Positions 1 to 64,000 of a DNA stretch of 64,000 nt are shown in pieces; within the stretch, counting starts at the first letter, position 1; the number at the start of each line of letters is the position of its first letter. The DNA comes from Catalinimonas alkaloidigena (lineage in GTDB: Bacteria; Bacteroidota; Bacteroidia; Cytophagales; Flexibacteraceae): positions 186,001 to 250,000 of the forward strand of contig NZ_FNFO01000007.1 of assembly GCF_900100765.1 (NCBI RefSeq), given 5' to 3'. Below the pieces are notes generated by a model. It did no database searches. It was not told the DNA's origin and saw only the letters and a program-made list of their open reading frames with translations. The position numbers and the translations under genes are program-made.

Positions 1-216
1 CCGGACCTGCACCTTCTGGTTCAGGACGTGTTCTTCCAGAAACGACTGACTCTCCGCGTTGCCTTCCACGCCGATTAAGCTCACCGCTACACCGTTTTTC
101 AACACCAGCGTATCGCCGCCCCGCACCGCCGTCACCGTATGCGGAATGTCGGTGAAATCGGTGTGACAGGCCGCCAGCAGAACGGCCATTACGCTCAGAA
201 ATGCCTTAGTTTTCAA
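1..216 (-). CDS. Partial lipoprotein with SNase-like (thermonuclease fold) N-terminus
   Basis: Only the N-terminal 72 codons are in the window. I start it at TTG 216, which overlaps the stop of the upstream OmpA-like gene by 11 nt and gives a full lipoprotein signal peptide with lipobox LLAAC. An ATG at 190 would leave too short a signal. After the cysteine the sequence runs GGDTLVLKNGVAVSLIGVEG and then a helix, the pattern of the first strands of Staphylococcal-nuclease-like domains (DGDT..L.nG..vrL.GI). The usual Asp of DGDT is Gly here, so catalysis is doubtful. The overlap with the OmpA-like gene suggests translational coupling and membership of the motor locus. The fold assignment is an inference from about 45 residues. 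Confidence 0.5.
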   Translation of the reverse strand, partial: MKTKAFLSVMAVLLAACHTDFTDIPHTVTAVRGGDTLVLKNGVAVSLIGVEGNAESQSFLEEHVLNQKVQVR

Positions 217-847
217 GCTCCCCAATTTTCGGAATAATCTGAATCAAGAACCGTTTGTTTTGCCCCTCCTGCGCGCCCGTGTACCGCCCCGTCCCGAACA
301 CGCCACTCCCGGCAATGATCACCTCCAGGTTGCCCTCTTCGAACGTGATGCCCTGTTGCCGCCAGAGGTTGCGCAGCGCCAGCGCCCGTTGGTAGCTGAG
401 GTCGTAGGTTCGTTGGATGAAGTCAGGATCGCGGTTCAGGGCGGCATCGTCGCGGTCGCGGGCGGCCATCCCTTCGATGATGATCAAATAATTAACGTTC
501 TCGTCGTTCCGAATATTTTTGATGAGGTTCTTCAGCCGCAGTCCTGCCTGCCGTAGCGGCTCGTGGTAGCGCGCATCGATGGTCGACTCCCACGAGGCAA
601 ACTGCACCGGTACTTTCAGTTCATGGCGCTTATTGTCTTCGTCGTACACGAAATATTCTCCTTCCAGTCCCTGCAACGACCGCTCGATTTCCTGCAACTT
701 CTGGTACTGCTGTGCCATCACTAACAGCTCGCCTTCCCGGTCCTTAAACAGCTTGAAGCTGAGCACAAACAGCGAGAGCATCACCACAAACAGCGCCGTC
801 ATCAGATCGACATAGCTGGGCCAGAAAAAGTCTTTACTCGGTTGCAT
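206..847 (-). CDS. MotB/ZorB-like OmpA-family motor stator protein
   Basis: 213 aa. Residues 11-33 form one transmembrane helix beginning SYVDLMTALF; Asp14 sits where MotB and ZorB carry the proton-accepting aspartate. A short linker follows, then an OmpA/MotB-like peptidoglycan-binding domain at about 119-207, with EGMAARD, the helix SYQRALALRNLW and the terminal GQNKRFLIQI matching the NRRV-type motif. This is the 2TM-type partner of a 5TM:2TM proton motor. It should pair with the MotA/ZorA-like protein encoded at 2378-3787, although the two genes are separated by about 1.5 kb of inserted DNA. The start ATG 847 gives a short cytoplasmic N-terminus, as in MotB. The next gene starts inside its 3' end. 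Confidence 0.85.
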   Translation of the reverse strand: MQPSKDFFWPSYVDLMTALFVVMLSLFVLSFKLFKDREGELLVMAQQYQKLQEIERSLQGLEGEYFVYDEDNKRHELKVPVQFASWESTIDARYHEPLRQAGLRLKNLIKNIRNDENVNYLIIIEGMAARDRDDAALNRDPDFIQRTYDLSYQRALALRNLWRQQGITFEEGNLEVIIAGSGVFGTGRYTGAQEGQNKRFLIQIIPKIGELEN

Positions 848-1068
848 CAGAGGTGAAATTACTGCTTTGCTTTTTCAAAAGCGTAAAAATGGGATGAAAG
901 GGGGAGGGAAGTAAGGAAGGTAGCGGTCGGATCGCTTGAAAGAGGGGTGTTAAGGTGATCCGCCCGCTGGCGTAGGCAGCGTATCGGCCCTAACTCCCAC
1001 CCCAGCCGTCCCACGGCGCGCAACCATCCGAATTCAGCCGTGGGAGGTCATTTCACATTTTCTCGTTT

Positions 1069-1636
1069 CTAAAAGAGTTTATCAGTGATCTCCGGGTCGA
1101 GTTGCGTTCGCGCTTCCTGAGCGAGTTGGTGTGGGTCGGAGGGCAAATCGAGAAGTTGCCGGGCGAGGGTTTGATTGCAGAAGGTGCCTCGGCGGATGCC
1201 AAGGTAATCCGGTAAGGACGAGTAAGGCCCATCTTCGGGTTGTGACACGAGTTTGGCGCGGAGGGGGTTGTGGTGGATGTAATAGAAGCAGAGTTGCGGG
1301 TAGTGCTGATCCGATTGTTCCAGTGGTTTGGAATGGGTGTTTTGTGTGAAAAGAGAGCCTGTGCGGCCGTAACACCGATTGATCGCTGTCACGTACGAAC
1401 CTAAGATGATGCGCATACCCTGACTAAATTGCTCCGTGTCAGACTCCTGTGGAAAAAAGACCAAAAAATGAAAGTGATTCGGCATCAGGCAATACGCCAG
1501 AAATTCCGCATGAGGGCGTAGGTGCTTCCGCATTTTGCTCAGGAAGTAGCGATAAATTTTCTCCCTCAAAGAAAATCGGCTGGCGGTTGTTTCCCCGATT
1601 ATAGAGGTGAAACAGCTGTTCCGGAAAAAGCTTCAT
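1069..1636 (-). pseudogene. REP-associated tyrosine transposase (RAYT, Y1_Tnp), frameshifted
   Basis: Reading from ATG 1636, the first frame gives MKLFPEQLFHLYNRGNN, the normal start of RAYT/IS200-like proteins, and reaches FFEGEN. The frame then changes and continues in the next frame with IYRYFLSKMRKHL, the HUH motif region PNHFHFLVFF and YYIHHNPLRAKLV. Removing one A from the run at about 1554-1556 would restore ENYRYFLSKM, so a single-base insertion separates the halves. It is a pseudogene unless the frameshift is a sequencing error or is bypassed. RAYTs mobilise REP palindromes, and the same locus carries at least seven REP-like elements. The catalytic Tyr is most likely in the YYIHHNP stretch. 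Confidence 0.85.
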
Positions 1637-1761
1637 GGCAGTTGAGAAATGGATGCGTTCTATCTTGAGAAAATCATGGTAGGCGTCCCCCGGCTAATGT
1701 GGGTTCGTGTGCGGGAGACGTGGGACGACTGAGATAGTAGAATTAGTCATAAGATCGTGTC

Positions 1762-2301
1762 ATGCTTGAAGAAAAATATATCATCAACGGATTGAAACTC
1801 CCTGAAAAACTTGTGGTCATGCTTCGAAATGGCCATTGGAGGGCTCCTGATGATAAAACTGGCATCCAACAGGTACTTGACTTGCCGGAGCATCTAAAGG
1901 GGAGATTTGATGAATATGAGTCGTATGCTGCCGATTTTGAAGTATATGATTTTGAGTTGATGGAGCGCGAAGTAAATGGCATGAAAAAATGGCCGAAAGC
2001 GGAATGGTTTGATGAATCAGGATGCATGTTTCTTGGGAAAGCTGATTCGACTGTTAAACCCGGTGATATTGACGTAGAGAAATCAATACCTATTGCGGAC
2101 CTTGGGAGGGGTTCAGATTCTCCTTTTGTACTCGATTATCGTGGAAGTGCTGAAAGTCCTACTGTTATGATACTGCGATGGGGTGGAGACGCTGAACAAG
2201 ACAACAGGTGGATGAAGATAGCGGAGTCCTTTGACGAGTTTGTCGAAGCAATAGGAATAATTACTTCAGAGGGAAATACCTGGAATTGTTATGATTCTTA
2301 A
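1762..2301 (+). CDS. SMI1/KNR4 (SUKH) family protein
   Basis: 179 aa, on the strand opposite to the surrounding motor genes and clearly lower in GC. The C-terminal half has the SUKH signature: ADLGRGSDSPFVLDY, then a hydrophobic strand with MILRWGGD, and finally IAESFDEFVEAIGI, the usual ending helix. SUKH proteins are often immunity proteins against polymorphic nuclease or deaminase toxins. No toxin is visible next to it, so it may be an orphan immunity gene or carry another SUKH role. It lies between the two motor subunit genes beside a decayed transposase, which suggests recent arrival. The start ATG 1762 is the first in frame. Confidence 0.7.
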   Translation: MLEEKYIINGLKLPEKLVVMLRNGHWRAPDDKTGIQQVLDLPEHLKGRFDEYESYAADFEVYDFELMEREVNGMKKWPKAEWFDESGCMFLGKADSTVKPGDIDVEKSIPIADLGRGSDSPFVLDYRGSAESPTVMILRWGGDAEQDNRWMKIAESFDEFVEAIGIITSEGNTWNCYDS

Positions 2302-2377
2302 ACCCATAACCTGTCTCATTTTGTCTCTTCCATATAAGCACACATCAGCCTGAGGTAACAGGTAAAAGGCATTGACG

Positions 2378-3787
2378 CTACATCCGTTCGCGCATGCGTT
2401 GCCACCAGCTCTTGTTGAAGTTCACGTTGAACTGTTCGAGTTGTTCCAGGATGTGCTTTTGCGTGGTGCTGTCTTCCAGCATCCGGTTCAAGAGGAGGCG
2501 ATGCGTCTTTTCCCAGTCGCTGCGGAGGGCCGTGATTTCCTCCTTCATGCCCTGAAACGGCTGGAGATAGGCGATCATTTTTTCGTAGACGTTTTCCTGG
2601 TTGAGGCGGGAGAAGTGCTGGCGCAACATCTCGCCGGCGTCCTGTTCTTCCTTCTTCATCAGGCCGATACGCCGTTCCACCACCTTCGCGATGTCGTGGC
2701 TGGCCTCGTCGAAGTGCTGTTGGATGGCGTCGGTGATGCTCTGCATCTTGTCCTGGTGGGCGCTGAGGTAGCCGAGTTGCTTGCGGAGGAGTTCGTCGTT
2801 GCGCTGGAGGTACTCGCCGAGGTGATCAAGTTGCGTGAGGCGCCCCATGATCTGCGTCATCTGGTCGGCGACGACCTTGCCGCGCTCCAGGGAGTCGTTC
2901 ATCGACCGTTGGTAATCGTGGAAGCGCTGGAAGAGCGATTCGGTCTCCTGTAGTTTGTCGAAGACCTTCAGGTTGGCCTCGGCCATCTCGTGGTACCCGA
3001 CCTGTTCCAACGTCTGCATAAAGCGCTGTTGCAGGTTGACGTAGTCGGCCAGGTCGTGAAAGAGGTTCCGGAAGTCGCTGACCCGACCCAGGAAGTCGCG
3101 GTTGAAGGCGTCCAGGATCTGCCGGATGCCCATCAGCCCGGTCGTCATGTCGGATTGCAAACGGGGCAATAGCCGCGATTGCAGGAAGGTATAGTAATCG
3201 TTCTGCGCCCGGTCGCGGGTCAGGCGGGCCGTTTTGAGGCGCTGGTTCCCGAACATCGTGAACAGCAAGCCGAAAAAGCTGCCGACCATCGCGATGACCA
3301 CCCCGACCAGGAACCGCTGAATTGAGGCTTCTTCCACCCCCGTAAACAGAATGCTGGTCAGCCCGATGATCACCCCCAGAAACGTACCGAGCAACCCCAC
3401 GTATAGCGGAGTCGCGATGTTGGCCTGCACCGCATTTTCCTCCGCCTCCGACTTTCGTTCTGAAATGTCTTTCAGAATGTTGAAATCGGCAGCGGTGCCT
3501 TTGTTGTATTCGAGGTAGGTGTTGGTGTCCTCCGCAATCTCCGCAAACGTATCGGAGACGTCCTGTGCGGCAATCAGGTCCACTTCGAACGCTTCTGCCG
3601 TTAGGGGAGATGGCGTCTCGGCGTCCTGTTCATTCGCTGGATGAATCAGCACCCGCTGGATGCGGAGAGCGTCCCGCTCCGGATACAAGGTGGCCAGCTT
3701 GCGGATTTGCCCCAGGTTCCGCACAAAGATGACGCTTTGCAGCACCACGATCAGGCCAATAACACCAAGTTCTAATAGGAATAGCAA
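2378..3787 (-). CDS. MotA/TolQ/ExbB (ZorA-like) proton channel with long coiled-coil tail
   Basis: 469 aa. Transmembrane helices are predicted at about 3-23, 125-149 (IATPLYVGLLGTFLGVIIGL) and 155-180. The last two are the conserved MotA/ExbB pair, with the usual pore-lining Thr and Gly pattern. Residues 190-469 are almost all helix and heptad-like, with many Gln, Leu, Glu and Arg, forming a long cytoplasmic tail. That architecture is known for ZorA of the Zorya anti-phage system, where the tail extends into the cytoplasm. The start is TTG 3787, with a GGAGG-like run slightly upstream on the minus strand (AATCCTCC is its complement, so the RBS is weak). Partner: the OmpA-like protein at 206-847. 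Whether it is a defence motor is inference. Confidence 0.85.
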   Translation of the reverse strand: MLFLLELGVIGLIVVLQSVIFVRNLGQIRKLATLYPERDALRIQRVLIHPANEQDAETPSPLTAEAFEVDLIAAQDVSDTFAEIAEDTNTYLEYNKGTAADFNILKDISERKSEAEENAVQANIATPLYVGLLGTFLGVIIGLTSILFTGVEEASIQRFLVGVVIAMVGSFFGLLFTMFGNQRLKTARLTRDRAQNDYYTFLQSRLLPRLQSDMTTGLMGIRQILDAFNRDFLGRVSDFRNLFHDLADYVNLQQRFMQTLEQVGYHEMAEANLKVFDKLQETESLFQRFHDYQRSMNDSLERGKVVADQMTQIMGRLTQLDHLGEYLQRNDELLRKQLGYLSAHQDKMQSITDAIQQHFDEASHDIAKVVERRIGLMKKEEQDAGEMLRQHFSRLNQENVYEKMIAYLQPFQGMKEEITALRSDWEKTHRLLLNRMLEDSTTQKHILEQLEQFNVNFNKSWWQRMRERM

Positions 3788-3814
3788 GGGCGGAAGGGGT
3801 TAGGAGGATTGAAA

Positions 3815-3841
3815 ATTACAGATTGCAAATGACAAATTGGG
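3815..3841. repeat. Short repeat upstream of the ZorA-like gene
   Basis: Plus-strand ATTACAGATTGCAAATGACA followed by AATTGGG, 27 nt 5' of the start of the 2378-3787 gene. Very similar sequences lie just 5' of the actin-like gene (8742-8774) and the tubulin-like gene (11851-11884). It could be a shared promoter or regulatory element, or a short dispersed repeat. Confidence 0.5.
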
Positions 3842-3909
3842 CGGAGGGCATAGGTCAAACGTTGCAGGTCGAAAGTCCCAGGTCCCTTGCTTTTCACCCT
3901 ACATCCTCT

Positions 3910-4013
3910 TGTCATTTCGAACGCTAGTGAGAAATCTTCTATCATTTGTAACGAGATCTCTCACCGCTGCGGCACGGTCCGCCGTTGCGGGGCCGCTAGC
4001 GTTCGAGATGACA
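3910..4013. repeat. REP-like palindromic element 1
   Basis: 104 nt. The arms are TGTCATTTCGAACGCTAG at the left and CTAGCGTTCGAGATGACA at the right, inverted with one mismatch. Internal subterminal motifs are GTGAGAAATCT and GAGATCTCTCAC. Best-preserved member of a family with seven copies between 3.9 and 16.7 kb. Confidence 0.85.
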
Positions 4014-4031
4014 TAATTGTTAGTAGCCCAG

Positions 4032-5225
4032 CTACTCAAACGCGATTTTGGCTTTCTTTTCAATTTTCCAGACGCTGCCGTCGCGTTGCAGTGTGCCGCG
4101 CTCCAGGTTGACGATCCGCGTGGGATTGGGCGTTTGCTGCGTGTAGTCGCACGCCTCCTCAAAAAAGCTGTAGCCGTACTCCATCGCGTAGCGCTGCACC
4201 TCCGGATCTTCCGTTACGCAAAACGTGGTGCGGTCGGGGCGCTGGTGAATCGTGAAGATGCTGTCGCGCTGGCGGTTCGTGGTGAATTTGCTTTCGTGGA
4301 ACGCCCCGTTGTTCGGGTTCTTCACGTAGCGGATTTGATCGGTGGGGACCGGAGCCATTTCGCGCTGCGGGGGCGGGGACGCTTGAGCCGGGGGCGCCGC
4401 AGGCATGGGTTGCGGAGCCGGGGCGGACTTGCCACCCCGCAGGCGCTTGTCCAACAGCCGTTCTACTTCCGGCCGCACGGTTTCCCAGGGGGAAGGCGGC
4501 GTCGGCGGTTTGGCCGATTCCAGCTTTTTGAGACGTTCCTCCAGGTAAGAGAGACGTTGCTGCATTTCGTCCCGACTTGCCCTTCGGTCGATGCGTGCAT
4601 TCAATTTTTGTAGCAATTGCCAGAGGGCCACGCCCAGCCCGACAACGCATACGCTCAGTGCGATCAACCACCAGAGATAGTCGGGCGCTTCTGTGGGAGT
4701 CGCCGCGGGCGTCTGGGTGGCCTGAACAGGCGTGTCCAATACGGGTTGAGGCTGTTGTACCACCTCGCCCAATTGCGGTTCACTTTGTGCCAGGGCCATG
4801 AGTTGCTGTTCCAGACTATCGACTTTCGCGGCGCGTGCGCCCGTGCGGCGGGCTTTTAATTTGCCCGTGATTTCCCGGATCAGCTTTTCTCTCTTTGCCA
4901 TTTCGGTGCTGAGCCCTGCGTAGATCGCGGGTTTCTCGATGCTCTGGTAAAACGAAAAGGCGCTTAAGCTGTCGCCCTGGATGCTGCGCACGAACGAAAC
5001 AGAATCGTCACAGAAAACGGTCGGCACCAAGTCCGCCCGCTGGTTGTCGGTATAGATAAACCGAATCGTTTCACACCAGATCTGCCGCCGCCCGTCCGAA
5101 TCCTGTGCCTGTGCTCGTTGTACTGAAATCACACTAGCCGTGAGCATCATGACGCAAAAGCTCGTCCGTAATGACGGAATGAATCGCGGGGACGGCCTCT
5201 CTGTCGCTACGAGTTTACTGCGCAT
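4032..5225 (-). CDS. Single-pass membrane linker protein of the motor/cytoskeletal locus
   Basis: 397 aa from ATG 5225, which overlaps the stop of the upstream actin-like gene by 11 nt (translational coupling). Residues 20-40 look like a signal peptide ending in AQA-Q, followed by a periplasmic stretch with a few cysteines. A transmembrane helix lies at about 184-205 (WWLIALSVCVVGLGVALW), then a charged coiled coil (206-238), a Pro/Ala-rich linker and a compact C-terminal domain (298-397) ending WKIEKKAKIAFE. I recall this C-terminal domain from uncharacterised Bacteroidetes proteins but know no function. With the C-terminus in the cytoplasm, the protein could tie the envelope motor to the actin-like or tubulin-like ATPases. 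The family is unnamed. A later start at the MM of the signal peptide is possible. Confidence 0.75.
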   Translation of the reverse strand: MRSKLVATERPSPRFIPSLRTSFCVMMLTASVISVQRAQAQDSDGRRQIWCETIRFIYTDNQRADLVPTVFCDDSVSFVRSIQGDSLSAFSFYQSIEKPAIYAGLSTEMAKREKLIREITGKLKARRTGARAAKVDSLEQQLMALAQSEPQLGEVVQQPQPVLDTPVQATQTPAATPTEAPDYLWWLIALSVCVVGLGVALWQLLQKLNARIDRRASRDEMQQRLSYLEERLKKLESAKPPTPPSPWETVRPEVERLLDKRLRGGKSAPAPQPMPAAPPAQASPPPQREMAPVPTDQIRYVKNPNNGAFHESKFTTNRQRDSIFTIHQRPDRTTFCVTEDPEVQRYAMEYGYSFFEEACDYTQQTPNPTRIVNLERGTLQRDGSVWKIEKKAKIAFE

Positions 5226-8200
5226 GGTACTGGGCGAACACCTCTTTGGAAAGTTCATACAGCGTGTGTTTGATCGGGAAGAAGAACAGGGTCTCGTTGA
5301 GTAAGTCTTCGCGGACGTCGCGCCGTTCCATCGCCCGGTTCAGGCCATTGTTCAGGCTGTCGCGCAGCTTGCTCTGGATGCTCTGGCGAAGGGCGGGTAA
5401 ATCGGCTTCGATGGCAAATTCGTCCTTGAACATGCGGGTAATTTCGGGCGTGTCGAGCATCAGCGCGAAGAAGCGCTCGGCGTTCTGGATCACCTGATCG
5501 CGTAGGGCCACGTCCACATCCTTGTAGTGCACTCCGGCGGCCTGCACTTCCTGGCCTTCGCCGGTGCCGACCAGCCGTACGTTTTGCGTCTCCGTAGAGC
5601 CGTGGACGTTGGGCGTGTAGTACACCCCGCCGTTGGCCGTCGCTTCTTTGGGATTCGGGGTCTGCACCAGCCGGAAATTGGCGGGTGGTTCTTCGCCGGT
5701 TACCGCTTTCAGCATCAGGCGCGTCAACCGTTCCAGACTGCCCAGGTTGCTGCCTCCGGCCAGACGGTTCAGGTACAGACTGCCCTTGCCGCTGAACGTG
5801 ATGTAACGCGGCAATTTGATGCCCAGCGCCTGGATGATCTGCGCGCTGTGGTACATGATGGCCGCGAAATGCAGCAGCAGGATGAGGCGCAGGTGCTTGA
5901 CGCGGTTCAGTTCGTCGGAGAACTGGTAGCCGTTCACCTGGTCGTACGTGAACAGGAGGTTGACCACGTCGGCCGAGTTGAAGTCCGGATTCTTCAGCGC
6001 CTCTTCGAAGTAGCTGATCACCTTGCTGGTCTGCTCCGAACGCGGAATCCGCGCGATTGACTGCCGGAAGGCCTGCAAAAAGCCATTGTCTTTCTGCGAG
6101 ATGGTATTGAAGCCGTCGCCCCACAGCGCATCGCCCGCAAATCGAAACGACGAGCCGTACGTCGGTTGCTGTTCCACGAAGAAAAGCAGGTCGGTCGTGC
6201 CGCCACCGATGTCGATGTTCAGCAGGTTCTCGTCCCGGCCGGGCACCACCTGGCTCGTCGCGTTGAGGTAGTAGTACGGCGCGGCCGATTCCGTCAGGTA
6301 GATGGGCGTGCGGTCGGTCTTGAAGATGTTTTGGAAATGCGTCTTCCACTTGTCTTCAAACTGGTTGCGCGAGAAGTGGTCGAGGCTCAGTGGCGCGAAC
6401 CAGACGATGCGCGTCTGCCCCACGATGCCGTCGTTCAGGGCCACCTTGTTGCGGATCAGTCGCAGCAGTTCCCGGAAAAAGACGTCGATGCGGTCGACGC
6501 CCTTCTGGCCCAGGTCGGTTTCCCATTTCAGGTTGGTGTGGTAGCGCGTGTGGGCCGGAATCTTGTTCTCAGCGTTGACCGAAAACCCGATGTTGATGTT
6601 GCCCAGCAAATCCGTCGGACGGTTGCTGAAGTCGCGGACTTCGCAGACGGCCGTGCGAATCGGGAACTGGAAGAAGGAACTGCCGTCGATGATCGACGGA
6701 ATAAACTCGCGCGTCTGGATCGTATGCAGCTCGATCGCATCACCGAACGAGCCAGGGCCGTAGCGGTCGCCCGCGCGCTGGCTGGCGTCTTGCAGCGGTT
6801 GGTTCAAGAGAACGACCTGCAAGTCCTCTTCCGAAATGGTGAACGGCCGGGGCGGTTTGGTCGGGCTGTCGGTCCAGGCGAGGTGGGTGTTCGTCGTGCC
6901 GAAGTCGATGGCAAACGTGTATTCCTTCGTGCCGCGCGTCAGCCGCTCCCAGCGGGGAATGATCAAGCCTTTCACCGGATCACCGAACTTCCCTTCTTCG
7001 GGATGCACCAGTTCCGCAAAGTCGAAATGCGTGTTGAACACCTCGTAGTACGTCGAGCCGGGGTTGCCCTCGCCCTTCTCCACCCGTACGGTTTTCTTCA
7101 ACCCCCAGGCACTGCCGCTCTCGGTGATCGGCTGGTTGTCGACGTAAAACTGGAGGTCGTACGGCCGGTAGGCGTAGTACCCGGAAATGTCGAGGTCGAC
7201 CAGCATCACCTTGTAGAGGTCGTTGTACTGCCGCTGATCCTCGTACTTGTAGAACGGGAACACGCCCATGCCGATCTGCGCCGTGAGGATCTTGCCCTTC
7301 TCGGGAATTTCCCGCCCGGACGCGTCTTTCGGGTTCTGTGGATTGTCGTAATAGCGCCGTTCAAACACGATTTCGCCGCGCTTCACCGGGATGCGCAGTT
7401 GCACCCGCACGCCGCCGTATTCAATGAAAAACTTGAGCTGCCGCGTCAGGTCTTCCAGCTTGAAATACCGGAAATATTCTTTCTTGATGGGCAGCAGGTA
7501 CGGAAACTTGAACAGCAACTGCCGCTCCGTGTCGGCTTCGTACTGCACCTCGCCGGTATTGAAACGGGCCGAGTTCAATTCGTACGGGAGTTTCAGCAGG
7601 TAATCTTCCAGGAAATCGCCGATCGCCAGGTACGGGTACGGCTCCGCCAGGCCGGGCAACACGCGATCCGATAAGGCCTTGCCTTCTTTGATCGGCACTT
7701 TTGTCTCCTGTTTCCATTCGCCCGCCACGTAGCGCCAGCCAGGGTAATGGCCCTCTTTCAGCACCAGCGGTGGCCGTTCGTCGGCCGGAACGGTCGCGGC
7801 AATCACAAAGTCGCTGACCTCTTCGGGTTTGGTCGTGCCGATCTTCTCGCCCGCCAGCGGCACCTGTTTCACCACCACGGGGCTGTTGCTTTTGTCCAGC
7901 AGCGGACCGTATTCTTTCTGAAACTGGTTCGCGTCGTAGCCACCTTCTAGCCGCATCCGATTTACCTCCTGTTCCAGGTCGGGGCGTTGCTTCAGCGAAC
8001 GCTCCAGGTATTCGGCCATCTGCCGACAGAAGTTCTCCTCCCGCAGGGGCGGATAGGCGAGGAACAACTTGTGGAGGTACAATTGAAACGGCTCGGGCCG
8101 GTCGGGCAGTGCCACGGGCTTCTCAAAAAAGCGGTAGCCTTTCGCACTAGTCAGGTCGAGCGGTTCTACGTCGGGCGCGGCGAAAAACAGCGTAAACGGC

Positions 8201-8700
8201 GACGACCCACCAATCACCCGGTAGTTGTAGTACAGTAGGTACAAGTCACCGAAGCCATAGAAATGACTCCGCAGGTTGGGGTTGGTCAAACCCAGGTACA
8301 GGCCCAGGGTTTCGCCCAGCAGCCGGTGCTTCGGATGTGCCTTTAATTTCTGTACTTCGCCCGCCAGGTTCCAGCGATGGAACTGGAGGTTCTTGCCCGC
8401 CTGCCGGAACTTGGGCAGGTTGAAGACGATCTCGAGCAGATCGAGGCACTGCGACACGAGCGTATGGTAGATAGTGCGTTGCCGCAGATCGCCCGTCCGG
8501 TCCTGGGTAACAAACTCGAAGGCCGTCTCGAACAGGTGCATCCGCGCAAACGGACTGGGGATGGAGGTGATGACCTTGCGGGCCTTGCCGCCAGACGGGT
8601 CGTCAATGTCCTGGATGTGGGTAGCGTCGATCTGAACCGACTGTTTCCACCCTTCGATATCTTCAGAGCCTTTCGCGTGAGGCCGGAGTACTTTGGGCAT
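5215..8700 (-). CDS. Large protein with C-terminal actin/Hsp70-like ATPase domain
   Basis: 1161 aa. The actin/Hsp70 fold occupies about residues 593-1000. Phosphate-1 is FAIDFGTTNTHLAW (about 596-609), phosphate-2 is NIDIGGGTTDLLFF (about 828-841), and the adenosine motif is ITFSGKGS (about 967-974). The first 590 residues form a large extension with no domain I recognise, rich in aromatic residues; about 160 residues follow the ATPase core. Canonical Hsp70 is about 640 aa, so this is nearly twice that. Some resemblance in size and motifs to the SrfB virulence-factor family is possible but not shown. It lies directly upstream of, and overlaps, the single-pass linker gene, and follows the tubulin-like gene. 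It probably is an ATP-driven assembly or switch component of the same machine. Confidence 0.8.
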   Translation of the reverse strand: MPKVLRPHAKGSEDIEGWKQSVQIDATHIQDIDDPSGGKARKVITSIPSPFARMHLFETAFEFVTQDRTGDLRQRTIYHTLVSQCLDLLEIVFNLPKFRQAGKNLQFHRWNLAGEVQKLKAHPKHRLLGETLGLYLGLTNPNLRSHFYGFGDLYLLYYNYRVIGGSSPFTLFFAAPDVEPLDLTSAKGYRFFEKPVALPDRPEPFQLYLHKLFLAYPPLREENFCRQMAEYLERSLKQRPDLEQEVNRMRLEGGYDANQFQKEYGPLLDKSNSPVVVKQVPLAGEKIGTTKPEEVSDFVIAATVPADERPPLVLKEGHYPGWRYVAGEWKQETKVPIKEGKALSDRVLPGLAEPYPYLAIGDFLEDYLLKLPYELNSARFNTGEVQYEADTERQLLFKFPYLLPIKKEYFRYFKLEDLTRQLKFFIEYGGVRVQLRIPVKRGEIVFERRYYDNPQNPKDASGREIPEKGKILTAQIGMGVFPFYKYEDQRQYNDLYKVMLVDLDISGYYAYRPYDLQFYVDNQPITESGSAWGLKKTVRVEKGEGNPGSTYYEVFNTHFDFAELVHPEEGKFGDPVKGLIIPRWERLTRGTKEYTFAIDFGTTNTHLAWTDSPTKPPRPFTISEEDLQVVLLNQPLQDASQRAGDRYGPGSFGDAIELHTIQTREFIPSIIDGSSFFQFPIRTAVCEVRDFSNRPTDLLGNINIGFSVNAENKIPAHTRYHTNLKWETDLGQKGVDRIDVFFRELLRLIRNKVALNDGIVGQTRIVWFAPLSLDHFSRNQFEDKWKTHFQNIFKTDRTPIYLTESAAPYYYLNATSQVVPGRDENLLNIDIGGGTTDLLFFVEQQPTYGSSFRFAGDALWGDGFNTISQKDNGFLQAFRQSIARIPRSEQTSKVISYFEEALKNPDFNSADVVNLLFTYDQVNGYQFSDELNRVKHLRLILLLHFAAIMYHSAQIIQALGIKLPRYITFSGKGSLYLNRLAGGSNLGSLERLTRLMLKAVTGEEPPANFRLVQTPNPKEATANGGVYYTPNVHGSTETQNVRLVGTGEGQEVQAAGVHYKDVDVALRDQVIQNAERFFALMLDTPEITRMFKDEFAIEADLPALRQSIQSKLRDSLNNGLNRAMERRDVREDLLNETLFFFPIKHTLYELSKEVFAQYHAQ

Positions 8701-8741
8701 AATGGATTTTAGGTGTGATGTGGCGAAATGGTGAGGTCAGA

Positions 8742-8774
8742 ATTACAAATGGCAGATTTCAAATTGCACATTGG
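8742..8774. repeat. Short repeat upstream of the actin-like gene
   Basis: Plus-strand ATTACAAATGGCAGATTTCA then AATTGCACATTGG, 41 nt 5' of the actin-like start. It matches the first 20 nt of the copy before the tubulin-like gene exactly. Confidence 0.55.
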
Positions 8775-8822
8775 CTTTCAGGCTGCCGCGCAGTCTCAGG
8801 TTTCAAGTCCATGTTTTTACTA

Positions 8823-8858
8823 TGTCATTCCGAACGCTAGTGAGAAATCTATCAGCTT
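8823..8858. repeat. REP-like element 2 (left half only)
   Basis: ATGTCATTCCGAACGCTAGT plus GAGAAATCTATCAGCTT is the left arm and subterminal motif of the family. No matching right arm follows before the 232-aa gene begins, so this copy is truncated. Confidence 0.65.
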
Positions 8859-8873
8859 AGCTTATTTTATGTT

Positions 8874-9572
8874 TCAATCAAGTTCCGGAAGCTTTTCGTG
8901 AGAGGGGTAGAACCCATTTTCCAAGAAAAAGCAGTACTTCCGAAGGTCAAGTTTTGCTTGGTGTTGGAGATAATGTGCATACCTCTTATCCTGGTTACAA
9001 TTATGTTTGATGAGTTCTTGGTGTTTCAAATGAGCCAGGAGGTCGTCTTTATTCTTCCACCAGTCTCTGACTAATTGCACGGTCCAATGTTGATTGCCAT
9101 CACAGTGATAAGCACTATAAATTTCCACCGCTCCGGCGTTGCATACTTGCCACAACTCGTTCTTGGTTCTAGGTTGAATCATCACATGCTCCATGTAGTG
9201 CTCATCTATTAGGACATTAAGGGGCGCTTCGCAAATGCCTGTTCCGCATGTGTCGGTTTCACTGGTATAAAATGGCCCAGGGAAATTGAGCATCCCTTTT
9301 TCCGTCCAACTCGACTGACCTAAATCAGAATTTTGTCTGTAGCCTAGAAATGTATGGATCGTATTCTCGTCCAGGTCTTTTTGATAAATCAAGTGCGCAA
9401 TCTCCTCATCCAGGGCAGGAATTTCGTTGTTGACCCACATGTCCACGTTGTACCCAACATACTCCTCTTCCTGAGTCAGAAAGTGCTTTTTGGATTCGTG
9501 CTTTTCTTCTGAAAAGTAGTTCTCAGATTCGTTCGGGGTGTTCGACTTGAAGAGCTTTCGAAAGAAATCCAT
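8874..9572 (-). CDS. Hypothetical low-GC protein between REP-like elements
   Basis: 232 aa, not recognised. It has no signal peptide or membrane helix, is acidic at the N-terminus, and has conserved-looking Cys and Trp residues (CGTGICEAPLNVLIDEHYME, QHWTVQLVRDWW). It ends in a run of basic helices. Base composition is much more AT-rich than the flanking actin-like and tubulin-like genes, and REP-like elements sit on both sides (8823-8858 and 9622-9691), so it looks inserted. Its size and setting resemble immunity-type genes of toxin systems, but nothing in the sequence proves that. The ATG at 9572 is the natural start. Confidence 0.6.
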   Translation of the reverse strand: MDFFRKLFKSNTPNESENYFSEEKHESKKHFLTQEEEYVGYNVDMWVNNEIPALDEEIAHLIYQKDLDENTIHTFLGYRQNSDLGQSSWTEKGMLNFPGPFYTSETDTCGTGICEAPLNVLIDEHYMEHVMIQPRTKNELWQVCNAGAVEIYSAYHCDGNQHWTVQLVRDWWKNKDDLLAHLKHQELIKHNCNQDKRYAHYLQHQAKLDLRKYCFFLENGFYPSHEKLPELD

Positions 9573-9621
9573 TAGTACAGGTTTTGAGTTACGGGTTCAC
9601 TATCTTCTCTTCATACTCTTT

Positions 9622-9691
9622 TGTCATTTCGACCATCGGGAGAAATCTATCAGCTTTTGAAACAAGATCTCTCACTTCGTTCGAGATGACA
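9622..9691. repeat. REP-like palindromic element 3
   Basis: Left arm TGTCATTTCGACCATCGGGA and right arm TTCGTTCGAGATGACA, with GAGAAATCT and GATCTCTCAC inside. A short, 70-nt copy. Confidence 0.8.
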
Positions 9692-9732
9692 GAATGTGCG
9701 ATCTAACGCATAACCTCTTACAAATTCTATCT

Positions 9733-10251
9733 TCATGGCTTCAATCGCGCGTAAATGGTGCTATCGAGCAAGACGTCGTTTTTGATGGCGGCTTGGCGGA
9801 GCAGCGCTTCCCGAACGAATCCTGCTTTTTCGAGGGCGCGGATCGAGCCGACGTTCGTAGCAAAGGGTTCGGCGTAGATCCGAACGAGGTCGAAGGTTGC
9901 GAAGGCATACGCCACAATCAGTTTGATCACTTCGGTTATGATGCCTTTTCCCCAGAAGGGTTCCGCCAGCCAGTAGCCGATTTCGGCGTTTTTCCGGTAG
10001 ACGTCCGACTTCAGAAAGATCCCGATGGTACCGACCGCTTCCCCATCAATGTCGATGGCAAAGTGAGTCATCGGCTCCGATTGGATGGTCATGTACCGGA
10101 TAAACTCTTCGGCGTCCTGTTCGGAATACGGATGCGGAAACACGTCACGCAGGTTATCGGCAATCGCCTTGTTGTTGGCGTACTTCGCCACGGCAGGGAC
10201 GTCCTGCATCGTAAATGGCCGTAAAACAAATTTCTCTCCGGTGATGATCAT
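9733..10251 (-). CDS. GNAT family N-acetyltransferase (RimJ/RimL-like)
   Basis: 172 aa, the normal size of the family. The N-terminus IITGEKFVLRPFTMQDVP matches RimJ/RimL-type acetyltransferases. The middle has HFAIDIDGEAVGTIGI, then EIGYWLAEPFWGKGI, the acetyl-CoA binding loop (motif A, here WGKG with I), and NVGSIRALEKAGFVREALLR, the typical motif B. The substrate cannot be told: it could acetylate a protein N-terminus, an amine or a small metabolite. REP-like elements flank it (9622-9691, 10273-10358), and it interrupts the run of motor/cytoskeletal genes, so it may be a passenger. Confidence 0.85.
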   Translation of the reverse strand: MIITGEKFVLRPFTMQDVPAVAKYANNKAIADNLRDVFPHPYSEQDAEEFIRYMTIQSEPMTHFAIDIDGEAVGTIGIFLKSDVYRKNAEIGYWLAEPFWGKGIITEVIKLIVAYAFATFDLVRIYAEPFATNVGSIRALEKAGFVREALLRQAAIKNDVLLDSTIYARLKP

Positions 10252-10272
10252 GGTTTATTATTCTCCACTTTT

Positions 10273-10358
10273 TGTCATCTCGACCATCGGGAGAAATCTT
10301 GTTTCAAATGTTTGAAGATCTCGGCTCCGGCCGCCCGGTCCCGCTGGTCGAGATGACA
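10273..10358. repeat. REP-like palindromic element 4
   Basis: Left arm TGTCATCTCGACCATCGGGA, right arm CTGGTCGAGATGACA, with GAGAAATCTT and AAGATCTCGG inside. Confidence 0.75.
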
Positions 10359-10412
10359 ATCTAATGGATCTTAACCCTGTGTCCTTTGCACCATGCTCCC
10401 TGCGCTCTGCGC

Positions 10413-11843
10413 TTAAATCGTCGGGACTTTTTCCTCGTAGGCTTTGCCGGTCACCTCGTGGAAGAGCTTGATGAACTTCCGGTTCGGATCGGGCTCGTCC
10501 TGCATCTTCTGTTCGGCCCGGTTCAGTTCGATCTGGAAATAGCCCGGCGTCAGTCCCTTCTTGAACAGCCCCGTGGCGATGGTCTTCCCGTTGATCAGTG
10601 TGTTGAAATCGTCCGTATCCAGGTTGAAGGGCTCAAAGCCGCGGCGGTTCCCCGCCAGTTCGCTCAACCACGTGTAGTACCCGTCCAGGAACGTGCCCAG
10701 GTCGCGGTAAAACGAGTCGTTGCGCATCGCGTGGTCCAGCTTCAGGCCCTTGTAATAGTTCTTGCCTTTGTCGTCTTCTAGGTGCTCGCGGTAATACTTC
10801 GCCAGCATCATGAACTGCGTCAGGGGCCGGGCGATCTTATCTTTTGTATCCGCGTAGAGGTGATCCAGGAAAATTTCCGGACGGTCGTCGCGGAGGCCGT
10901 ACTCGTGGTAGCGCGTGGAACCGCCCGTCAGTTCAGCCGCATCGTACTCCATAAAATCCACGACCGACAGCGCCGACAGCAGTTCCACCAGGTGCGCGTC
11001 GTTTTTCTGGGCCGCGCCGCCTTCCCGGTTTTCGTACGGCTTGTCCGACACGTCGGCGAGGTAGTAGAGCGCGTTCAGGTCGTTCAGGTTGGTCCGGTAG
11101 TAGGAGAGGGCCGCCTTCGTCTTGGTCAGGAACGTGTTGGAGTCGATGCGGCTGCCGTCGTCGGTCTGGAGCGCGAAATAGGGCAGCACCGTGATGGCCC
11201 CGACCAGCGCCTGGGCAATGGCCCCCGCATTTTGCAGGCCCGAATCCGGATCGCGCAGGTTCTTTAGCAGCAGCGGAAAGCCCGCCGCGCCCGTTCCCCC
11301 GAAAATCGACGAGATGATAAAGATGCGGTCGCCCGTCTGAAAATTGTCGGCAAAGAACCGGATTTCGGGCGATGCCTTGAGTTGGTTCAGCACCACGCTG
11401 CCCACGTTCGGACTGCCTTTGAAGCCCACCGTCAGCGGCGAGTTCAGGTTGTCGTCGGTGTAGAGCAACTGCATCAGGCTCTGCGTGTCGGGCTCCAGAT
11501 CGGGGAAATGAATAAAATCCCGGAAGCTCTGGTTGATCCCGCCGAAGTCGAAAATGAACGTATCCTTGATCTTCCCCTCGCCGCGTGCTTCCATGTCGGC
11601 CAAGGTGCTGACTTCCTTCCCGAAGAAGCCCGCGTCACGCCCCAGTTTCTTGTGGAGTCGTTTGTAGGTCTTCAGCAGTTCGACCGCCCGCAGCATGTCG
11701 GCATTCTGCGAATCGGGATCGATCAGGATCGGGACGATGCGGTCGCAGTTTTTGATGGGAACGCCGGCAGCCATCAGCATCGTGAGCGACCGAAGCACCC
11801 GCGAGCCGGTTCCACCGATTCCGAAAAGAAAGAGTTTGGGCAT
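10413..11843 (-). CDS. Tubulin/FtsZ-like GTPase
   Basis: 476 aa. The N-terminus MPKLFLFGIGGTGSRVLRSL is a Rossmann-type nucleotide-binding start. IDPDSQNADMLRAVELL (41-57) matches the strand-and-loop in which tubulin-like proteins bind the ribose. IIFIISSIFGGTGAAG-type sequence at about 175-188 holds the glycine-rich T4 loop; the canonical form is GGTG[ST]G, here GGTGAAG. These features fit the tubulin-like superfamily (Pfam Tubulin_2-like), not classical FtsZ. The C-terminal half is unassigned. The gene lies in the same strand run as the actin-like ATPase and motor subunits. I infer GTP-dependent polymerisation or switching; no measurement supports it. The start ATG 11843 is 7 nt from a conserved upstream repeat. 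Confidence 0.8.
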   Translation of the reverse strand: MPKLFLFGIGGTGSRVLRSLTMLMAAGVPIKNCDRIVPILIDPDSQNADMLRAVELLKTYKRLHKKLGRDAGFFGKEVSTLADMEARGEGKIKDTFIFDFGGINQSFRDFIHFPDLEPDTQSLMQLLYTDDNLNSPLTVGFKGSPNVGSVVLNQLKASPEIRFFADNFQTGDRIFIISSIFGGTGAAGFPLLLKNLRDPDSGLQNAGAIAQALVGAITVLPYFALQTDDGSRIDSNTFLTKTKAALSYYRTNLNDLNALYYLADVSDKPYENREGGAAQKNDAHLVELLSALSVVDFMEYDAAELTGGSTRYHEYGLRDDRPEIFLDHLYADTKDKIARPLTQFMMLAKYYREHLEDDKGKNYYKGLKLDHAMRNDSFYRDLGTFLDGYYTWLSELAGNRRGFEPFNLDTDDFNTLINGKTIATGLFKKGLTPGYFQIELNRAEQKMQDEPDPNRKFIKLFHEVTGKAYEEKVPTI

Positions 11844-11850
11844 AAGAAGG

Positions 11851-11884
11851 ATTACAAATGGCAGATTTCAGATTACAAATTGGG
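11851..11884. repeat. Short repeat upstream of the tubulin-like gene
   Basis: Plus-strand ATTACAAATGGCAGATTTCA then GATTACAAATTGGG, only 7 nt from the start codon. It is internally repetitive (ATTACAAAT occurs twice). Third and longest copy of the element before the core genes. Confidence 0.55.
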
Positions 11885-11910
11885 TCAGGCTGCAAGGCCT
11901 TCGCTGGTTT

Positions 11911-12009
11911 TGTCATCCCGTAAGCCGGGCGGCCGGTGCTGGATCTTTCTACATCTGTAGAGAAATGAACTTGAAGTGTTAGAAGATCCTTCGCGCTGCT
12001 CAGGATGAC
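11911..12009. repeat. REP-like element 5 (diverged)
   Basis: Begins TGTCATCCCGTAAGCCGGGC and ends TGCTCAGGATGAC, with GAGAAAT and AGAAGATC in between. The ends fit the family but the centre is diverged. Confidence 0.5.
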
Positions 12010-12059
12010 CAAAGGTGGATACATCGCCACACCACGACTTCGCCACCTCAACACCTGCT

Positions 12060-12455
12060 CTAAAAAGGCGTTCGACTGGCCATGGACGATTTCCACTTGA
12101 CGGCGAACGAGAACGCCAAAAAGAAGACGGCGCTCCAGAGGGCGTTGGCCGTGCCGAACCAATAGATGTACGAATCGGGCGTGGCCTCGTTGAGGTTGCA
12201 GTAGTAGGTGGCGTAGATGTAGGCGATCACGGCGTTGAGCATCAGCACCAGCAGCCAGTGGTACCAGAGCGAGAACCAGTGAATCCGCAGGAAGTGGTTC
12301 AGGCCGTAGTAATAGACCAACACCAGCCCGAGCGTGATGAGCAGCGTGACGCCCCCCACATCCGGAAAAATGATGTCGCGGTACAGCGGGGTATCGGCCG
12401 GCGGCTGCGGATTCCCGGCAATCAACTCGTAAAGCGAACGAAACAAACTTTTCAT
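12060..12455 (-). CDS. Small three-helix membrane protein of the motor locus
   Basis: 131 aa. Hydrophobic helices at about 34-51 (GGVTLLITLGLVLVYYYGL), 62-85 (WYHWLLVLMLNAVIAYIYAT) and 101-119. The N-terminus is short and cytoplasmic, the C-terminus basic. No family recognised. It lies on the same strand between the VWA-like lipoprotein gene and the tubulin-like gene, so it may be the membrane anchor of that part of the complex. REP-like elements stand on both sides. Its GC is like the core genes, not like the AT-rich passengers. Start ATG 12455. Confidence 0.65.
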   Translation of the reverse strand: MKSLFRSLYELIAGNPQPPADTPLYRDIIFPDVGGVTLLITLGLVLVYYYGLNHFLRIHWFSLWYHWLLVLMLNAVIAYIYATYYCNLNEATPDSYIYWFGTANALWSAVFFLAFSFAVKWKSSMASRTPF

Positions 12456-12482
12456 AGACTATAGGTCCTAGTTAATAACTAC

Positions 12483-12571
12483 TGTCATTTCGACCGTAGG
12501 GAGAAATCTTTTGGCATCAAAGGGCATGTATCTGTAGTGTTAAAAGATCTCTCACTTCGTTCGAGATGACA
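12483..12571. repeat. REP-like palindromic element 6
   Basis: Left arm TGTCATTTCGACCGTAGGGA, right arm TTCGTTCGAGATGACA, with GAGAAATCTT and AGATCTCTCAC inside. Confidence 0.8.
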
Positions 12572-12633
12572 TTAGGGAATTGAAATTTTACCGCCACTGC
12601 ATTCAGGTGTGGACGATGAGCCATTAACATTAT

Positions 12634-13140
12634 TTAAACCACGTATCCCGTCTCACACCAGCCAATGATGTTGCCTTGAGGATCAAGGATTATATAGTAA
12701 ATATCGCCATAGGAACGATGAATTTGACTGATGGTAACGATCACTGACCTATCATCTGTCGTATATGCTCTTCCAACAAAGACAGCCGGATACTTTCCAT
12801 CGGGACGCTTTCTTATTTTAAATCGTTGGTCATTTAAATCTGTTAAGGCCAACTGAGTATGAAGAGAAGGGTAATGGAGTAGACTATCATTTAAGGTCAA
12901 TCCGAACTTTTCAATGCACTCAGGATCAGGATAACCAAACGGATTGCCTCTTTCTGTTTCGAGCTGAGTATAAATTCTAATTTTTTTATTGACCGGCTTC
13001 TTCGCTAAAATCTCGTTACGGTAATAGCCAAAAGCAATTTGCTCGTAGAACGGTTGTAAATTTTGCCCTATTCCAATTGGGATTCCGACTAATTGAAATA
13101 GAAAGATGTAAAGGATAACGCGTTTCACAGGCTGTAGCAT
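12634..13140 (-). CDS. Secreted hypothetical protein, AT-rich
   Basis: 168 aa with an N-terminal signal peptide or anchor (RVILYIFLFQLVGIPIGIG). The mature part is mostly beta in character and ends DPQGNIIGWCETGYVV. No family recognised. Base composition is AT-rich compared with the neighbours on either side, so it is probably an accessory gene inserted between the VWA-like gene (30 nt upstream on the same strand) and the rest of the cluster. It contains no catalytic motif I can see. It could be an immunity-type or orphan periplasmic protein. Confidence 0.55.
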   Translation of the reverse strand: MLQPVKRVILYIFLFQLVGIPIGIGQNLQPFYEQIAFGYYRNEILAKKPVNKKIRIYTQLETERGNPFGYPDPECIEKFGLTLNDSLLHYPSLHTQLALTDLNDQRFKIRKRPDGKYPAVFVGRAYTTDDRSVIVTISQIHRSYGDIYYIILDPQGNIIGWCETGYVV

Positions 13141-13169
13141 ACTTACACTAATACTCCGATCAAGAGTTT

Positions 13170-14483
13170 CTACCGCCCTACCTCCACCTGCGTTTGCAGT
13201 TGAAACGCTTCGCCCTCTTCGCGCTCGCCGTAGGCTTCGTGCAGTCCGGCAATCATGTCACTAAAGAGGTACGTTTTCGGGCCGCCTTCCGCGATGGTCT
13301 GGTCATTTTGCGTGGTCCAGGCTTCGATCCAGGCGGGCGAGGCATTGGGCAGCGAGAGCGTGATGACGCCCGGCTTCTTTTCGTCGTAGAGGTCCGTCAC
13401 CTTCAACCGCACAAACCGGTCGTACTGACGCAGGCGATCCCGGTCGCGGGCATTGACGTCGCCTTGCATCACGTCCTCCCGCGTCATCACATCCACCAGT
13501 TCGGCGGCGCAGTTCTGCGGATCGAGGTGTAGGTTCTTCTTCAGGTAATCCGTGGTGGTCAGGTCGCCGGGCAGGTCTGTGGTAGCGAGGCCAATCGTAA
13601 ACTCGGGTTGCTCCTGTTTCAGCGTTTTGGCTTTGTCGAGCGTGATGGTCGCGCACGCCTCGCCGCGGTCGGCGCAGTACCAGCTTCCCGTCCGGGCCGA
13701 TCCTGGAATGATCGAGAAATCAGGCGTTTCGTAGGCAAAGCCGACGTGGACAGTGTTCGGTTCCTGCCGCAGGTTGTTTTTCAGTTCGCCTTCTAGGTAG
13801 CGGACCTGCGCCGGCGCACCGATCACCCAGACGTAGTAGGGCACCTCTTCGCCGTCGAGTTGAATCACCTTCTGGCCCTCCTTCCGGGCGGGGAAGTACT
13901 TGCCGTAGAAATCGGACGTGAAGCCCAGGATTGAGACGGCCAGTCCCTGCCGCCGGGCGTCGGCGAAAATGTCGCGCATCTCGGTGCGCACCAGGCTGGA
14001 GCGGCTCGTTTGCGGCGAGTCGTAAATGAAGTCGGAGATGATCAGGTTGACCGTATTGGTGTTAAAGGCCTGATTGGCCACGTTTTTCAGCAGTTCGGCC
14101 AAGGGGCTGGTGGTGGTATAGTTGAAATTCGATTTCAGAAGGTCGTTCTGCACCGTTTCGTACGACATCGGACGGTCCGTGCTGCCCAGCAGGCGATAGT
14201 TTCGCACGCGCACCCGGTCGGCATTTTCTACGCCCGACAACAGGTCGGCGACCGTTTCCTGAAACCGGTTGGCGCGGCTTTGCTTGGGCATGAAACCTTT
14301 CATGCTACCCGACACCTCCAGAAACACGTTGACCGTGTCGATGCGCACCGCGGTCTGGCGCGGTGGAGCGGGCGTGGCACTCTCGGTGGTCGTCGTGTCG
14401 CTCGGTTCGCGTTCGGGCGAGCGGCGGGTGCAGGACCACAGCAGCGGGAGCAATACAAAAAGAAAACAGGATTTCCGGATCAT
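13170..14483 (-). CDS. VWA-like lipoprotein, first gene of the motor/cytoskeletal run
   Basis: 437 aa from ATG 14483. I chose this start because it gives a lipoprotein signal peptide (MIRKSCFLFVLLPLLWSC, lipobox LWSC); the frame is open upstream, but that part does not look coding. Residues 48-200 look like a von Willebrand A domain. FLEVSGSMKGF stands at the MIDAS site (DxSGSM in the family, here ExSGSM), followed by YTTTSPLAELL and the strand LIISDFIYD. The C-terminal part (about 200-437) is beta-rich and unassigned. The Glu for Asp change may weaken metal binding. Expected location is the inner face of the outer membrane, or the inner membrane. It heads the minus-strand run and may present the complex to the periplasm. 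Confidence 0.7.
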   Translation of the reverse strand: MIRKSCFLFVLLPLLWSCTRRSPEREPSDTTTTESATPAPPRQTAVRIDTVNVFLEVSGSMKGFMPKQSRANRFQETVADLLSGVENADRVRVRNYRLLGSTDRPMSYETVQNDLLKSNFNYTTTSPLAELLKNVANQAFNTNTVNLIISDFIYDSPQTSRSSLVRTEMRDIFADARRQGLAVSILGFTSDFYGKYFPARKEGQKVIQLDGEEVPYYVWVIGAPAQVRYLEGELKNNLRQEPNTVHVGFAYETPDFSIIPGSARTGSWYCADRGEACATITLDKAKTLKQEQPEFTIGLATTDLPGDLTTTDYLKKNLHLDPQNCAAELVDVMTREDVMQGDVNARDRDRLRQYDRFVRLKVTDLYDEKKPGVITLSLPNASPAWIEAWTTQNDQTIAEGGPKTYLFSDMIAGLHEAYGEREEGEAFQLQTQVEVGR

Positions 14484-14734
14484 AGCGTTGCGAACAGTAA
14501 CGATCAGAAATGTACAAACGATACATCGAATCGCGACAAGGTAGGCAGTAAAGTGGGCAGCCGAAAGGATTTCTGCAAAATCAACTGGGAAGAGTGGGGG
14601 ATGCACTGGGGTAGATGGTCGGACCTTTGGGTTGGCGGTGGAAGAGAAAGAACACTCATCTGGACATGATTTGCCCTGAAAAGCGGCCACTGGTTGCCAA
14701 GTTTGAAGTAATTTCCGCAGATTGTCGTGCATCT

Positions 14735-15859
14735 ATGAAGAAATTGTTCCTGCTCCTGTCTCTCACCCTGTCCTGCCAATCTGTGGATCACGAAAAGCCT
14801 GCTACCGCGTCGGAAACGACCCAGCCGGCCGAGGCTCCGCCCGTCGACCTGACACTCGCGGAAGCGAATCGGCTGGTGGCCCTGCCGCTGAAGTGTATGC
14901 AAAACGAGTTTCCGAACAAGCCGAGCGAGACGCTGGAGAGCGAGGCCGACCTGCAACCGCCGTCGGTGGTGCATCCGGCGTTCTACGGCTGTTTCGACTG
15001 GCATTCGTCAGTGCACGGCCACTGGATGCTGGTCCATCTGCTGAAACAGTTTCCGAACCTGGACCGGGCGGAGGAGATCCGGGAGAAGTTGCAGGCCAAC
15101 CTTTCTGCCGACAATATCCAACAGGAGCTGGTGTACTTCACGAAGGATGTCAACAAGTCGTACGAGCGGACCTACGGCTGGGCATGGCTCCTGAAATTGG
15201 AAGAGGAACTGAAACGCTGGGAAGAGCCCTGGGCGCAACAACTGGCGAAGAACTTGCAGCCGCTGGCCGATCTGCTGGTGGTGCGTTACCTCGATTTCCT
15301 GCCTAAGTTGAATTACCCCATCCGCGTCGGAGAACACACCAATACGGCGTTCGGACTCACCTTCGCGTGGGATTACGCGGAAGCAACCGGTCAGACCGCC
15401 CTCCAGGAACTGATCGCTCAACGGGCAAAAGACTTTTACGGTGCGGATGCGGGCTGTCCGCTGAACTGGGAACCCAGCGGTTATGATTTTCTGTCACCCT
15501 GCCTGGAAGAAGCCGACCTGATGCGGCGCGTCCTGCCGGAAGCAGAATTCCAGACGTGGCTCGGCCAATTCCTGCCGCAGTTGAGCGACCCGAACTTCAC
15601 CCTGGAGCCGGGAAAAGTGTCGGACCGCACCGACGGGAAGCTAGTCCACCTGGACGGCCTGAACTTCAGTCGGGCGTGGTGTCTGTTGGGCATTGCGCAG
15701 ACGCTCCCGGACTACGCGCACCTGAAGCCGATTGCGTACGAACACATCCGCCACTCGCTGCCCAACATCGTCGACGGGGCCTACGAAGGCGAGCACTGGC
15801 TGGCCTCGTTTGCTATCTACGCACTGAGCACCGCGGAGCAGAACCAGCCGTCTTCTTAG
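14735..15859 (+). CDS. DUF2891 family lipoprotein
   Basis: 374 aa. I start at ATG 14735, which gives a lipoprotein signal (MKKLFLLLSLTLSCQS). The body has the DUF2891 hallmarks: HPAFYGCFDWHSSVHGHWML, YGWAWLLKLEEEL, a central alpha/alpha repeat pattern, and GCPLNWEPSGYDFLSPCLEEA. The fold is probably an (alpha/alpha) toroid as in many carbohydrate-active proteins, but no activity is known to me. It is divergent from the VWA-like lipoprotein gene; the two starts are about 250 nt apart. Its own terminator follows at 15905-15940. Confidence 0.85.
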   Translation: MKKLFLLLSLTLSCQSVDHEKPATASETTQPAEAPPVDLTLAEANRLVALPLKCMQNEFPNKPSETLESEADLQPPSVVHPAFYGCFDWHSSVHGHWMLVHLLKQFPNLDRAEEIREKLQANLSADNIQQELVYFTKDVNKSYERTYGWAWLLKLEEELKRWEEPWAQQLAKNLQPLADLLVVRYLDFLPKLNYPIRVGEHTNTAFGLTFAWDYAEATGQTALQELIAQRAKDFYGADAGCPLNWEPSGYDFLSPCLEEADLMRRVLPEAEFQTWLGQFLPQLSDPNFTLEPGKVSDRTDGKLVHLDGLNFSRAWCLLGIAQTLPDYAHLKPIAYEHIRHSLPNIVDGAYEGEHWLASFAIYALSTAEQNQPSS

Positions 15860-15904
15860 GCGTGATACGTCTGTTTGGGCCTATTGAGAAAAGGAAGGCA
15901 CAAA

Positions 15905-15940
15905 AGCAAAACGGCGACCCCTCTAGGTCGCCGTTTTGCT
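15905..15940. terminator. Hairpin terminator with near-duplicate at 16521-16554
   Basis: Perfect 15-bp stem, AGCAAAACGGCGACC / GGTCGCCGTTTTGCT, with a 6-nt loop. The A and T runs within the stem ends allow action on both strands. Confidence 0.8.
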
Positions 15941-15958
15941 TCGAATACTTTTATGAGT

Positions 15959-16507
15959 TTATTTTACTACGTAAGGAGCCATCTTATTGAATAAATCCGT
16001 GAAGATTTTCTTGTACCAGCCTTCTATCTTCTTCATTTGTTCGATCTCCTCATCCGTGATAATCATATCTCTATTTTTTTTAGGATGAGTGATTCTATGA
16101 CGCACTTTTATGCAATCTCTAAACTCTTTCCATTCTGACCTGCTAGCGTCGAATAAGGTTTGTATGTCGAATACTTTTTCTGCACAACGTATCATGAATC
16201 TAAAGTTGCCAGCAAGCTTTATAAACTGAACGCTTGAGTTAATTCTTCCATTTTCTTTGACCTCATAAGATGCTTCAACTAACATCACAGCTTCTGGCAC
16301 TGTAATCTTCTGAGTATAATGCCCATGAGAGAAAGTTAGCTGCTTTATCATATGAATTGATCCTTCAACTAAAGCAAAAAATACTCTTATATAAACTCGT
16401 CTATTATACTGTGTATTTGACGCTTCGAGCGTTTCTAAAGAATGTTGGAGATCTTCAAATAGGGTCACTATAGCTGTGTCTAAAGGAGTTGTGTTAGGTG
16501 CTTGCAT
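15959..16507 (-). CDS. HEPN-like helical protein
   Basis: 182 aa, AT-rich compared with its surroundings. All-helical pattern with an N-terminal dimer-like helix pair and, at 136-141, RHRITH, an R-x4-H motif of the kind found in the active site of HEPN ribonucleases, placed in a helix after a long amphipathic stretch (EWKEFRDCIKV). HEPN proteins act as toxins or as RNA-cutting effectors in defence. No MNT nucleotidyltransferase or other antitoxin gene is adjacent, so the partner is unknown. The gene is bracketed by two hairpins with the same stem (15905-15940 and 16521-16554), hinting at insertion as a unit. Family assignment is by motif only. Confidence 0.5.
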   Translation of the reverse strand: MQAPNTTPLDTAIVTLFEDLQHSLETLEASNTQYNRRVYIRVFFALVEGSIHMIKQLTFSHGHYTQKITVPEAVMLVEASYEVKENGRINSSVQFIKLAGNFRFMIRCAEKVFDIQTLFDASRSEWKEFRDCIKVRHRITHPKKNRDMIITDEEIEQMKKIEGWYKKIFTDLFNKMAPYVVK

Positions 16508-16520
16508 AGTCTAAATATAG

Positions 16521-16554
16521 CAAAAACGGCGACCGCATCAGGTCGCCGTTTTTG
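16521..16554. terminator. Hairpin with same stem as 15905-15940
   Basis: CAAAAACGGCGACC / GGTCGCCGTTTTTG, perfect 14-bp stem with a 6-nt loop. It lies just 5' of the HEPN-like start, an odd site for that gene's own terminator. Confidence 0.7.
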
Positions 16555-16565
16555 GTCTTCTATGT

Positions 16566-16646
16566 TGTCATTTCGAACGTAATAGAGTGTAGTGAGAAAT
16601 CTCTTTTCAAAAGCTGGAAGATCTCTTACTATCGTTCGAGATGACA
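16566..16646. repeat. REP-like palindromic element 7
   Basis: Left arm TGTCATTTCGAACG, right arm CGTTCGAGATGACA, perfect apart from one base. GTGAGAAATCTC and GATCTCTTAC lie inside. Last copy seen; none was found from 17 to 64 kb. Confidence 0.8.
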
Positions 16647-16705
16647 AAAAGTGTTGAGGATGTCAGACCTAAAACGCCAGACCTGAACCCAATTTGCAAT
16701 CCTTC

Positions 16706-18646
16706 TCACTCCCCGAAAATCCGCAACTCGGCGGCGCGGACGATGCGGTGCAGCATCTCGGCGTAGGAGATGTCGGCCAGCTTCGCCATTTTGGCGAGGT
16801 GCCCGTCCCAACACCAGCCCGGGTTCGGGTTGGCTTCCAGGAGGCGCGGTGTGCCGTTGCTGTCGAGGCGCCAGTCGAAACGGGCGTAGTCGCGGCAGCC
16901 GAGGCGGCCGAACAGTTTCAGGCAACTGGCCACCAGGAAGCGGCTCGTCTCTTCGGGCAGCTCGGCCGGAATGGACTTGATCTTCCAGTAGGGCGATTGG
17001 GGGTCCCACTTCGCTTCGTAGCCACAGATCTTCGGCAGACCTTCCGGCAAGGCGGAGTAGTCTTCTTCGATGATCGGCAGAACGGTGTAGTTGTCGGGCA
17101 GGTTGCCGATGATGCCCACGCTGATGTCTTTGCCCGTCAGGTACTCTTCCACCAGAATCGACGTTTCGTAGCCCATCTTTTCGCGGACGTACATCAGGGC
17201 CGATTCCAGTTCCAGGATGTTGTGGCAGACGCTGTTCTGCGTGATGCCCATGCTGGAATCGCCCTGGTTCGGCTTCACGATCACCGGAAACTGAATCGGA
17301 AAGTCGATGAAGGTGGTGTCTTCCGGCTTGATCACGAACGCCTCGGGCACGGGCAGGTCCAGCTCACGCGCTACGCCGCGCACCAGCGACTTGTCGTAGC
17401 AGTAGGCCAGGCACTGCGGGTTACCACCGCTGTACGGGATCTCCAGCATTTCGAGGAGGGCGGGCACGTGCAGTTCCTTCGTCGCTTCGTTGTTGAATCC
17501 TTCATCACACAGGTTGAAGACAAAGTCGATCTTCTCCTTCTCTTTCCGTGTTGCCAGCTGCTGGAGCATTTGCTTGTGGTTGTCGAAGTAAGAGAACTGA
17601 AAATCCTTGCTCTCGCCCAAGGCTTCTTTCAGGGCGTTGATCGTATGAAAATCGTCTTCGTCGAACGTGCCGTCGGGTTTTACCTTATCCTGGATGCGCG
17701 GGTCGCCCATCATGACCATCACCGAACGTTGCGTCTTGGTTTTGGAACGCTTGGGTGCCCACTTTTTGTCGGCCACGCCCGTTACCAGAATGCGGCGGGC
17801 CATCATGCCCAGGTCCTGGTTGCGTTGCGATTGCGTAGCGGTCAGTACTTCGTTGTGCACTTCGGGCGAAGCAAACCCGCTGTTTTTCAGCAATTGCGTA
17901 ATGCTCTGCGGAGTATAGAGGCGCTCAGCATAAAACTGGTCGGCAATGACGCCTTTCTTCGTATGGGTAATCACCTCACGCGACACGAGCCGTTCGCTGT
18001 CGCTCGACAGGCTGCGCTCCCGGCACACGAAGTAGTTTTTATCGATCCACTCCCAGCTGCGTGCCTCGTAATTCTTACGGATGTAGTCGCCGTCGGTCAG
18101 GTCGAGCAGCAGCTTGCCCTGCGGTTTCAGGATGCGCATTACCTCTTTCAACACCTTATAGTCGTCGTCGAGCGACTCGAAATACCCGAAACTGTTACCG
18201 GGGATGATCACGTAGTCGAACGTATCGGTGCGGTAGGGCAGCTTGCGGGCGTCGCCTTCCTTGAAGTTGACATTCAGCCCTTCGGCCTTGCTCTGTTTTT
18301 TGGCGCGGTTGATCAGGTAGTGCGAGCGATCCAGCCCAAACACGTTGGTAAAGCCCCGGCGTGCCAGTTCCATGCTATGACGCCCCTGGCCACAGCAAAG
18401 GTCCAGAATGAAGGCCTCGTTCTCCGGGTGGATCACGTTCAGAAACTGATCGATCTCGTCCTGCGTGATGGTCGGATCGTCCACCACGTCGCCGTCCGTA
18501 CGGAGGTAGTTGGCATTGAAAATTTCCTTCCACCAGTCGGCTTTCACGTAATACTCCAGGCTATCGACCGGGCCGAGTACCTGGGTGATGTCACGTTTCT
18601 TGGTCTTCTTCTTCGGGGTGGTGGAAGGTTTGGGTGAGGTGATCAT
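16706..18646 (-). CDS. SAM methyltransferase / ATP-grasp ligase fusion
   Basis: 646 aa. After a basic N-terminal tail, residues 50-290 form a class I SAM methyltransferase: motif I LDLCCGQGRHSMEL (81-94), an acidic motif II GLDRS, and LKPQGKLLLDLTDGDY. Residues 305-646 form an ATP-grasp ligase of the D-Ala-D-Ala-ligase type: FNLCDEGFNNEA, FPVIVKPNQGDSSMGI (453-468), the EEYLTGKDISVGII strand and RDYARFDWRLDSNG with LLEANPNPG near the end. The two halves are in one frame with no gap. ATP-grasp enzymes of this type join an acyl-phosphate to an amine, so the product may be methylated and amide-linked; the substrate is unknown. No obvious partner genes. The start MITSPKPSTT at 18646 is likely. 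Confidence 0.8.
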   Translation of the reverse strand: MITSPKPSTTPKKKTKKRDITQVLGPVDSLEYYVKADWWKEIFNANYLRTDGDVVDDPTITQDEIDQFLNVIHPENEAFILDLCCGQGRHSMELARRGFTNVFGLDRSHYLINRAKKQSKAEGLNVNFKEGDARKLPYRTDTFDYVIIPGNSFGYFESLDDDYKVLKEVMRILKPQGKLLLDLTDGDYIRKNYEARSWEWIDKNYFVCRERSLSSDSERLVSREVITHTKKGVIADQFYAERLYTPQSITQLLKNSGFASPEVHNEVLTATQSQRNQDLGMMARRILVTGVADKKWAPKRSKTKTQRSVMVMMGDPRIQDKVKPDGTFDEDDFHTINALKEALGESKDFQFSYFDNHKQMLQQLATRKEKEKIDFVFNLCDEGFNNEATKELHVPALLEMLEIPYSGGNPQCLAYCYDKSLVRGVARELDLPVPEAFVIKPEDTTFIDFPIQFPVIVKPNQGDSSMGITQNSVCHNILELESALMYVREKMGYETSILVEEYLTGKDISVGIIGNLPDNYTVLPIIEEDYSALPEGLPKICGYEAKWDPQSPYWKIKSIPAELPEETSRFLVASCLKLFGRLGCRDYARFDWRLDSNGTPRLLEANPNPGWCWDGHLAKMAKLADISYAEMLHRIVRAAELRIFGE

Positions 18647-18864
18647 TGGATGGGGTTTGCTGTGTTTTTAAAGAAAGGTTAGTGCAAGTGATTAACGCCA
18701 AATCGAAAAAAACGTTCCGTGAAAACGGGCGCAAATATAGGGTTCTGCACGACCCTGCCAAGCAAAATGTCGGGGGACGGGAAATATATTTTTAAGCCTT
18801 TTCAAGTACTTGTAATTCAACAAATTAGGGCGTCAGGGCTTTCGGGTGCCAGGGGCGAGTTGGG

Positions 18865-20544
18865 TCACAGTTGGCGCAGCATCTGCTCGCGTTTCGCGCG
18901 GAACTCGGTACCCGGTTTCCACGACGGATACGTCGTGCCGTTGGCGACGTCGTAGCCCACCCGGAAGAGCAGTTGCAGGTCTTCTACCCCTCCGGCGAAG
19001 TTCCAGTCGGGCTTGATTTCGTCGCTCAGTTTGTGGTAGTCTTGCTCTACGTATGCCGCCTGACGCTGGCGGCCGTAGTCGGCGGGCTGGTCCCGGTAGT
19101 CGATGCCGTTGTCGGTATACAGGGCGGGCACGCCCTCTTTCGCAAATTCGAAATGGTCGGAGCGGTAGAAGTAGCCCTTCTCGGGGCTGTCTTCCGGCAC
19201 CACCACGCGGTCCTGTTGTTGTAGGGCTTTCATCAGCGTATCGTCCAGCGTGGAATTTCCCTGCCCTACAATCACCAGATCGCGCGTACGTCCCCACGGA
19301 TTGAGGCCGTCCATGTTGAGGTTGGCCAGGGTCTTGTTCAGCGGATAGAGCGGATGTGTGGCGTAGTACTTCGACCCCAACAGCCCTTTCTCTTCGGCCG
19401 TCACGGCCAGAAACAGCACCGAGCGCTTCGGCGGGGTGGGGAGTTTGGTGTAGGCATCGGCGAGTTCCAGCAGTCCGGCGGTACCCGTCGCGTTGTCGAG
19501 CGCGCCGTTGTAGATCTGGTCGCCTTCCAGTTCGGGGTCGCGGCCCAGGTGATCCCAGTGCGCGGTGTAGATCACGTACTCGTCCGGCAGTTCGCTGCCT
19601 TCCAGCTTCGCCACCACATTGTGCGAATCCACAAAGCGTAAATTGTTGTGCAGGCTCAGGTTGGCTTGTACGCCGAGGGGCACCGGCTGAAAATCACGCT
19701 TCAGGGCGGCTTGTTTCAGTTGCGCCAGGTTTTGCCCGGCCAGCGCGACCAGTTCCTGCGCCTGCGCGTAGGGCACCCACGCCTCGACCTGTACTTTCGG
19801 GTTCGGGTCGTTCTGCACGTCGAAGTTCTCGCCGCCCCAACTGCCACTCACGACTTCGTAAGGATACCCGGCCGGGCCGGTTTCGTGGATGATGATGGCT
19901 GCCGCGGCTCCTTTCTCCGCCGCAATCTCGTATTTGTAGGTCCAGCGGCCGTAGTAGGTCATGGCCTTGCCACGGAATACCGTGCTGTCCAGTTGAGACG
20001 TATCGCCTTCGAGCGGCACCGCGGGGTCGTTGATCAGCATCAGCAGCGTTTTGCCGGTCATGTCCATCCCCTTGTAGTCGTCCCACTCGTATTCGGGGGC
20101 GTCCACGCCGTAGCCCACAAACACCACTTCCGAATGCTGCACGGCAACGTCTTCCTGGTTCAGATGCGAGACGCCCATGAACTGGTCAGGATACTGAAAC
20201 GTGAGCGTTTTGCCCTTTCCCTGAAACGAAGCTTTCACATCTTCGGCCGTAAAGCCCATCAGCGGCACCTTTTGTACATACGAGCCGTCGGGATTGCCCG
20301 GCTTCAGGCCCAGCTGACGGAACTGGTTGGTCAGGTAATCGACCGTCAGCGTTTCGGCGGGTGTCGCGACGCCCCGGCCTTCGAACGAGTCGGACGCCAG
20401 CACCCGCAGGTGGCGCATCAGGTCGTCGTGCGTGATGCTGGTCAGGGCCGAGTCGAGCGGCGTTTCGGTGTCGGACGTGGTTTCGGTGGGTGTGCAGGCG
20501 GACCCGCAGGCGAGCAACAGGGCCAGGAGTGCGAAGTTTTTCAT
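18865..20544 (-). CDS. M28 family zinc peptidase with PA domain (lipoprotein)
   Basis: 559 aa from ATG 20544, giving a lipoprotein signal (LLALLLACGSAC). The PA-type inserted domain is at about 130-230. The metal-binding residues of M28 are all present in order: VIYTAHWDHLG (His), NGALDNATGTAGLLELA (Asp), AVTAEEKGLLGS (Glu pair), YRSDHFEF (Asp) and DYHKLSDE (His). This is an aminopeptidase or carboxypeptidase-like enzyme exported to the envelope, where it trims peptides. It is divergently oriented to the ferritin-like pair, with about 230 nt between. Confidence 0.9.
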   Translation of the reverse strand: MKNFALLALLLACGSACTPTETTSDTETPLDSALTSITHDDLMRHLRVLASDSFEGRGVATPAETLTVDYLTNQFRQLGLKPGNPDGSYVQKVPLMGFTAEDVKASFQGKGKTLTFQYPDQFMGVSHLNQEDVAVQHSEVVFVGYGVDAPEYEWDDYKGMDMTGKTLLMLINDPAVPLEGDTSQLDSTVFRGKAMTYYGRWTYKYEIAAEKGAAAAIIIHETGPAGYPYEVVSGSWGGENFDVQNDPNPKVQVEAWVPYAQAQELVALAGQNLAQLKQAALKRDFQPVPLGVQANLSLHNNLRFVDSHNVVAKLEGSELPDEYVIYTAHWDHLGRDPELEGDQIYNGALDNATGTAGLLELADAYTKLPTPPKRSVLFLAVTAEEKGLLGSKYYATHPLYPLNKTLANLNMDGLNPWGRTRDLVIVGQGNSTLDDTLMKALQQQDRVVVPEDSPEKGYFYRSDHFEFAKEGVPALYTDNGIDYRDQPADYGRQRQAAYVEQDYHKLSDEIKPDWNFAGGVEDLQLLFRVGYDVANGTTYPSWKPGTEFRAKREQMLRQL

Positions 20545-20777
20545 GGAGGCAACCAAGGTTCAGGTAAACAACGCGGCGAAAAGTACGGGCTATGGCGGAG
20601 GGGCACAAGGGATATGAAAAATATTTCATCGTGCTGAAATCCAGCACCCTGCTGCATCTCGTAGGTATGCCGACCGCTTTCTCAAACCGCTGGTTCGGCT
20701 TGGGAAGGGCGGGGGCTCACCAAGAATCGACCTAAACGCTTTTTCACCTGTTTATTTCCTAACCCAACCCAACTCCC

Positions 20778-21491
20778 ATGTCTCACACGACAAAACCTGA
20801 GCAAGAGGGCGTGCGCAACCATCACTCACGCCGCAATTTCCTGCTGTACAGTGGAGCTACCGTAGCCGCTACGGGGCTGATGCTGTCCGGCTGCGAGCCC
20901 TATTTTCCCACCCCCATGCCCGGCAACAACGGCGAGGGCGGCATCGACCTGGGCAGCGGCGATGTCGGTATCCTGAACTACGCCTATGCCCTGGAACAGC
21001 TGGAAGCCGCTTTTTACACCAAAGTGATCGATCGGCCGTTCGGCGGCATGACGTCCAAAGAGCGGGATCTCCTCGAGGACCTGAAGGAACACGAAATCAT
21101 CCACCGCGAATTTTTCAAGGCGGCGCTGGGCACCAACGCCATTCCCGGTCTGGAAGTAGACTTCAGCGGCATCGACTTTAGCGATCGGATGAGCGTGCTC
21201 GGTACGGCCAAGGCCTTCGAAGATCTCGGCGTTTCTGCCTATAACGGGGCGGGGCGTCTGATCAAAGACGTGAATTACCTGTTGCTGGCGGGCAAAATCG
21301 TTTCGGTCGAGGCGCGCCACGCGGCGGCTATTCGCAGCATTTTCGGGGACGATGCCACTGCCTTTGCGGGCGATGATATCGTCGATCCGCTGACAGGACT
21401 CGACGTGGCCAAGTCGCCGCAGACGGTACTGGCCACCGCTTCGAAGTTCCTGAAGACCAAACTGAACGGAAGCAACCTTCCGACTATGTAA
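20778..21491 (+). CDS. Tat-type ferritin-like domain protein 1
   Basis: 237 aa. Signal HSRRNFLLYSGATVAATGLM has the twin-arginine motif, and SGC follows, so it is probably a Tat-exported lipoprotein. The four-helix ferritin-like core carries LNYAYALEQLEAAFY, EHEIIHREFFKAALG, AKAFEDLGVSAYNGA and IVSVEARHAAAIR, the Glu and His pattern of a di-iron site (Ferritin_2-like family). The role may be iron storage or oxidase activity at the cell surface. It is followed 36 nt later by a paralogue. Confidence 0.85.
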   Translation: MSHTTKPEQEGVRNHHSRRNFLLYSGATVAATGLMLSGCEPYFPTPMPGNNGEGGIDLGSGDVGILNYAYALEQLEAAFYTKVIDRPFGGMTSKERDLLEDLKEHEIIHREFFKAALGTNAIPGLEVDFSGIDFSDRMSVLGTAKAFEDLGVSAYNGAGRLIKDVNYLLLAGKIVSVEARHAAAIRSIFGDDATAFAGDDIVDPLTGLDVAKSPQTVLATASKFLKTKLNGSNLPTM

Positions 21492-21527
21492 CCCATCCTC
21501 ACCGCAACACCTTAAGACATTACAACC

Positions 21528-22325
21528 ATGAATATATTCACTTTACTGGATCAGCTTTTTGAGGGAGAGCCCTCGGCGACCAAAGCCACCTCGCGTCGGG
21601 AAGCCTTCACGATTTTTGGCGATATGGCCCAAAAGGCGGCGATGGCAGCCGTTCCGTTGGGGTTGGGCGCTCTGGTCAGCACGCCGGCCCGCGCCGCGCA
21701 CACCACCGTGCCGGGAGTCCTGAACTTTGCGCTACTGCTCGAGTACCTGGAAAACGAGTTCTATGCGATGGGCCTCGACGCGGGCGTCATCCCGGCCGGT
21801 TCGAAGGCCGAAGCGATTTTCATGCAGATCAGCAAGCACGAGAAAGCCCACGTCGATCTGCTGAAAGTCGCCATCAGCGGCCTGGGAGCCACCCCGGTCG
21901 ACAAGCCGATGTTCGACTTTACGGCGGGCGGGGCGTTCAATCCGTTTGGCAATTACGATCAGTTTCTGGCCCTGTCGCAGGCGTTTGAGGACACCGGCGT
22001 TCGTGCCTACAAAGGCCAGGCCGGTTACCTGATCGACAACGACGTGGTGCTGACCACGGCTTTGCAAATCCACTCGGTCGAAGCGCGCCACGCTTCGGAA
22101 GTGCGCCGCCTGCGTGGCTTCCAGGGATGGATCAACCGCAACGAACCGAACGGACTTCCGGCGGCGGCGCAGCCCGTCTACAACGGGGAAGAAAACGTGA
22201 TGCAGGGGGGCGTCGACGTGACCACGCTGACCACCATTCCGCGGCACGTGGTAACCCAATCGTTCGATGAGCCGTTGACGCAAGAAGAAGTACTGGCCGT
22301 GGCAACGCTTTTTGTGAAGGCGTAG
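21528..22325 (+). CDS. Tat-type ferritin-like domain protein 2
   Basis: 265 aa, paralogue of the upstream gene. The Tat-like signal TSRREAFTIFGDMAQKAAMA leads to an AxA cleavage site (TPARAAH), not a lipobox, so this copy is probably soluble or peripherally bound. Core residues: LNFALLLEYLENEFY, KHEKAHVDLLKVA, SQAFEDTGVRAYKGQ, HSVEARHASEVRRL. It has longer loops and an extended C-terminus. Co-transcribed with protein 1; a strong terminator follows. Confidence 0.85.
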   Translation: MNIFTLLDQLFEGEPSATKATSRREAFTIFGDMAQKAAMAAVPLGLGALVSTPARAAHTTVPGVLNFALLLEYLENEFYAMGLDAGVIPAGSKAEAIFMQISKHEKAHVDLLKVAISGLGATPVDKPMFDFTAGGAFNPFGNYDQFLALSQAFEDTGVRAYKGQAGYLIDNDVVLTTALQIHSVEARHASEVRRLRGFQGWINRNEPNGLPAAAQPVYNGEENVMQGGVDVTTLTTIPRHVVTQSFDEPLTQEEVLAVATLFVKA

Positions 22326-22345
22326 GCCGGTCCAGACTCGTAGAA

Positions 22346-22386
22346 ACAAAAAAGCCGGAAGACTTGGTAACTTCCGGCTTTTTTGT
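22346..22386. terminator. Bidirectional rho-independent terminator
   Basis: ACAAAAAAGCCGGAAG / CTTCCGGCTTTTTTGT, perfect 16-bp stem with a 9-nt loop and T run on both strands. It ends both the ferritin-like pair and the convergent serine gene. Confidence 0.9.
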
Positions 22387-22397
22387 GTTTGGGGCGC

Positions 22398-24311
22398 TTA
22401 GTACAGCACCCGGAATTTGATGGTATTCGGAATTTCCTTGAGGGCCTTGATCACGTCTTTGTCGTACGCTTTGTCGACGTCGGTAATGACGTAGCCGATG
22501 GTCTCGTTGGTTTTCAGGTGCTGGCCGACGATGTTGGTGCCGTGCTCCGACAACACGCGGTTGATGTTGGCGATTACGCCCGGCGTGTTCCGGTGGATGT
22601 GCAACAGGCGGTGCGCCCCGCCGAAGGCCGGCAGTTGCAGGTTCGGGAAGTTGACGCTCATGAACGTGCTGCCCGAGTTGATGTAGTCGATGATTTTGCC
22701 GGGCACAAACTCGGCGATGTTGAACTGGGCCTCTTCGGTCGAGCCGCCCACGTGGGGCGTCAGGATGACGTTATGCAGGCCGATTAGTTCGCTGACAAAC
22801 GGCTCGTCGTTGTTTTTGGGTTCTTCGGGGAACACGTCCACACCGGCGCCGCGCAGCTTGCCGCTTTTGAGCGCCTCGACCAGTGCCGGAATCTGCACGA
22901 CCGGGCCGCGTGCCAGGTTCAGGAACACGGCGCCGTCTTTCATCTGCCCGAATTCGTGGGCTCCGAAAAAGTTCTTGTTCTCCGGACGGCCGTCGATGTG
23001 CAGCGTCACCACGTCGGCTTGCCGCAACAGTTCCTCCAGCGTGTCGCACTTCTGCACGTTACCGAGCGCCAGCCGGTCCACAATGTCGTAGAAATAGACC
23101 TTCATCCCCATCGCTTCGGCCAGCACCGACAGTTGTGCGCCGATGTTGCCGTAGCCGATAATGCCGAGTTTCTTGCCCCGAATCTCGTTCGAGTTCTTCG
23201 CCGATTTATCCCACTGCCCCTGGTGCATGGCCATGCTTTTCGGAAATACGCCGCGGATCAGCGCAATCATCTCGCTGATGGCCAGCTCTACCACGCTACG
23301 CGTGTTGCTGTACGGTGCGTTGAACACGGCGACGCCTTTCTCTTTGCACGTCTCCAGGTCGATCTGATTGGTGCCGATGCAAAACGCTCCGATGGTCATC
23401 AGGCGGTTGGCGTGTTCCAGCACGCGGGCCGTCACCTGAGTTTTCGAACGGATGCCCAGAATCTGCACGTCGCGGATGCGCTCGCACAGTTCGTCTTCGT
23501 CCAGGCCGCCGTTTACGACTTCGAGCTGGTAGCCTTCCGTCTGGAAAATCTCGTTGGCTTTTTTGTGGATGTTTTCGAGCAGAAGAACTTTAATGCGGTG
23601 TTTGGGATAAGAAACGCTCATGGGAAGTTTGTTGACAAAAAGAAATTCTTCGAGGTTGGGCGCAATGTGATCGGCTTTTTCGAGCACATTGGCGCGCTGT
23701 ACGTTCTCGGTAAAGGCGTAAAATTTATCGGCCAGGCCGGCCGCCCTGATCTCGTAGTCGGTGTAGCCATCGCCAATGACGTAGACTTTGCCTGGAAGCT
23801 GGAGGCGGTTGAGCAGCTTCACTTTGCCGTTGTTTTCCGACAGCACGTTCGACTGATCCACCCCGACAATGTTGCCTTCGGCGTCGTACGTGAATTCGTT
23901 GGCGTAGATGTTTTCGGGCCGCACCCCCAACGACGTGGCAATGGGAGCGACAAACTCGCGGAAACCGCTGGAAATGACGATGATGTGTTCGGCGTGCTGC
24001 GCAAAGAAGGCTTTGTTGCGCAGAAACGACTCGGAGATTTTGCCGTGCAGCGAAGCCACCAGCGGCGTGAGGTGGTCGCGGTGGGCGCTGAGCAGCGCCA
24101 GGCGTTGCTGTAACGATTCCGAAAACGTCATGGAGCCGTCCATTCCCTGGTCGGTGATGCGGCGCACGGCAGCGACTTTTTCCGCGGCGTCGGGCTGGCC
24201 TTCCAGCGCGATGGCGGCCAGTTCGTCGAGGCCTTCCACACGGGTGACGGTGCTGTCGAAATCGATGACATAAAATACGTCGGAAGCGGTTTGAGTATCC
24301 GGCATGGGCAT
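22398..24311 (-). CDS. Fused phosphoserine phosphatase / 3-phosphoglycerate dehydrogenase
   Basis: 637 aa from ATG 24311; ATG 24305 is also possible. Residues 12-225 are a HAD phosphatase of the SerB type: YVIDFDSTVTRVEG with the DxDST nucleophile, VISSGFREF and VIGDGYTDYEIRAAG. Residues 240-637 are D-3-phosphoglycerate dehydrogenase: LGIRSKTQVT, nucleotide-binding KLGIIGYGNIGAQL, ILTPHVGGSTEEAQ, and a C-terminal ACT domain (HRNTPGVIANINRVLSEHG) for serine feedback. The protein therefore carries the first and last steps of serine synthesis. The middle step (SerC) is not in the window. Confidence 0.9.
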   Translation of the reverse strand: MPMPDTQTASDVFYVIDFDSTVTRVEGLDELAAIALEGQPDAAEKVAAVRRITDQGMDGSMTFSESLQQRLALLSAHRDHLTPLVASLHGKISESFLRNKAFFAQHAEHIIVISSGFREFVAPIATSLGVRPENIYANEFTYDAEGNIVGVDQSNVLSENNGKVKLLNRLQLPGKVYVIGDGYTDYEIRAAGLADKFYAFTENVQRANVLEKADHIAPNLEEFLFVNKLPMSVSYPKHRIKVLLLENIHKKANEIFQTEGYQLEVVNGGLDEDELCERIRDVQILGIRSKTQVTARVLEHANRLMTIGAFCIGTNQIDLETCKEKGVAVFNAPYSNTRSVVELAISEMIALIRGVFPKSMAMHQGQWDKSAKNSNEIRGKKLGIIGYGNIGAQLSVLAEAMGMKVYFYDIVDRLALGNVQKCDTLEELLRQADVVTLHIDGRPENKNFFGAHEFGQMKDGAVFLNLARGPVVQIPALVEALKSGKLRGAGVDVFPEEPKNNDEPFVSELIGLHNVILTPHVGGSTEEAQFNIAEFVPGKIIDYINSGSTFMSVNFPNLQLPAFGGAHRLLHIHRNTPGVIANINRVLSEHGTNIVGQHLKTNETIGYVITDVDKAYDKDVIKALKEIPNTIKFRVLY

Positions 24312-24400
24312 GAAAATAAGGTGAGGCGGCATTGCCGGCGCAAAGTTAGGAGAGTGCCGGGGAAAAAGGACGAAAGCGCTTTTCTTTTCTAAGATTCCTT

Positions 24401-26518
24401 TCAGGATTCTGCCGGAGCGGGGACTGTAGCGGCGGGCAGCACCACACAAAAGACGGTCCCTTCGCCGGGTTGGCTTTCGACGCGCAACGTCCCGCCGTTT
24501 TTGCGGACAAACTCCTGGCAGAGCACCAGTCCCAGCCCGGTGCCTTTTTCGTTGGCGGTGCCTTTGGTCGAGTGGCGCGCGTCGATCCGAAACAGTTTTT
24601 CGAGCACCTCCGGTTTCATGCCGACGCCCGTGTCGCGTATCGCCACGGTCACGTCCGCCTCGGTCGTCTGCACCGTCACGTTTACCTGCCCGCCCGGTGG
24701 CGTAAATTTCAGCGCGTTGGAAAGCAGATTACGAAAAACCGTCTGCAACGAAGGAATATCGCCCAGCACACAGGCGTCGCCGTCGTCGCGCAGCGTCACG
24801 GTGATCTGCTTCTGGTGCGCCACGCTCCGCAGGTGCTCGATGCTGGTGGCCAGCACCGGCTCCAGAAAAAAGGGCTGGCGCTGGTACGTCATCCGGTTGG
24901 ACTGCGACTGCGCCCACTTGAGGAGGTTATCGACCAGCGCTTGCAGGTTCTGGGTGGAGCGGTGCGCTTCGAGGCTCAGTTCGTTCAACTCGTCGGGCGA
25001 CATGGATGCGGCGTATTGCGCCAGCAGGTTGGTGAACGACGTCAGGGTGGTGATCGGCCCCCGGATGTCGTGCGCCAGAATCGACAGGAACTTGTCTTTC
25101 GTGACGTTACTTTCGGCCAGGGCTTCGCGCTGGCGGACAATTTCGTGCTGCTGCTGCTCCAGTTGCTGATTTTTCTCCAGGATGGCCTGTTGCTGCCGGA
25201 TCAGCGTCTCGTTCTGTCCCCGTTGGCGGCGGCTGTAGCGGAAAAGGACGTACACCAGCACGATCAGCATCACCAGCCCCGCTCCCAGGCTGTAGGCAAG
25301 CGTGCGCTGCCGTTGCAGTTCGGCAGTTTGCAGGGCCTTTTCTTTTTCGAGGAGCGTCCGTTCGGCTGCCTGCGTGCGGGCCTGGGCCTGGGCTTCGAAC
25401 CGGGCCTCCAGCCGCCCGATTTCGCGCGACTTGTCTTCGCTGAAAATGCTGTCGTGCAGCGCTAGCTGGGCCGCCTGGTACTGATAAGCCTGGGAATAGT
25501 GGCCGAGGGCTGCGTGCGCTTCGGCCAGTAGCGCACACAACTCGCGGCCTTCTTTCTTGATGCCCATCTGCTGGGCCAGCGCGTAGCCCTGTTCGGCGTG
25601 CCGAATGGCGTGCACATACTTTCCGGCGTCACGGTAGGTCCGCGCCATTTCGTTGAGGTTGTTCAGCCGCAGTTCGTCGCTATGCAACTCCTCGCCAAGT
25701 TGCATGGAGTGGCGGAATTTGGCGAGGGCCGCGTCGTAATCTTTCCGTTTGCAGTCGACTACGCCCAGGTTATGAATGCAGATCGCAACGCCCCGGGTGA
25801 AGTTTTGGGCTTCGAAAAACTGCAGCGACTGCGTGTGGTAGTAGAGGGCGGAGTCGAGTTGATCCTCGTCTTTGTACAAAATGCCCAGGTTGACCTGCGC
25901 CGTGGCTACCCCTACCGAATCGTGATTGTCTGCGTGGAGCGCAATCGACTTCTGGAGGTACGATTTGGCCAGGGGAAAGTCGCCCTGTTTTTTGTAAATG
26001 ATGCCGAGGTTGGTGTACGTCTTCGCGTAATCGTCGGGTTGGGCTTTGTCGCCTAACACGTCCAGCGCCTGAAAGTAGTAGTCCAGCGCGGTGGGGTAGT
26101 CGCTGAGGTTGTCACTTACCATGCCGAGCGCCCCGTAGGTATAAGAAATGCCCATCGTGTCATGAATCTGCTGGCGCAGGTCCAGGGCGGTCAGCAGATG
26201 CCGGTTGGCGTCGATGAGGCGCGTATTGTAAAAGTGCCCCATGCCGAGCAGATGATGCGCCCGCGCTACCTCGAACGTGTCGTGACGAGGCTGCGCAAAG
26301 TCGAGGAGTTGTTGGGCGTAGGTGATGGCGCGCGGTGCATCCTGGTAAAGATTTTCCCAGAACAACTCGCGCAAGATGAACGCGCGGCTGGAATCGGGGG
26401 CGGTGGGTAGGGCCTGCGTTAAACTGTCGACGTAAGACTGACCGAAGGTGAGGGCCGGCAGCATCCAACAACACAACCCGAAAAAAAGAGCAGAGCAAGC
26501 ACGGAGAGAAGAAGACAT
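24401..26518 (-). CDS. TPR-containing sensor histidine kinase
   Basis: 705 aa. Signal peptide (ending TFGQ), then about 330 residues of TPR repeats (LGMGHFYNTRLIDANRHLLT, TNLGIIYKKQGDFPLAKSYL and more), a coiled coil, one membrane helix (YSLGAGLVMLIVLVYVLFRY), a second coiled coil, and the HisKA-HATPase core: FLSILAHDIRGPITTLTSF (phospho-His), NLLSNALKFTPPGG (N box), DTGVGMKPEV (G1) and GTGLGLVLCQEFV (G2). Typical Bacteroidetes layout with periplasmic TPR as sensor. No response regulator is adjacent, so its partner lies elsewhere. The stop is 90 nt from the serine gene start. Confidence 0.9.
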   Translation of the reverse strand: MSSSLRACSALFFGLCCWMLPALTFGQSYVDSLTQALPTAPDSSRAFILRELFWENLYQDAPRAITYAQQLLDFAQPRHDTFEVARAHHLLGMGHFYNTRLIDANRHLLTALDLRQQIHDTMGISYTYGALGMVSDNLSDYPTALDYYFQALDVLGDKAQPDDYAKTYTNLGIIYKKQGDFPLAKSYLQKSIALHADNHDSVGVATAQVNLGILYKDEDQLDSALYYHTQSLQFFEAQNFTRGVAICIHNLGVVDCKRKDYDAALAKFRHSMQLGEELHSDELRLNNLNEMARTYRDAGKYVHAIRHAEQGYALAQQMGIKKEGRELCALLAEAHAALGHYSQAYQYQAAQLALHDSIFSEDKSREIGRLEARFEAQAQARTQAAERTLLEKEKALQTAELQRQRTLAYSLGAGLVMLIVLVYVLFRYSRRQRGQNETLIRQQQAILEKNQQLEQQQHEIVRQREALAESNVTKDKFLSILAHDIRGPITTLTSFTNLLAQYAASMSPDELNELSLEAHRSTQNLQALVDNLLKWAQSQSNRMTYQRQPFFLEPVLATSIEHLRSVAHQKQITVTLRDDGDACVLGDIPSLQTVFRNLLSNALKFTPPGGQVNVTVQTTEADVTVAIRDTGVGMKPEVLEKLFRIDARHSTKGTANEKGTGLGLVLCQEFVRKNGGTLRVESQPGEGTVFCVVLPAATVPAPAES

Positions 26519-26619
26519 GAGGCAGCACGGATACGAACGGTATCAAATATGATACTTTTTTCAGAGAAACTCCAGGGCTGCCACCCCGCGCCCCGCCACG
26601 GCATAACGGGCCGCACACG

Positions 26620-26664
26620 AAAAGCCCCCGTCTGTTGACACAACGCCTACAGACAGGGGCCTTT
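26620..26664 (-). terminator. Terminator of the HTTM gene
   Basis: Arms AAAAGCCCCCGTCTGT and ACAGACAGGGGCCTTT pair with two imperfect positions. On the minus strand it is followed by TTTTC. Confidence 0.7.
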
Positions 26665-26690
26665 CCCCGACGAGCCAAACTTCTGAAAAT

Positions 26691-27854
26691 TTACAGCGCG
26701 CCCACCGCCGGGGTGGGTTGGCGTTGCCTGAGCGACAAGACGGCATCGGTCAGGGCCAGCGCCAGCATGGCAAACAGCAGGACCAGCGTCGCTTCGTCAA
26801 AGTTCAGCGAGAGTGCTTCCAGGGCTGTAAAGAAAGGCGACAAGGTGAAGAAGCGGTACCAGACCACCGCCGCTCCGGCCACCAGCGCCAGGTTCACGTA
26901 GTTGAAAAACGACCCCAGCCGCTGAGAAGCCAGCGGCGACATCCGCTCTGTAATCAGGGTGTAATTGAAAAACAGCGCGTAGAAATAGGTGTTCAGGTAG
27001 AAGTCGTTGATGTTGAAAATCAGCAGGTTGGCAATGTGAAACGAGATGGTCACCAGCAGGTAGAACCGGAACAGTTGCCGACGCAGAATGGCCAGCAGAA
27101 ACGTCAATTCCAGCCCTACGCCCATCCAGTCCATCGCTTCCCACACGCCTTTGCTGGTGAAATCGACCAGGTAAGGGAGCAGCAGCTCGCGTGATCCCTG
27201 CACGTAATAGAACCGGAGCATGTAACCGCGTACGGCCTGGGTGGCGGGGTCGAGCCAGCCGGCGATGATCTTCGGGACGCTGGCGCTGAACATGGCAAAG
27301 CCGAAACAGAGCACCATAAACGCTATGGGCCAGGCCGCCCGGTTCGGGTTCGGTTGGGCGTGTCGGTAGCGCGCGTCGATCGACCATAGGGTGCCCCAGT
27401 TGGAGAACGACATCATCAGTGGGACCAGAATCATTAACATGGCGAAGTGGCCGATCTTGCCGAACGAAAACTCGAAGCTAAAGCCGATCGTCAGAAAAAC
27501 GGCGAGCAGCACCGACGTAATGCGGGTGTAGAAGCCGAACAGCAGCGCCACGTACAGCAGGCAGACGATGATTTCAAGGGAAATGAAGAAGCCCGCCGGG
27601 GGAAACGAGGACGCCACGAAGTTGGTCAGGCTGATGGGCGGGGGCTGAAACAGCACGCTGGGTTTGTCACCAATCCACACCCACGACGGCAGCCCCCCGA
27701 TCACCAGGAAAAGCGACGCGTAGAAAATGCGGAAAAGGGCCTGGCTTTTGGCGTCGATGCCGTAGGTATCGAACGCAAAGCGATCAACCAGGTTCGTAAC
27801 GAAGGTATTAAGGGTGCGACGAGATGACACGGCTTTCGATGATTTCGTTTTCAA
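26691..27854 (-). CDS. HTTM-domain membrane protein
   Basis: 387 aa with at least seven hydrophobic helices, including ALFRIFYASLFLVIGGLPSW, LLYVALLFGFYTRITSVLLA and HFAMLMILVPLMMSFSNWG. The RIFYASL start, the F.N.G.LWSIDARY region and the late helices fit the HTTM (vitamin-K-dependent carboxylase-like) family, usually found in Bacteroidetes as unassigned membrane proteins. The overall enzyme activity is unknown for these members. It overlaps the upstream 158-aa gene by 47 nt, so the pair is probably translated together. A terminator follows. Confidence 0.7.
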   Translation of the reverse strand: MKTKSSKAVSSRRTLNTFVTNLVDRFAFDTYGIDAKSQALFRIFYASLFLVIGGLPSWVWIGDKPSVLFQPPPISLTNFVASSFPPAGFFISLEIIVCLLYVALLFGFYTRITSVLLAVFLTIGFSFEFSFGKIGHFAMLMILVPLMMSFSNWGTLWSIDARYRHAQPNPNRAAWPIAFMVLCFGFAMFSASVPKIIAGWLDPATQAVRGYMLRFYYVQGSRELLLPYLVDFTSKGVWEAMDWMGVGLELTFLLAILRRQLFRFYLLVTISFHIANLLIFNINDFYLNTYFYALFFNYTLITERMSPLASQRLGSFFNYVNLALVAGAAVVWYRFFTLSPFFTALEALSLNFDEATLVLLFAMLALALTDAVLSLRQRQPTPAVGAL

Positions 27855-28284
27855 CAGTTCCGGAATCGGGAGTAACGATGAGGAATTTCCAGGTCAGCTT
27901 CAGGGAGTCGATGTCCGGGCGGCCCGTAAACTGAGACACGCCGTTGAACAGGTACGCGCGCATTTCCTCCCAGGCCGGCGAAACGGGTTCCCCCGGGCGC
28001 GGAAAGTGCTCGAACGAAAAGGCCGTGACCATCGAGCGGCGTGCCTTTCCTTCTACATCTTCGTACAACTCACCCGGGTCGATGGGAATCGAGTCGCCCT
28101 GCGCAAATGCGTAGAGATCAAAGGTTTTTAACGTGGCTTTGCCATCTTCCTTAAGCCAGATGGAGTTGAAGCGCGGATACACAAACGCTGGAAAGGGCTC
28201 CTCGTATCCCCAGGCCACCACCGCCTGGACGCAGAGAAAGGCGCCGGTAAGGATAAACAGAAGCCTGATCTTTTTTCTACTCAT
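27808..28284 (-). CDS. Membrane-anchored hypothetical protein, partner of HTTM gene
   Basis: 158 aa with a single N-terminal membrane helix (IRLLFILTGAFLCVQAVVAW). The rest is extracytoplasmic with no known motif; it has conserved-looking FPAFVYPRFNSIWL and SFEHFPRPGEPVSP. The 3' end overlaps the HTTM gene by 47 nt. This arrangement argues that the two act as one unit, the small protein perhaps being the accessory subunit. Confidence 0.65.
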   Translation of the reverse strand: MSRKKIRLLFILTGAFLCVQAVVAWGYEEPFPAFVYPRFNSIWLKEDGKATLKTFDLYAFAQGDSIPIDPGELYEDVEGKARRSMVTAFSFEHFPRPGEPVSPAWEEMRAYLFNGVSQFTGRPDIDSLKLTWKFLIVTPDSGTVENEIIESRVISSHP

Positions 28285-28621
28285 AAGGCAGCTTTGAGAA
28301 CAAAATAAAGATAATTTTCAAGAAAGTCTGCTGACGCCCGGGTGCTTTCCTGTCGTGTACACAGGGGTTGGTATCCGAGGGGTATGCCATGAGCGGCCTT
28401 CTTGCCTTTTCGGGCCCGGACACGGTCCGAGGGGTGGGAAGAGGAAGGTCGCCTTAAATCAATAATGTGATTTTTTAGCTATAAAGATAGCTTATACTTA
28501 GAGATGTGCAATGACAAAAGTCATTTTAGGTTAGGAGGGCACAAAGGAAGCGGCAGAAGGGAGGGGGCATTCTACGGTACGCGCCTCTTTCTCCAAAGAA
28601 AAAGAGGCGCGCCGGGATGTA
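28285..28621. other. Intergenic stretch with one hairpin
   Basis: 337 nt. It has a CG-rich half near the 158-aa gene and an AT-rich centre at about 28455-28500 that may hold its promoter. A hairpin lies at 28581-28610 next to the NifU stop. No ORF of note. Confidence 0.5.
28581..28610 (-). terminator. Hairpin after the NifU gene
   Basis: GCGCCTCTTT / AAAGAGGCGC, perfect 10-bp stem with a 10-nt loop. No T tract follows on the minus strand, so termination is only likely. Confidence 0.5.
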
Positions 28622-28915
28622 TCATTCAAAGGGCATCTTCGCCCACGGATCATCGGGGGTTGTCATGTTGACCGCTTCCACGGCCGACACTTCGGGCACC
28701 GCGCGCTTGATCGCGTCTTCGACGCCGGCTTTCAGCGTCATGGCCGACATGGGGCACGAGCCACAGTTGCCCAGGAGTTCGAGTGTTACCAACCCTTCGT
28801 CCGTTACGTCCAGCACCTTCACGTCGCCGCCGTCAGCTTCCAGATAAGGCCGGATAGCGTTCAGGGCGATTTCCACCTTGGCTTTTATGTTCATATTGGA
28901 ATCCATCGTCATCAT
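28622..28915 (-). CDS. NifU C-terminal domain (Nfu-type) iron-sulfur scaffold
   Basis: 97 aa. PYLEADGGDVKVLDV and GNCGSCPMSAMTLKAGVEDA contain the CxxC that holds an Fe-S cluster in NifU/Nfu scaffolds. It overlaps the Mrp gene by 4 nt (ATGA), so the two are translationally coupled. This is a normal Bacteroidetes pair for Fe-S cluster assembly and transfer. Confidence 0.9.
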   Translation of the reverse strand: MMTMDSNMNIKAKVEIALNAIRPYLEADGGDVKVLDVTDEGLVTLELLGNCGSCPMSAMTLKAGVEDAIKRAVPEVSAVEAVNMTTPDDPWAKMPFE

Positions 28916-30015
28916 AATTTAATCTCTACAGGGCGCGTCTGCGCCATCGAAGCGTTGCGGATGGCCACCTGTTGGGCCAGCGCTTCGGCTACCTCCTGAA
29001 ACGCCTTCGCGGCCGGATCGTCCGCGCCGCGCAGTACTGCCGGGGTGCCTTCGTCACCGCTCTCGCGGATGGTCTGCACCAGCGGCACCTCCCCAATAAA
29101 CGGCACGTTGTACTGTTCGGCCAGGGAGCGTCCGCCCCCTTTTCCAAAGATGTAGTACTTGTTGTCGGGCAGCTCGGCGGGGGTAAAATACGCCATATTT
29201 TCGACAACCCCCAGGATCGGAACGTTAACCTGCTTCTGGCGGAACATCATCATGCCTTTGACCGCATCGCCCAGGGCTACTTTCTGCGGCGTGGTGACGA
29301 TGACCGCACCGGTGACCGGAACGCTCTGTACCAACGTCAGGTGGACGTCGCTTGTTCCGGGCGGCATGTCGATCAACAAGTAATCGAGGGCACCCCACTT
29401 GGCATCGCCCAGAAACTGACGCAGGGCCGAACTCATCATCGGGCCGCGCCAGACCACCGGCGCTTCGGCCGGTGCCAGAAACCCGATCGACAGCAGCTTG
29501 ATGCCGAACCGGTGGATCGGGATGATCCAGTTTTTACCGTCTTCGTTCACCACGCCGGGGTTGGTGTCTTCGGCACCGAACATGATCGGAATCGACGGAC
29601 CCGAGATGTCGGCGTCTATCAGCCCCACGCGCGCCCCCGTCTGGGCCAAAGCCAGGGCCAGGTTGGCCGCGACGGTCGATTTCCCGACGCCACCTTTGCC
29701 GGACGCAACGCAGATGATGTTCTTCACGTCGGGAAGCAGCGGCGTTTTGCCCACGCGGGTGGACGTTACGTCGGCCACCATATTGATAAATACCCGCACA
29801 TCGTCGGCCACGTGGGTGTGAATGGCCTCCTCGCACCGCATGCGAATCAGCTCTTTCAGCGGACAGGCCGGGGTGGTCAGCACGACCGTGAAATGAACGT
29901 CCCGGTCTTTGACTTCAATATCTTTCACCATCCCGAGCGTCACCAGATCTTTCTTCAGATCGGGCTCCTCCACGTGGCGGAGGGCGTCCAGGATAGCCTC
30001 TTGCGTAATCATCAA
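28912..30015 (-). CDS. Mrp/ApbC-type Fe-S carrier ATPase
   Basis: 367 aa. The N-terminal MIP18-like domain (EAILDALRHVEEPDLKKDL) is followed by the P-loop ATPase: CVASGKGGVGKSTVAANLAL, LIDADISGPSIPIMFG, LLIDMPPGTSDVHLTL. The late region reads ENMAYFTPAELPDNKYYIFG, where many Mrp proteins have a CxxC pair; both cysteines are absent here. This loss means the cluster must be held in another way, or handed over by the coupled NifU protein. The start codon at 30015 gives the full MIP18 domain. Confidence 0.9.
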   Translation of the reverse strand: MMITQEAILDALRHVEEPDLKKDLVTLGMVKDIEVKDRDVHFTVVLTTPACPLKELIRMRCEEAIHTHVADDVRVFINMVADVTSTRVGKTPLLPDVKNIICVASGKGGVGKSTVAANLALALAQTGARVGLIDADISGPSIPIMFGAEDTNPGVVNEDGKNWIIPIHRFGIKLLSIGFLAPAEAPVVWRGPMMSSALRQFLGDAKWGALDYLLIDMPPGTSDVHLTLVQSVPVTGAVIVTTPQKVALGDAVKGMMMFRQKQVNVPILGVVENMAYFTPAELPDNKYYIFGKGGGRSLAEQYNVPFIGEVPLVQTIRESGDEGTPAVLRGADDPAAKAFQEVAEALAQQVAIRNASMAQTRPVEIKL

Positions 30016-30133
30016 ACCAAATTCAAGTTAATAGTTCTGCAAGTTACCCAATCTAAAGGGTAACAAGAAAAGGCCGCGAAGAGTTGGCGCATCCGCCAGT
30101 ATTCCCGTGGCGAAAGCACCTGTACAGGGCAAA

Positions 30134-30547
30134 TTAGTGCGACGAGGAAGGCGGGGCCACCGGCGGCTGGTCGGCCAATTCGGGCCGATAGCGCACACCG
30201 CCGAACAGGTGCAGGTACAGCACGCGCGAGTAGCGGAAAAAAACCGGGATCAGAAACACGTTGGCTACGGCCACCGTCGTGATGTACACCCACAGCGGCG
30301 GATCGTTGAACACCACCAGCATGACGACAAACACCGTAATGAACAGCCCTACGGACATGGCGTAGCTGACGTACATGGCCCCGGCGAAAAAATCCGGCTC
30401 GATCTCGAAGCGAAAGCCGCAGTGCGGACAGTGCTTGTGCATTTTGGAGAACTTGGAAACCTTCAGGAGGGGGTACTGAAACATGGGGCCGACCCGGCAA
30501 CGGGGGCAACGGGCGTCCAGGATCGCGGTGAGTTTGGAAGTGGCCAT
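30134..30547 (-). CDS. DUF983 family membrane protein with zinc-ribbon
   Basis: 137 aa from ATG 30547 (MATSKLTAILDARCPRCRVG). Two CxxC pairs, CPRCR and CPHCG, form a zinc ribbon at the N-terminus; two membrane helices follow (AMYVSYAMSVGLFITVFVVM and the next). DUF983 proteins are common in Bacteroidetes and have no firm role. It stands alone between Mrp and the secreted protein gene. Confidence 0.85.
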   Translation of the reverse strand: MATSKLTAILDARCPRCRVGPMFQYPLLKVSKFSKMHKHCPHCGFRFEIEPDFFAGAMYVSYAMSVGLFITVFVVMLVVFNDPPLWVYITTVAVANVFLIPVFFRYSRVLYLHLFGGVRYRPELADQPPVAPPSSSH

Positions 30548-30660
30548 CGGCGCAAAGGTACCATCCTTACGGCAATGAGACGCCATGCGTTACCGCCTAA
30601 AATGCACAGCGCGCCTGCGGCGAAAGTACCACAGGGCGCTGTCTAATTCTGCGACCTATT

Positions 30661-31986
30661 TTACTGTTTAATCGTCGCTTTGGTCCAGGCATGGTCGCCG
30701 ATCTGCAGGCGAATCAGGTAGTAGCCGGCGCGCAGTTCCTGGCCGAGGTCATTGTGCCCTGACCACTGCTGGGTGTAGGTTCCGGCGGCTTGTGTCTGGT
30801 CGCGCAGCGTGGCGACCCGCCGGCCGGTCGGATCGAACACTTCGATGCGCACCGGCTGCGGACGATCCAGCTGGTAGCGGATGGCGGTGCTTCCCTGGAA
30901 TGGATTCGGATAGATGTTAAACCCGACGGCTTCGGCCGGCAGCGGGCGGTTCGACGTGAGCACCGAAGCGCGGATAACGGTGCCCGCTACATCGGACGAG
31001 ATGTAGACCGTACCGTCCATGCCCATGGCCAACCCGCTCGGGAAGAACAAATCCTGCATCAGCGTATCGATGCCCTCGGCCGTCAGCTTCAGCAACATGC
31101 CGGAATTCATCAACGGTCCCGGAGGCGTAGTCATAAAACGCCAGCGTTGTAGCACCACCAGTTGCCCGTCCATCGGGTCGATGGCCATGTCGACTACGGT
31201 AGTCAGGCTGTCGTACAGCATGCTGACCGCCCCTTCTGCACTTACGGCGTATACGCTGGCCGCACTGTCAGAAAACGGGAAGCCCGTCAGCGTGCCGACC
31301 AGAAACTGATCCTCGTGCGCCAGGATGCGGGTAGGGACGGCGTCGGCCATCGGGGGACCTACGCCCGTGTTGTTGGGGACCGGCGGAAACTCCGCGAAGA
31401 CGCCCATGGTATCGGCGGCCGGATCGTAAACAAGCACTGCATTGGCGGCGGCGTCGGTGATGAGTAGGTTACCCGTGGCCGCATCCATCACGAACGCAAA
31501 CGGATTGCTCTCGGCATACCCCTCGTCGAGCACAAAGGCTGAGATGTGCAAAATGCTGTCGATGTCGGCGCGGGTGAGCGAATCTTCGCCCGGCATGAAG
31601 CCGGTGGTGTCGACCATCAGCAGCGCGCCGGAAAGCGAATCGCCGTCGACCCCTTCGCCCTGGACAATGACCACCTGGCCCTCCATAAAGGCGACACGCC
31701 ACGCGCCGACAATTTCGTCCACGGCGTTGGTGTCTGAAGGCAAGCCTCCCAGGAAGGGATGAACCGAGCCGTCGGGCATAATGATGGAAATCTGGCCGTC
31801 GTCAGTGCCGGTGCCGCTTTCGGCGACCCACAGGCGGCCCAGCGAATCGAGGGTAAGGCCGATGGGGTGTTTCAGACCCGCGGCAAAGGGCGGGGCCGGG
31901 GCCTGCCCCCAGGTGAGAGTTGGATAAAGAAGCAACAGAAGGCCGATTGCGCTTTGCGTAATCAGGCGGGTACAGGGCTTTCTCAT
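30661..31986 (-). CDS. Secreted ScyD/ScyE-like beta-propeller protein with T9SS sorting domain
   Basis: 441 aa from ATG 31986, which gives a signal peptide (SAIGLLLLLYPTLTWGQ). The body (GLKHPIGLTLDSLGRLWVAE, TRILAHEDQFLVGTLTG, LFFPSGLAMGMDGTVYISS) looks like a six-bladed NHL/SGL propeller of the ScyD/ScyE kind. The last 80 residues are a T9SS sorting domain with NIYPNPFQGSTAIRYQL and a final ATIKQ. It is sent across the outer membrane. No substrate is indicated. Confidence 0.75.
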   Translation of the reverse strand: MRKPCTRLITQSAIGLLLLLYPTLTWGQAPAPPFAAGLKHPIGLTLDSLGRLWVAESGTGTDDGQISIIMPDGSVHPFLGGLPSDTNAVDEIVGAWRVAFMEGQVVIVQGEGVDGDSLSGALLMVDTTGFMPGEDSLTRADIDSILHISAFVLDEGYAESNPFAFVMDAATGNLLITDAAANAVLVYDPAADTMGVFAEFPPVPNNTGVGPPMADAVPTRILAHEDQFLVGTLTGFPFSDSAASVYAVSAEGAVSMLYDSLTTVVDMAIDPMDGQLVVLQRWRFMTTPPGPLMNSGMLLKLTAEGIDTLMQDLFFPSGLAMGMDGTVYISSDVAGTVIRASVLTSNRPLPAEAVGFNIYPNPFQGSTAIRYQLDRPQPVRIEVFDPTGRRVATLRDQTQAAGTYTQQWSGHNDLGQELRAGYYLIRLQIGDHAWTKATIKQ

Positions 31987-32327
31987 AGGAAATCGGGTTA
32001 TGGATGGAGATAGTAAAGGCGCGCTCAGGTCCATGCACACGAAGGCACAGATCGCTTGTGGATCAGCAGGAAAAAGAATCTGTTGTCGCCGACCGGCGCG
32101 GTTGTGTAAAAGAACCACGCTGGTGGTGTGTTACCGTCCGGACTGCACAGACGGGAACGAGAAGAACTTCCCGGAGAGTAGAGTGAGCGGGAGCCTGTTC
32201 AGGGTGGTTGAAAAAGCGAAGCCCCGACGAAAGGTATGGATTATTTTGAAATTTGCCCTACGAGAATGGGTAAATTTTTTCTGTAACCCGCTTAGGGTAA
32301 AGTGTTTAGGCGCAGTTTCGATCGCAA
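31987..32327. other. Intergenic stretch without a clear gene
   Basis: 341 nt before the start of the ScyD-like gene. AT-rich around 32240-32285, where a promoter for that gene could lie. No convincing ORF, hairpin or RNA seen. Confidence 0.5.
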
Positions 32328-34133
32328 TTACCGGGCACCCAGCCAGGCCTGCCGCTTCTGCCGGAGGGCATCGGTAACGGGCCGACCGGCCTGCTCGAAA
32401 AGGACGGTCTCGTAATCGGGATTGGCCCGGAGCGTAAGCGTGGTTTCTTTCTTCTGGCCGTATCGTTCGTACTGGATGCTGACGGTTTGGCCGGGACGGT
32501 ATTTTTTCAACAGGTCGTCCCACGTGAGCCATTTCTTGAGTTTTTTTCCGTCGAAGGTCAGCATCACATCGTCCTTCTCCAGACCGGCCTGGTACGCGGG
32601 GCCGCCTTTTTCCGGATTGCCGTCGAGCACCCACACACCCGTGCCCTCCCGAACTCGCACGCCCAGATCGGCCCGGTCGGGTGCGGCGGGGCGCAACACG
32701 ACCCCGACCCCGGCCAGTAGCTGCTCATAGGGGGGAAGCTGGCTCTCGAAAACGTACTGCCCGAAAAACCGATCGCTGAATTCGTTTCCGGCGTAGTCTG
32801 CCAGCGTCGCCTGAAGGTCGCGTACGGTGTAGGGAAGCTCGGGTTTGCCGTAGCGCTGCCACATCAGCCGCATAAAGTCGTCGAGGTTCAGGCCGTTGCC
32901 CCGTTCACGCAGAGAAAGGTCGAGGGCCAGCCCCAGCACGCTGCCGTAGGTGTAGTAGGAGATGAATGTATTAGACCGGTTGTTTGGGTCGACGGCCGTG
33001 GCCGCATCGACAAACGGGGCTTGGTAGCTCATCTCGATCGGGTTGAAGTAATCGCGGGCCACGCCGGTCAGCACGGCATTCAGGCCGCGCCCGTCGGCGA
33101 GGCGTTTCACGTAGGTTTCCGGCGAGATCAAACCGGCCCGGCAGAGAATCAGGTTGGTGTAATAACTGGTGAACCCTTCGGCAAACCAGAGTTCGCCCGA
33201 CATGTTGGCTTCGGTGTAGTCGAACGGCTGGAGCGACAGCGGGCGGATGCGTTCCACGTTCCAGCAGTGAAAAAATTCGTGCGACACGGTCCCGATGTTG
33301 CCTTCCATGCCGCCTTCGGCCAGTCCCTCCACGTCGGTCAGGACCGTCGAATTGCGGTGCTCCATGCCGTCGCCATCGACGTTGGGCAGGTAACAGGCCA
33401 GAAAGGTATAGGTCCCGAAATCGAAGTCGGGTAGCTCGCCGAACACGGCACGTTCCTGTTGCACGATTTTCTGTACGCCCGTCAGGTACTGATCCAGCTC
33501 GGCGGCGGTCCCGTTGTGGTGGAGCACAAACCGCAGCGTTTTGCCATTCTCCGTAAACTCCCGCACGTCGTAGTCCGAAATTTCGGTGGGGCTGTCCATA
33601 AAGTAGTCCAGGTTCGGAGCGAAATAGGTGGTGTCGTTAAAGGGTTTGAGTTGCGTCGCGACCTTCCAGTTCAGGTCATGGCGCGGATGGAACGTGACCC
33701 GGATCGGGCGCTGGGCCAACGGCGGCGCGAACATAAACGTCGCCGGAATGTTGAGGTGCGCGTGCGTTTCGTCCACCTGCGCGTAAGTACCGTCGCCCCA
33801 GTTGGCAAACAAGGTGTAGGTCACCGTCACGGTGCCGTCGTGGCCCGCTACGTTCCACTGGTACGGGTTGGGGCGGGTCACCTCCAGGTCCTTCCCTTGG
33901 CCATCGACCGCCTTCACGGCGTAGACGTTTTTGGCAAACTCGTGCAGCGCGTAGCGGCCCGGCGAGGTCCGGCTCATCCTGAGTTCCAGCACTTCCGGCG
34001 GCAGCGCGTGCATCGTGACCGACACCTGCGCTTCGTGGTGCGCGGCATTCGGGAAGGCGATGTCGTAGTCGGTGTAGGTCTGGGCGAAGGCGGTGGAAGT
34101 GAGCAGGCAGAGCGTGAGCAGACGAAACAGCAT
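32328..34133 (-). CDS. M61 family metallopeptidase (glycyl-aminopeptidase type) with PDZ
   Basis: 601 aa from ATG 34133, giving a signal peptide (RLLTLCLLTSTAFAQ). Zinc site HEFFHCWNVER (HEFFH at about 285-289) with the downstream LWFAEGFTSYY glutamate. A PDZ domain near the C-terminus has GAPAYQAGLEKDDVML-like GPAYQAGLEKDDVMLTFDG. Family M61 enzymes release N-terminal glycine or basic residues. It acts in the periplasm or at the surface. The gene is alone, with the cellulase gene next on the same strand. Confidence 0.9.
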   Translation of the reverse strand: MLFRLLTLCLLTSTAFAQTYTDYDIAFPNAAHHEAQVSVTMHALPPEVLELRMSRTSPGRYALHEFAKNVYAVKAVDGQGKDLEVTRPNPYQWNVAGHDGTVTVTYTLFANWGDGTYAQVDETHAHLNIPATFMFAPPLAQRPIRVTFHPRHDLNWKVATQLKPFNDTTYFAPNLDYFMDSPTEISDYDVREFTENGKTLRFVLHHNGTAAELDQYLTGVQKIVQQERAVFGELPDFDFGTYTFLACYLPNVDGDGMEHRNSTVLTDVEGLAEGGMEGNIGTVSHEFFHCWNVERIRPLSLQPFDYTEANMSGELWFAEGFTSYYTNLILCRAGLISPETYVKRLADGRGLNAVLTGVARDYFNPIEMSYQAPFVDAATAVDPNNRSNTFISYYTYGSVLGLALDLSLRERGNGLNLDDFMRLMWQRYGKPELPYTVRDLQATLADYAGNEFSDRFFGQYVFESQLPPYEQLLAGVGVVLRPAAPDRADLGVRVREGTGVWVLDGNPEKGGPAYQAGLEKDDVMLTFDGKKLKKWLTWDDLLKKYRPGQTVSIQYERYGQKKETTLTLRANPDYETVLFEQAGRPVTDALRQKRQAWLGAR

Positions 34134-34220
34134 CGGCAGGGAGCATGAAGTGAACACTGTCGAGCAAATTACAGCATGCGGCCGACATGGCAGGGCTTGT
34201 GGCCGTCACGCTACAGAAAA

Positions 34221-34257
34221 TCCTGACGCAAAGCGCCACGCCTGCTTTGCGTCAGGA
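34221..34257 (-). terminator. Terminator of the GH5 gene
   Basis: TCCTGACGCAAAGC / GCTTTGCGTCAGGA, perfect 14-bp stem with a 9-nt loop. On the minus strand it is followed by TTTTC. Confidence 0.8.
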
Positions 34258-34273
34258 TGAACCGCTAGAGGAA

Positions 34274-36220
34274 CTAGCGTTTGACAATTCGCCCGGTCTG
34301 GTACTGCCCGTTTTCGTGTTGCACGTGCAGAAAGTAAACGCCGGGTGTCCAGCGCGACAGGTCGATTTCCGCTCGGTCGTGGAACGAAGTGCGCCACACA
34401 AGCCGCCCCAGCGGATCGCGCAGCTCGACTGCCTGAAGCCCCGGCTGCGTGCTGACCAACGTGAGGTGGTCCTGGGCGGGGTTGGGGTAAAACCGCAGAG
34501 GCAGGTTGCCGGCCAGTTGCCGCACCGAAGTGACCAGTGCCGTCGTATCCAGCACCTGCGTGGTGTCCTGGTTGTTGATCTGCACCTGATCGAACCACAG
34601 CTTGGCGTCGCCCAGCGCGCCCTGTTCCGACACGATCTCGAACCGGTCGATGGCGGCCCAGTCGAACTTGCCGTCCGGGTTGTACCACTGGTTGTTGTCC
34701 CAGGCGCCTTGTTCGGTGAATTGACTCAGCGGGATGCGGACGTGATGCCAGCGCAGGTCGGCGGCGGCCCGGCTGGTGTCGAGCGTCAGGTTCATCCGCC
34801 AGGGATGGTCGTTCGGATCGTCGGTTTTCGTATCCAGAAACCGCAGGTCTACCTTGACATCGGGATCGGTACTGCGAAACAGGAAGTCCAGCGCATAACC
34901 CTCTTCCACCAACTGCGAGAGGTCTTTGTTCGGGGAAAAATCGAAGCCGATGGCGTTGTACTGCAATGCGCCGGTCCACGAAAGCGAATAGGCGCCGTAG
35001 TTGGGCTGTTCGGCGGTGTAGTAGTCGATAGGGCCTTCGCTGTAATTGGACGCCACAATGGACGAGCCGAGGTAGTCAGAATAGATCATAAACCCTACGG
35101 TGTCGGGCTGCGCTTCGTAGGGCGTTTGCGGCGGGACGGTCAGGCCCAGCGCTTCGAGCAGCGGCACGTTCAGGTCATGGTCGAAGAGGTCGTTCCCTCC
35201 CGGCTCGAACAATCCGAAGCCGCCGTGGTAATCCCAGATCGTCCAGGCGATGCCCTGCGCCTCCAGGTACGAACGGACCGTGTCGTACCAAAGTACCCGG
35301 TCGGCAGGGGGACTGTTGGGGATGTAGACGCCAAATTCGCCACAAAAGACCGGCACCTGCCGTTCGGTGCGGAACTGCACCACCAGGTCGAGCAGGCTTT
35401 TGACCTGCGCCACGGTAGCGTCCTGCGCGTAGTTGCCGTAAGCGCCTTCCACCCAGGTGCCTCGCAACGAGGCCGGCAGCGGCGGCATCCGGTCGGCATC
35501 GTAGGGAAAGGGCATGCCGGTCAGGTCTACCATCGACGGAGAACCCCAGGTCGCCCCCTGGTGGGTGAACAGAAACGGGTCGTAAAAGTGAAAGGTATAG
35601 ATCAGGTTGTCGTCTTCGTAAACGGGCATCTCGTCCAGGTTATGAAAGCTGTTCCACTCGGCCGGGCCGACGATGATCGTGTGCGTGGTGTCGACGGTGC
35701 GGATGGTCGCCACGACCTCTTGCTGAATCATGTTCCAGGTGGCGTCGGCAATGCCGTGCGGCTCGTTCAGCACTTCGTAGTACAGATGCGCCTCGCTGTC
35801 CTGGTAGTGGGCCGCCACCTGCGTCCAGACCTTTTTCAGCACTGCGCCCACGTTGGGATCGGTATTGGCCGCCGGATCGAACGTGTGGTTGTCCAGAATC
35901 AGGTGCAGATTCAGTTCCTCGCTCCAGTCCACTACCTGATCAAGAAAAGTGTAAAACAGCGGATCGACAGTGTAGTCGGGCGCGCCGCTGGTCATATAAT
36001 GGAGGTTGATGGGCAGGCGAATCACGTCGCAGCCCAGGCGCTGAATCTGCTCAAAATCCTGCCGCGTGTAGCGGGTAAACTGCACCTGCCGGGCGCTTTC
36101 GGCCTGAAACCAGTTGGTCAAATTGACGCCCTTGTGGAAGGGCACATCTTGCGCGCGCAGCGCAGTAACGGTAAAAAGCGCCACCAGCGACGCCGTACAA
36201 AAAGTAAAGAGGAAACGCAT
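34274..36220 (-). CDS. Glycoside hydrolase family 5 endoglucanase, CBM-like module, T9SS sorting domain
   Basis: 648 aa. Signal peptide ends LRAQ. GH5 domain at about 25-355: RLGCDVIRLPINL, the acid/base YYEVLNEPHG (Glu153), and the nucleophile VFCGEFGVYI (Glu295). A beta-sandwich at about 375-545 (WRMNLTLDTSRAAADLRWHH, FEIVSEQGALGDAKLWFDQV) resembles a CBM11-like carbohydrate-binding module. T9SS sorting domain at the C-terminus (RFYPNPAQDHLTLV, ending GRIVKR). It should be displayed on the surface and cut beta-1,4-glucans. Confidence 0.9.
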   Translation of the reverse strand: MRFLFTFCTASLVALFTVTALRAQDVPFHKGVNLTNWFQAESARQVQFTRYTRQDFEQIQRLGCDVIRLPINLHYMTSGAPDYTVDPLFYTFLDQVVDWSEELNLHLILDNHTFDPAANTDPNVGAVLKKVWTQVAAHYQDSEAHLYYEVLNEPHGIADATWNMIQQEVVATIRTVDTTHTIIVGPAEWNSFHNLDEMPVYEDDNLIYTFHFYDPFLFTHQGATWGSPSMVDLTGMPFPYDADRMPPLPASLRGTWVEGAYGNYAQDATVAQVKSLLDLVVQFRTERQVPVFCGEFGVYIPNSPPADRVLWYDTVRSYLEAQGIAWTIWDYHGGFGLFEPGGNDLFDHDLNVPLLEALGLTVPPQTPYEAQPDTVGFMIYSDYLGSSIVASNYSEGPIDYYTAEQPNYGAYSLSWTGALQYNAIGFDFSPNKDLSQLVEEGYALDFLFRSTDPDVKVDLRFLDTKTDDPNDHPWRMNLTLDTSRAAADLRWHHVRIPLSQFTEQGAWDNNQWYNPDGKFDWAAIDRFEIVSEQGALGDAKLWFDQVQINNQDTTQVLDTTALVTSVRQLAGNLPLRFYPNPAQDHLTLVSTQPGLQAVELRDPLGRLVWRTSFHDRAEIDLSRWTPGVYFLHVQHENGQYQTGRIVKR

Positions 36221-36621
36221 GGAAGTGGTGAGTTAACGTGAGGTAAAATTCGGTGAAAGTTTCAAACATAGCCAGTGCAGCAACTTAGCGAAACGGGGGC
36301 ACATCTGGTGCCACAGATCCTCGTGAACTGGGACTTGCTTAAGCTGAATCACGCGCTCTTCTACGTTCGTCACGTTAGGGGAGCGATCGGGTCAGAAACG
36401 TAAAATGGTTGAATGGAATGAGAAAGGCTCCTTTGGTGAACGGAGGCATCGTCCCGGCACGCCAGAACGTCAAAAAAGCTGATCCGGTGTGACAGAAAAG
36501 CGAGTATACAACGCAGGGGACAAGCATCCGAAACCGGGGATGTGGGGATAAAAATAAAAATATGCCTGGTCGGTTGATAGTTTCCTGGTATTTTCCACTT
36601 AGGGATAAACGCAAGACGCAC
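36221..36621. other. Divergent promoter region between the GH5 and sigma genes
   Basis: 401 nt between divergent starts. AT-rich at 36540-36620, where AAAATAAAAATATGCC may hold the -7 region of the sigma gene. ORFs inside are short, antisense and not coding-like. Confidence 0.45.
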
Positions 36622-37176
36622 ATGACCGAGAATCTTGTTTTGGAACCCGTTGTGGAAGACCAGGGAGCAGTCCGCGAGGCGCTGTTCCTGGATCTTTACC
36701 AGCGTGCCTTTCCGGTGGTGGCCCGCTATGTGGGCCGTCGGGGCGGCTCGTTCGACGAAGCTAAGGACGTCTTTCAGGATGCCCTCGTGATCTACTACGA
36801 AAAGCGCGTGGCCGGCACCCTGACGCTCCATGCCAGCGACAAGTCGTACCTGGTCGGCATAGCGAAGTATTTGTGGGGGCACCGCTACCGGGAGGAAATG
36901 CAGCACGTGTCGCTCGACCTGACGGACGACTGGACAGGGGAAGAAGCGGCGGCACCTTCGTCGACCCGTCTGTTGCGCTTTCTGGAAACGGCCGGACAGA
37001 AGTGCATGGAACTGCTCCGGGCATTTTATTACGACCAACTGCCCCTGAGGGAGATCGCGACGCAGTTCGGCTACGCGGGCGTGCGCTCGGCCACGGTCCG
37101 GAAGTACAAATGCCTGGAGAAAGTGAGAGACACTGTCAAAGAAAAATCCCTGCAGTATGAAGACTTTTTCGACTGA
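36622..37176 (+). CDS. RNA polymerase sigma-70 (ECF-like) factor
   Basis: 184 aa from ATG 36622 (MTENLVLEPVVEDQ). Region 2 is FDEAKDVFQDALVIYYEKR with the usual acidic helix; region 4 is LLRAFYYDQLPLREIATQFG and RSATVRKYKCLEKVR. This fits sigma factors of the Bacteroidetes ECF type. The stop overlaps the start of the next small gene by 20 nt, typical of a sigma/anti-sigma pair. The start could be earlier, at 36562, but that adds an unlikely tail. Confidence 0.9.
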   Translation: MTENLVLEPVVEDQGAVREALFLDLYQRAFPVVARYVGRRGGSFDEAKDVFQDALVIYYEKRVAGTLTLHASDKSYLVGIAKYLWGHRYREEMQHVSLDLTDDWTGEEAAAPSSTRLLRFLETAGQKCMELLRAFYYDQLPLREIATQFGYAGVRSATVRKYKCLEKVRDTVKEKSLQYEDFFD

Positions 37177-37432
37177 CACCCGACACATCGACGCGCACCT
37201 GCACCAGCGGCAGGAGGGGGGCGAGGCGGCCCTGTTCGAAGCACGGCTGCTGCTGGACGACGACCTGCGCGAGAAGGTGCGGTGGCAACAAAAGACCTAC
37301 CACCTCGTGCGGCAGTACGGCCGTCGCCAGCTCAAGGCCGAAATCGAAGCGGTGCACCAGCAGCTGTTTCAACGGCCGGAGCACGCCTCGTTCCGCCAGA
37401 AAGTCCTCCGGTGGTTTACTGCCCGCGACTAA
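37157..37432 (+). CDS. Small putative anti-sigma or sigma-partner protein
   Basis: 91 aa, helical, highly charged, with no membrane helix and no zinc motif. It has EAALFEARLLLDDDLREKV, the start pattern of some zinc-less cytoplasmic anti-sigma proteins, then WQQKTYHLVRQYGRRQL. It overlaps the sigma gene by 20 nt. Function is inferred only from this coupling. Confidence 0.55.
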   Translation: MKTFSTDTRHIDAHLHQRQEGGEAALFEARLLLDDDLREKVRWQQKTYHLVRQYGRRQLKAEIEAVHQQLFQRPEHASFRQKVLRWFTARD

Positions 37433-37674
37433 ATCCATACTCCTGTACTGAGCAAAAGCAACGCACGGCCTTCCGGGTCGCTGCCCATCACCGTGCCCTT
37501 TTCGGCTGCGGAGTGGGCCCACCATGCCCTTTTCAACGTCAACCGCTCCATCGCTGAGCCGTCCGTCGGCTGGACCACCGAGGCTGGGGCCGCCCGTCGG
37601 CTGAAGAGTTTGAAAACCTAAACCTCCGACAGTCCATCTACACCATTCTATTCACGCTATAACCCATTCACATC

Positions 37675-38355
37675 ATGTTTACCCCAACTACCCCCCAGGC
37701 CAATCTGGTCCCGATGGTGATCGACAGCAGCAGCCGCGGCGAGCGCGCCTTCGACATCTACAGCCTGCTCCTGAAAGAGCGGGTCATCTTCCTGGGCAGC
37801 GGCATCGACGACCAGGTCGCGAACCTCATCGTGGCGCAGCTCCTCTACCTGAACAGCCAGAGCCAGAAGGAACAGATCAACCTCTACATCCACAGCCCCG
37901 GCGGCAGCGTCTATGCCGGACTCGCCATCTACGACGCCATGCAGATGATCGCCGCGCCCGTCTCGACCGTGTCGGTGGGTTTTTCGGCCAGCATGGGTAC
38001 GGCCCTGTTGGCGGCGGGCTGCAAAGGGAAGCGGTACGCCCTGCCCCACGCCACGATCCACATGCACCCGACGGGCGGCGGCGCAAAAGGCTACACGGAA
38101 GACGTCCGCATTGCGACCCGCGAACAGGAGCGCATCCAGACGCAACTGTTCCATCTGATCGGCAAGCACTGCGGCCGGTCGTGGCGAGAGGTGGAAGAAT
38201 TTTTCATCCGCGACAAGTACATGAATGCCATCGAGGCGCAGGAGTTCGGGCTGATCGACGAGGTGCTGGGCGATACGAGCGACCTGATTCTTCTGAAACA
38301 GTCGGCGCTGGAAGTCACGTTCTTCGGCAACGGCAAGCCCCTGACCAACGGATGA
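37675..38355 (+). CDS. ClpP-family serine protease paralogue
   Basis: 226 aa. Catalytic triad looks intact: Ser106 in GFSASMGTA, His131 in IHMHPTGGGAKG, Asp180 in FIRDKYMNA. The His region has MHPTGG where most ClpP proteins have IHQPLGG, so it is a diverged copy. The oligomerisation and handle helix regions (SPGGSVYAGLAIYDAM, REQERIQTQLFHLIGKH) are normal. No ClpX or ClpA gene is nearby. It lies 240 nt after the sigma-partner gene and overlaps the next gene by 4 nt. Confidence 0.85.
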   Translation: MFTPTTPQANLVPMVIDSSSRGERAFDIYSLLLKERVIFLGSGIDDQVANLIVAQLLYLNSQSQKEQINLYIHSPGGSVYAGLAIYDAMQMIAAPVSTVSVGFSASMGTALLAAGCKGKRYALPHATIHMHPTGGGAKGYTEDVRIATREQERIQTQLFHLIGKHCGRSWREVEEFFIRDKYMNAIEAQEFGLIDEVLGDTSDLILLKQSALEVTFFGNGKPLTNG

Positions 38356-38726
38356 TGGAATTGACAAAAAAACAAGTTGTCGCCGCCGAAGAGGCGCTGA
38401 TCGCGGCGATGAGGCGGAACGATGCCGAGGCCCTGGACCCGATGCTGCACGACGCGCTGATCTTCCACACCCCGGACGGTCAGCGCGTCACCAAGGCGAT
38501 GGACCTGGACGCGCACCGCTCCGGCGGGATGGTCGTCCATACGTTTGAGGTGCGTGAACGGCACGTGGAGATTGTGGGCGATACGGCGGTGCTTTCCTTC
38601 CACCTGAACGGCAGCGCTTCCGTCTTCGGCCAGCCGATGGACGGCCAGTTCCGCTACCTCCGCGTCTGGAAGTGGCTGGACCGCCGCCTGCAAGTCATCG
38701 GCGGCAGCTTCATCCGCATAGAGTAG
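38352..38726 (+). CDS. NTF2-like (DUF4440/SnoaL-type) protein
   Basis: 124 aa from ATG 38352, overlapping the ClpP stop by 4 nt (ATGA), so it is translationally coupled. NTF2 fold signs: VVAAEEALIAAMRRNDAEAL, LHDALIFHTPDGQ, and the closing WKWLDRRLQVIGGSF strand. These proteins often bind small ligands or dimerise as domains of larger enzymes. A role with the ClpP paralogue is implied only by the overlap. Confidence 0.8.
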   Translation: MMELTKKQVVAAEEALIAAMRRNDAEALDPMLHDALIFHTPDGQRVTKAMDLDAHRSGGMVVHTFEVRERHVEIVGDTAVLSFHLNGSASVFGQPMDGQFRYLRVWKWLDRRLQVIGGSFIRIE

Positions 38727-38860
38727 GAGACCATGCCGCCGACTGACGGCCGGAAGCCTTGTGTAGGTTGCCACTCGTTAGAAAACAAGCGCGTGCAAGA
38801 GGTGGCAGGTATAGATTTCAATGGCTGGTCAAGCCGTGTTCGCGGCTTCATCATGCTATC

Positions 38861-38987
38861 GCAACGGTTTGTATATGGCTTGTGGCGGTTTCGAAGCAAT
38901 TTCCTATCCACCGAAACCATACCTGGCTACGGAGCGAAAACCTTGCTGGCAGCTGTTCACCCGCCATAAGCTATATGCTTTGTTGGC
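38861..38987. repeat. Imperfect attC-like palindrome beside a low-GC cassette
   Basis: 127 nt. Outer arms GCAACGGTTTGTATATGGCT (then TGTGGCGG) and CCGCCATAAGCTATATGCTT (then TGTTGG) pair with a few mismatches. A nested hairpin GGTTTCG/CGAAACC (38887-38918) lies inside. It sits directly 3' of the RDD gene, the place an attC site takes after a cassette gene. The core is not a strict match (TGCCAAC / GTTGCGA). Confidence 0.5.
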
Positions 38988-38988
38988 A

Positions 38989-39468
38989 TTAGTTTTTTAT
39001 TTCTTTTTGTTTTAATCCCTGTTCTGAATCCGCTTTGTCAAGTACAACTGTCTTTGCCCAAAGATCTCCAAGTCGTTGGTTATACTCGGTATTTTTAATT
39101 GTCAGAATTCCTAGAAGTCCAAATGGCCAAAGGTCAATCATGTCAAGAAGGTGTCGTTTTAAGGATTGACCAAAAGTCAATGATTTCCGAGGGTCTGTTT
39201 TAGGTGCAACTTTTAATCCTTGACTTTTATTCCCTAAAGTAGAACCTGTCATTTGCTCAAGTCCAATAGTCAGAATAAACCAAACCACCGTTATTGAAAA
39301 ACCTGGCCATCCATTTACCGAGTAGCCACCTTCGTCATTTGGTTCTCCGAACGAGTAAATCATTAGAAAGAAATACGACATTATCAGTCCGTAGTCAATA
39401 AGACCTGCTACGCATCGCTTTCCTAAACTAGGTTTAGTTTTCAGTTGATAGTCGTGTTCGAAGTCCAT
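38989..39468 (-). CDS. RDD-family membrane protein in AT-rich cassette
   Basis: 159 aa. RDD features: RCVAGLIDYGLIMSYFFLMI, with Arg and Asp in the first helix, TLGNKSQGLKV, and a final helix pair. RDD proteins are small membrane proteins, some of them ion exchangers. Base composition is strongly AT-rich compared with flanking ClpP and SSB genes. The attC-like palindrome lies at its 3' side. Start ATG 39468. Confidence 0.75.
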   Translation of the reverse strand: MDFEHDYQLKTKPSLGKRCVAGLIDYGLIMSYFFLMIYSFGEPNDEGGYSVNGWPGFSITVVWFILTIGLEQMTGSTLGNKSQGLKVAPKTDPRKSLTFGQSLKRHLLDMIDLWPFGLLGILTIKNTEYNQRLGDLWAKTVVLDKADSEQGLKQKEIKN

Positions 39469-39613
39469 TTTTTAATTGACCCCAACGGTCTCGGCTAAGA
39501 AACGTACGGCTTTAGAACCGAATTTTTGTCGACCGTGACCTGATTTTTGTTGAAAGTGATAATCTTCATTTAACGTGTCGCCCGTATGTTTTTTATCCAT
39601 TGTTGTACACGTT

Positions 39614-40006
39614 TTATTTGGTTTTTTCAAAGAGTATTCCATCGCCATCTGAGTTCGTAAAGAATTTGATTTTATGTCCGAAAATTCCATTTTCAATTCC
39701 TGCGCAAAGTATTTTACTCCCACATTTAAAACCCAACCTGCAACCACTATGCTCATAGTGATATTCATATTCACCTATTTCGCAAAGACCAAATTTTGGT
39801 ATATCTAGCGAGTATGTCCCATTTTCTTTTAATTCTAGGATGTTTTTTTCAACTCCAAAGTCCCATGTTTTGACTTCGTACCTTCCTGTTATATCTGATC
39901 TTTTTGGTTCGTCGAGTATATAACCTTCGAAAAATTCGACTGATAAGAGCGTTAAAATCAGAGCGGTTCCCAGCAAAATGATGTTTTTTAATCTGTTTTT
40001 ATTCAT
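39614..40006 (-). CDS. Small membrane-anchored hypothetical protein in AT-rich cassette
   Basis: 130 aa with one N-terminal helix (NIILLGTALILTLLSVEFFE), then an extracytoplasmic beta-like part with four cysteines (CEIGEYEYH..C..GFKCGSKILC). The repeated strand pattern resembles a lipocalin-like or DUF-type fold, but I recognise no family. AT-rich. Same strand as the RDD gene, 145 nt upstream of it. A short palindrome lies just beyond the start. Confidence 0.6.
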   Translation of the reverse strand: MNKNRLKNIILLGTALILTLLSVEFFEGYILDEPKRSDITGRYEVKTWDFGVEKNILELKENGTYSLDIPKFGLCEIGEYEYHYEHSGCRLGFKCGSKILCAGIENGIFGHKIKFFTNSDGDGILFEKTK

Positions 40007-40034
40007 CTGATTTTAATGGTGTACAACGTATGGG

Positions 40035-40052
40035 TAACACACATGTGCGTTA
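40035..40052. repeat. Short palindrome TAACACACATGTGCGTTA
   Basis: 18 nt, one mismatch pair, next to a GTACAACGTATGGG motif. It marks the right edge of the AT-rich island and may be the other boundary of the cassette. Confidence 0.45.
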
Positions 40053-40080
40053 TTTCCTATAGACAGATGCCTCGCTCTTT

Positions 40081-40473
40081 TTACCCTGCATCGGCGGTAG
40101 CCTGCTTGTAGTCGCGGTTGACCACAAGGACAAACATGCCGCCTTCCTGTTGCAGGTAGCCTTGGTCGTAACAATAGTAGTACGTGTCGTTTTTGCGGGT
40201 GACGTACGTGCTGGTGAAGTGCTTAAAGTCGAAGCCCTGGCGGCGGAGCGCCTCTTCGGTCACCTTGACCACCCGGCCTTCGGGGTTCAGTTTTTCGAGA
40301 ATGCGGCGGTTTTTCAGGAGGATGCGGTTGATGCGGCGCACCAGGTTGGTCGCGTCCGTGCGCTGGCGATTATGGTGGCTGGTGCGACACTGGTCCGAGC
40401 AAAAACGCTGGTCGGCGCGTCCGTGGAGTACGGTGCCACACTCTTCGCAATGGCGTTCTTCAGTTTCTGACAT
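40081..40473 (-). CDS. Zinc-ribbon protein, divergent from SSB
   Basis: 130 aa. N-terminal zinc ribbon HCEECGTVLHGRADQRFCSD with CxxC and C...CRTSHHNR, then a basic helix (LVRRINRILLKNRRILEKL) and a C-terminal domain with several Tyr. Such proteins in Bacteroidetes are small DNA- or RNA-related proteins without a role known to me. It is transcribed away from the SSB gene across a strong palindrome (40519-40558). It may repress or otherwise act on that promoter, but this is inference. Confidence 0.7.
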   Translation of the reverse strand: MSETEERHCEECGTVLHGRADQRFCSDQCRTSHHNRQRTDATNLVRRINRILLKNRRILEKLNPEGRVVKVTEEALRRQGFDFKHFTSTYVTRKNDTYYYCYDQGYLQQEGGMFVLVVNRDYKQATADAG

Positions 40474-40518
40474 GAGCGGTAAAGGACGGGTACAGAGGCA
40501 AGGTAGCTAAAAATTATC

Positions 40519-40558
40519 CGTGTACAAACGTTTAAGTAAAATTAAACGTTTGTACACG
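40519..40558. promoter_or_regulatory. 16-bp inverted repeat between divergent zinc-ribbon and SSB genes
   Basis: CGTGTACAAACGTTTA and TAAACGTTTGTACACG, perfect arms with an 8-nt AT-rich spacer. A third related half-site, TAAACGTAAGTACATG, lies at about 40562-40577. The region is AT-rich and lies between divergent starts, so an operator is likely. A transcribed hairpin is the alternative. Confidence 0.7.
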
Positions 40559-40655
40559 TTTATAAACGTAAGTACATGTTTACCATACGATTACACCCTA
40601 CTCTATTTATTTCCTTTGCATCAGTTCCATTGTTTAACACAAACCAACAAGTGCC

Positions 40656-41045
40656 ATGAATGCTTTAAGAAATCGTGTGATGTTGATCGGCAAACTGGGT
40701 GCAGATCCTGAAATCAAGCAACTGAACAGCAGCCCGGGGGCAGCTCCCCGTACGCTCGCCAAATTTTCGCTTGCCACGGACGAGGTCTACCGCAATGCCC
40801 AGGGCGAGAAGGTCACCGAGACGCAGTGGCATAGCATCACCGCCTGGGGACGCCTGGCCGAAATTGCGGCCCAGTACCTGACCAAAGGCCGTGAAGTGGC
40901 GGTAGAGGGGAAGATCGTCTACCGCAGCTACGAGGATGCGCAGGGCAACCGCCGTTTCAGCACCGAGATCGTGATCAACGACTTGTTGATGCTGGGGCAG
41001 AAGCCCAAAGCCGAAACCGAATTAGACCCCCTGTTGGTCGCCTAG
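40656..41045 (+). CDS. Single-stranded DNA-binding protein without acidic tail
   Basis: 129 aa. OB-fold start NALRNRVMLIGKLGADPEIK, then TLAKFSLATDEVYRN, TQWHSITAWGRLAEIAAQYL, KGREVAVEGKIVYRSY and NRRFSTEIVINDLLML. The C-terminus ends LDPLLVA, lacking the acidic D-D-I-P-F type tip that recruits partner proteins. So it is probably an accessory SSB. Placed before the putative annealing protein, 109 nt away. The promoter carries the 40519-40558 repeat. Confidence 0.9.
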   Translation: MNALRNRVMLIGKLGADPEIKQLNSSPGAAPRTLAKFSLATDEVYRNAQGEKVTETQWHSITAWGRLAEIAAQYLTKGREVAVEGKIVYRSYEDAQGNRRFSTEIVINDLLMLGQKPKAETELDPLLVA

Positions 41046-41153
41046 TGGAACGTGGCGGGTCGGCCGCTCCGGGGCCAACGCCTCGCGCGGTGCGGTCGAT
41101 CCGGCCTGATCCCCTTCTTCATCATCATCCATCATCACTAACCTCAACGAATC

Positions 41154-42053
41154 ATGTCAACTCCCAAAATGAATAAAGCGGCGGTCGTAGAACGCTACGA
41201 CATCGCCAACTCCAGCGAAACCCTGCACCTGGCCAACGACGTGCAGAAGTTCATCACCGAGAACAAACTGTTCATGAACATCCAGGGCAAAGCCTACGTG
41301 AACGTGGAAGGCTGGCAGTACGCCGGTGCGCGGCTGGGCATCCTGCCCGTGGTGGAAGAACTGCTCAACGTCGGCGACGAGCAGGAGATCAAGTACCAGG
41401 CAAAGGTGAAACTCCTGAACCTGAAGCCCGACGCCGACGGTACGCCGGGCGTGCCCAACGGCGCGTCGGTGGTAGGGACGGGCTACGCCATCTGTTCCAA
41501 CAAGGAGAACGGCAAGCGCTTCTACCAGGAATTTGCCATCGCGTCGATGGCCCAGACCCGCGCCATCGGGAAGGCCTACCGCAACATTTTGGCGTGGATC
41601 ATCCGCGCGGCGGGCTACGAACCGACTCCGGCCGAAGAGATGGACTTCATGGTCAACCAGAATGGCCACACGCAGAAAGACGAACGGCGTGCCGAAACGG
41701 CCCCCGTTCCTGCGGCAAAACGTTACGCCACGGCGGAAGCCGGTACCGGACACGCCGCCGAATCGACAGCGAACTACCAGCCAAACGGCACGGCCAAGCC
41801 GGCAGATGCCCAGGCAGAAAAAGAGGCGGCAGGCCAGAGCACTGACGAATCGTCGGCCAAGCTGAAACCCGCCAGCGCACGTCAGAAAGCGGATATCCTG
41901 CTGTTGCTGAACCACAAGTCGATTACGACGGAAGAGAAAGAGCGCACCGTGCGCAACCTGAACCGCATCGACTCGATCCGGGCGCAGAAAGTGATCGTGA
42001 ACCTGAAAAAGGTCATTCACGAGCGCTCCAGCAACGCACAGCATGCCGCCTAA
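41154..42053 (+). CDS. Putative ssDNA-annealing-type (Rad52/ERF-like) protein
   Basis: 299 aa. KAYVNVEGWQYAGARLGI and FAIASMAQTRAIGKAYRNIL resemble the conserved core of phage/plasmid proteins of the Rad52/ERF kind (a strand-helix block with the AQTRA motif and GY.PTPAEEM). The second half has a low-complexity linker and a basic helical tail (SARQKADILLLLNHKSITTE). The link to annealing proteins is my inference. It follows SSB, the usual partner of such proteins. Confidence 0.5.
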   Translation: MSTPKMNKAAVVERYDIANSSETLHLANDVQKFITENKLFMNIQGKAYVNVEGWQYAGARLGILPVVEELLNVGDEQEIKYQAKVKLLNLKPDADGTPGVPNGASVVGTGYAICSNKENGKRFYQEFAIASMAQTRAIGKAYRNILAWIIRAAGYEPTPAEEMDFMVNQNGHTQKDERRAETAPVPAAKRYATAEAGTGHAAESTANYQPNGTAKPADAQAEKEAAGQSTDESSAKLKPASARQKADILLLLNHKSITTEEKERTVRNLNRIDSIRAQKVIVNLKKVIHERSSNAQHAA

Positions 42054-42128
42054 AAAATAGGGGTAATGACTGTTACCTTCTGAGTAGCAACCGTATACAA
42101 CAACGCAGTTCGAAGAGAGCTGTTTTCC

Positions 42129-42184
42129 GGGGCCGGATAAGAAGAAAGGTCAAGCGACCTTTGCTCTCATCCGCGCCCTTTTTT
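42129..42184 (+). terminator. Terminator after the SSB/annealing pair
   Basis: Inner stem AAAGGTC / GACCTTT, extended by an imperfect GGGGCCGGAT / ATCCGCGCCC arm and a six-T run. Confidence 0.65.
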
Positions 42185-42293
42185 AGTGCGATCAACAAAA
42201 GCTGTGAGCGATTAGTCAACTCACGCGTTATGCGTACATAGCTCATTTTCTGTAATTTCCCTGGAGAGATCTCTTCCCGTCTCCCATACCTCC

Positions 42294-42692
42294 ATGAAAA
42301 TTTCGGCAAACGTTGAGAACAGCGCCTATGCGCACTCGGTGGTGGTGCGTACCAACGAAAAAGTGCAGGCGATTCCGATTCCCGGTAAAGCTACCGGCTA
42401 CGGCTCGGCCGTGAACGGAGGCGAGCTGCTGATGCTGGCCCTGGCCACGTGCTTTTGCAACGACCTGTACCGGGAAGCCCAGAAGCGGGGCATCACCCTC
42501 ACCCACGTAGCTGTCGAGGCCTCCGGCGAATTTGTGCAGGAGGGGGCCGCCGGAACCAACCTGGTGTACAAAGCCCGGATTGAGGGCGACGCTTCACGGG
42601 AAGAACTGGACGTCTTGCTCAAACACACCGATCAGGTGGCAGAAATTCAGAATACCCTGCGCGCGGGGGTGCGGGTGGAACGGGTGGATTGA
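42294..42692 (+). CDS. OsmC-family peroxidase-like protein
   Basis: 132 aa. The TGYGSAVNGGELLMLALATC block carries the conserved cysteine; a second one follows in CFCNDLYREAQKRG. This fits OsmC/Ohr proteins, which reduce organic hydroperoxides using two cysteines. Short form without extra domains. It is 151 nt before purM on the same strand. Confidence 0.85.
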   Translation: MKISANVENSAYAHSVVVRTNEKVQAIPIPGKATGYGSAVNGGELLMLALATCFCNDLYREAQKRGITLTHVAVEASGEFVQEGAAGTNLVYKARIEGDASREELDVLLKHTDQVAEIQNTLRAGVRVERVD

Positions 42693-42843
42693 GCGTATGC
42701 ATGGATGCCCGGCTCTCGCGATAGTAGCCAGATTTTAGTCCCGTCTCACTCCGAAACTGACTACTTTGCGGCTTTGGTGCGGTGTTGCAACGCACGGAAG
42801 TAAGCGAAGCGCACCCCGAACGACCACTACGAGCCTGTTTCCC

Positions 42844-44007
42844 ATGAGTGAACGCTATGCCCAGCGCGGTGTTTCTGCCGCAAAAGAAGACGTCCATGCC
42901 GCCATCCGTGCGGTCGACAAAGGAATTTTTCCCCGCGCTTTCTGCAAGATTGTGCCCGATCTGCTGGCCGGTGACCCGGACTATTGTACCGTGATGCACG
43001 CCGATGGCGCGGGTACCAAATCGTCGCTGGCTTACCTGTACTGGCGCGAAACCGGCGACCTGTCGGTCTGGAAAGGCATCGCACAGGACGCCATCGTGAT
43101 GAACCTCGACGACCTGCTTTGCGTGGGCGTCACCGACCGCATTCTCCTGTCGTCGACCATCGGGCGGAACAAAAACCTGATTCCCGGCGAAGTGGTGGCG
43201 GCGCTCATCAACGGGACGGAAGAGATCCTTGCCCAACTCCGCGACCTGGGCGTGGGCATCTGGAGCACCGGAGGCGAAACCGCCGACGTGGGCGACTTGG
43301 TCCGCACCGTGATTGTCGACAGTACGGTAACGGCCCGGCTGCGGCGCGACGAAGTGATCAGCAACGACCGCATTGCCGCTGGCGACGTGATTGTCGGGCT
43401 GGCCTCGTTCGGGCAGGCCACGTACGAAACGCAGTACAACGGCGGGATGGGCAGCAACGGCCTTACCTCCGCCCGCCACGACGTGCTCCACACCGACTAC
43501 GCCACGCGCTATCCCGAAAGTTTCGATCCGGCCGTACCCGCTTCGCTGGTCTACACCGGCACGCGCCACCTCACCGAAACACTGGACGGCGTACCGGTCG
43601 ACGTGGGCCAACTGGTTCTCTCTCCGACCCGCACCTACGCCCCGATCATCAAAGCCATCCTCGACGCGCACCGGCCTCGCATCCACGGCATGGTTCACTG
43701 CAGCGGCGGCGCGCAGACCAAGGTGCTCCACTTTGTAGAAAAGCTCCACGTGATCAAAGACCACCTCTTCCCCGTGCCGCCCCTGTTCCAGCTCATCCAG
43801 CAGGAAAGCGGCACCTCGTGGCGCGAAATGTACCAGGTCTTTAACATGGGCCACCGCATGGAACTCTACACCGATGCCGCCACCGCCGAGCAACTCATCG
43901 CCATCTCCCGATCGTTCGGCGTCGACGCCCGGATCGTCGGTCGCGTGGAAGCCGCTCCCGAAAAGAAGCTCACCCTCACCAGCGAACACGGCACCTTCAT
44001 GTGGTAG
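42844..44007 (+). CDS. purM: Phosphoribosylformylglycinamidine cyclo-ligase
   Basis: 387 aa from ATG 42844 (MSERYAQRGVSAAKEDVHAA). PurM signs: HADGAGTKSSLAYLYWRE, IAQDAIVMNLDDLLCVG, STGGETADVGDLVRTVIVD and GLASFGQATYETQYNGGMGSN. It cyclises FGAM to AIR with ATP. Longer than the E. coli form (345 aa), as is usual for Bacteroidetes PurM. It runs into a short overlapping ORF. Confidence 0.92.
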   Translation: MSERYAQRGVSAAKEDVHAAIRAVDKGIFPRAFCKIVPDLLAGDPDYCTVMHADGAGTKSSLAYLYWRETGDLSVWKGIAQDAIVMNLDDLLCVGVTDRILLSSTIGRNKNLIPGEVVAALINGTEEILAQLRDLGVGIWSTGGETADVGDLVRTVIVDSTVTARLRRDEVISNDRIAAGDVIVGLASFGQATYETQYNGGMGSNGLTSARHDVLHTDYATRYPESFDPAVPASLVYTGTRHLTETLDGVPVDVGQLVLSPTRTYAPIIKAILDAHRPRIHGMVHCSGGAQTKVLHFVEKLHVIKDHLFPVPPLFQLIQQESGTSWREMYQVFNMGHRMELYTDAATAEQLIAISRSFGVDARIVGRVEAAPEKKLTLTSEHGTFMW

Positions 44008-44201
44008 GAGGCGTGCGTATAGAGAGCGAAGATCGAACCCTGTTCATCCAACTGGAAAAGTTGCAAGAAGAGAACTGGCTTGAGACTAGTTTCGAAATTG
44101 GGGTTCATCTAAAAACCAAAAAGCTTGAAGGGCGCTTTCGAAGCATTTGGGTAGAGATTGAAGCGGTGCACCAGTTTATCACTGCAACCCGTTTGAGTTG
44201 A
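44001..44201 (+). CDS. Short ORF after purM (possible gene fragment)
   Basis: 66 codons from GTG 44001 (GTG 44013 also possible). Reading SEDRTLFIQLEKLQEENWLE is followed by TSFEIGVHLKTKKLEGRF. This is reminiscent of the start of WapI-like immunity proteins, but it is cut short. It could be a remnant. It overlaps the purM stop by a few nt. Confidence 0.35.
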   Translation: MVGGVRIESEDRTLFIQLEKLQEENWLETSFEIGVHLKTKKLEGRFRSIWVEIEAVHQFITATRLS

Positions 44202-44220
44202 TATGATCTTTCTTTGACTC

Positions 44221-45135
44221 ATGGCCTCCTCTAAAATCAATACCCACAGCGGCGCGACCTTCCGGGAACGGTATATCCAACCGGGGGCGAGGCTGGATGC
44301 GCTGCTGAAGGAGGCGTTTCAGCGATTTTTTGTGGTGCGGGTGGAAGAGATGATTCGGATGATGAAGCTGCCTGTGCCGCCGACTCGCCACCTGAACCAT
44401 ACGTTTATGTTTCTGACGGAAGGGGAGGCGATCATGTCGATCGGGAGCGAGACGCACCGGATTGTAAAGGGCGAGTGTTTGGTGGTGCCCGCCGGACAAG
44501 TGTTTTCTTTCACGAATGTGGACCTCAACCGGGGCTACCTATGTAATTTCTCTGATGTGTTTCTGGTGGGCAGGTTCGGGAAACGGGAATTGGTGCGCGC
44601 GTTTGAGTTTCTGCAGGTCTGGGGCAACCCGCGGATCACGCTGGACGCGCCTACGGCGCAGCACGTTCGCCAGCTTTTTGAGCGCTTACTGGCTTTGTAT
44701 GCCGAATCGGGCGTGCAGCAGCCGGAACTGATCCAGTCGTACGTGCACACCGTGTTGTGGGAAGTGAACCGCTTTTACCGCGCCGCCGCCGGACCGGAGC
44801 CGACCCAAGCAACGGACTTGGCGAACCGCTTCAAAGCCCTGTTGTTTGCCCAGATCCGCACGGAACATCGGGTAACCGCCTACGCCGAACAGTTACACGT
44901 GACGCCCAATCACCTCCACAAAGCAATTCGTAAGGTGACGGGCAAGTCGCCCTCGCGGTGGATCGAGGAGACGCTAGTGCTGGAAGCGAAGGTGCTGCTC
45001 TACCAGACCGACCTTTTCATCCAGGAAGTCGCGGCCGAAATCGGGATGCAGGACCCGTCGTACTTCAGCCGCTTTTTCAAAAAACACGCCGGCTACACAC
45101 CCCTCGCCTTTCGGAAAAGGATAGAATCGTCCTAG
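44221..45135 (+). CDS. AraC-family transcriptional regulator
   Basis: 304 aa. N-terminal cupin-like sensor (FMFLTEGEAIMSIG, VVPAGQVFSF) and C-terminal double helix-turn-helix: VTAYAEQLHVTPNHLHKAIR and VAAEIGMQDPSYFSRFFKKH with HAGYTPLAFRKR. The N-terminal start at 44221 follows a stretch without a good RBS; the ligand is unknown. Its nearest targets may be the small membrane proteins that follow. Confidence 0.9.
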   Translation: MASSKINTHSGATFRERYIQPGARLDALLKEAFQRFFVVRVEEMIRMMKLPVPPTRHLNHTFMFLTEGEAIMSIGSETHRIVKGECLVVPAGQVFSFTNVDLNRGYLCNFSDVFLVGRFGKRELVRAFEFLQVWGNPRITLDAPTAQHVRQLFERLLALYAESGVQQPELIQSYVHTVLWEVNRFYRAAAGPEPTQATDLANRFKALLFAQIRTEHRVTAYAEQLHVTPNHLHKAIRKVTGKSPSRWIEETLVLEAKVLLYQTDLFIQEVAAEIGMQDPSYFSRFFKKHAGYTPLAFRKRIESS

Positions 45136-45212
45136 ATTTGACCTCACCCGTCCTAACATCCAGTGGCATCTCTGCGAGAGCTTTGCGGCATCCTGAACCA
45201 AGCTGATTCTCC

Positions 45213-45644
45213 ATGCATCCCGTTCCTGAGTTTACCTTGCTGAATGCGCTGGCCGCCATAGGCATCGCTTTTCTGTACATCTCACTTTCATCACTCCTCC
45301 GCGAGCCGACCCGACAACAGTTCAACGCCATCGTGATCGCCGGGGCCGGAGCGGCGTACCTGAGCAATGGGCTAGGCTATTGGGAATTCCTGTTTTGTGC
45401 TATCCTGACCTGGGTGGCCTACCGGGGGCTGACAAGCTACCGCTTCATCGGCCTCGGCTGGTTACTGCATACGGGCTGGGACCTTGTGCATCATGTCTAT
45501 GCCGAGCCCATCGTGCCGTTCAGTCCCGCTTCGTCGGCGGGGTGTGCGGTGTGCGACACGATCCTGGCGATCTGGTTCTGGTGCGGAGCGCCTTTGGTAG
45601 GAGAATGGATTGGTCGGAAGAAAGTCATTAACGCAAATACCTGA
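45213..45644 (+). CDS. DUF6010 family membrane protein
   Basis: 143 aa, four membrane helices. ALAAIGIAFLYISLSSLLRE, LGYWEFLFCAILTWVAYRG and GWLLHTGWDLVHHVY (with histidines) mark DUF6010. Function unknown. It follows the AraC gene and precedes another small membrane protein gene by 6 nt, so they form an operon. Confidence 0.75.
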   Translation: MHPVPEFTLLNALAAIGIAFLYISLSSLLREPTRQQFNAIVIAGAGAAYLSNGLGYWEFLFCAILTWVAYRGLTSYRFIGLGWLLHTGWDLVHHVYAEPIVPFSPASSAGCAVCDTILAIWFWCGAPLVGEWIGRKKVINANT

Positions 45645-45650
45645 TTCACT

Positions 45651-46115
45651 GTGTATTCGATCTTACTGACGCTTCATTCATTCGTGCGCTGGCTGGTGCT
45701 AATCAGCCTGCTGTTGGCCATCGTGCGCGGCTACCGGGGTTGGCTAGCTCATCAACCTTTCTCTCGCCGCGACAATGCCCTACGGCACTGGACCGCCACC
45801 GTTGCACATGTGCAGTTGATCCTGGGCATTGGACTCTACTTCATCAGCCCGCTCGTCGCGTATTTTCTGGACCACTTTCAGGCGGCGATGCAGCAACGCG
45901 AAATCCGGTTTTTTGGGATGGAACACAGTTCGATGATGCTCCTCGGCATTGTGCTGATCACCGTCGGTTCCATGCGGGCCAAGCGCGCCGCGACCGACCG
46001 GCAACGGTTCAAAACGATGGCGCTCTGGTATACCGCCGGTCTGCTGGTCATTCTCTCGTCCATTCCCTGGGCGTTTTCGCCGTTGGTGAGTCGCCCCTGG
46101 TTCCGCACGTTCTGA
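45651..46115 (+). CDS. Small four-helix membrane protein
   Basis: 154 aa from GTG 45651. Four hydrophobic helices: LHSFVRWLVLISLLLAIVRG, VAHVQLILGIGLYFISPLVA, HSSMMLLGIVLITVGSM and LWYTAGLLVILSSIPWAF. Two His residues in helices (HSFVRW and HVQL) are compatible with cytochrome-b-like heme binding, and these proteins are often labelled so, but no firm motif is present. Operon with the DUF6010 gene. Confidence 0.65.
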   Translation: MYSILLTLHSFVRWLVLISLLLAIVRGYRGWLAHQPFSRRDNALRHWTATVAHVQLILGIGLYFISPLVAYFLDHFQAAMQQREIRFFGMEHSSMMLLGIVLITVGSMRAKRAATDRQRFKTMALWYTAGLLVILSSIPWAFSPLVSRPWFRTF

Positions 46116-46134
46116 GGGCGTAGTTTCGTGGTGC

Positions 46135-46839
46135 ATGCAAGAACCCTTTCTGACGTATTTCAACTGGAGCACCGGCAAAGATTCGGCGCTGGCGCTGTAC
46201 AAACTCTTACAAGATAACCGCTATCGGGTGGGGCATCTGCTGACCTCGCTCAACGCGTACCACGACCGCGTGACCATGCACGGCCTGCGGCGGGAACTCT
46301 GGCGGCAACAGGTCGAAGCGCTGGGACTTCCGTACAGCACCCTCGAATTGCCGGAGATGCCCGACATGGCGACCTACGAAGCCCAGGTGCAGGCACGTGT
46401 CGAAGCCCTGAAAGCGGAGGGTTTTCACCACACGGCCTTCGGCGATATTTTTCTGGAAGATCTGCGGACCTACCGGGAAGAGAAACTCGCTCCTTTGGGC
46501 ATTCAGGCGCACTTTCCCCTTTGGAAACAGGACTCGCGGCACCTGATGAACGAGTTTCTGTCGCTGGGCTTCAAAGCCGTCGTGGTCTGCACCAAAGCCG
46601 CCTGCCTCGACGCGTCGTTTGTCGGGCGGGTGATCGACGATGCATTTTTGCGCGATCTGCCCGCGGACGTGGACCCCTGCGGCGAGAACGGCGAATTTCA
46701 CACCTTCTGCTTCGACGGCCCGATTTTCTCCCGACCCATTCCGTTCACCCTCGGCGAGTGCATCTACCGCGAATACCCCGCACCCAACACCGACGGAAAG
46801 GGGATGGGCTTCTGGTTTGTCGACCTGCTGCCGGTGTAG
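46135..46839 (+). CDS. Dph6-like ATP pyrophosphatase (diphthine-ammonia-ligase family)
   Basis: 234 aa. PP-loop FNWSTGKDSALALYKLL, then VTMHGLRRELWRQQVEALG, AFGDIFLEDLRTYREEKL and CGENGEFHTFCFDGPIF, all typical of the Dph6/MJ0570 N-type ATPases. Bacteria do not make diphthamide, so the substrate is probably a small molecule. Size and motifs are complete. Confidence 0.85.
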   Translation: MQEPFLTYFNWSTGKDSALALYKLLQDNRYRVGHLLTSLNAYHDRVTMHGLRRELWRQQVEALGLPYSTLELPEMPDMATYEAQVQARVEALKAEGFHHTAFGDIFLEDLRTYREEKLAPLGIQAHFPLWKQDSRHLMNEFLSLGFKAVVVCTKAACLDASFVGRVIDDAFLRDLPADVDPCGENGEFHTFCFDGPIFSRPIPFTLGECIYREYPAPNTDGKGMGFWFVDLLPV

Positions 46840-46853
46840 GCATCGGATTGTAG

Positions 46854-48293
46854 TTATTCTTTGCCAGAAGTGATCTGTTCTGCCGGGTTGCCTTGGCTTA
46901 CTTCCTGACCTTCTTTGCAGACCGACAGAATGGTTTGAGTGTGGCGGATGTCGTCGGCCGGGTTTTGCGACAGCACGAGGAAGTTGGCTTTCTGACCGGG
47001 GGCCAATGTTCCCGTTTTTGTTTCGCCCAGCAATTCCGCGCCGTTTTGTGTGGCGATCTTCATCACCGCCAGCGGCGGGATGCCTGCTTGTTGCAGCAAT
47101 TGCAGTTCCAGGTGTTCGGAGAATCCCTGGGTGCGGATGGGTTGCGCGCCCGAGTCAGTGCCCAGCGCAATGGTGACACCCGCCTCGTAGAGTTTCTTCA
47201 CGTTGCGCAGGGCCGTTTCGAAGGCGGCCTGTTTGGTAGCGAGGGCAGGATCGGTGCGGACTTTCTGCTGGTAAGCGGCGCTGGTGAGCGTGTCGAGCAC
47301 CCCGGGCTCCAGCGACGCCTGAAAAAACGGATCGTCGAACCAGTCCGGGGTCTGCGCGTAGGCGACTTGATACGCATCGAGCGCCAGCGTAGGAATGTAG
47401 TAAACGCCCTGAGACTTCATCTGTTGGATCAGCACGTCGTCCACCTCCTGGTCGCGAATGCTGTGTGCGATGATATCCACTCCGGCGTCGACCAGCCCTT
47501 TAGCATCTTCCAGGTAATAAAGGTGTGAGGCCACCCGCAGCCCCTGCCGGTGCGCTTCGTCGATCACGGCCCGGTAGATGGCCGGGGACATTTTGGGCGA
47601 GGTACCCAGAAAGTCGTCGACCCAGATTTTGACGAGGTCGGGGTGCAAGGGCGCTAGCTCCTGTACGGCCCGCGTGGCTTCTTCGGGTGTGGCGACCTGA
47701 AAAACCTGTTCCGAGGGGGTGGGCGCTCCTTTAAATACGATGCCGTAGCCCGCCGTGTAGAGCGTGGCCCCGGGAAGCTGTCCCGCTTGCGAAGAATCAC
47801 GGAGGGGGAACACGATCGGTCGGTCGGTGCCCAGCGATACGACCGAGCCCATGCCGTAGGCCTCGTACTTTTTCAGTTGCCGCAGGATGTTCGCTTCCGT
47901 GTACTGGCTTTTGTCGGTCGAGTAGCCTTTCAGCGCCCCCACGTGCGCGTGCGTGTTGAGCAGGAGTGGCATCACCGTTTTGCCCGCCATGTCGCGTACT
48001 GCTTTATCCGTGGCATCCTCCGACGTAGCATGGGGCCGAATGGCCTGGATCGTGTCGGCTGCGATTACCAGATCGACGTGCGGCTGCGGTGCGTTTCCGG
48101 TACCGTCGATGAGCGTCACATCCGCTAGGATAAGGGCTGCTGCATCTTCCTGAGGCGGTGTCGAAGGGCCGCAGCGTAGCAGCAGCAAGAGCAGTACACA
48201 ACCGGGCGCAACGCGGTACGGGGGGAGTGTCGTCAGGAAACCAGTCAGGAGTTGGCGAAGCGAATCAAGAGGTTTTATAACAGAGCGGAGCAT
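46854..48293 (-). CDS. Secreted amidohydrolase (imidazolonepropionase-like)
   Basis: 479 aa from ATG 48293, with a hydrophobic N-terminal stretch and lipobox-like LLLLRC. Metal ligands: NTHAHVG, IWVDDF, LRVASHLYYLEDA, DIIAHSIRD and GTDSGAQPIRTQG, the standard amidohydrolase order with carboxylated Lys or the later His. These enzymes cleave amide or lactam bonds, often in dipeptides or cyclic imides. Lone gene between the Dph6-like gene and a long intergenic stretch. Confidence 0.85.
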   Translation of the reverse strand: MLRSVIKPLDSLRQLLTGFLTTLPPYRVAPGCVLLLLLLRCGPSTPPQEDAAALILADVTLIDGTGNAPQPHVDLVIAADTIQAIRPHATSEDATDKAVRDMAGKTVMPLLLNTHAHVGALKGYSTDKSQYTEANILRQLKKYEAYGMGSVVSLGTDRPIVFPLRDSSQAGQLPGATLYTAGYGIVFKGAPTPSEQVFQVATPEEATRAVQELAPLHPDLVKIWVDDFLGTSPKMSPAIYRAVIDEAHRQGLRVASHLYYLEDAKGLVDAGVDIIAHSIRDQEVDDVLIQQMKSQGVYYIPTLALDAYQVAYAQTPDWFDDPFFQASLEPGVLDTLTSAAYQQKVRTDPALATKQAAFETALRNVKKLYEAGVTIALGTDSGAQPIRTQGFSEHLELQLLQQAGIPPLAVMKIATQNGAELLGETKTGTLAPGQKANFLVLSQNPADDIRHTQTILSVCKEGQEVSQGNPAEQITSGKE

Positions 48294-48954
48294 AACATTA
48301 CGCTGGTTTAACGTGCGAATACCGGGATTATGGACCTCTCCCTTACATCTGAATCTACGTGTAAGAAGCCCAGGTAAAAGTAGGACTGTAAAGTGTGAAA
48401 TATTCTCATCATCAGGGGATTGCCTTTGCAGAAGGCAAAGCGAAGGGGCGTAGGACAACGCATAAAAAGTAGAAGTTCGAGGCCTCCGAGGCTACAATTC
48501 CGTCAGATTTGAGGATTCTGCGCCTTCAAAAGCGGTGAAAAAGTGTGTTAAATGTTAAGACGTAAGATTTCAAGCTATTATCACCAAACCCCATCGCGTT
48601 TCCTGGGAAGTTCCTTGCTTCGTCAAAAGTGCTGGGAGCCAAGTGGTTTTATCCTTTAAGAAGCAGCTCTACGGGGTATGAAAGCGTATGCAGCCGCAAA
48701 GCGGAAGAAGGCATATTACTCAAACGACGGAAAAATGCGTGTAATGATTGGGTTATATGTTGTTATTTGATTCGTGTATTATCTCCGCATGTCTGCCGTT
48801 ACGCCCCATTTCATTGTACTGATCCAATGCTTGATTTGATTTTAGGGTGGTCAGGGGCAATCTTTGTGTCACAACGCCAGTCTCTGACCTGTGTAGGCTT
48901 TAAGAGCAAACGCTACAAGCTGGCTTGTAAGAAGTGTCACAACCGAAAGAGTTT
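48294..48954. other. Long intergenic stretch before the T9SS gene family
   Basis: 661 nt. Short ORFs are present (for example 48629-48958 on plus) but they look non-coding. The last 150 nt are AT-rich and probably hold the promoter of the first T9SS gene. Nothing else is recognised. Confidence 0.5.
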
Positions 48955-50328
48955 ATGAAAAATCGTACGATCAAGTTCTGTAAGCGTTTGTTGCTGGTAT
49001 TGTTGGTAATGGGAGGGGCTGCGCAAACGAGTCGCGCAAAATCCATCAACAGTGCGGCGGCCGGGAACTGGAACACCCCCGCTACGTGGAGCTGCAACTG
49101 TGTCCCCGAAGCCAACGATAAGGTGACAGTGCAGCATGCGATAACGTCAACAGGAAATGTGGTCGTGAAGGAATTGGCTTTTGGCAGTGCATGGTGGCCA
49201 GTGGCGGGCAATGGCGGCTTGACCGTAGCTTCAGGTACCTTCTCGGTGACGAGCAAGAATCCGATCCTATTCGGCATCAACGGCCAAATGAACCGCCTTA
49301 CGGTCGCCAACGGTGCAAAATTCAGCACCCCCGCACCCCTCGAATGGCAACAGGGTGCAATCATGATCATTGATGGATTTTTGGAAAGTGGCGGTTTGAA
49401 TGTGACGGGTGGTCGCGACGGGCAGCTGAACGTGAGCGAAACGGGGGTGGTGAAATTCACCGGCGATATGTTGCTGGGAAGCGGTCCTCATACTTATACG
49501 GTCGACGGAGAGCTGACCGGGCAGTCCCTGCACATGACGGGCGACTCACGTTTCGACGTAGGGCCTGAGGGAGTGGTCACTTTGCTGGAAGATGTGACGG
49601 TGACCAACGGAACAGTCAACAGTCTGATCGAAGGAGCGGTGTATACCGGCGGTAACATGTCGGGTATCGGGGGAGGCAATGTGTACGTGGCGCGGTCGGG
49701 ACTGGTGTCGGTAGCGGGAGGCTTGTGGGGATCGTGGCAGGGGTTTGTCGGTGGTCCCGGCACCTTTTGCCTGGGTTGCCCGTTGCCGCAGCCGCTTCCT
49801 GTCGAGTTGGTCAGTTTTCAGGGCCAGGCTTCGGCAGCCGGTGCAGAACTGAGTTGGCAGACGGCCTCGGAAACGGACAATGCCGGCTTCGCCGTCGAGC
49901 GCTCCTGGGACGGACAGCATTATCAGCAAATTGGCTTTGTGGCCGGCCAGGGTCGTAGTACAGCGCTCCAGACCTATCGCTTCACCGACACAGGCTTTTC
50001 GGGTCGGGCGTATTACCGGTTGCGGCAGGAAGATTTCGAAGGCAGCCAGACCTACCACAAGTCGATACACGTGATCGACGAGCCTTCTGAACAGGTGCAG
50101 GCGTATCCTAATCCCTTCCTGAACACGTTAACGCTAACCAACGAGAGCACGACACCCCAACAGGTCAACGTGTACAGCCTGCAAGGCCGATTGGTCGGTC
50201 ACTATGAAGCACCTCAACAGCATACAGGAGAGTGGCAACTGCCGCTGGGACACCTACCTGCCGGGGCCTACCTGTTGGAGGTCATCACCCTTACAGATCG
50301 GCAACACGTGCGTGTCATCAAACAGTAG
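48955..50328 (+). CDS. Secreted T9SS repeat protein 1
   Basis: 457 aa from ATG 48955. Signal peptide ends SRAKS. The N-terminal module opens AGNWNTPATWSCNCVPEAND, the usual start of right-handed beta-helix surface proteins, then continues with repeating G-rich strands (LTVASGTFSV, FTGDMLLGSG). A linker LPVELVSFQGQASAAGAELS precedes a fibronectin-like part (AGFAVERSWDGQHYQQIGFV) and a T9SS sorting domain (QAYPNPFLNTLTLTN, ending RVIKQ). Part of a set of three tandem paralogues. Confidence 0.85.
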   Translation: MKNRTIKFCKRLLLVLLVMGGAAQTSRAKSINSAAAGNWNTPATWSCNCVPEANDKVTVQHAITSTGNVVVKELAFGSAWWPVAGNGGLTVASGTFSVTSKNPILFGINGQMNRLTVANGAKFSTPAPLEWQQGAIMIIDGFLESGGLNVTGGRDGQLNVSETGVVKFTGDMLLGSGPHTYTVDGELTGQSLHMTGDSRFDVGPEGVVTLLEDVTVTNGTVNSLIEGAVYTGGNMSGIGGGNVYVARSGLVSVAGGLWGSWQGFVGGPGTFCLGCPLPQPLPVELVSFQGQASAAGAELSWQTASETDNAGFAVERSWDGQHYQQIGFVAGQGRSTALQTYRFTDTGFSGRAYYRLRQEDFEGSQTYHKSIHVIDEPSEQVQAYPNPFLNTLTLTNESTTPQQVNVYSLQGRLVGHYEAPQQHTGEWQLPLGHLPAGAYLLEVITLTDRQHVRVIKQ

Positions 50329-50351
50329 AAGAAGCAAAACTTTTTATGATA

Positions 50352-50391
50352 ACGGCCAGATGGCGGGCCTTTCGTTCCGCCATCTGGCCGT
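50352..50391 (+). terminator. Strong hairpin after T9SS protein 1
   Basis: ACGGCCAGATGGCGG / CCGCCATCTGGCCGT, perfect 15-bp stem with a 10-nt loop. No clean T run follows, so it is either a weak terminator or a structured RNA. Confidence 0.6.
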
Positions 50392-51268
50392 CGCTATCAA
50401 CGGCGAACTACAGATGTACACCCGCGTGCCGTTCTCTATGTACGTATAAAGCTGAATCGGTCGGGTTCGAACGTGCCTTGCAGTGCCATCGCCTCGGTTC
50501 GCAAGGCATCCGGGCGCTGTTCTGCGCATCACCGCTCCTTTTATTACCTACCTCAGCCGGCGTCTCCGGCATCAGGGGCAGCGTGGTGCGCTCTACAAAC
50601 GCTCTGCCTTTAACGACAAAAGTTGTGTGGAAAAGAATGAAGGTAGACTAAAGGACAATGTGTTCATGGGTAAAGCATGAAATATTACAAATCCGCCTAC
50701 CAGGATGCTTTCTGCCCAGGGATGTAGGAAAAAAAGAGAGTTTTTTAACCAATCTTGCTGGTCAGAACTGCATTCAGAGTCTATGTGCCTGATTCAAGTA
50801 GTTTTAGCACTCACTTGTCCTCATGCGTTGTGCTTCCGTAGGACGTGAGATATACTCCCGGACAACTTAAGTTGATCCTGCCGGAGGCAGTAAGCCAGCA
50901 CAAATCGTTCTGATCTTATTGAAGTAATATCCTGAGCTTGTTGGTACGCTCATGCAGTTGCCAATGTGCCTTTGCAGCGGGTGTTGTTTTGGGTTCGTGC
51001 CGATGATAACTCGTTTGTAAAAGATAAAACAGCAATGGAGTTCGGTTAAGTACATCGGGTCGCATAGCCACTTTCCTGTCTCCGGGACATGTAAGAATTC
51101 CTGCATTGCCTTTATAGAACACCCCCAGACACTACGGAAAAGGAAGTTTATAGAGGATATTATAGGATCAATCAAATATAAAATATTGTTTTTCTGTTTA
51201 GATAAGAGGATCTTTGTTTTGTCAAGGGCCTAGTCTCTACAGAGCTCGCTTTCATATGCAGCAAACAA
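50392..51268. other. Intergenic stretch between T9SS genes 1 and 2
   Basis: 877 nt with scattered short ORFs on both strands, none convincing. The last 120 nt are AT-rich with ATAAAATATTGTTTTTC, a likely promoter for the second gene. Confidence 0.45.
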
Positions 51269-52651
51269 ATGAAATACTTTAACTCTTTCTCAATTTCAGC
51301 GCGCTTGTTTATCCTGCTGGCGATGGTGTGGAGCAGCACTACCGTACAAGGAGCGGCGATCAACAGTAAAGCAAGTGGCGCCTGGAACGATCCTGCCACC
51401 TGGAGTTGTACGTGCGTGCCCACGTCTGCCGATGATGTAACGATAGAACACGCCGTTACCTCCACCGGGAACGTATCGGTAAATACCCTTAAGTTCAGCA
51501 CCGAGTGGTCGCCTACGTTCGGCCACGGACAACTCACCGTAGCTTCCGGAACCTTATCGGTAGCGGGAGGCACCATTTCCTTCGGCAACAATGGGCAGAG
51601 TACACACAGCCTGACCGTAGCTTCGGGCGCCACGTTTACCACGTCAGGCATCATCCAGTGGCTGCAAGCTGCGACCATCACGGTCAACGGAACGTTTTAT
51701 GCGGGCAGTTTCGACGTCGCGAACGGCAACAACGGGAATTTCAACGTCGGCGCTAGCGGATCTGCAACTTTTGCCGGCAATGTCAACATTACCAGCGGTC
51801 CCCATTATTTTAACATCGACGGGTACTTCCAGGCAAACTCCTTGTCGATGGATGGGTCGGCCAATTTCAATGTAGGACCCGACGGTGAAGTGGTGATTGT
51901 GGAAGACGTTGTCATCAAAAACGGTCAGTTGGATGTAGACGGTACCATGGACGTCGGCGGCGATTTTACCATGAGTGGCGGCGGGCGAGCCGATGTGACA
52001 GGCACGCTATCCGTAGACGGTGAGATGAACCTGGCGTATGCAGGTATGGTGTCCGGGTCGGGCAATATTTCGGCCGGGTCCTGTACCAATGGCAACTGCC
52101 CCACCTTTACGCCGGTTCCTGTAGAACTAGTGAACTTTCAGGGAGAGGCTTCGGCGGCAGGGGCCATGCTGAGCTGGCAGACCGCCTCTGAAACCGAGAA
52201 TGCAGGCTTTACAGTAGAGCGGTCGCCCGATGGCGAAACCTACCAGGAAATCGGCTTCGTGAAGGGCCAAGGCACCAGCACCCGGAAACAAGCCTATGCC
52301 TTTACGGATGCTTCGTTTCGGGGGGCGGCCTATTACCGCCTCCGTCAGGTCGATTACGACGGCACGGTCACGTATCATGAGCCCGTACTTGTGCGTACGG
52401 CATCGCACGAGCGCATCGACGTGTATCCCAATCCGTTTATCGATGTCATCACGTTGTGGGTCAGCGAAATCGCTGATGCGCCGCAGCGGGTGACGCTCTA
52501 TAGCCTGCAAGGCCAGCCGGTAGAAGTACACGAGGCGCGGCATGCTGAACAGAAGTGGGAACTGTCGTTGGGACACCTGCCAAACGGCATTTACCTCCTG
52601 GAAATAACAACACGTAAGGAGCGTCAGCACCTGCGAGTAATCAAGCAATAG
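51269..52651 (+). CDS. Secreted T9SS repeat protein 2
   Basis: 460 aa. Signal peptide ends VQGAA. Module ASGAWNDPATWSCTCVPTSA, then a beta-helix of G-rich repeats (LTVASGTLSVAGGTISFGNN, LSVDGEMNLAYAGMVSGSGN). Linker VPVELVNFQGEASAAGAMLS, fibronectin-like AGFTVERSPDGETYQEIGFV, and sorting domain VYPNPFIDVITLWV ending LRVIKQ. Very similar to paralogue 1 in the second half, less so in the first half. Confidence 0.88.
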   Translation: MKYFNSFSISARLFILLAMVWSSTTVQGAAINSKASGAWNDPATWSCTCVPTSADDVTIEHAVTSTGNVSVNTLKFSTEWSPTFGHGQLTVASGTLSVAGGTISFGNNGQSTHSLTVASGATFTTSGIIQWLQAATITVNGTFYAGSFDVANGNNGNFNVGASGSATFAGNVNITSGPHYFNIDGYFQANSLSMDGSANFNVGPDGEVVIVEDVVIKNGQLDVDGTMDVGGDFTMSGGGRADVTGTLSVDGEMNLAYAGMVSGSGNISAGSCTNGNCPTFTPVPVELVNFQGEASAAGAMLSWQTASETENAGFTVERSPDGETYQEIGFVKGQGTSTRKQAYAFTDASFRGAAYYRLRQVDYDGTVTYHEPVLVRTASHERIDVYPNPFIDVITLWVSEIADAPQRVTLYSLQGQPVEVHEARHAEQKWELSLGHLPNGIYLLEITTRKERQHLRVIKQ

Positions 52652-52733
52652 ATACCCCCTTGATGTCTGCTTGTAAATCACGTCCTACACGAGGCCGTAG
52701 TAGTACATCTAACAACTTGTCATTGAGTAAACC

Positions 52734-53783
52734 ATGTATACAGTAAGAATCGCTCAACTCCTGTTGGGCACCGCAATGATGTTGATGGCGATGGGAAGTA
52801 GAGCACAAACCGACGGTTGCTCAACAGTCCAGGATGGTAGCTGGCGTACTACAGCTACCTGGAGTTGTGGCGTCGGTGTAGGAAACTACCCGGATAATTC
52901 CTGGCCAAACGGCGAGATGTTGTTCATCAGCCACGATATCAACATTCCTAATAACAAAACGATTGACTTAACCACTTCGGGCCTTCAGGAAATTGTGTTG
53001 CAAGACGGTGGAAGCCTGACGTTTGGCTCCAATGCTAAATTGCTATTGCCCGCGGGAGCCGTCATTACCCTGGAAGGCAGCTCGCCACAGATTTCTTCCA
53101 GTAGTAACAGCGCCGGAACACTGATCGAGATCGGTGGCAACGGGGTATACGGACGTGCGGCCGGAGGCAGCAATGGTGATTTGTCGGGGCCGGGGTACAT
53201 CGACGAAAACTCAGAACCCTCCGGAAACCCGGTGCAAAGTGCCCCCCTACCAGTGGAGTTGGTGAATTTCGTCGGGAAGGAACAGCGGGGTTCGATTCTG
53301 CTGAGCTGGGCGACGGTCTCATAAATCAACAATGCTGGCTTTGCGGTCGAACGTTCGTCCGATGGGGAAGTCTATCAGGAAGTGGGATTCGTAACAGGAC
53401 AGGGAACCAGCACGCAGAAAAACGAGTACCAATTTACCGATGTGGCTTCGCAACAAGCTCTTTTCTACCGGTTGCGGCAGGTAGATCATGACGGCGCCAT
53501 GACCTACCACAAACCTGTGCAGGTACAAACAGCGTTGTCCGGTCGTGTCGAAGCCTACCCCAATCCGTTTCGCGGGGTACTTACCTTGTCGGTCCGTGAA
53601 CTTGCTGATGCACCGCAGCGGGTGACGGTCTACAGTCTGCAGGGGCAGCAGATGGAAGTGTACGAGGCTGCCCATACAGATCGGCAATGGGACCTCTCCT
53701 TACCACACCTGCCCGCCGGTATCTACCTGCTCGAAGTCACTACGCTGACAGAGCGCCAGCACCTGCGGGTGGTCAAGCAGTAA
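52734..53783 (+). pseudogene. T9SS repeat protein 3, interrupted by an in-frame stop
   Basis: One open frame of 350 codons apart from a TAA at 53322-53324 (codon 197). Before it: signal peptide and SWRTTATWSCGVGVGNYPDN, then the linker LPVELVNFVGKEQRGSILLS. After it, in the same frame: INNAGFAVERSSDGEVYQEV and the sorting domain AYPNPFRGVLTLSV ending LRVVKQ. In both paralogues the same codon is GAA within SETENAG or SETDNAG, so this is a G-to-T change. Without readthrough the protein would lose its export signal for T9SS. Confidence 0.85.
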
Positions 53784-53807
53784 TAAAATTTGTAGAAAGC
53801 CCGAACG

Positions 53808-53840
53808 CCGCCTTTTGCTCTGTGCGAAGGCGGTTTTTTT
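53808..53840 (+). terminator. Rho-independent terminator of the T9SS genes
   Basis: CCGCCTT / AAGGCGG with a 12-nt loop and a seven-T run. Confidence 0.85.
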
Positions 53841-53857
53841 GATGAAGGGCCATTACG

Positions 53858-53894
53858 AAAAAAGCTCACTTCTCAGGAAGAAGTGAGCTTTTTT
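53858..53894. terminator. Bidirectional terminator next to atpC
   Basis: AAAAAAGCTCACTTC / GAAGTGAGCTTTTTT, perfect 15-bp stem with a 7-nt loop. It ends the atpD-atpC operon on the minus strand. Confidence 0.9.
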
Positions 53895-53911
53895 ATGAAG
53901 ATAGAAACGAT

Positions 53912-54166
53912 CTATTCGTTGCTGATTACCGCTTCGGCCAACACCGAAACCTGATTGCGCAAGACTTCCACCACACCGCCATCGATGTGAATGTGCTTCT
54001 CGGCACCGGTATCGGTCAGGATGCGCACATCACCACGGCCCAGGGCAGCAATCATGGCGGCGTGGTTGTTCAACACTTCGAACGAACCGTCGCTCCCCGG
54101 AAACCGTACGGACGTGGCTTCTCCGGCATAAACACGGCGGTCGGGGGTGATGATTTCAACGTACAT
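53912..54166 (-). CDS. atpC: ATP synthase F1 epsilon subunit
   Basis: 84 aa. MYVEIITPDRRVYAGEATSV and GSFEVLNNHAAMIAALGRGD form the beta-sandwich. The C-terminal helical pair found in longer epsilon subunits is absent, as is usual in Bacteroidetes; it therefore cannot fold up into the inhibitory form. It is 5 nt after atpD. Confidence 0.9.
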   Translation of the reverse strand: MYVEIITPDRRVYAGEATSVRFPGSDGSFEVLNNHAAMIAALGRGDVRILTDTGAEKHIHIDGGVVEVLRNQVSVLAEAVISNE

Positions 54167-54171
54167 ACAGC

Positions 54172-56124
<1,953 letters not shown>

Positions 56125-57228
56125 ATGACAGAGTGGTATCCCATTGCAAATGCCGAGGCGGTGGACTCGCCGGCGCTGCTGGTCTATGCAGACCGCGTGC
56201 GCGCCAACATCCGTGTCGCCATCGGTATGGTCGGTGACGTGAACCGGCTACGGCCGCACGTGAAAACGCACAAGATGGCCGAAGTGGCCCGGATGATGAT
56301 GGACGAAAGCATCCGCAAGTTCAAATGCGCCACCATTGCCGAAGCGGAGATGCTGGCGTTGGTGCAAGCCCCTGACGTGCTGCTGGCGTACCAGCCCATC
56401 GGCCCGAAAATCGATCGGTTGCGGAAACTGGTGGAACAATATCCAGACACACAGTTTGCCTGTCTGGTCGACAATGTGGCCGCCGCGCGGGCTTTAGCCG
56501 TGGCATTTTACGAAGCGGGCCAAACCCTCCCGGTGTTGCTGGACCTGAACGTAGGACAAAACCGGACGGGCATTGTGCCCGAAAACGCACTGGCTCTGTA
56601 TCAAGCGTGTGCGGAACTAGAAGGCATTGCCCCGGTGGGACTTCATGCCTACGACGGGCACTTACGCGACCCTGACCTGGCGGTGCGCCAGCAACAATGC
56701 GACGAGGGGTTCGTGCGGGTAAAAACGCTGGTAGACCAACTAACGGCACAGGAATTTGCAGCTCCGGTAGTGGTGGCCGGAGGCTCGCCGTCGTTTCCCA
56801 TTCACGCCCGGCGCGACGGCGTAGAAGCCAGCCCCGGTACGTTCATCTTCTGGGACTGGGGGTACCGCACCATTCTGCCCGAACAGCCGTTTCAGTTTGC
56901 GGCCCTGGTGCTGACCCGCGTCATCTCCCGCATCGACGCGACCACCCTCTGCTTGGATCTGGGCCACAAATCCATCGCCGCCGAAAATCCGTTTCCCCGC
57001 GTCAAGTTTCTGAACGCACCCGATGCCCAGCCTGTCTCGCAAAGCGAGGAGCATCTGGTGGTGCAGGTCGAAGCGACTTCGCCCTATCGGGTAGGGGATG
57101 TGTTTTACGGCGTGCCCATCCACATTTGCCCGACAGTAGCCTTGTACGATACGGCCCAGATCGTGCAAAACGGCCGGGTAGAAGACCACTGGCGCGTCGT
57201 GGCGCGTGACCGTTTCATTCATATTTAA
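56125..57228 (+). CDS. D-threonine-aldolase-like PLP enzyme (DSD1/D-TA family)
   Basis: 367 aa from ATG 56125. PLP-binding Lys47 is in RPHVKTHKMAEVARMM; later come VGLHAYDGHLRDPD, VVAGGSPSFPIHARR and GTFIFWDWGYR with the closing metal site HICPTVALYD. The family (alanine-racemase barrel plus a metal-binding beta domain) cleaves D-threonine or D-3-hydroxy amino acids to glycine and an aldehyde. It sits 11 nt before an M19 dipeptidase gene, so the two may handle D-amino acid peptides together. Confidence 0.88.
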   Translation: MTEWYPIANAEAVDSPALLVYADRVRANIRVAIGMVGDVNRLRPHVKTHKMAEVARMMMDESIRKFKCATIAEAEMLALVQAPDVLLAYQPIGPKIDRLRKLVEQYPDTQFACLVDNVAAARALAVAFYEAGQTLPVLLDLNVGQNRTGIVPENALALYQACAELEGIAPVGLHAYDGHLRDPDLAVRQQQCDEGFVRVKTLVDQLTAQEFAAPVVVAGGSPSFPIHARRDGVEASPGTFIFWDWGYRTILPEQPFQFAALVLTRVISRIDATTLCLDLGHKSIAAENPFPRVKFLNAPDAQPVSQSEEHLVVQVEATSPYRVGDVFYGVPIHICPTVALYDTAQIVQNGRVEDHWRVVARDRFIHI

Positions 57229-57239
57229 GCCTCTTCTGC

Positions 57240-58313
57240 ATGTTTACCATTGATGCGCACCTCGACCTGAGCATGAACGCGATGGAGTGGAACCGTGACT
57301 TACGCCAGTCTGTGTTCGACCTTCGGAAGCGAGAGCAGGGCCTGACCGATAAGCCCGACCGTGGAAAAGGCACCGTGGCGTTTCCCGAACTTCGTCAGGG
57401 TGAGGTGGGGCTGGTCGTTGCCACACAAATTGCCCGGTTTGTCGCACCCGGCAATCCGTTACCCGGCTGGCATTCGCCCGAACAGGCGTGGGCCCAGACG
57501 CAGGGACAACTGGCGTGGTATCAGTCTATGGAAGAAGCGGGCGAGCTGGTGCAGGTGAAAGACCTGGCAGCCCTGGAGCAGCACGTCGCGTTGTGGACGG
57601 ACGGTGAGGATTCGGCTCACAAACCCATTGGCTATATCCTAAGCCTGGAGGGCGCCGACTCGCTGGTGACCCTCAACCACCTGGAGCGCGCTTACGCGCA
57701 GGGATTGCGTGCCCTGGGGCCTGCTCACTACGGCCCCGGCCGCTACGCCCAGGGAACGGACGCCACCGGCGGATTGGGCAAACCGGGACGCGCTTTATTG
57801 AAAGAAATGGAAGCCCTCAACCTCATTCTGGATGCGACCCACCTCTGCGACGATAGTTTTCGGGAGGCGATGGACCATTTTCAGGGTCACGTGTGGGCCA
57901 GCCACCACAACTGCCGGGCGTTGGTCAACCACAACCGCCAGTTCACCGATGAGCAACTGAAAGAACTGATCGACCGGGGCGCGGTGATCGGCGCCCCGAT
58001 GGATGCTTGGATGATCGTACCTAATTGGGTGCGCGGCAAATCCACGCCTGAAGGGATGGACTGTTCACTGGACCGGCTGATCGACCACATGGACCACATC
58101 TGCCAACTCGCCGGCAATGCCCGGCACATCGGCATCGGTTCCGACCTGGACGGTGCGTTTGGCAAGGAACAGTCACCCTACGACCTGGAAACCATCGCCG
58201 ATCTGCAAACCATTCCGGACAAACTCGCGCAACGCGGTTACACGCCGGAAGACATCAAGAGCGTCATGCACGGAAACTGGCTGCGGTTTCTGCGCCACGC
58301 CTGGCGGGTATAA
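57240..58313 (+). CDS. Membrane-dipeptidase-like M19 enzyme
   Basis: 357 aa. Metal ligands: DAHLDLSMN, SLEGADSLVTL, NLILDATHLCDDSF and VWASHHNCRALVNHNRQF, the order of renal dipeptidase family M19, then GIGSDLDGAFG. No signal peptide, so it is cytoplasmic. M19 enzymes accept D-residues at the C-terminal position of dipeptides, which fits with the neighbouring D-amino acid enzyme. Confidence 0.88.
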   Translation: MFTIDAHLDLSMNAMEWNRDLRQSVFDLRKREQGLTDKPDRGKGTVAFPELRQGEVGLVVATQIARFVAPGNPLPGWHSPEQAWAQTQGQLAWYQSMEEAGELVQVKDLAALEQHVALWTDGEDSAHKPIGYILSLEGADSLVTLNHLERAYAQGLRALGPAHYGPGRYAQGTDATGGLGKPGRALLKEMEALNLILDATHLCDDSFREAMDHFQGHVWASHHNCRALVNHNRQFTDEQLKELIDRGAVIGAPMDAWMIVPNWVRGKSTPEGMDCSLDRLIDHMDHICQLAGNARHIGIGSDLDGAFGKEQSPYDLETIADLQTIPDKLAQRGYTPEDIKSVMHGNWLRFLRHAWRV

Positions 58314-58341
58314 AAAAAGCCGACTTCGTATGGAAGTCGGC
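58312..58341 (-). terminator. Terminator of the 120-aa gene (minus strand)
   Basis: GCCGACTTC / GAAGTCGGC stem (58319-58341) with a seven-T run on the minus strand at 58318-58312. Confidence 0.85.
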
Positions 58342-58349
58342 AGGTATGG

Positions 58350-58712
58350 TTAGCGATTGACTTTTCGGAAATCGGACGCCTGCTTGATCGTCTTCTCGTT
58401 GCCGGTCTGCGGATCGTCGTACGAGCGTTCGTCGACCAAGATCGAAACTTTCTTGTGTAGAAGCGCGTCTGTATCCAGTTCCTTTTTGATTTCGACGCCT
58501 GCCGCTTCGAACAGTTGCAGCAATATGGGTCGGCCTTGTTCGGAGGTGTAAAAACGCTGCTCTACAAATCCCTCGTCGTTCTCAAAGCGACACGCAAAAA
58601 ACGGTACGCCTTTGTACTCGCTGGTGCCCTCGTCGATTTGCATGATTTCTACTTCGTGCCGTCCGTTATGTAAAAAGGGCTTGGTTTCGCCCTGACTGGT
58701 GTTGATTTTCAT
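58350..58712 (-). CDS. Small DUF669-like (OB-type) protein
   Basis: 120 aa. GRHEVEIMQIDEGTSEYKGV, CRFENDEGFVEQRFYTSE, VSILVDERSYDD and a final basic tail resemble phage-type DUF669 proteins (ssDNA-binding like). No membrane helix. It stands alone with its own terminator. Its role could be in DNA repair or replication, an inference. Confidence 0.5.
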   Translation of the reverse strand: MKINTSQGETKPFLHNGRHEVEIMQIDEGTSEYKGVPFFACRFENDEGFVEQRFYTSEQGRPILLQLFEAAGVEIKKELDTDALLHKKVSILVDERSYDDPQTGNEKTIKQASDFRKVNR

Positions 58713-58943
58713 AATCTGTTGAAAAAGTTTGTTAGTTGTTTAACGGGAACAGGCGACAAGTGTTCACGTAAAACCATTTCATTTTCAAGAGATTAGCGGC
58801 CTTGCGTGCTGAATACTGGCGACTCCAGCGGTTGGAGGTGAGCGCGGCAGTCATAGCAACGGATTGCGTGATCGGATGTGGAAGGGAGTGGTGGTGTGCA
58901 GAATAACGGGTACCGACCGCTCAAAACTGATAACTGGAGACCC

Positions 58944-59714
58944 TCACGCTTTCACGGCCTGGATGCGCAGGCGTTTGTAGTCGGCGTACCATTTTCCGTT
59001 TTGGAAACAAAGGGGTTTTACGGCCTCCTGCACTTCGGCCTTGATCGCTTCCTGATCTTCGGGCGAGACGCCCCGGAAAAACCCGATCCCGAACATCGAC
59101 AACCAATCTTGGATGCCCTTTTCTTCGTCGGCCAGTTCGGTCGGTCGGTCGTAATGTTGGGCCAAGGTCACCCGAAAGCCCTGCTGCTCCAGTAGGGGCG
59201 TGTACTCACCAATGGAAGGAAAGTACCATTGCTGCAATGCCGCCTGTTGCGCATACCCCCGTGCGGCCAGCGATTTTCGCAACTGATCGACGATAGTCTG
59301 CACGTTGCCTTTTCCCCCGAATTCCACGACGATCCGGCCGCCGGGCCGCAGATTCTCCCACAGACAACGAATCGCGTTCTGGTAGTCCGTCACCCAGTGG
59401 AGCACCGCGTTGGAGAAGATGGCATCGAACTTCGGTGCGAGTTGAAAATTGGCCGCATCGGCGACCAGAAAGCGGAGGTGGGGAAATTTGGCCTGTGCGT
59501 CGGCAATCATGTCGGCCGAACTATCGATCCCCACCACCTCACACCCCCGTTCGGCGAGTTGGGCGGTGAGTTGTCCCGAGCCGCATCCCAGGTCCAGCAC
59601 CCGTTCGCCCGGTTGCGGGGCCAGGAGGTCAATCAGGCTTTCGCCGTAGTGGTACACAAATGCGTGCTTGTCGTTGTACAGATGAGGTTGCCACACGGCG
59701 GCCTTGCTTTCCAT
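58944..59714 (-). CDS. Class I SAM-dependent methyltransferase (trans-aconitate type)
   Basis: 256 aa. VLDLGCGSGQLTAQLAERGC is motif I, followed by VVGIDSSADMI, FDAIFSNAVLHWVTDYQNA and RPGGRIVVEFGGKGNV. The overall pattern matches trans-aconitate 2-methyltransferase-like enzymes. Substrate unknown. It precedes ilvA by 44 nt on the same strand (its 5' side faces the ilvA end), so it could share a transcript. Confidence 0.85.
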   Translation of the reverse strand: MESKAAVWQPHLYNDKHAFVYHYGESLIDLLAPQPGERVLDLGCGSGQLTAQLAERGCEVVGIDSSADMIADAQAKFPHLRFLVADAANFQLAPKFDAIFSNAVLHWVTDYQNAIRCLWENLRPGGRIVVEFGGKGNVQTIVDQLRKSLAARGYAQQAALQQWYFPSIGEYTPLLEQQGFRVTLAQHYDRPTELADEEKGIQDWLSMFGIGFFRGVSPEDQEAIKAEVQEAVKPLCFQNGKWYADYKRLRIQAVKA

Positions 59715-59758
59715 GGCGATGAAAAGAAAAATGGTAAACAGAAAAAGAAAGAAACTGG

Positions 59759-61021
59759 CTAGACGAGGTACTGGAACAGATCGAGCCGTTCGTTGAGGTA
59801 CTCGCTGAAAAAATTGCCGGCTTTCATGCGCTCGACCAGCGGCGCAAAGTCGTCCGGGCGTTTGAGTTCGATGCCGACGACGGCGGGCCCTTTGTTGCGG
59901 CTCGTCTTTTTGGTGTACTCGAAGTGCACAATGTCGTCTTCCGGCCCCAAAATGTGGGTCACAAACTCTTTCAGGGCCCCGGCCCGTTGCGGAAACTTCA
60001 CCACGAAGTAGTGCTTGAGTCCCTGGTAGAGCAACGCGCGTTCCTTGATTTCGGCCATCCGGTCGATGTCGTTGTTGCCGCCGGAAATGACGCAGACCAC
60101 GTTTTTGCCCTTGATTTCGTCGCGGTATTGTTCCAGCACCGCCAGCGCCAGCGCCCCAGCCGGTTCGGTCACAATGGCGTCCTGATTGTAGAGCTGGAGC
60201 ATCGTCTGGCAGATTTTGCCTTCCGGAACCAGCGCGAGGCCGTCGAGAAGCTGACGGCAGATTTCGAAGGTTTTTTCGCCCACCCGCCGCACGGCCACGC
60301 CGTCGGCAAAGGTGTCGATCTGATCGAGGGTTACCACTTCGCCACGTTCCAGCGACTGTTGCATGGCGGGTGCCCCGGTGGGTTCCACGCCGATGATCTT
60401 GGTGTGCGGGCTGAGGGTTTTGAACAGACTGCTGACACCCGCGGCCAGCCCGCCGCCCCCGATGGGTAGAAACAGGTAATCGATGGGCTCGGTTGCTTTT
60501 TGCAGAATCTCAAGCCCTACGGTGCCCTGGCCTTCGATCACCTTCTCGTCGTCGAACGGATGGATGTAGGCCATATGGTGCTCACGGCCATAGTCGGTCG
60601 CGGCACGGCTGGCGTCGTCGAACGTGTCGCCGTGGAGAATAATCTCTACGTGCTCCTGCCCGAACTGCCGGACTTTGTCGATTTTCTGCTGGGGTGTGGG
60701 GTTGGGCATGAAAATGACGCCCCGGATGCCGAGTTTGTGGCAGGCAAAGGCCACGCCCTGCGCGTGGTTTCCTGCACTGGCGCAGATCACGCCGTTCTCC
60801 AACAATTCGGCTGGTAAGCTGCTGATTTTGTTGTAGGCGCCCCGGATTTTGTACGAGCGCACCACCTGCAGGTCTTCTCGCTTCAACCAGACTTTGCAGC
60901 CAAATTCCTGGCTAGAGCCCCAGTGGGGCATCAGCGGCGTCTCCATCACAACGGGACGGAGACGCTCACTGGTGCTTTTGATATCTTCCACACGGGGCAG
61001 AACGTACGGTTCTGTTCGCAT
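59759..61021 (-). CDS. ilvA: Threonine ammonia-lyase (threonine dehydratase)
   Basis: 420 aa from ATG 61021. PLP lysine in VVRSYKIRGAYNKI (Lys58), then SAGNHAQGVAFAC, and the glycine-rich loop LPIGGGGLAAGVSSLF. The C-terminal ACT-like domain (HYFVVKFPQRAGALKEFVTH) is of the single-copy type, suited to isoleucine control. It makes 2-oxobutanoate for isoleucine. It lies 8 nt after ilvC. Confidence 0.93.
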   Translation of the reverse strand: MRTEPYVLPRVEDIKSTSERLRPVVMETPLMPHWGSSQEFGCKVWLKREDLQVVRSYKIRGAYNKISSLPAELLENGVICASAGNHAQGVAFACHKLGIRGVIFMPNPTPQQKIDKVRQFGQEHVEIILHGDTFDDASRAATDYGREHHMAYIHPFDDEKVIEGQGTVGLEILQKATEPIDYLFLPIGGGGLAAGVSSLFKTLSPHTKIIGVEPTGAPAMQQSLERGEVVTLDQIDTFADGVAVRRVGEKTFEICRQLLDGLALVPEGKICQTMLQLYNQDAIVTEPAGALALAVLEQYRDEIKGKNVVCVISGGNNDIDRMAEIKERALLYQGLKHYFVVKFPQRAGALKEFVTHILGPEDDIVHFEYTKKTSRNKGPAVVGIELKRPDDFAPLVERMKAGNFFSEYLNERLDLFQYLV

Positions 61022-61029
61022 GATGGAAA

Positions 61030-62097
61030 TTAGTTCACGGTGTCTTCCTGGGGTTGACGCTCCGGACGGAGCTGGCGGACGGTAGCGCCGGCCTGCCACA
61101 GTTCAGACTCCCGCATTTCTTTCAGTTCTTCTTCCAGCTTCACGCGGTAGTCGGACTGGCGGTTCGCCTCGATGGTAATGCGCGCTTCGTTGCCGGAAGA
61201 GACGCTTTCGTACAATTGTTTGAAGACCGGCAGGGCCGCATCGCGGAACCGGTGACGCCAGTCGAGTGCGCCGCGCTGTGCGGTGGTCGAGCAGTTGGCG
61301 TACATCCAGTCCATGCCGTTTTCGGCGACCAGCGGCATCAGGCTCTGTGTCAATTCTTCTACCGTTTCGTTGAACGCTTCCGACGGCGAGTGGCCGTTTT
61401 CACGCAACACCTGGTACTGCGCCTCGAACATACCCGCCAGCGCACCCATCAGAATGCCGCGCTCGCCGGTCAGATCCGAGTATACTTCTTTTTTGAAGTC
61501 GGTCTGGAACAGGTACCCCGAACCTACGCCGATGCCCAGCGCCACCACGCGTTCGTAAGCACGGCCGGTGGCGTCCTGGTAAATGGCGTAGCTGGAGTTC
61601 AGTCCTTTGCCTTCGAGGAAAAGACGGCGCAGCGAAGTGCCCGAGCCCTTCGGGGCGACCAGAATCACGTCCACATCTTTCGGCGGAACGATGCCCGTCT
61701 GTTCGTTGAACGTAACGCCGAAGCCGTGCGAGAAGTAAAGCGCCTTGCCAGCCGTAAGGTGTTTTTTCACCGTGGGCCATAGCGCAATTTGTCCGGCGTC
61801 GGAAAGAAGGTATTGCAGAATCGTACCGCGTTCGCAGGCCTCTTCCAACTCAAAAAGATCTTTGCCCGGTACCCAGCCGTCGGCGACAGCTTTTTCCCAG
61901 GTTTTAGAGTCTTTGCGTTGTCCGACAATGACGTTGAAGCCGTTGTCTTTCAGGTTCAGTGCCTGACCGGGGCCTTGCACACCGTAGCCAAGAATGGCGA
62001 TGGTTTCGTCTTTGAGCACTTCGACGGCCTTCTCCAGCGGAAATTCTTCGCGGGTCACGACCTCTTCTTCAACGTTGCCGAATTTGAGTTTTGCCAT
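61030..62097 (-). CDS. ilvC: Ketol-acid reductoisomerase
   Basis: 355 aa. NADP-binding AILGYGVQGPGQALNL, then GTILQYLLSDAGQIALWP, FSHGFGVTFN, LVAPKGSGTSLRRLF, TGERGILMGALAGMFEAQYQ and SVSSGNEARI. It isomerises and reduces acetolactate and acetohydroxybutyrate in valine and isoleucine synthesis. Size between short and long classes, as is usual for Bacteroidetes. Confidence 0.93.
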   Translation of the reverse strand: MAKLKFGNVEEEVVTREEFPLEKAVEVLKDETIAILGYGVQGPGQALNLKDNGFNVIVGQRKDSKTWEKAVADGWVPGKDLFELEEACERGTILQYLLSDAGQIALWPTVKKHLTAGKALYFSHGFGVTFNEQTGIVPPKDVDVILVAPKGSGTSLRRLFLEGKGLNSSYAIYQDATGRAYERVVALGIGVGSGYLFQTDFKKEVYSDLTGERGILMGALAGMFEAQYQVLRENGHSPSEAFNETVEELTQSLMPLVAENGMDWMYANCSTTAQRGALDWRHRFRDAALPVFKQLYESVSSGNEARITIEANRQSDYRVKLEEELKEMRESELWQAGATVRQLRPERQPQEDTVN

Positions 62098-62167
62098 GGT
62101 AGGGTTTAAAAGGAATTATTAGTAATTGGTTATGAAGTGTGCGGAATGGCCACCGGGGCCGCTTCCA

Positions 62168-62740
62168 TTAATTTCTGCTTAACGAATTGGCGCTGAGGGC
62201 TTCCAGTTCTTCCAAGAAGGTTTCGGTACGCCGCTTCGACTTGGAAATGGAGACGCGGGCCGACTGCACGAACTCGATCAGGCCGAACGGCTTCAACTCT
62301 TCGTACAGCTGCCGGATCTCCTGCCGCATGCCGGTTTTCTCGATGATCACGTACTCGCGCTCGATCACCAGCACCCGCGCAAAGTGGCGACGAATCATGG
62401 TTTCGACCCGGTTGCCGTTCATAAACACTTCCAGCGGCACGCGGTAGAGCGCCATTTCCTGAAAATGCGTCTCTTCTTCTTCGTACAGGAACGCACCCAG
62501 TACGTCAATGACGCGCCGAATCTGCTTCACCAGTTTCTCGGCCCGTTCGCGCGTCATTTTCACGACGATCGTGTAGCGGCTCACGCCGGCCACTTCCGTC
62601 TCCGACACGTTGATGCTGTCGATGTTGATTTTGCGGCGGGTGAAGATGATGGTGATGGCATTGAGCAGACCGCTCCGGTTTTCGGTCAGGACCGAAATGA
62701 TAAACGTGCGTTCCGGGTCGTGGTGTCCGTTGCTTTGCAT
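62168..62740 (-). CDS. ilvN: Acetolactate synthase small (regulatory) subunit
   Basis: 190 aa. ACT domain start TFIISVLTENRSGLLNAITI, then RRKINIDSINVSETEVAGVS, TIVVKMTRERAEKLVKQI and a C-terminal extension (FGLIEFVQSARVSIS). It binds the large subunit encoded just upstream and gives valine feedback. The gene lies 69 nt after ilvB. Confidence 0.92.
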   Translation of the reverse strand: MQSNGHHDPERTFIISVLTENRSGLLNAITIIFTRRKINIDSINVSETEVAGVSRYTIVVKMTRERAEKLVKQIRRVIDVLGAFLYEEEETHFQEMALYRVPLEVFMNGNRVETMIRRHFARVLVIEREYVIIEKTGMRQEIRQLYEELKPFGLIEFVQSARVSISKSKRRTETFLEELEALSANSLSRN

Positions 62741-62809
62741 AAAGGGTTCCGCCGGGGCGGAAGGTTAAAAGGTTGAAATTCTGTTCACGCTAGCCAGGGA
62801 GCGGAGCGG

Positions 62810-64000
62810 CTACTCCAGTAAAATATCGACCACAGAAGCACCCGTCGGTACCATCGGGAAGACGTTTTCCTCCTGTTCGACGACCACTTCCAGCAAGTAA
62901 GGACCGTTGTGGTCCAACATGGTCTGGAGGGCGCCTTTAATGTCTTCGCGGGCTTCCACTTTTTTCGATTCGATGCTGAACGCCTGCGCAATGGCTACGA
63001 AGTTCGGGTTGATCATCTCGGTTGCCGAATAGCGCTTGTCGAAGAACAGCTGCTGCCACTGGCGGACCATGCCGAGGAAGCTGTTGTTGAGGATGACGAT
63101 CTTCACGGGCACTTCGAACTGGAAGATCGTGCCCAGCTCCTGCAACGTCATCTGAAAACCGCCGTCGCCGATGATGGCCACCACTTCGCGCTGCGGGTTG
63201 CCGATTTTTGCACCGATGGCTGCGGGCAGCGCAAAGCCCATGGTGCCCAGCCCGCCCGACGTGATGTTGGTGCGCGGAAACTTGTACTGGTAGTACCGTG
63301 AGGCCGCCATCTGGTGCTGACCTACGTCGGTGACCGTGATGGCCTCGCTGTGGGTCATTTCCGAAATCAGGTTGATCACTTCCGGCATGCGCAGTTTTCC
63401 GGCGGTCGGGTGAACGGACCCCTGTACCACCTTTTCGTGCTCGATTTTATCGCAGGCACGGAACTCAGCGAGCCACTCGTGGTGAGTACGCTGTTCGACC
63501 AGCGGCAGCAATCCCTTCAGCGCCGCTTTGGCGTCGGCATTGATCGCCACCGTGGTCTTCACGTTCTTGTCGATCTCGGCCGGGTCGATCTCGATATGGA
63601 TCAATTTGGCCTGCTTGGCGTAGCGGCTCAGGTCGCCGGTGACCCGGTCGTCGAAACGCATCCCCACCGCAATCAGCACGTCGCATTCGTTGGTCTTGAT
63701 GTTGGGGCCATAATTGCCGTGCATGCCCAGGTAACCCACGTACAGTTCGTGGTCGGTCGGAAACGCCGACAGGCCCAGGAGGGTAGAAGCAACAGGAATG
63801 CCCGTCTTCTCGACAAACGTGCGGAACTCGTCTTGCGCTTCCGAAATCAGCACCCCCTGGCCGACCAGGATGTAAGGCTTTTTGGCCTCGTTGATCAATT
63901 GGGCGGCTTCTTCCAGGCATTTCGGGTCGGCCTTCGGATAGGGCGCGTAGCTGCGGATTTTTTCACACTTCTTGTAGGTGAAGTCGAACGCGGCAAACTG
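62810..64000 (-). CDS. ilvB: Acetolactate synthase large subunit, cut by window edge
   Basis: 397 codons are in the window, with the N-terminal part beyond base 64000. The frame continues past the apparent start near 63898 (a TTG), reading YAPYPKADPKCLEEAAQLI, so it must extend. ThDP-binding signature IIGDGGFQMTLQELGTIFQF with the closing NN is present, together with FDDRVTG and GLGTMGFALPAAIGAKIGNP. It condenses pyruvate or 2-oxobutanoate and heads the ilvB-N-C-A run. Confidence 0.93.
   Translation of the reverse strand, partial: QFAAFDFTYKKCEKIRSYAPYPKADPKCLEEAAQLINEAKKPYILVGQGVLISEAQDEFRTFVEKTGIPVASTLLGLSAFPTDHELYVGYLGMHGNYGPNIKTNECDVLIAVGMRFDDRVTGDLSRYAKQAKLIHIEIDPAEIDKNVKTTVAINADAKAALKGLLPLVEQRTHHEWLAEFRACDKIEHEKVVQGSVHPTAGKLRMPEVINLISEMTHSEAITVTDVGQHQMAASRYYQYKFPRTNITSGGLGTMGFALPAAIGAKIGNPQREVVAIIGDGGFQMTLQELGTIFQFEVPVKIVILNNSFLGMVRQWQQLFFDKRYSATEMINPNFVAIAQAFSIESKKVEAREDIKGALQTMLDHNGPYLLEVVVEQEENVFPMVPTGASVVDILLE

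What the first reader, a model, noticed from the sequence alone, without database searches (positions are those of the whole stretch)
48955..53783. Three tandem T9SS proteins, the third split by one in-frame stop
All three share the ATWSC module, the PVEL linker and the sorting domain. In copy 3 a GAA codon seen in the others is TAA (codon 197), cutting off the export domain while the rest stays open. This is either recent decay, an error, or readthrough.
Basis: seen in the sequence. Interest (0 to 1): 0.55.

Follow-up and report, generated by a model that had tools for sequence, protein, structure and literature searches.

The report
Secretion-signal gene broken by stop codon
One of three neighbouring genes for surface-exported proteins carries a single stop codon that cuts off its export signal, most likely a recent ordinary gene-breaking mutation rather than a special way of reading the gene.

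Summary
Copies 1 (48955-50328) and 2 (51269-52651) are open type A T9SS cargo genes. Copy 3 (52734-53783) is one 349-codon frame broken by a single in-frame TAA at 53322-53324 (codon 197). Copy 3 is not a full copy: behind the stop it matches copy 2 (100 of 152 residues), but its front half is of a different, G8-like cargo type found unbroken in other genomes. The stop sits where 14 of 14 other aligned linker copies of this genome have Glu. It is the only stop among 41 own-genome linker/CTD places, and none of 150 scored CTD matches has a stop inside. Behind the stop there is no excess of residue changes (11 unique to copy 3, 12 to copy 2). None of 40 tRNA genes found reads TAA. At least two other T9SS cargo genes of this assembly also read as broken.

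Best reading: a young nonsense mutation, leaving a 196-residue product without the export signal. A base-call error cannot be excluded without reads. Leaky readthrough is possible but has little support. In-frame stops are reported as widespread in bacterial genes. This is ordinary.

The parts
48955..50328 (+). Copy 1: open T9SS cargo gene, 457 aa, TAG stop
50104..50325 (+). Copy 1 type A sorting domain (TIGR04183, 36.7 bits, cut-off 23)
51269..52651 (+). Copy 2: open T9SS cargo gene, 460 aa, TAG stop; 48% identical to copy 1
52118..52420 (+). Copy 2 PVEL linker, query of the order-wide linker search
   Evidence: with the sorting domain:
52421..52648 (+). Copy 2 type A sorting domain (42.7 bits)
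52734..53324 (+). Copy 3 as translated: 196 aa with a signal-peptide-like start (judged by eye), a divergent G8-like domain and the first 24 linker residues, ending at TAA
53322..53324 (+). In-frame TAA, codon 197, where 14 of 14 other aligned linker copies of this genome have Glu
53325..53783 (+). Remainder of the copy 3 frame: 152 open codons plus TAA; rest of linker and sorting domain
53553..53780 (+). Copy 3 type A sorting domain behind the stop (42.3 bits, cut-off 23)

Best explanation
Copy 3 is a T9SS cargo gene that recently acquired one nonsense mutation in its linker. Translation should end at codon 197. The 196-residue product has a signal-peptide-like start, so it should reach the periplasm (inferred). 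It lacks the sorting domain, so T9SS should not export it (the CTD is described as necessary and sufficient for secretion in PMC10202324), and it probably misfolds or is degraded because the stop falls inside a predicted strand of the linker (inferred from a low-confidence model). The intact sequence behind the stop is read as not yet decayed, not as evidence of use. Shown: the stop, its being the only one among the copies examined, the open paralogues and distant full-length relatives. Inferred: loss of function, recency, and that the base is real.
For: Single TAA, frame open on both sides. 1 of 41 own-genome linker/CTD places has a stop, and none of 150 scored CTD matches has a stop inside (150 of 177 candidates scored). 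Glu at the site in 14 of 14 other aligned own copies, and in 8 of 9 distant full-length relatives of 326-371 codons, Asp in the ninth (L010). No excess residue change behind the stop: 11 unique to copy 3, 12 to copy 2; dN 0.23 against near-saturated dS 2.18 for copy 2 to copy 3. Of 12 CTD matches with open frame under 300 aa, copy 3 and two more read as broken. No TAA-reading tRNA among 40. A survey found in-frame stops in bacterial genes widespread and mostly short-lived (PMC7918605, abstract and part 1 of the Results).
Against: No reads and no second strain or congener were available, so the base itself and the age of the stop are untested. Absence of decay also fits a base-call error, readthrough or a useful truncated product, and PMC7918605 argues that many in-frame stops are not pseudogenes. 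Counted in bases, changes unique to copy 3 are slightly more than those unique to copy 2 (55 against 43, not tested for significance). The selection test is weak: dS is near saturation, and about 16 neutral substitutions in the 456 bases would still leave the frame open half the time (58 of 1368 single substitutions make a stop, insertions and deletions not counted).
Confidence: 0.77

Rival explanations
1. The TAA is a base-call or consensus error and the living strain has an unbroken third cargo gene.
For: The frame is open otherwise and shows no residue decay. There is precedent: resequencing of T9SS KLIKK protease loci in Tannerella forsythia found point differences, deletions and insertions in the deposited genome (PMC4404884 section 14).
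Against: Consensus substitution errors are rare in assemblies of this quality (7.1 Mb, 38 contigs, 99.51% complete; the error rate is general knowledge). Another T9SS cargo gene of the genome carries several lesions, so real decay of such genes probably occurs, unless those lesions are errors too.
Confidence: 0.13
2. Leaky or regulated readthrough of the TAA yields a small amount of full-length, exported protein.
For: 152 open codons with a sorting domain of 42.3 bits behind the stop and no excess residue change. A survey argues that many in-frame stops in bacterial genes are not pseudogenes and may be read through (PMC7918605, abstract and part 1 of the Results).
Against: No tRNA with an anticodon for TAA, TAG or TGA among the 40 found (the set may be incomplete). 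The stop does not recur at this site in own-genome copies or in the listed, truncated hits of 148 genomes. TAA followed by A is recalled as a strong terminator context. Conservation of the stop could not be tested, because no close orthologue was found.
Confidence: 0.05
3. The truncated 196-residue protein has been kept as a periplasmic protein with a new role.
For: The signal-peptide-like start and the G8-like domain are whole.
Against: The cut is inside a predicted strand of the linker (strand 187-208, low-confidence model), an unlikely natural end. The 10 other family genomes gave one weak match to this half (G002, 31% identity), and that one is in a 330-codon open frame, not a short form.
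Confidence: 0.05

Closest known systems
Type A T9SS cargo proteins (Por_Secre_tail, PF18962 / TIGR04183)
   Same: All three genes hold this sorting domain above the curated cut-offs.
   Different: In copy 3 the domain lies behind a stop and should not be made.
Short G8-like T9SS cargo (N domain resembling PF10162 + PVEL-type linker + sorting domain), e.g. L007, L072, L073, L074, L075
   Same: Same order of parts and similar length: 330-371 codons between stops, against 350 for the copy 3 frame with its final stop. 6 of 8 aligned members, copy 3 included, hit G8 at E up to 0.1.
   Different: Only 24-30% identical to the front half of copy 3; copy 3 itself is below the G8 cut-off (14.5 against 22.9 bits).
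Nonsense-interrupted bacterial genes as surveyed in PMC7918605
   Same: A single in-frame stop in an otherwise normal frame without visible decay.
   Different: That survey focused on stops shared by two or more species; here only one genome is known.

Membership tests
Type A T9SS cargo | C-terminal type A sorting domain | tested here: met
   TIGR04183 36.7, 42.7 and 42.3 bits, cut-off 23; in copy 3 only if the stop is passed
Type A T9SS cargo | N-terminal Sec signal peptide | tested here: inconclusive
   Hydrophobic N termini seen by eye in all three (printed); no predictor run
G8 domain protein (copy 3 front half) | Pfam PF10162 score over the gathering cut-off | tested here: not met
   14.5 bits against 22.9 for copy 3; the best member of the alignment reaches E 5e-7. 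So it is called G8-like, not filed as G8
Pseudogene by nonsense mutation | In-frame stop where homologues have a sense codon | tested here: met
Pseudogene by nonsense mutation | Relaxed selection behind the lesion | tested here: not met
   No excess of copy-specific residue changes (11 against 12; bases 55 against 43). Expected if the stop is young, so the claim is limited to a recent lesion
Pseudogene by nonsense mutation | Loss of product | not testable with these tools
   Needs protein data
Programmed stop codon readthrough | Stop conserved in orthologues | tested here: inconclusive
   No close orthologue found. Paralogues keep Glu, 14 of 14 aligned, and no other listed hit (truncated list) has a stop
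Programmed stop codon readthrough | A suppressor tRNA reading TAA (one possible means, not the only one) | tested here: not met
   0 of 40 tRNAs found; set may be incomplete

The most novel reading that the evidence does not exclude
The TAA acts as a throttle: rare readthrough releases a few exported copies of the third cargo protein while most product ends at codon 196 and stays in the periplasm.
Probability: 0.04. Interest if true: 0.4.

Novelty: new member of a known kind. Interest (0 to 1): 0.1.

Why it matters
Mostly as an annotation caution: the gene will be called as two fragments, one without an export signal and one without a signal peptide. If readthrough were real, it would show stop-codon control of T9SS cargo dose, but little here favours that.

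Tried and rejected
Recurrent or programmed stop at this site: rejected for lack of a second case. Copy 3 alone carries a stop among 41 own-genome places and among the listed places of a search of 148 genomes of the order (the list was truncated and I did not count its rows).

Recoding of TAA: rejected; no stop inside any of the 150 scored CTD matches (150 of 177 candidates were scored) and no suppressor tRNA among 40.

Switching or recent gene conversion between the copies: rejected. The longest identical DNA stretch between any two copies is 16 bases. The only direct repeat that spans the stop is the linker itself, in three diverged copies (65% and 72% identical to the copy 2 one); no inverted repeat was listed there.

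Close orthologue of copy 3: none found. Of 59 genomes (G000 included) 7 had a match at E 0.001 or better, G000 included; of 395 genomes of the class 6 had one at 1e-6 or better, G000 included. Outside hits are at most 34% identical, apart from one 34-residue linker hit at 53%. A scan of genome contigs with the front half gave no relative, and one with copy 2 gave a single 32-residue match. Solved-structure search with the copy 2 tail: 0 hits. The structure model is poor (mean pLDDT 58.8, pTM 0.32, 3 sequences), so no fold search was run.

Literature searches: T9SS with C-terminal domain, pseudogene and stop codon together, 0 papers; stop codon readthrough with Bacteroidetes, 3, listing only; T9SS with CTD, periplasm, truncated and sorting, 10, of which I saw passages of one; T9SS with pseudogene, 22, of which 15 were listed and one was read in part; in-frame stops and pseudogenes, 4, of which one was read in part.

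Full report
What is there. The window is G000:C7:186001-250000 of a 7.1 Mb, 38-contig genome that is 99.51% complete. Between an amidohydrolase-like gene (46854-48458, minus strand) and atpC/atpD (53912-55704, minus strand) lie three plus-strand genes (atpC is named by position and by its matches beside atpD in five relatives). Copy 1 and copy 2 are open over 457 and 460 codons and 48% identical over 454 columns. Copy 3 starts at 52734 and its frame runs to 53783, broken once by TAA at 53322-53324, codon 197. All three hold ATWSC and PVELV and a type A sorting domain scoring 36.7, 42.7 and 42.3 bits against a cut-off of 23.

Copy 3 is a mosaic. Behind the stop it matches copy 2 over 150 residues at 67%. 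Ahead of the stop it matches copy 2 only in short pieces. Its front half resembles the G8 domain (14.5 bits, under the cut-off of 22.9); 6 of 8 members of an alignment with distant relatives, copy 3 included, hit G8, best E 5e-7. Distant relatives from other genomes have a similar order of parts in one open frame: the nine loci extracted have 326-371 codons between stops, against 350 for copy 3 with its final stop. In that alignment 8 of 9 have Glu at the place of the stop and the ninth (L010) has Asp. L004 does not show the ATWSC-type start in that alignment.

The stop. In the own genome 41 places match the linker plus sorting domain of copy 2, and one, copy 3, has a stop. I aligned the 15 best (L041-L055): the other 14 have Glu at the site, 13 GAA and 1 GAG; three weaker hits that also span the linker (L057, L059, L067) were not aligned. 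Of 150 scored matches to the sorting domain family, 148 over the cut-off, none has a stop inside the domain (177 candidates, 150 scored). Among the listed places of a search of 148 genomes of the order, copy 3 is the only one with a stop (list truncated).

Age and decay. With copy 1 as outgroup, 11 residue changes behind the stop are unique to copy 3 and 12 to copy 2; base changes by codon position are 12, 12, 31 for copy 3 and 13, 8, 22 for copy 2, in sum 55 against 43 (not tested for significance). Copy 3 therefore shows no excess of residue change and at most a slight one in bases, mainly at third positions. The dN of copy 2 to copy 3 is 0.23 and dS 2.18, near saturation, so this only says that the stop is young beside the divergence of the copies. 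Of 1368 possible single substitutions behind the stop 58 make a stop, so 14 neutral substitutions would leave the frame open with chance 0.55 and 20 with 0.42 (insertions and deletions not counted). The open frame is therefore weak evidence for function.

Base rate in this genome. Twelve sorting-domain matches have an open frame under 300 aa: copy 3 and eleven others, which I fetched and read. Two of the eleven read as broken: L081 (C7, about 132257-133691) shows a TAG and two changes of frame ahead of its sorting domain, and L084 (C4, about 633265-635408) one change of frame. The other nine looked like short complete genes or were not clearly broken, by eye. Longer genes broken further upstream would be missed, so 3 of 150 is a lower bound. 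These lesions were not checked against reads either.

Readthrough. ARAGORN over 37 loci that between them hold all 40 tRNA matches found no anticodon for TAA, TAG or TGA. Some expected tRNAs, such as Ile-GAT and Ala-TGC (recalled as usual in rRNA operons), were not in the list, so the set may be incomplete. The only direct repeat that spans the stop is the linker itself in its three diverged copies, and the longest identical stretch between two copies is 16 bases, so neither slippage nor recent gene conversion is indicated.

Surroundings. In five genomes of the same family, stretches of about 3.3 to 6.2 kb beyond atpC hold no match to the three genes at E 0.001, and copy 2's front domain has only weak matches in the family (3 of 10 other genomes, 33% identity or less). 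The array is lineage-specific as far as these genomes show.

Mechanism. T9SS cargo pass the inner membrane by Sec and the outer membrane by a C-terminal domain described as necessary and sufficient (PMC10202324, passages). Copy 3's product has a signal-peptide-like start (by eye) and no sorting domain, so it should stop in the periplasm. In a model made with TAA read as Glu, residue 197 lies in a strand spanning 187-208 of the linker; the model is of low confidence overall (mean pLDDT 58.8), better in the linker and tail (blocks of ten residues at 56-88). The stretch behind the stop, if started anew, would have no signal peptide.

Comparison with the literature. [quoted passage not shown] In Tannerella forsythia, resequencing of T9SS KLIKK protease loci found errors in the deposited genome (PMC4404884, section 14), so an error must be kept open here.

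Verdict. Error is the main rival and readthrough a weak one.

Noticed in passing
L081 (G000:C7, about 132257-133691, outside the window): Another T9SS cargo gene, with repeats resembling IPT/TIG (recalled, not tested), carries a TAG and two changes of frame before its sorting domain: it reads as a multi-lesion broken gene.
   Followed up: partly
L084 (G000:C4, about 633265-635408, outside the window): A long T9SS cargo frame changes frame once before its sorting domain.
   Followed up: partly
whole genome G000: Very large type A T9SS cargo set: 148 of 150 scored matches over the cut-off, from 177 candidates.
   Followed up: no
window 16706-18646 (minus): A 646-aa protein with a methyltransferase-like front (residues 68-180) and a D-alanine-D-alanine-ligase-like rear (341-640); the 25 of 60 families shown are all below their curated cut-offs.
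   Followed up: no
window 50352-50391 and 53858-53894: Perfect inverted repeats (15 and 16 bases per arm) behind copy 1 and between copy 3 and atpC, terminator-like in place.
   Followed up: no
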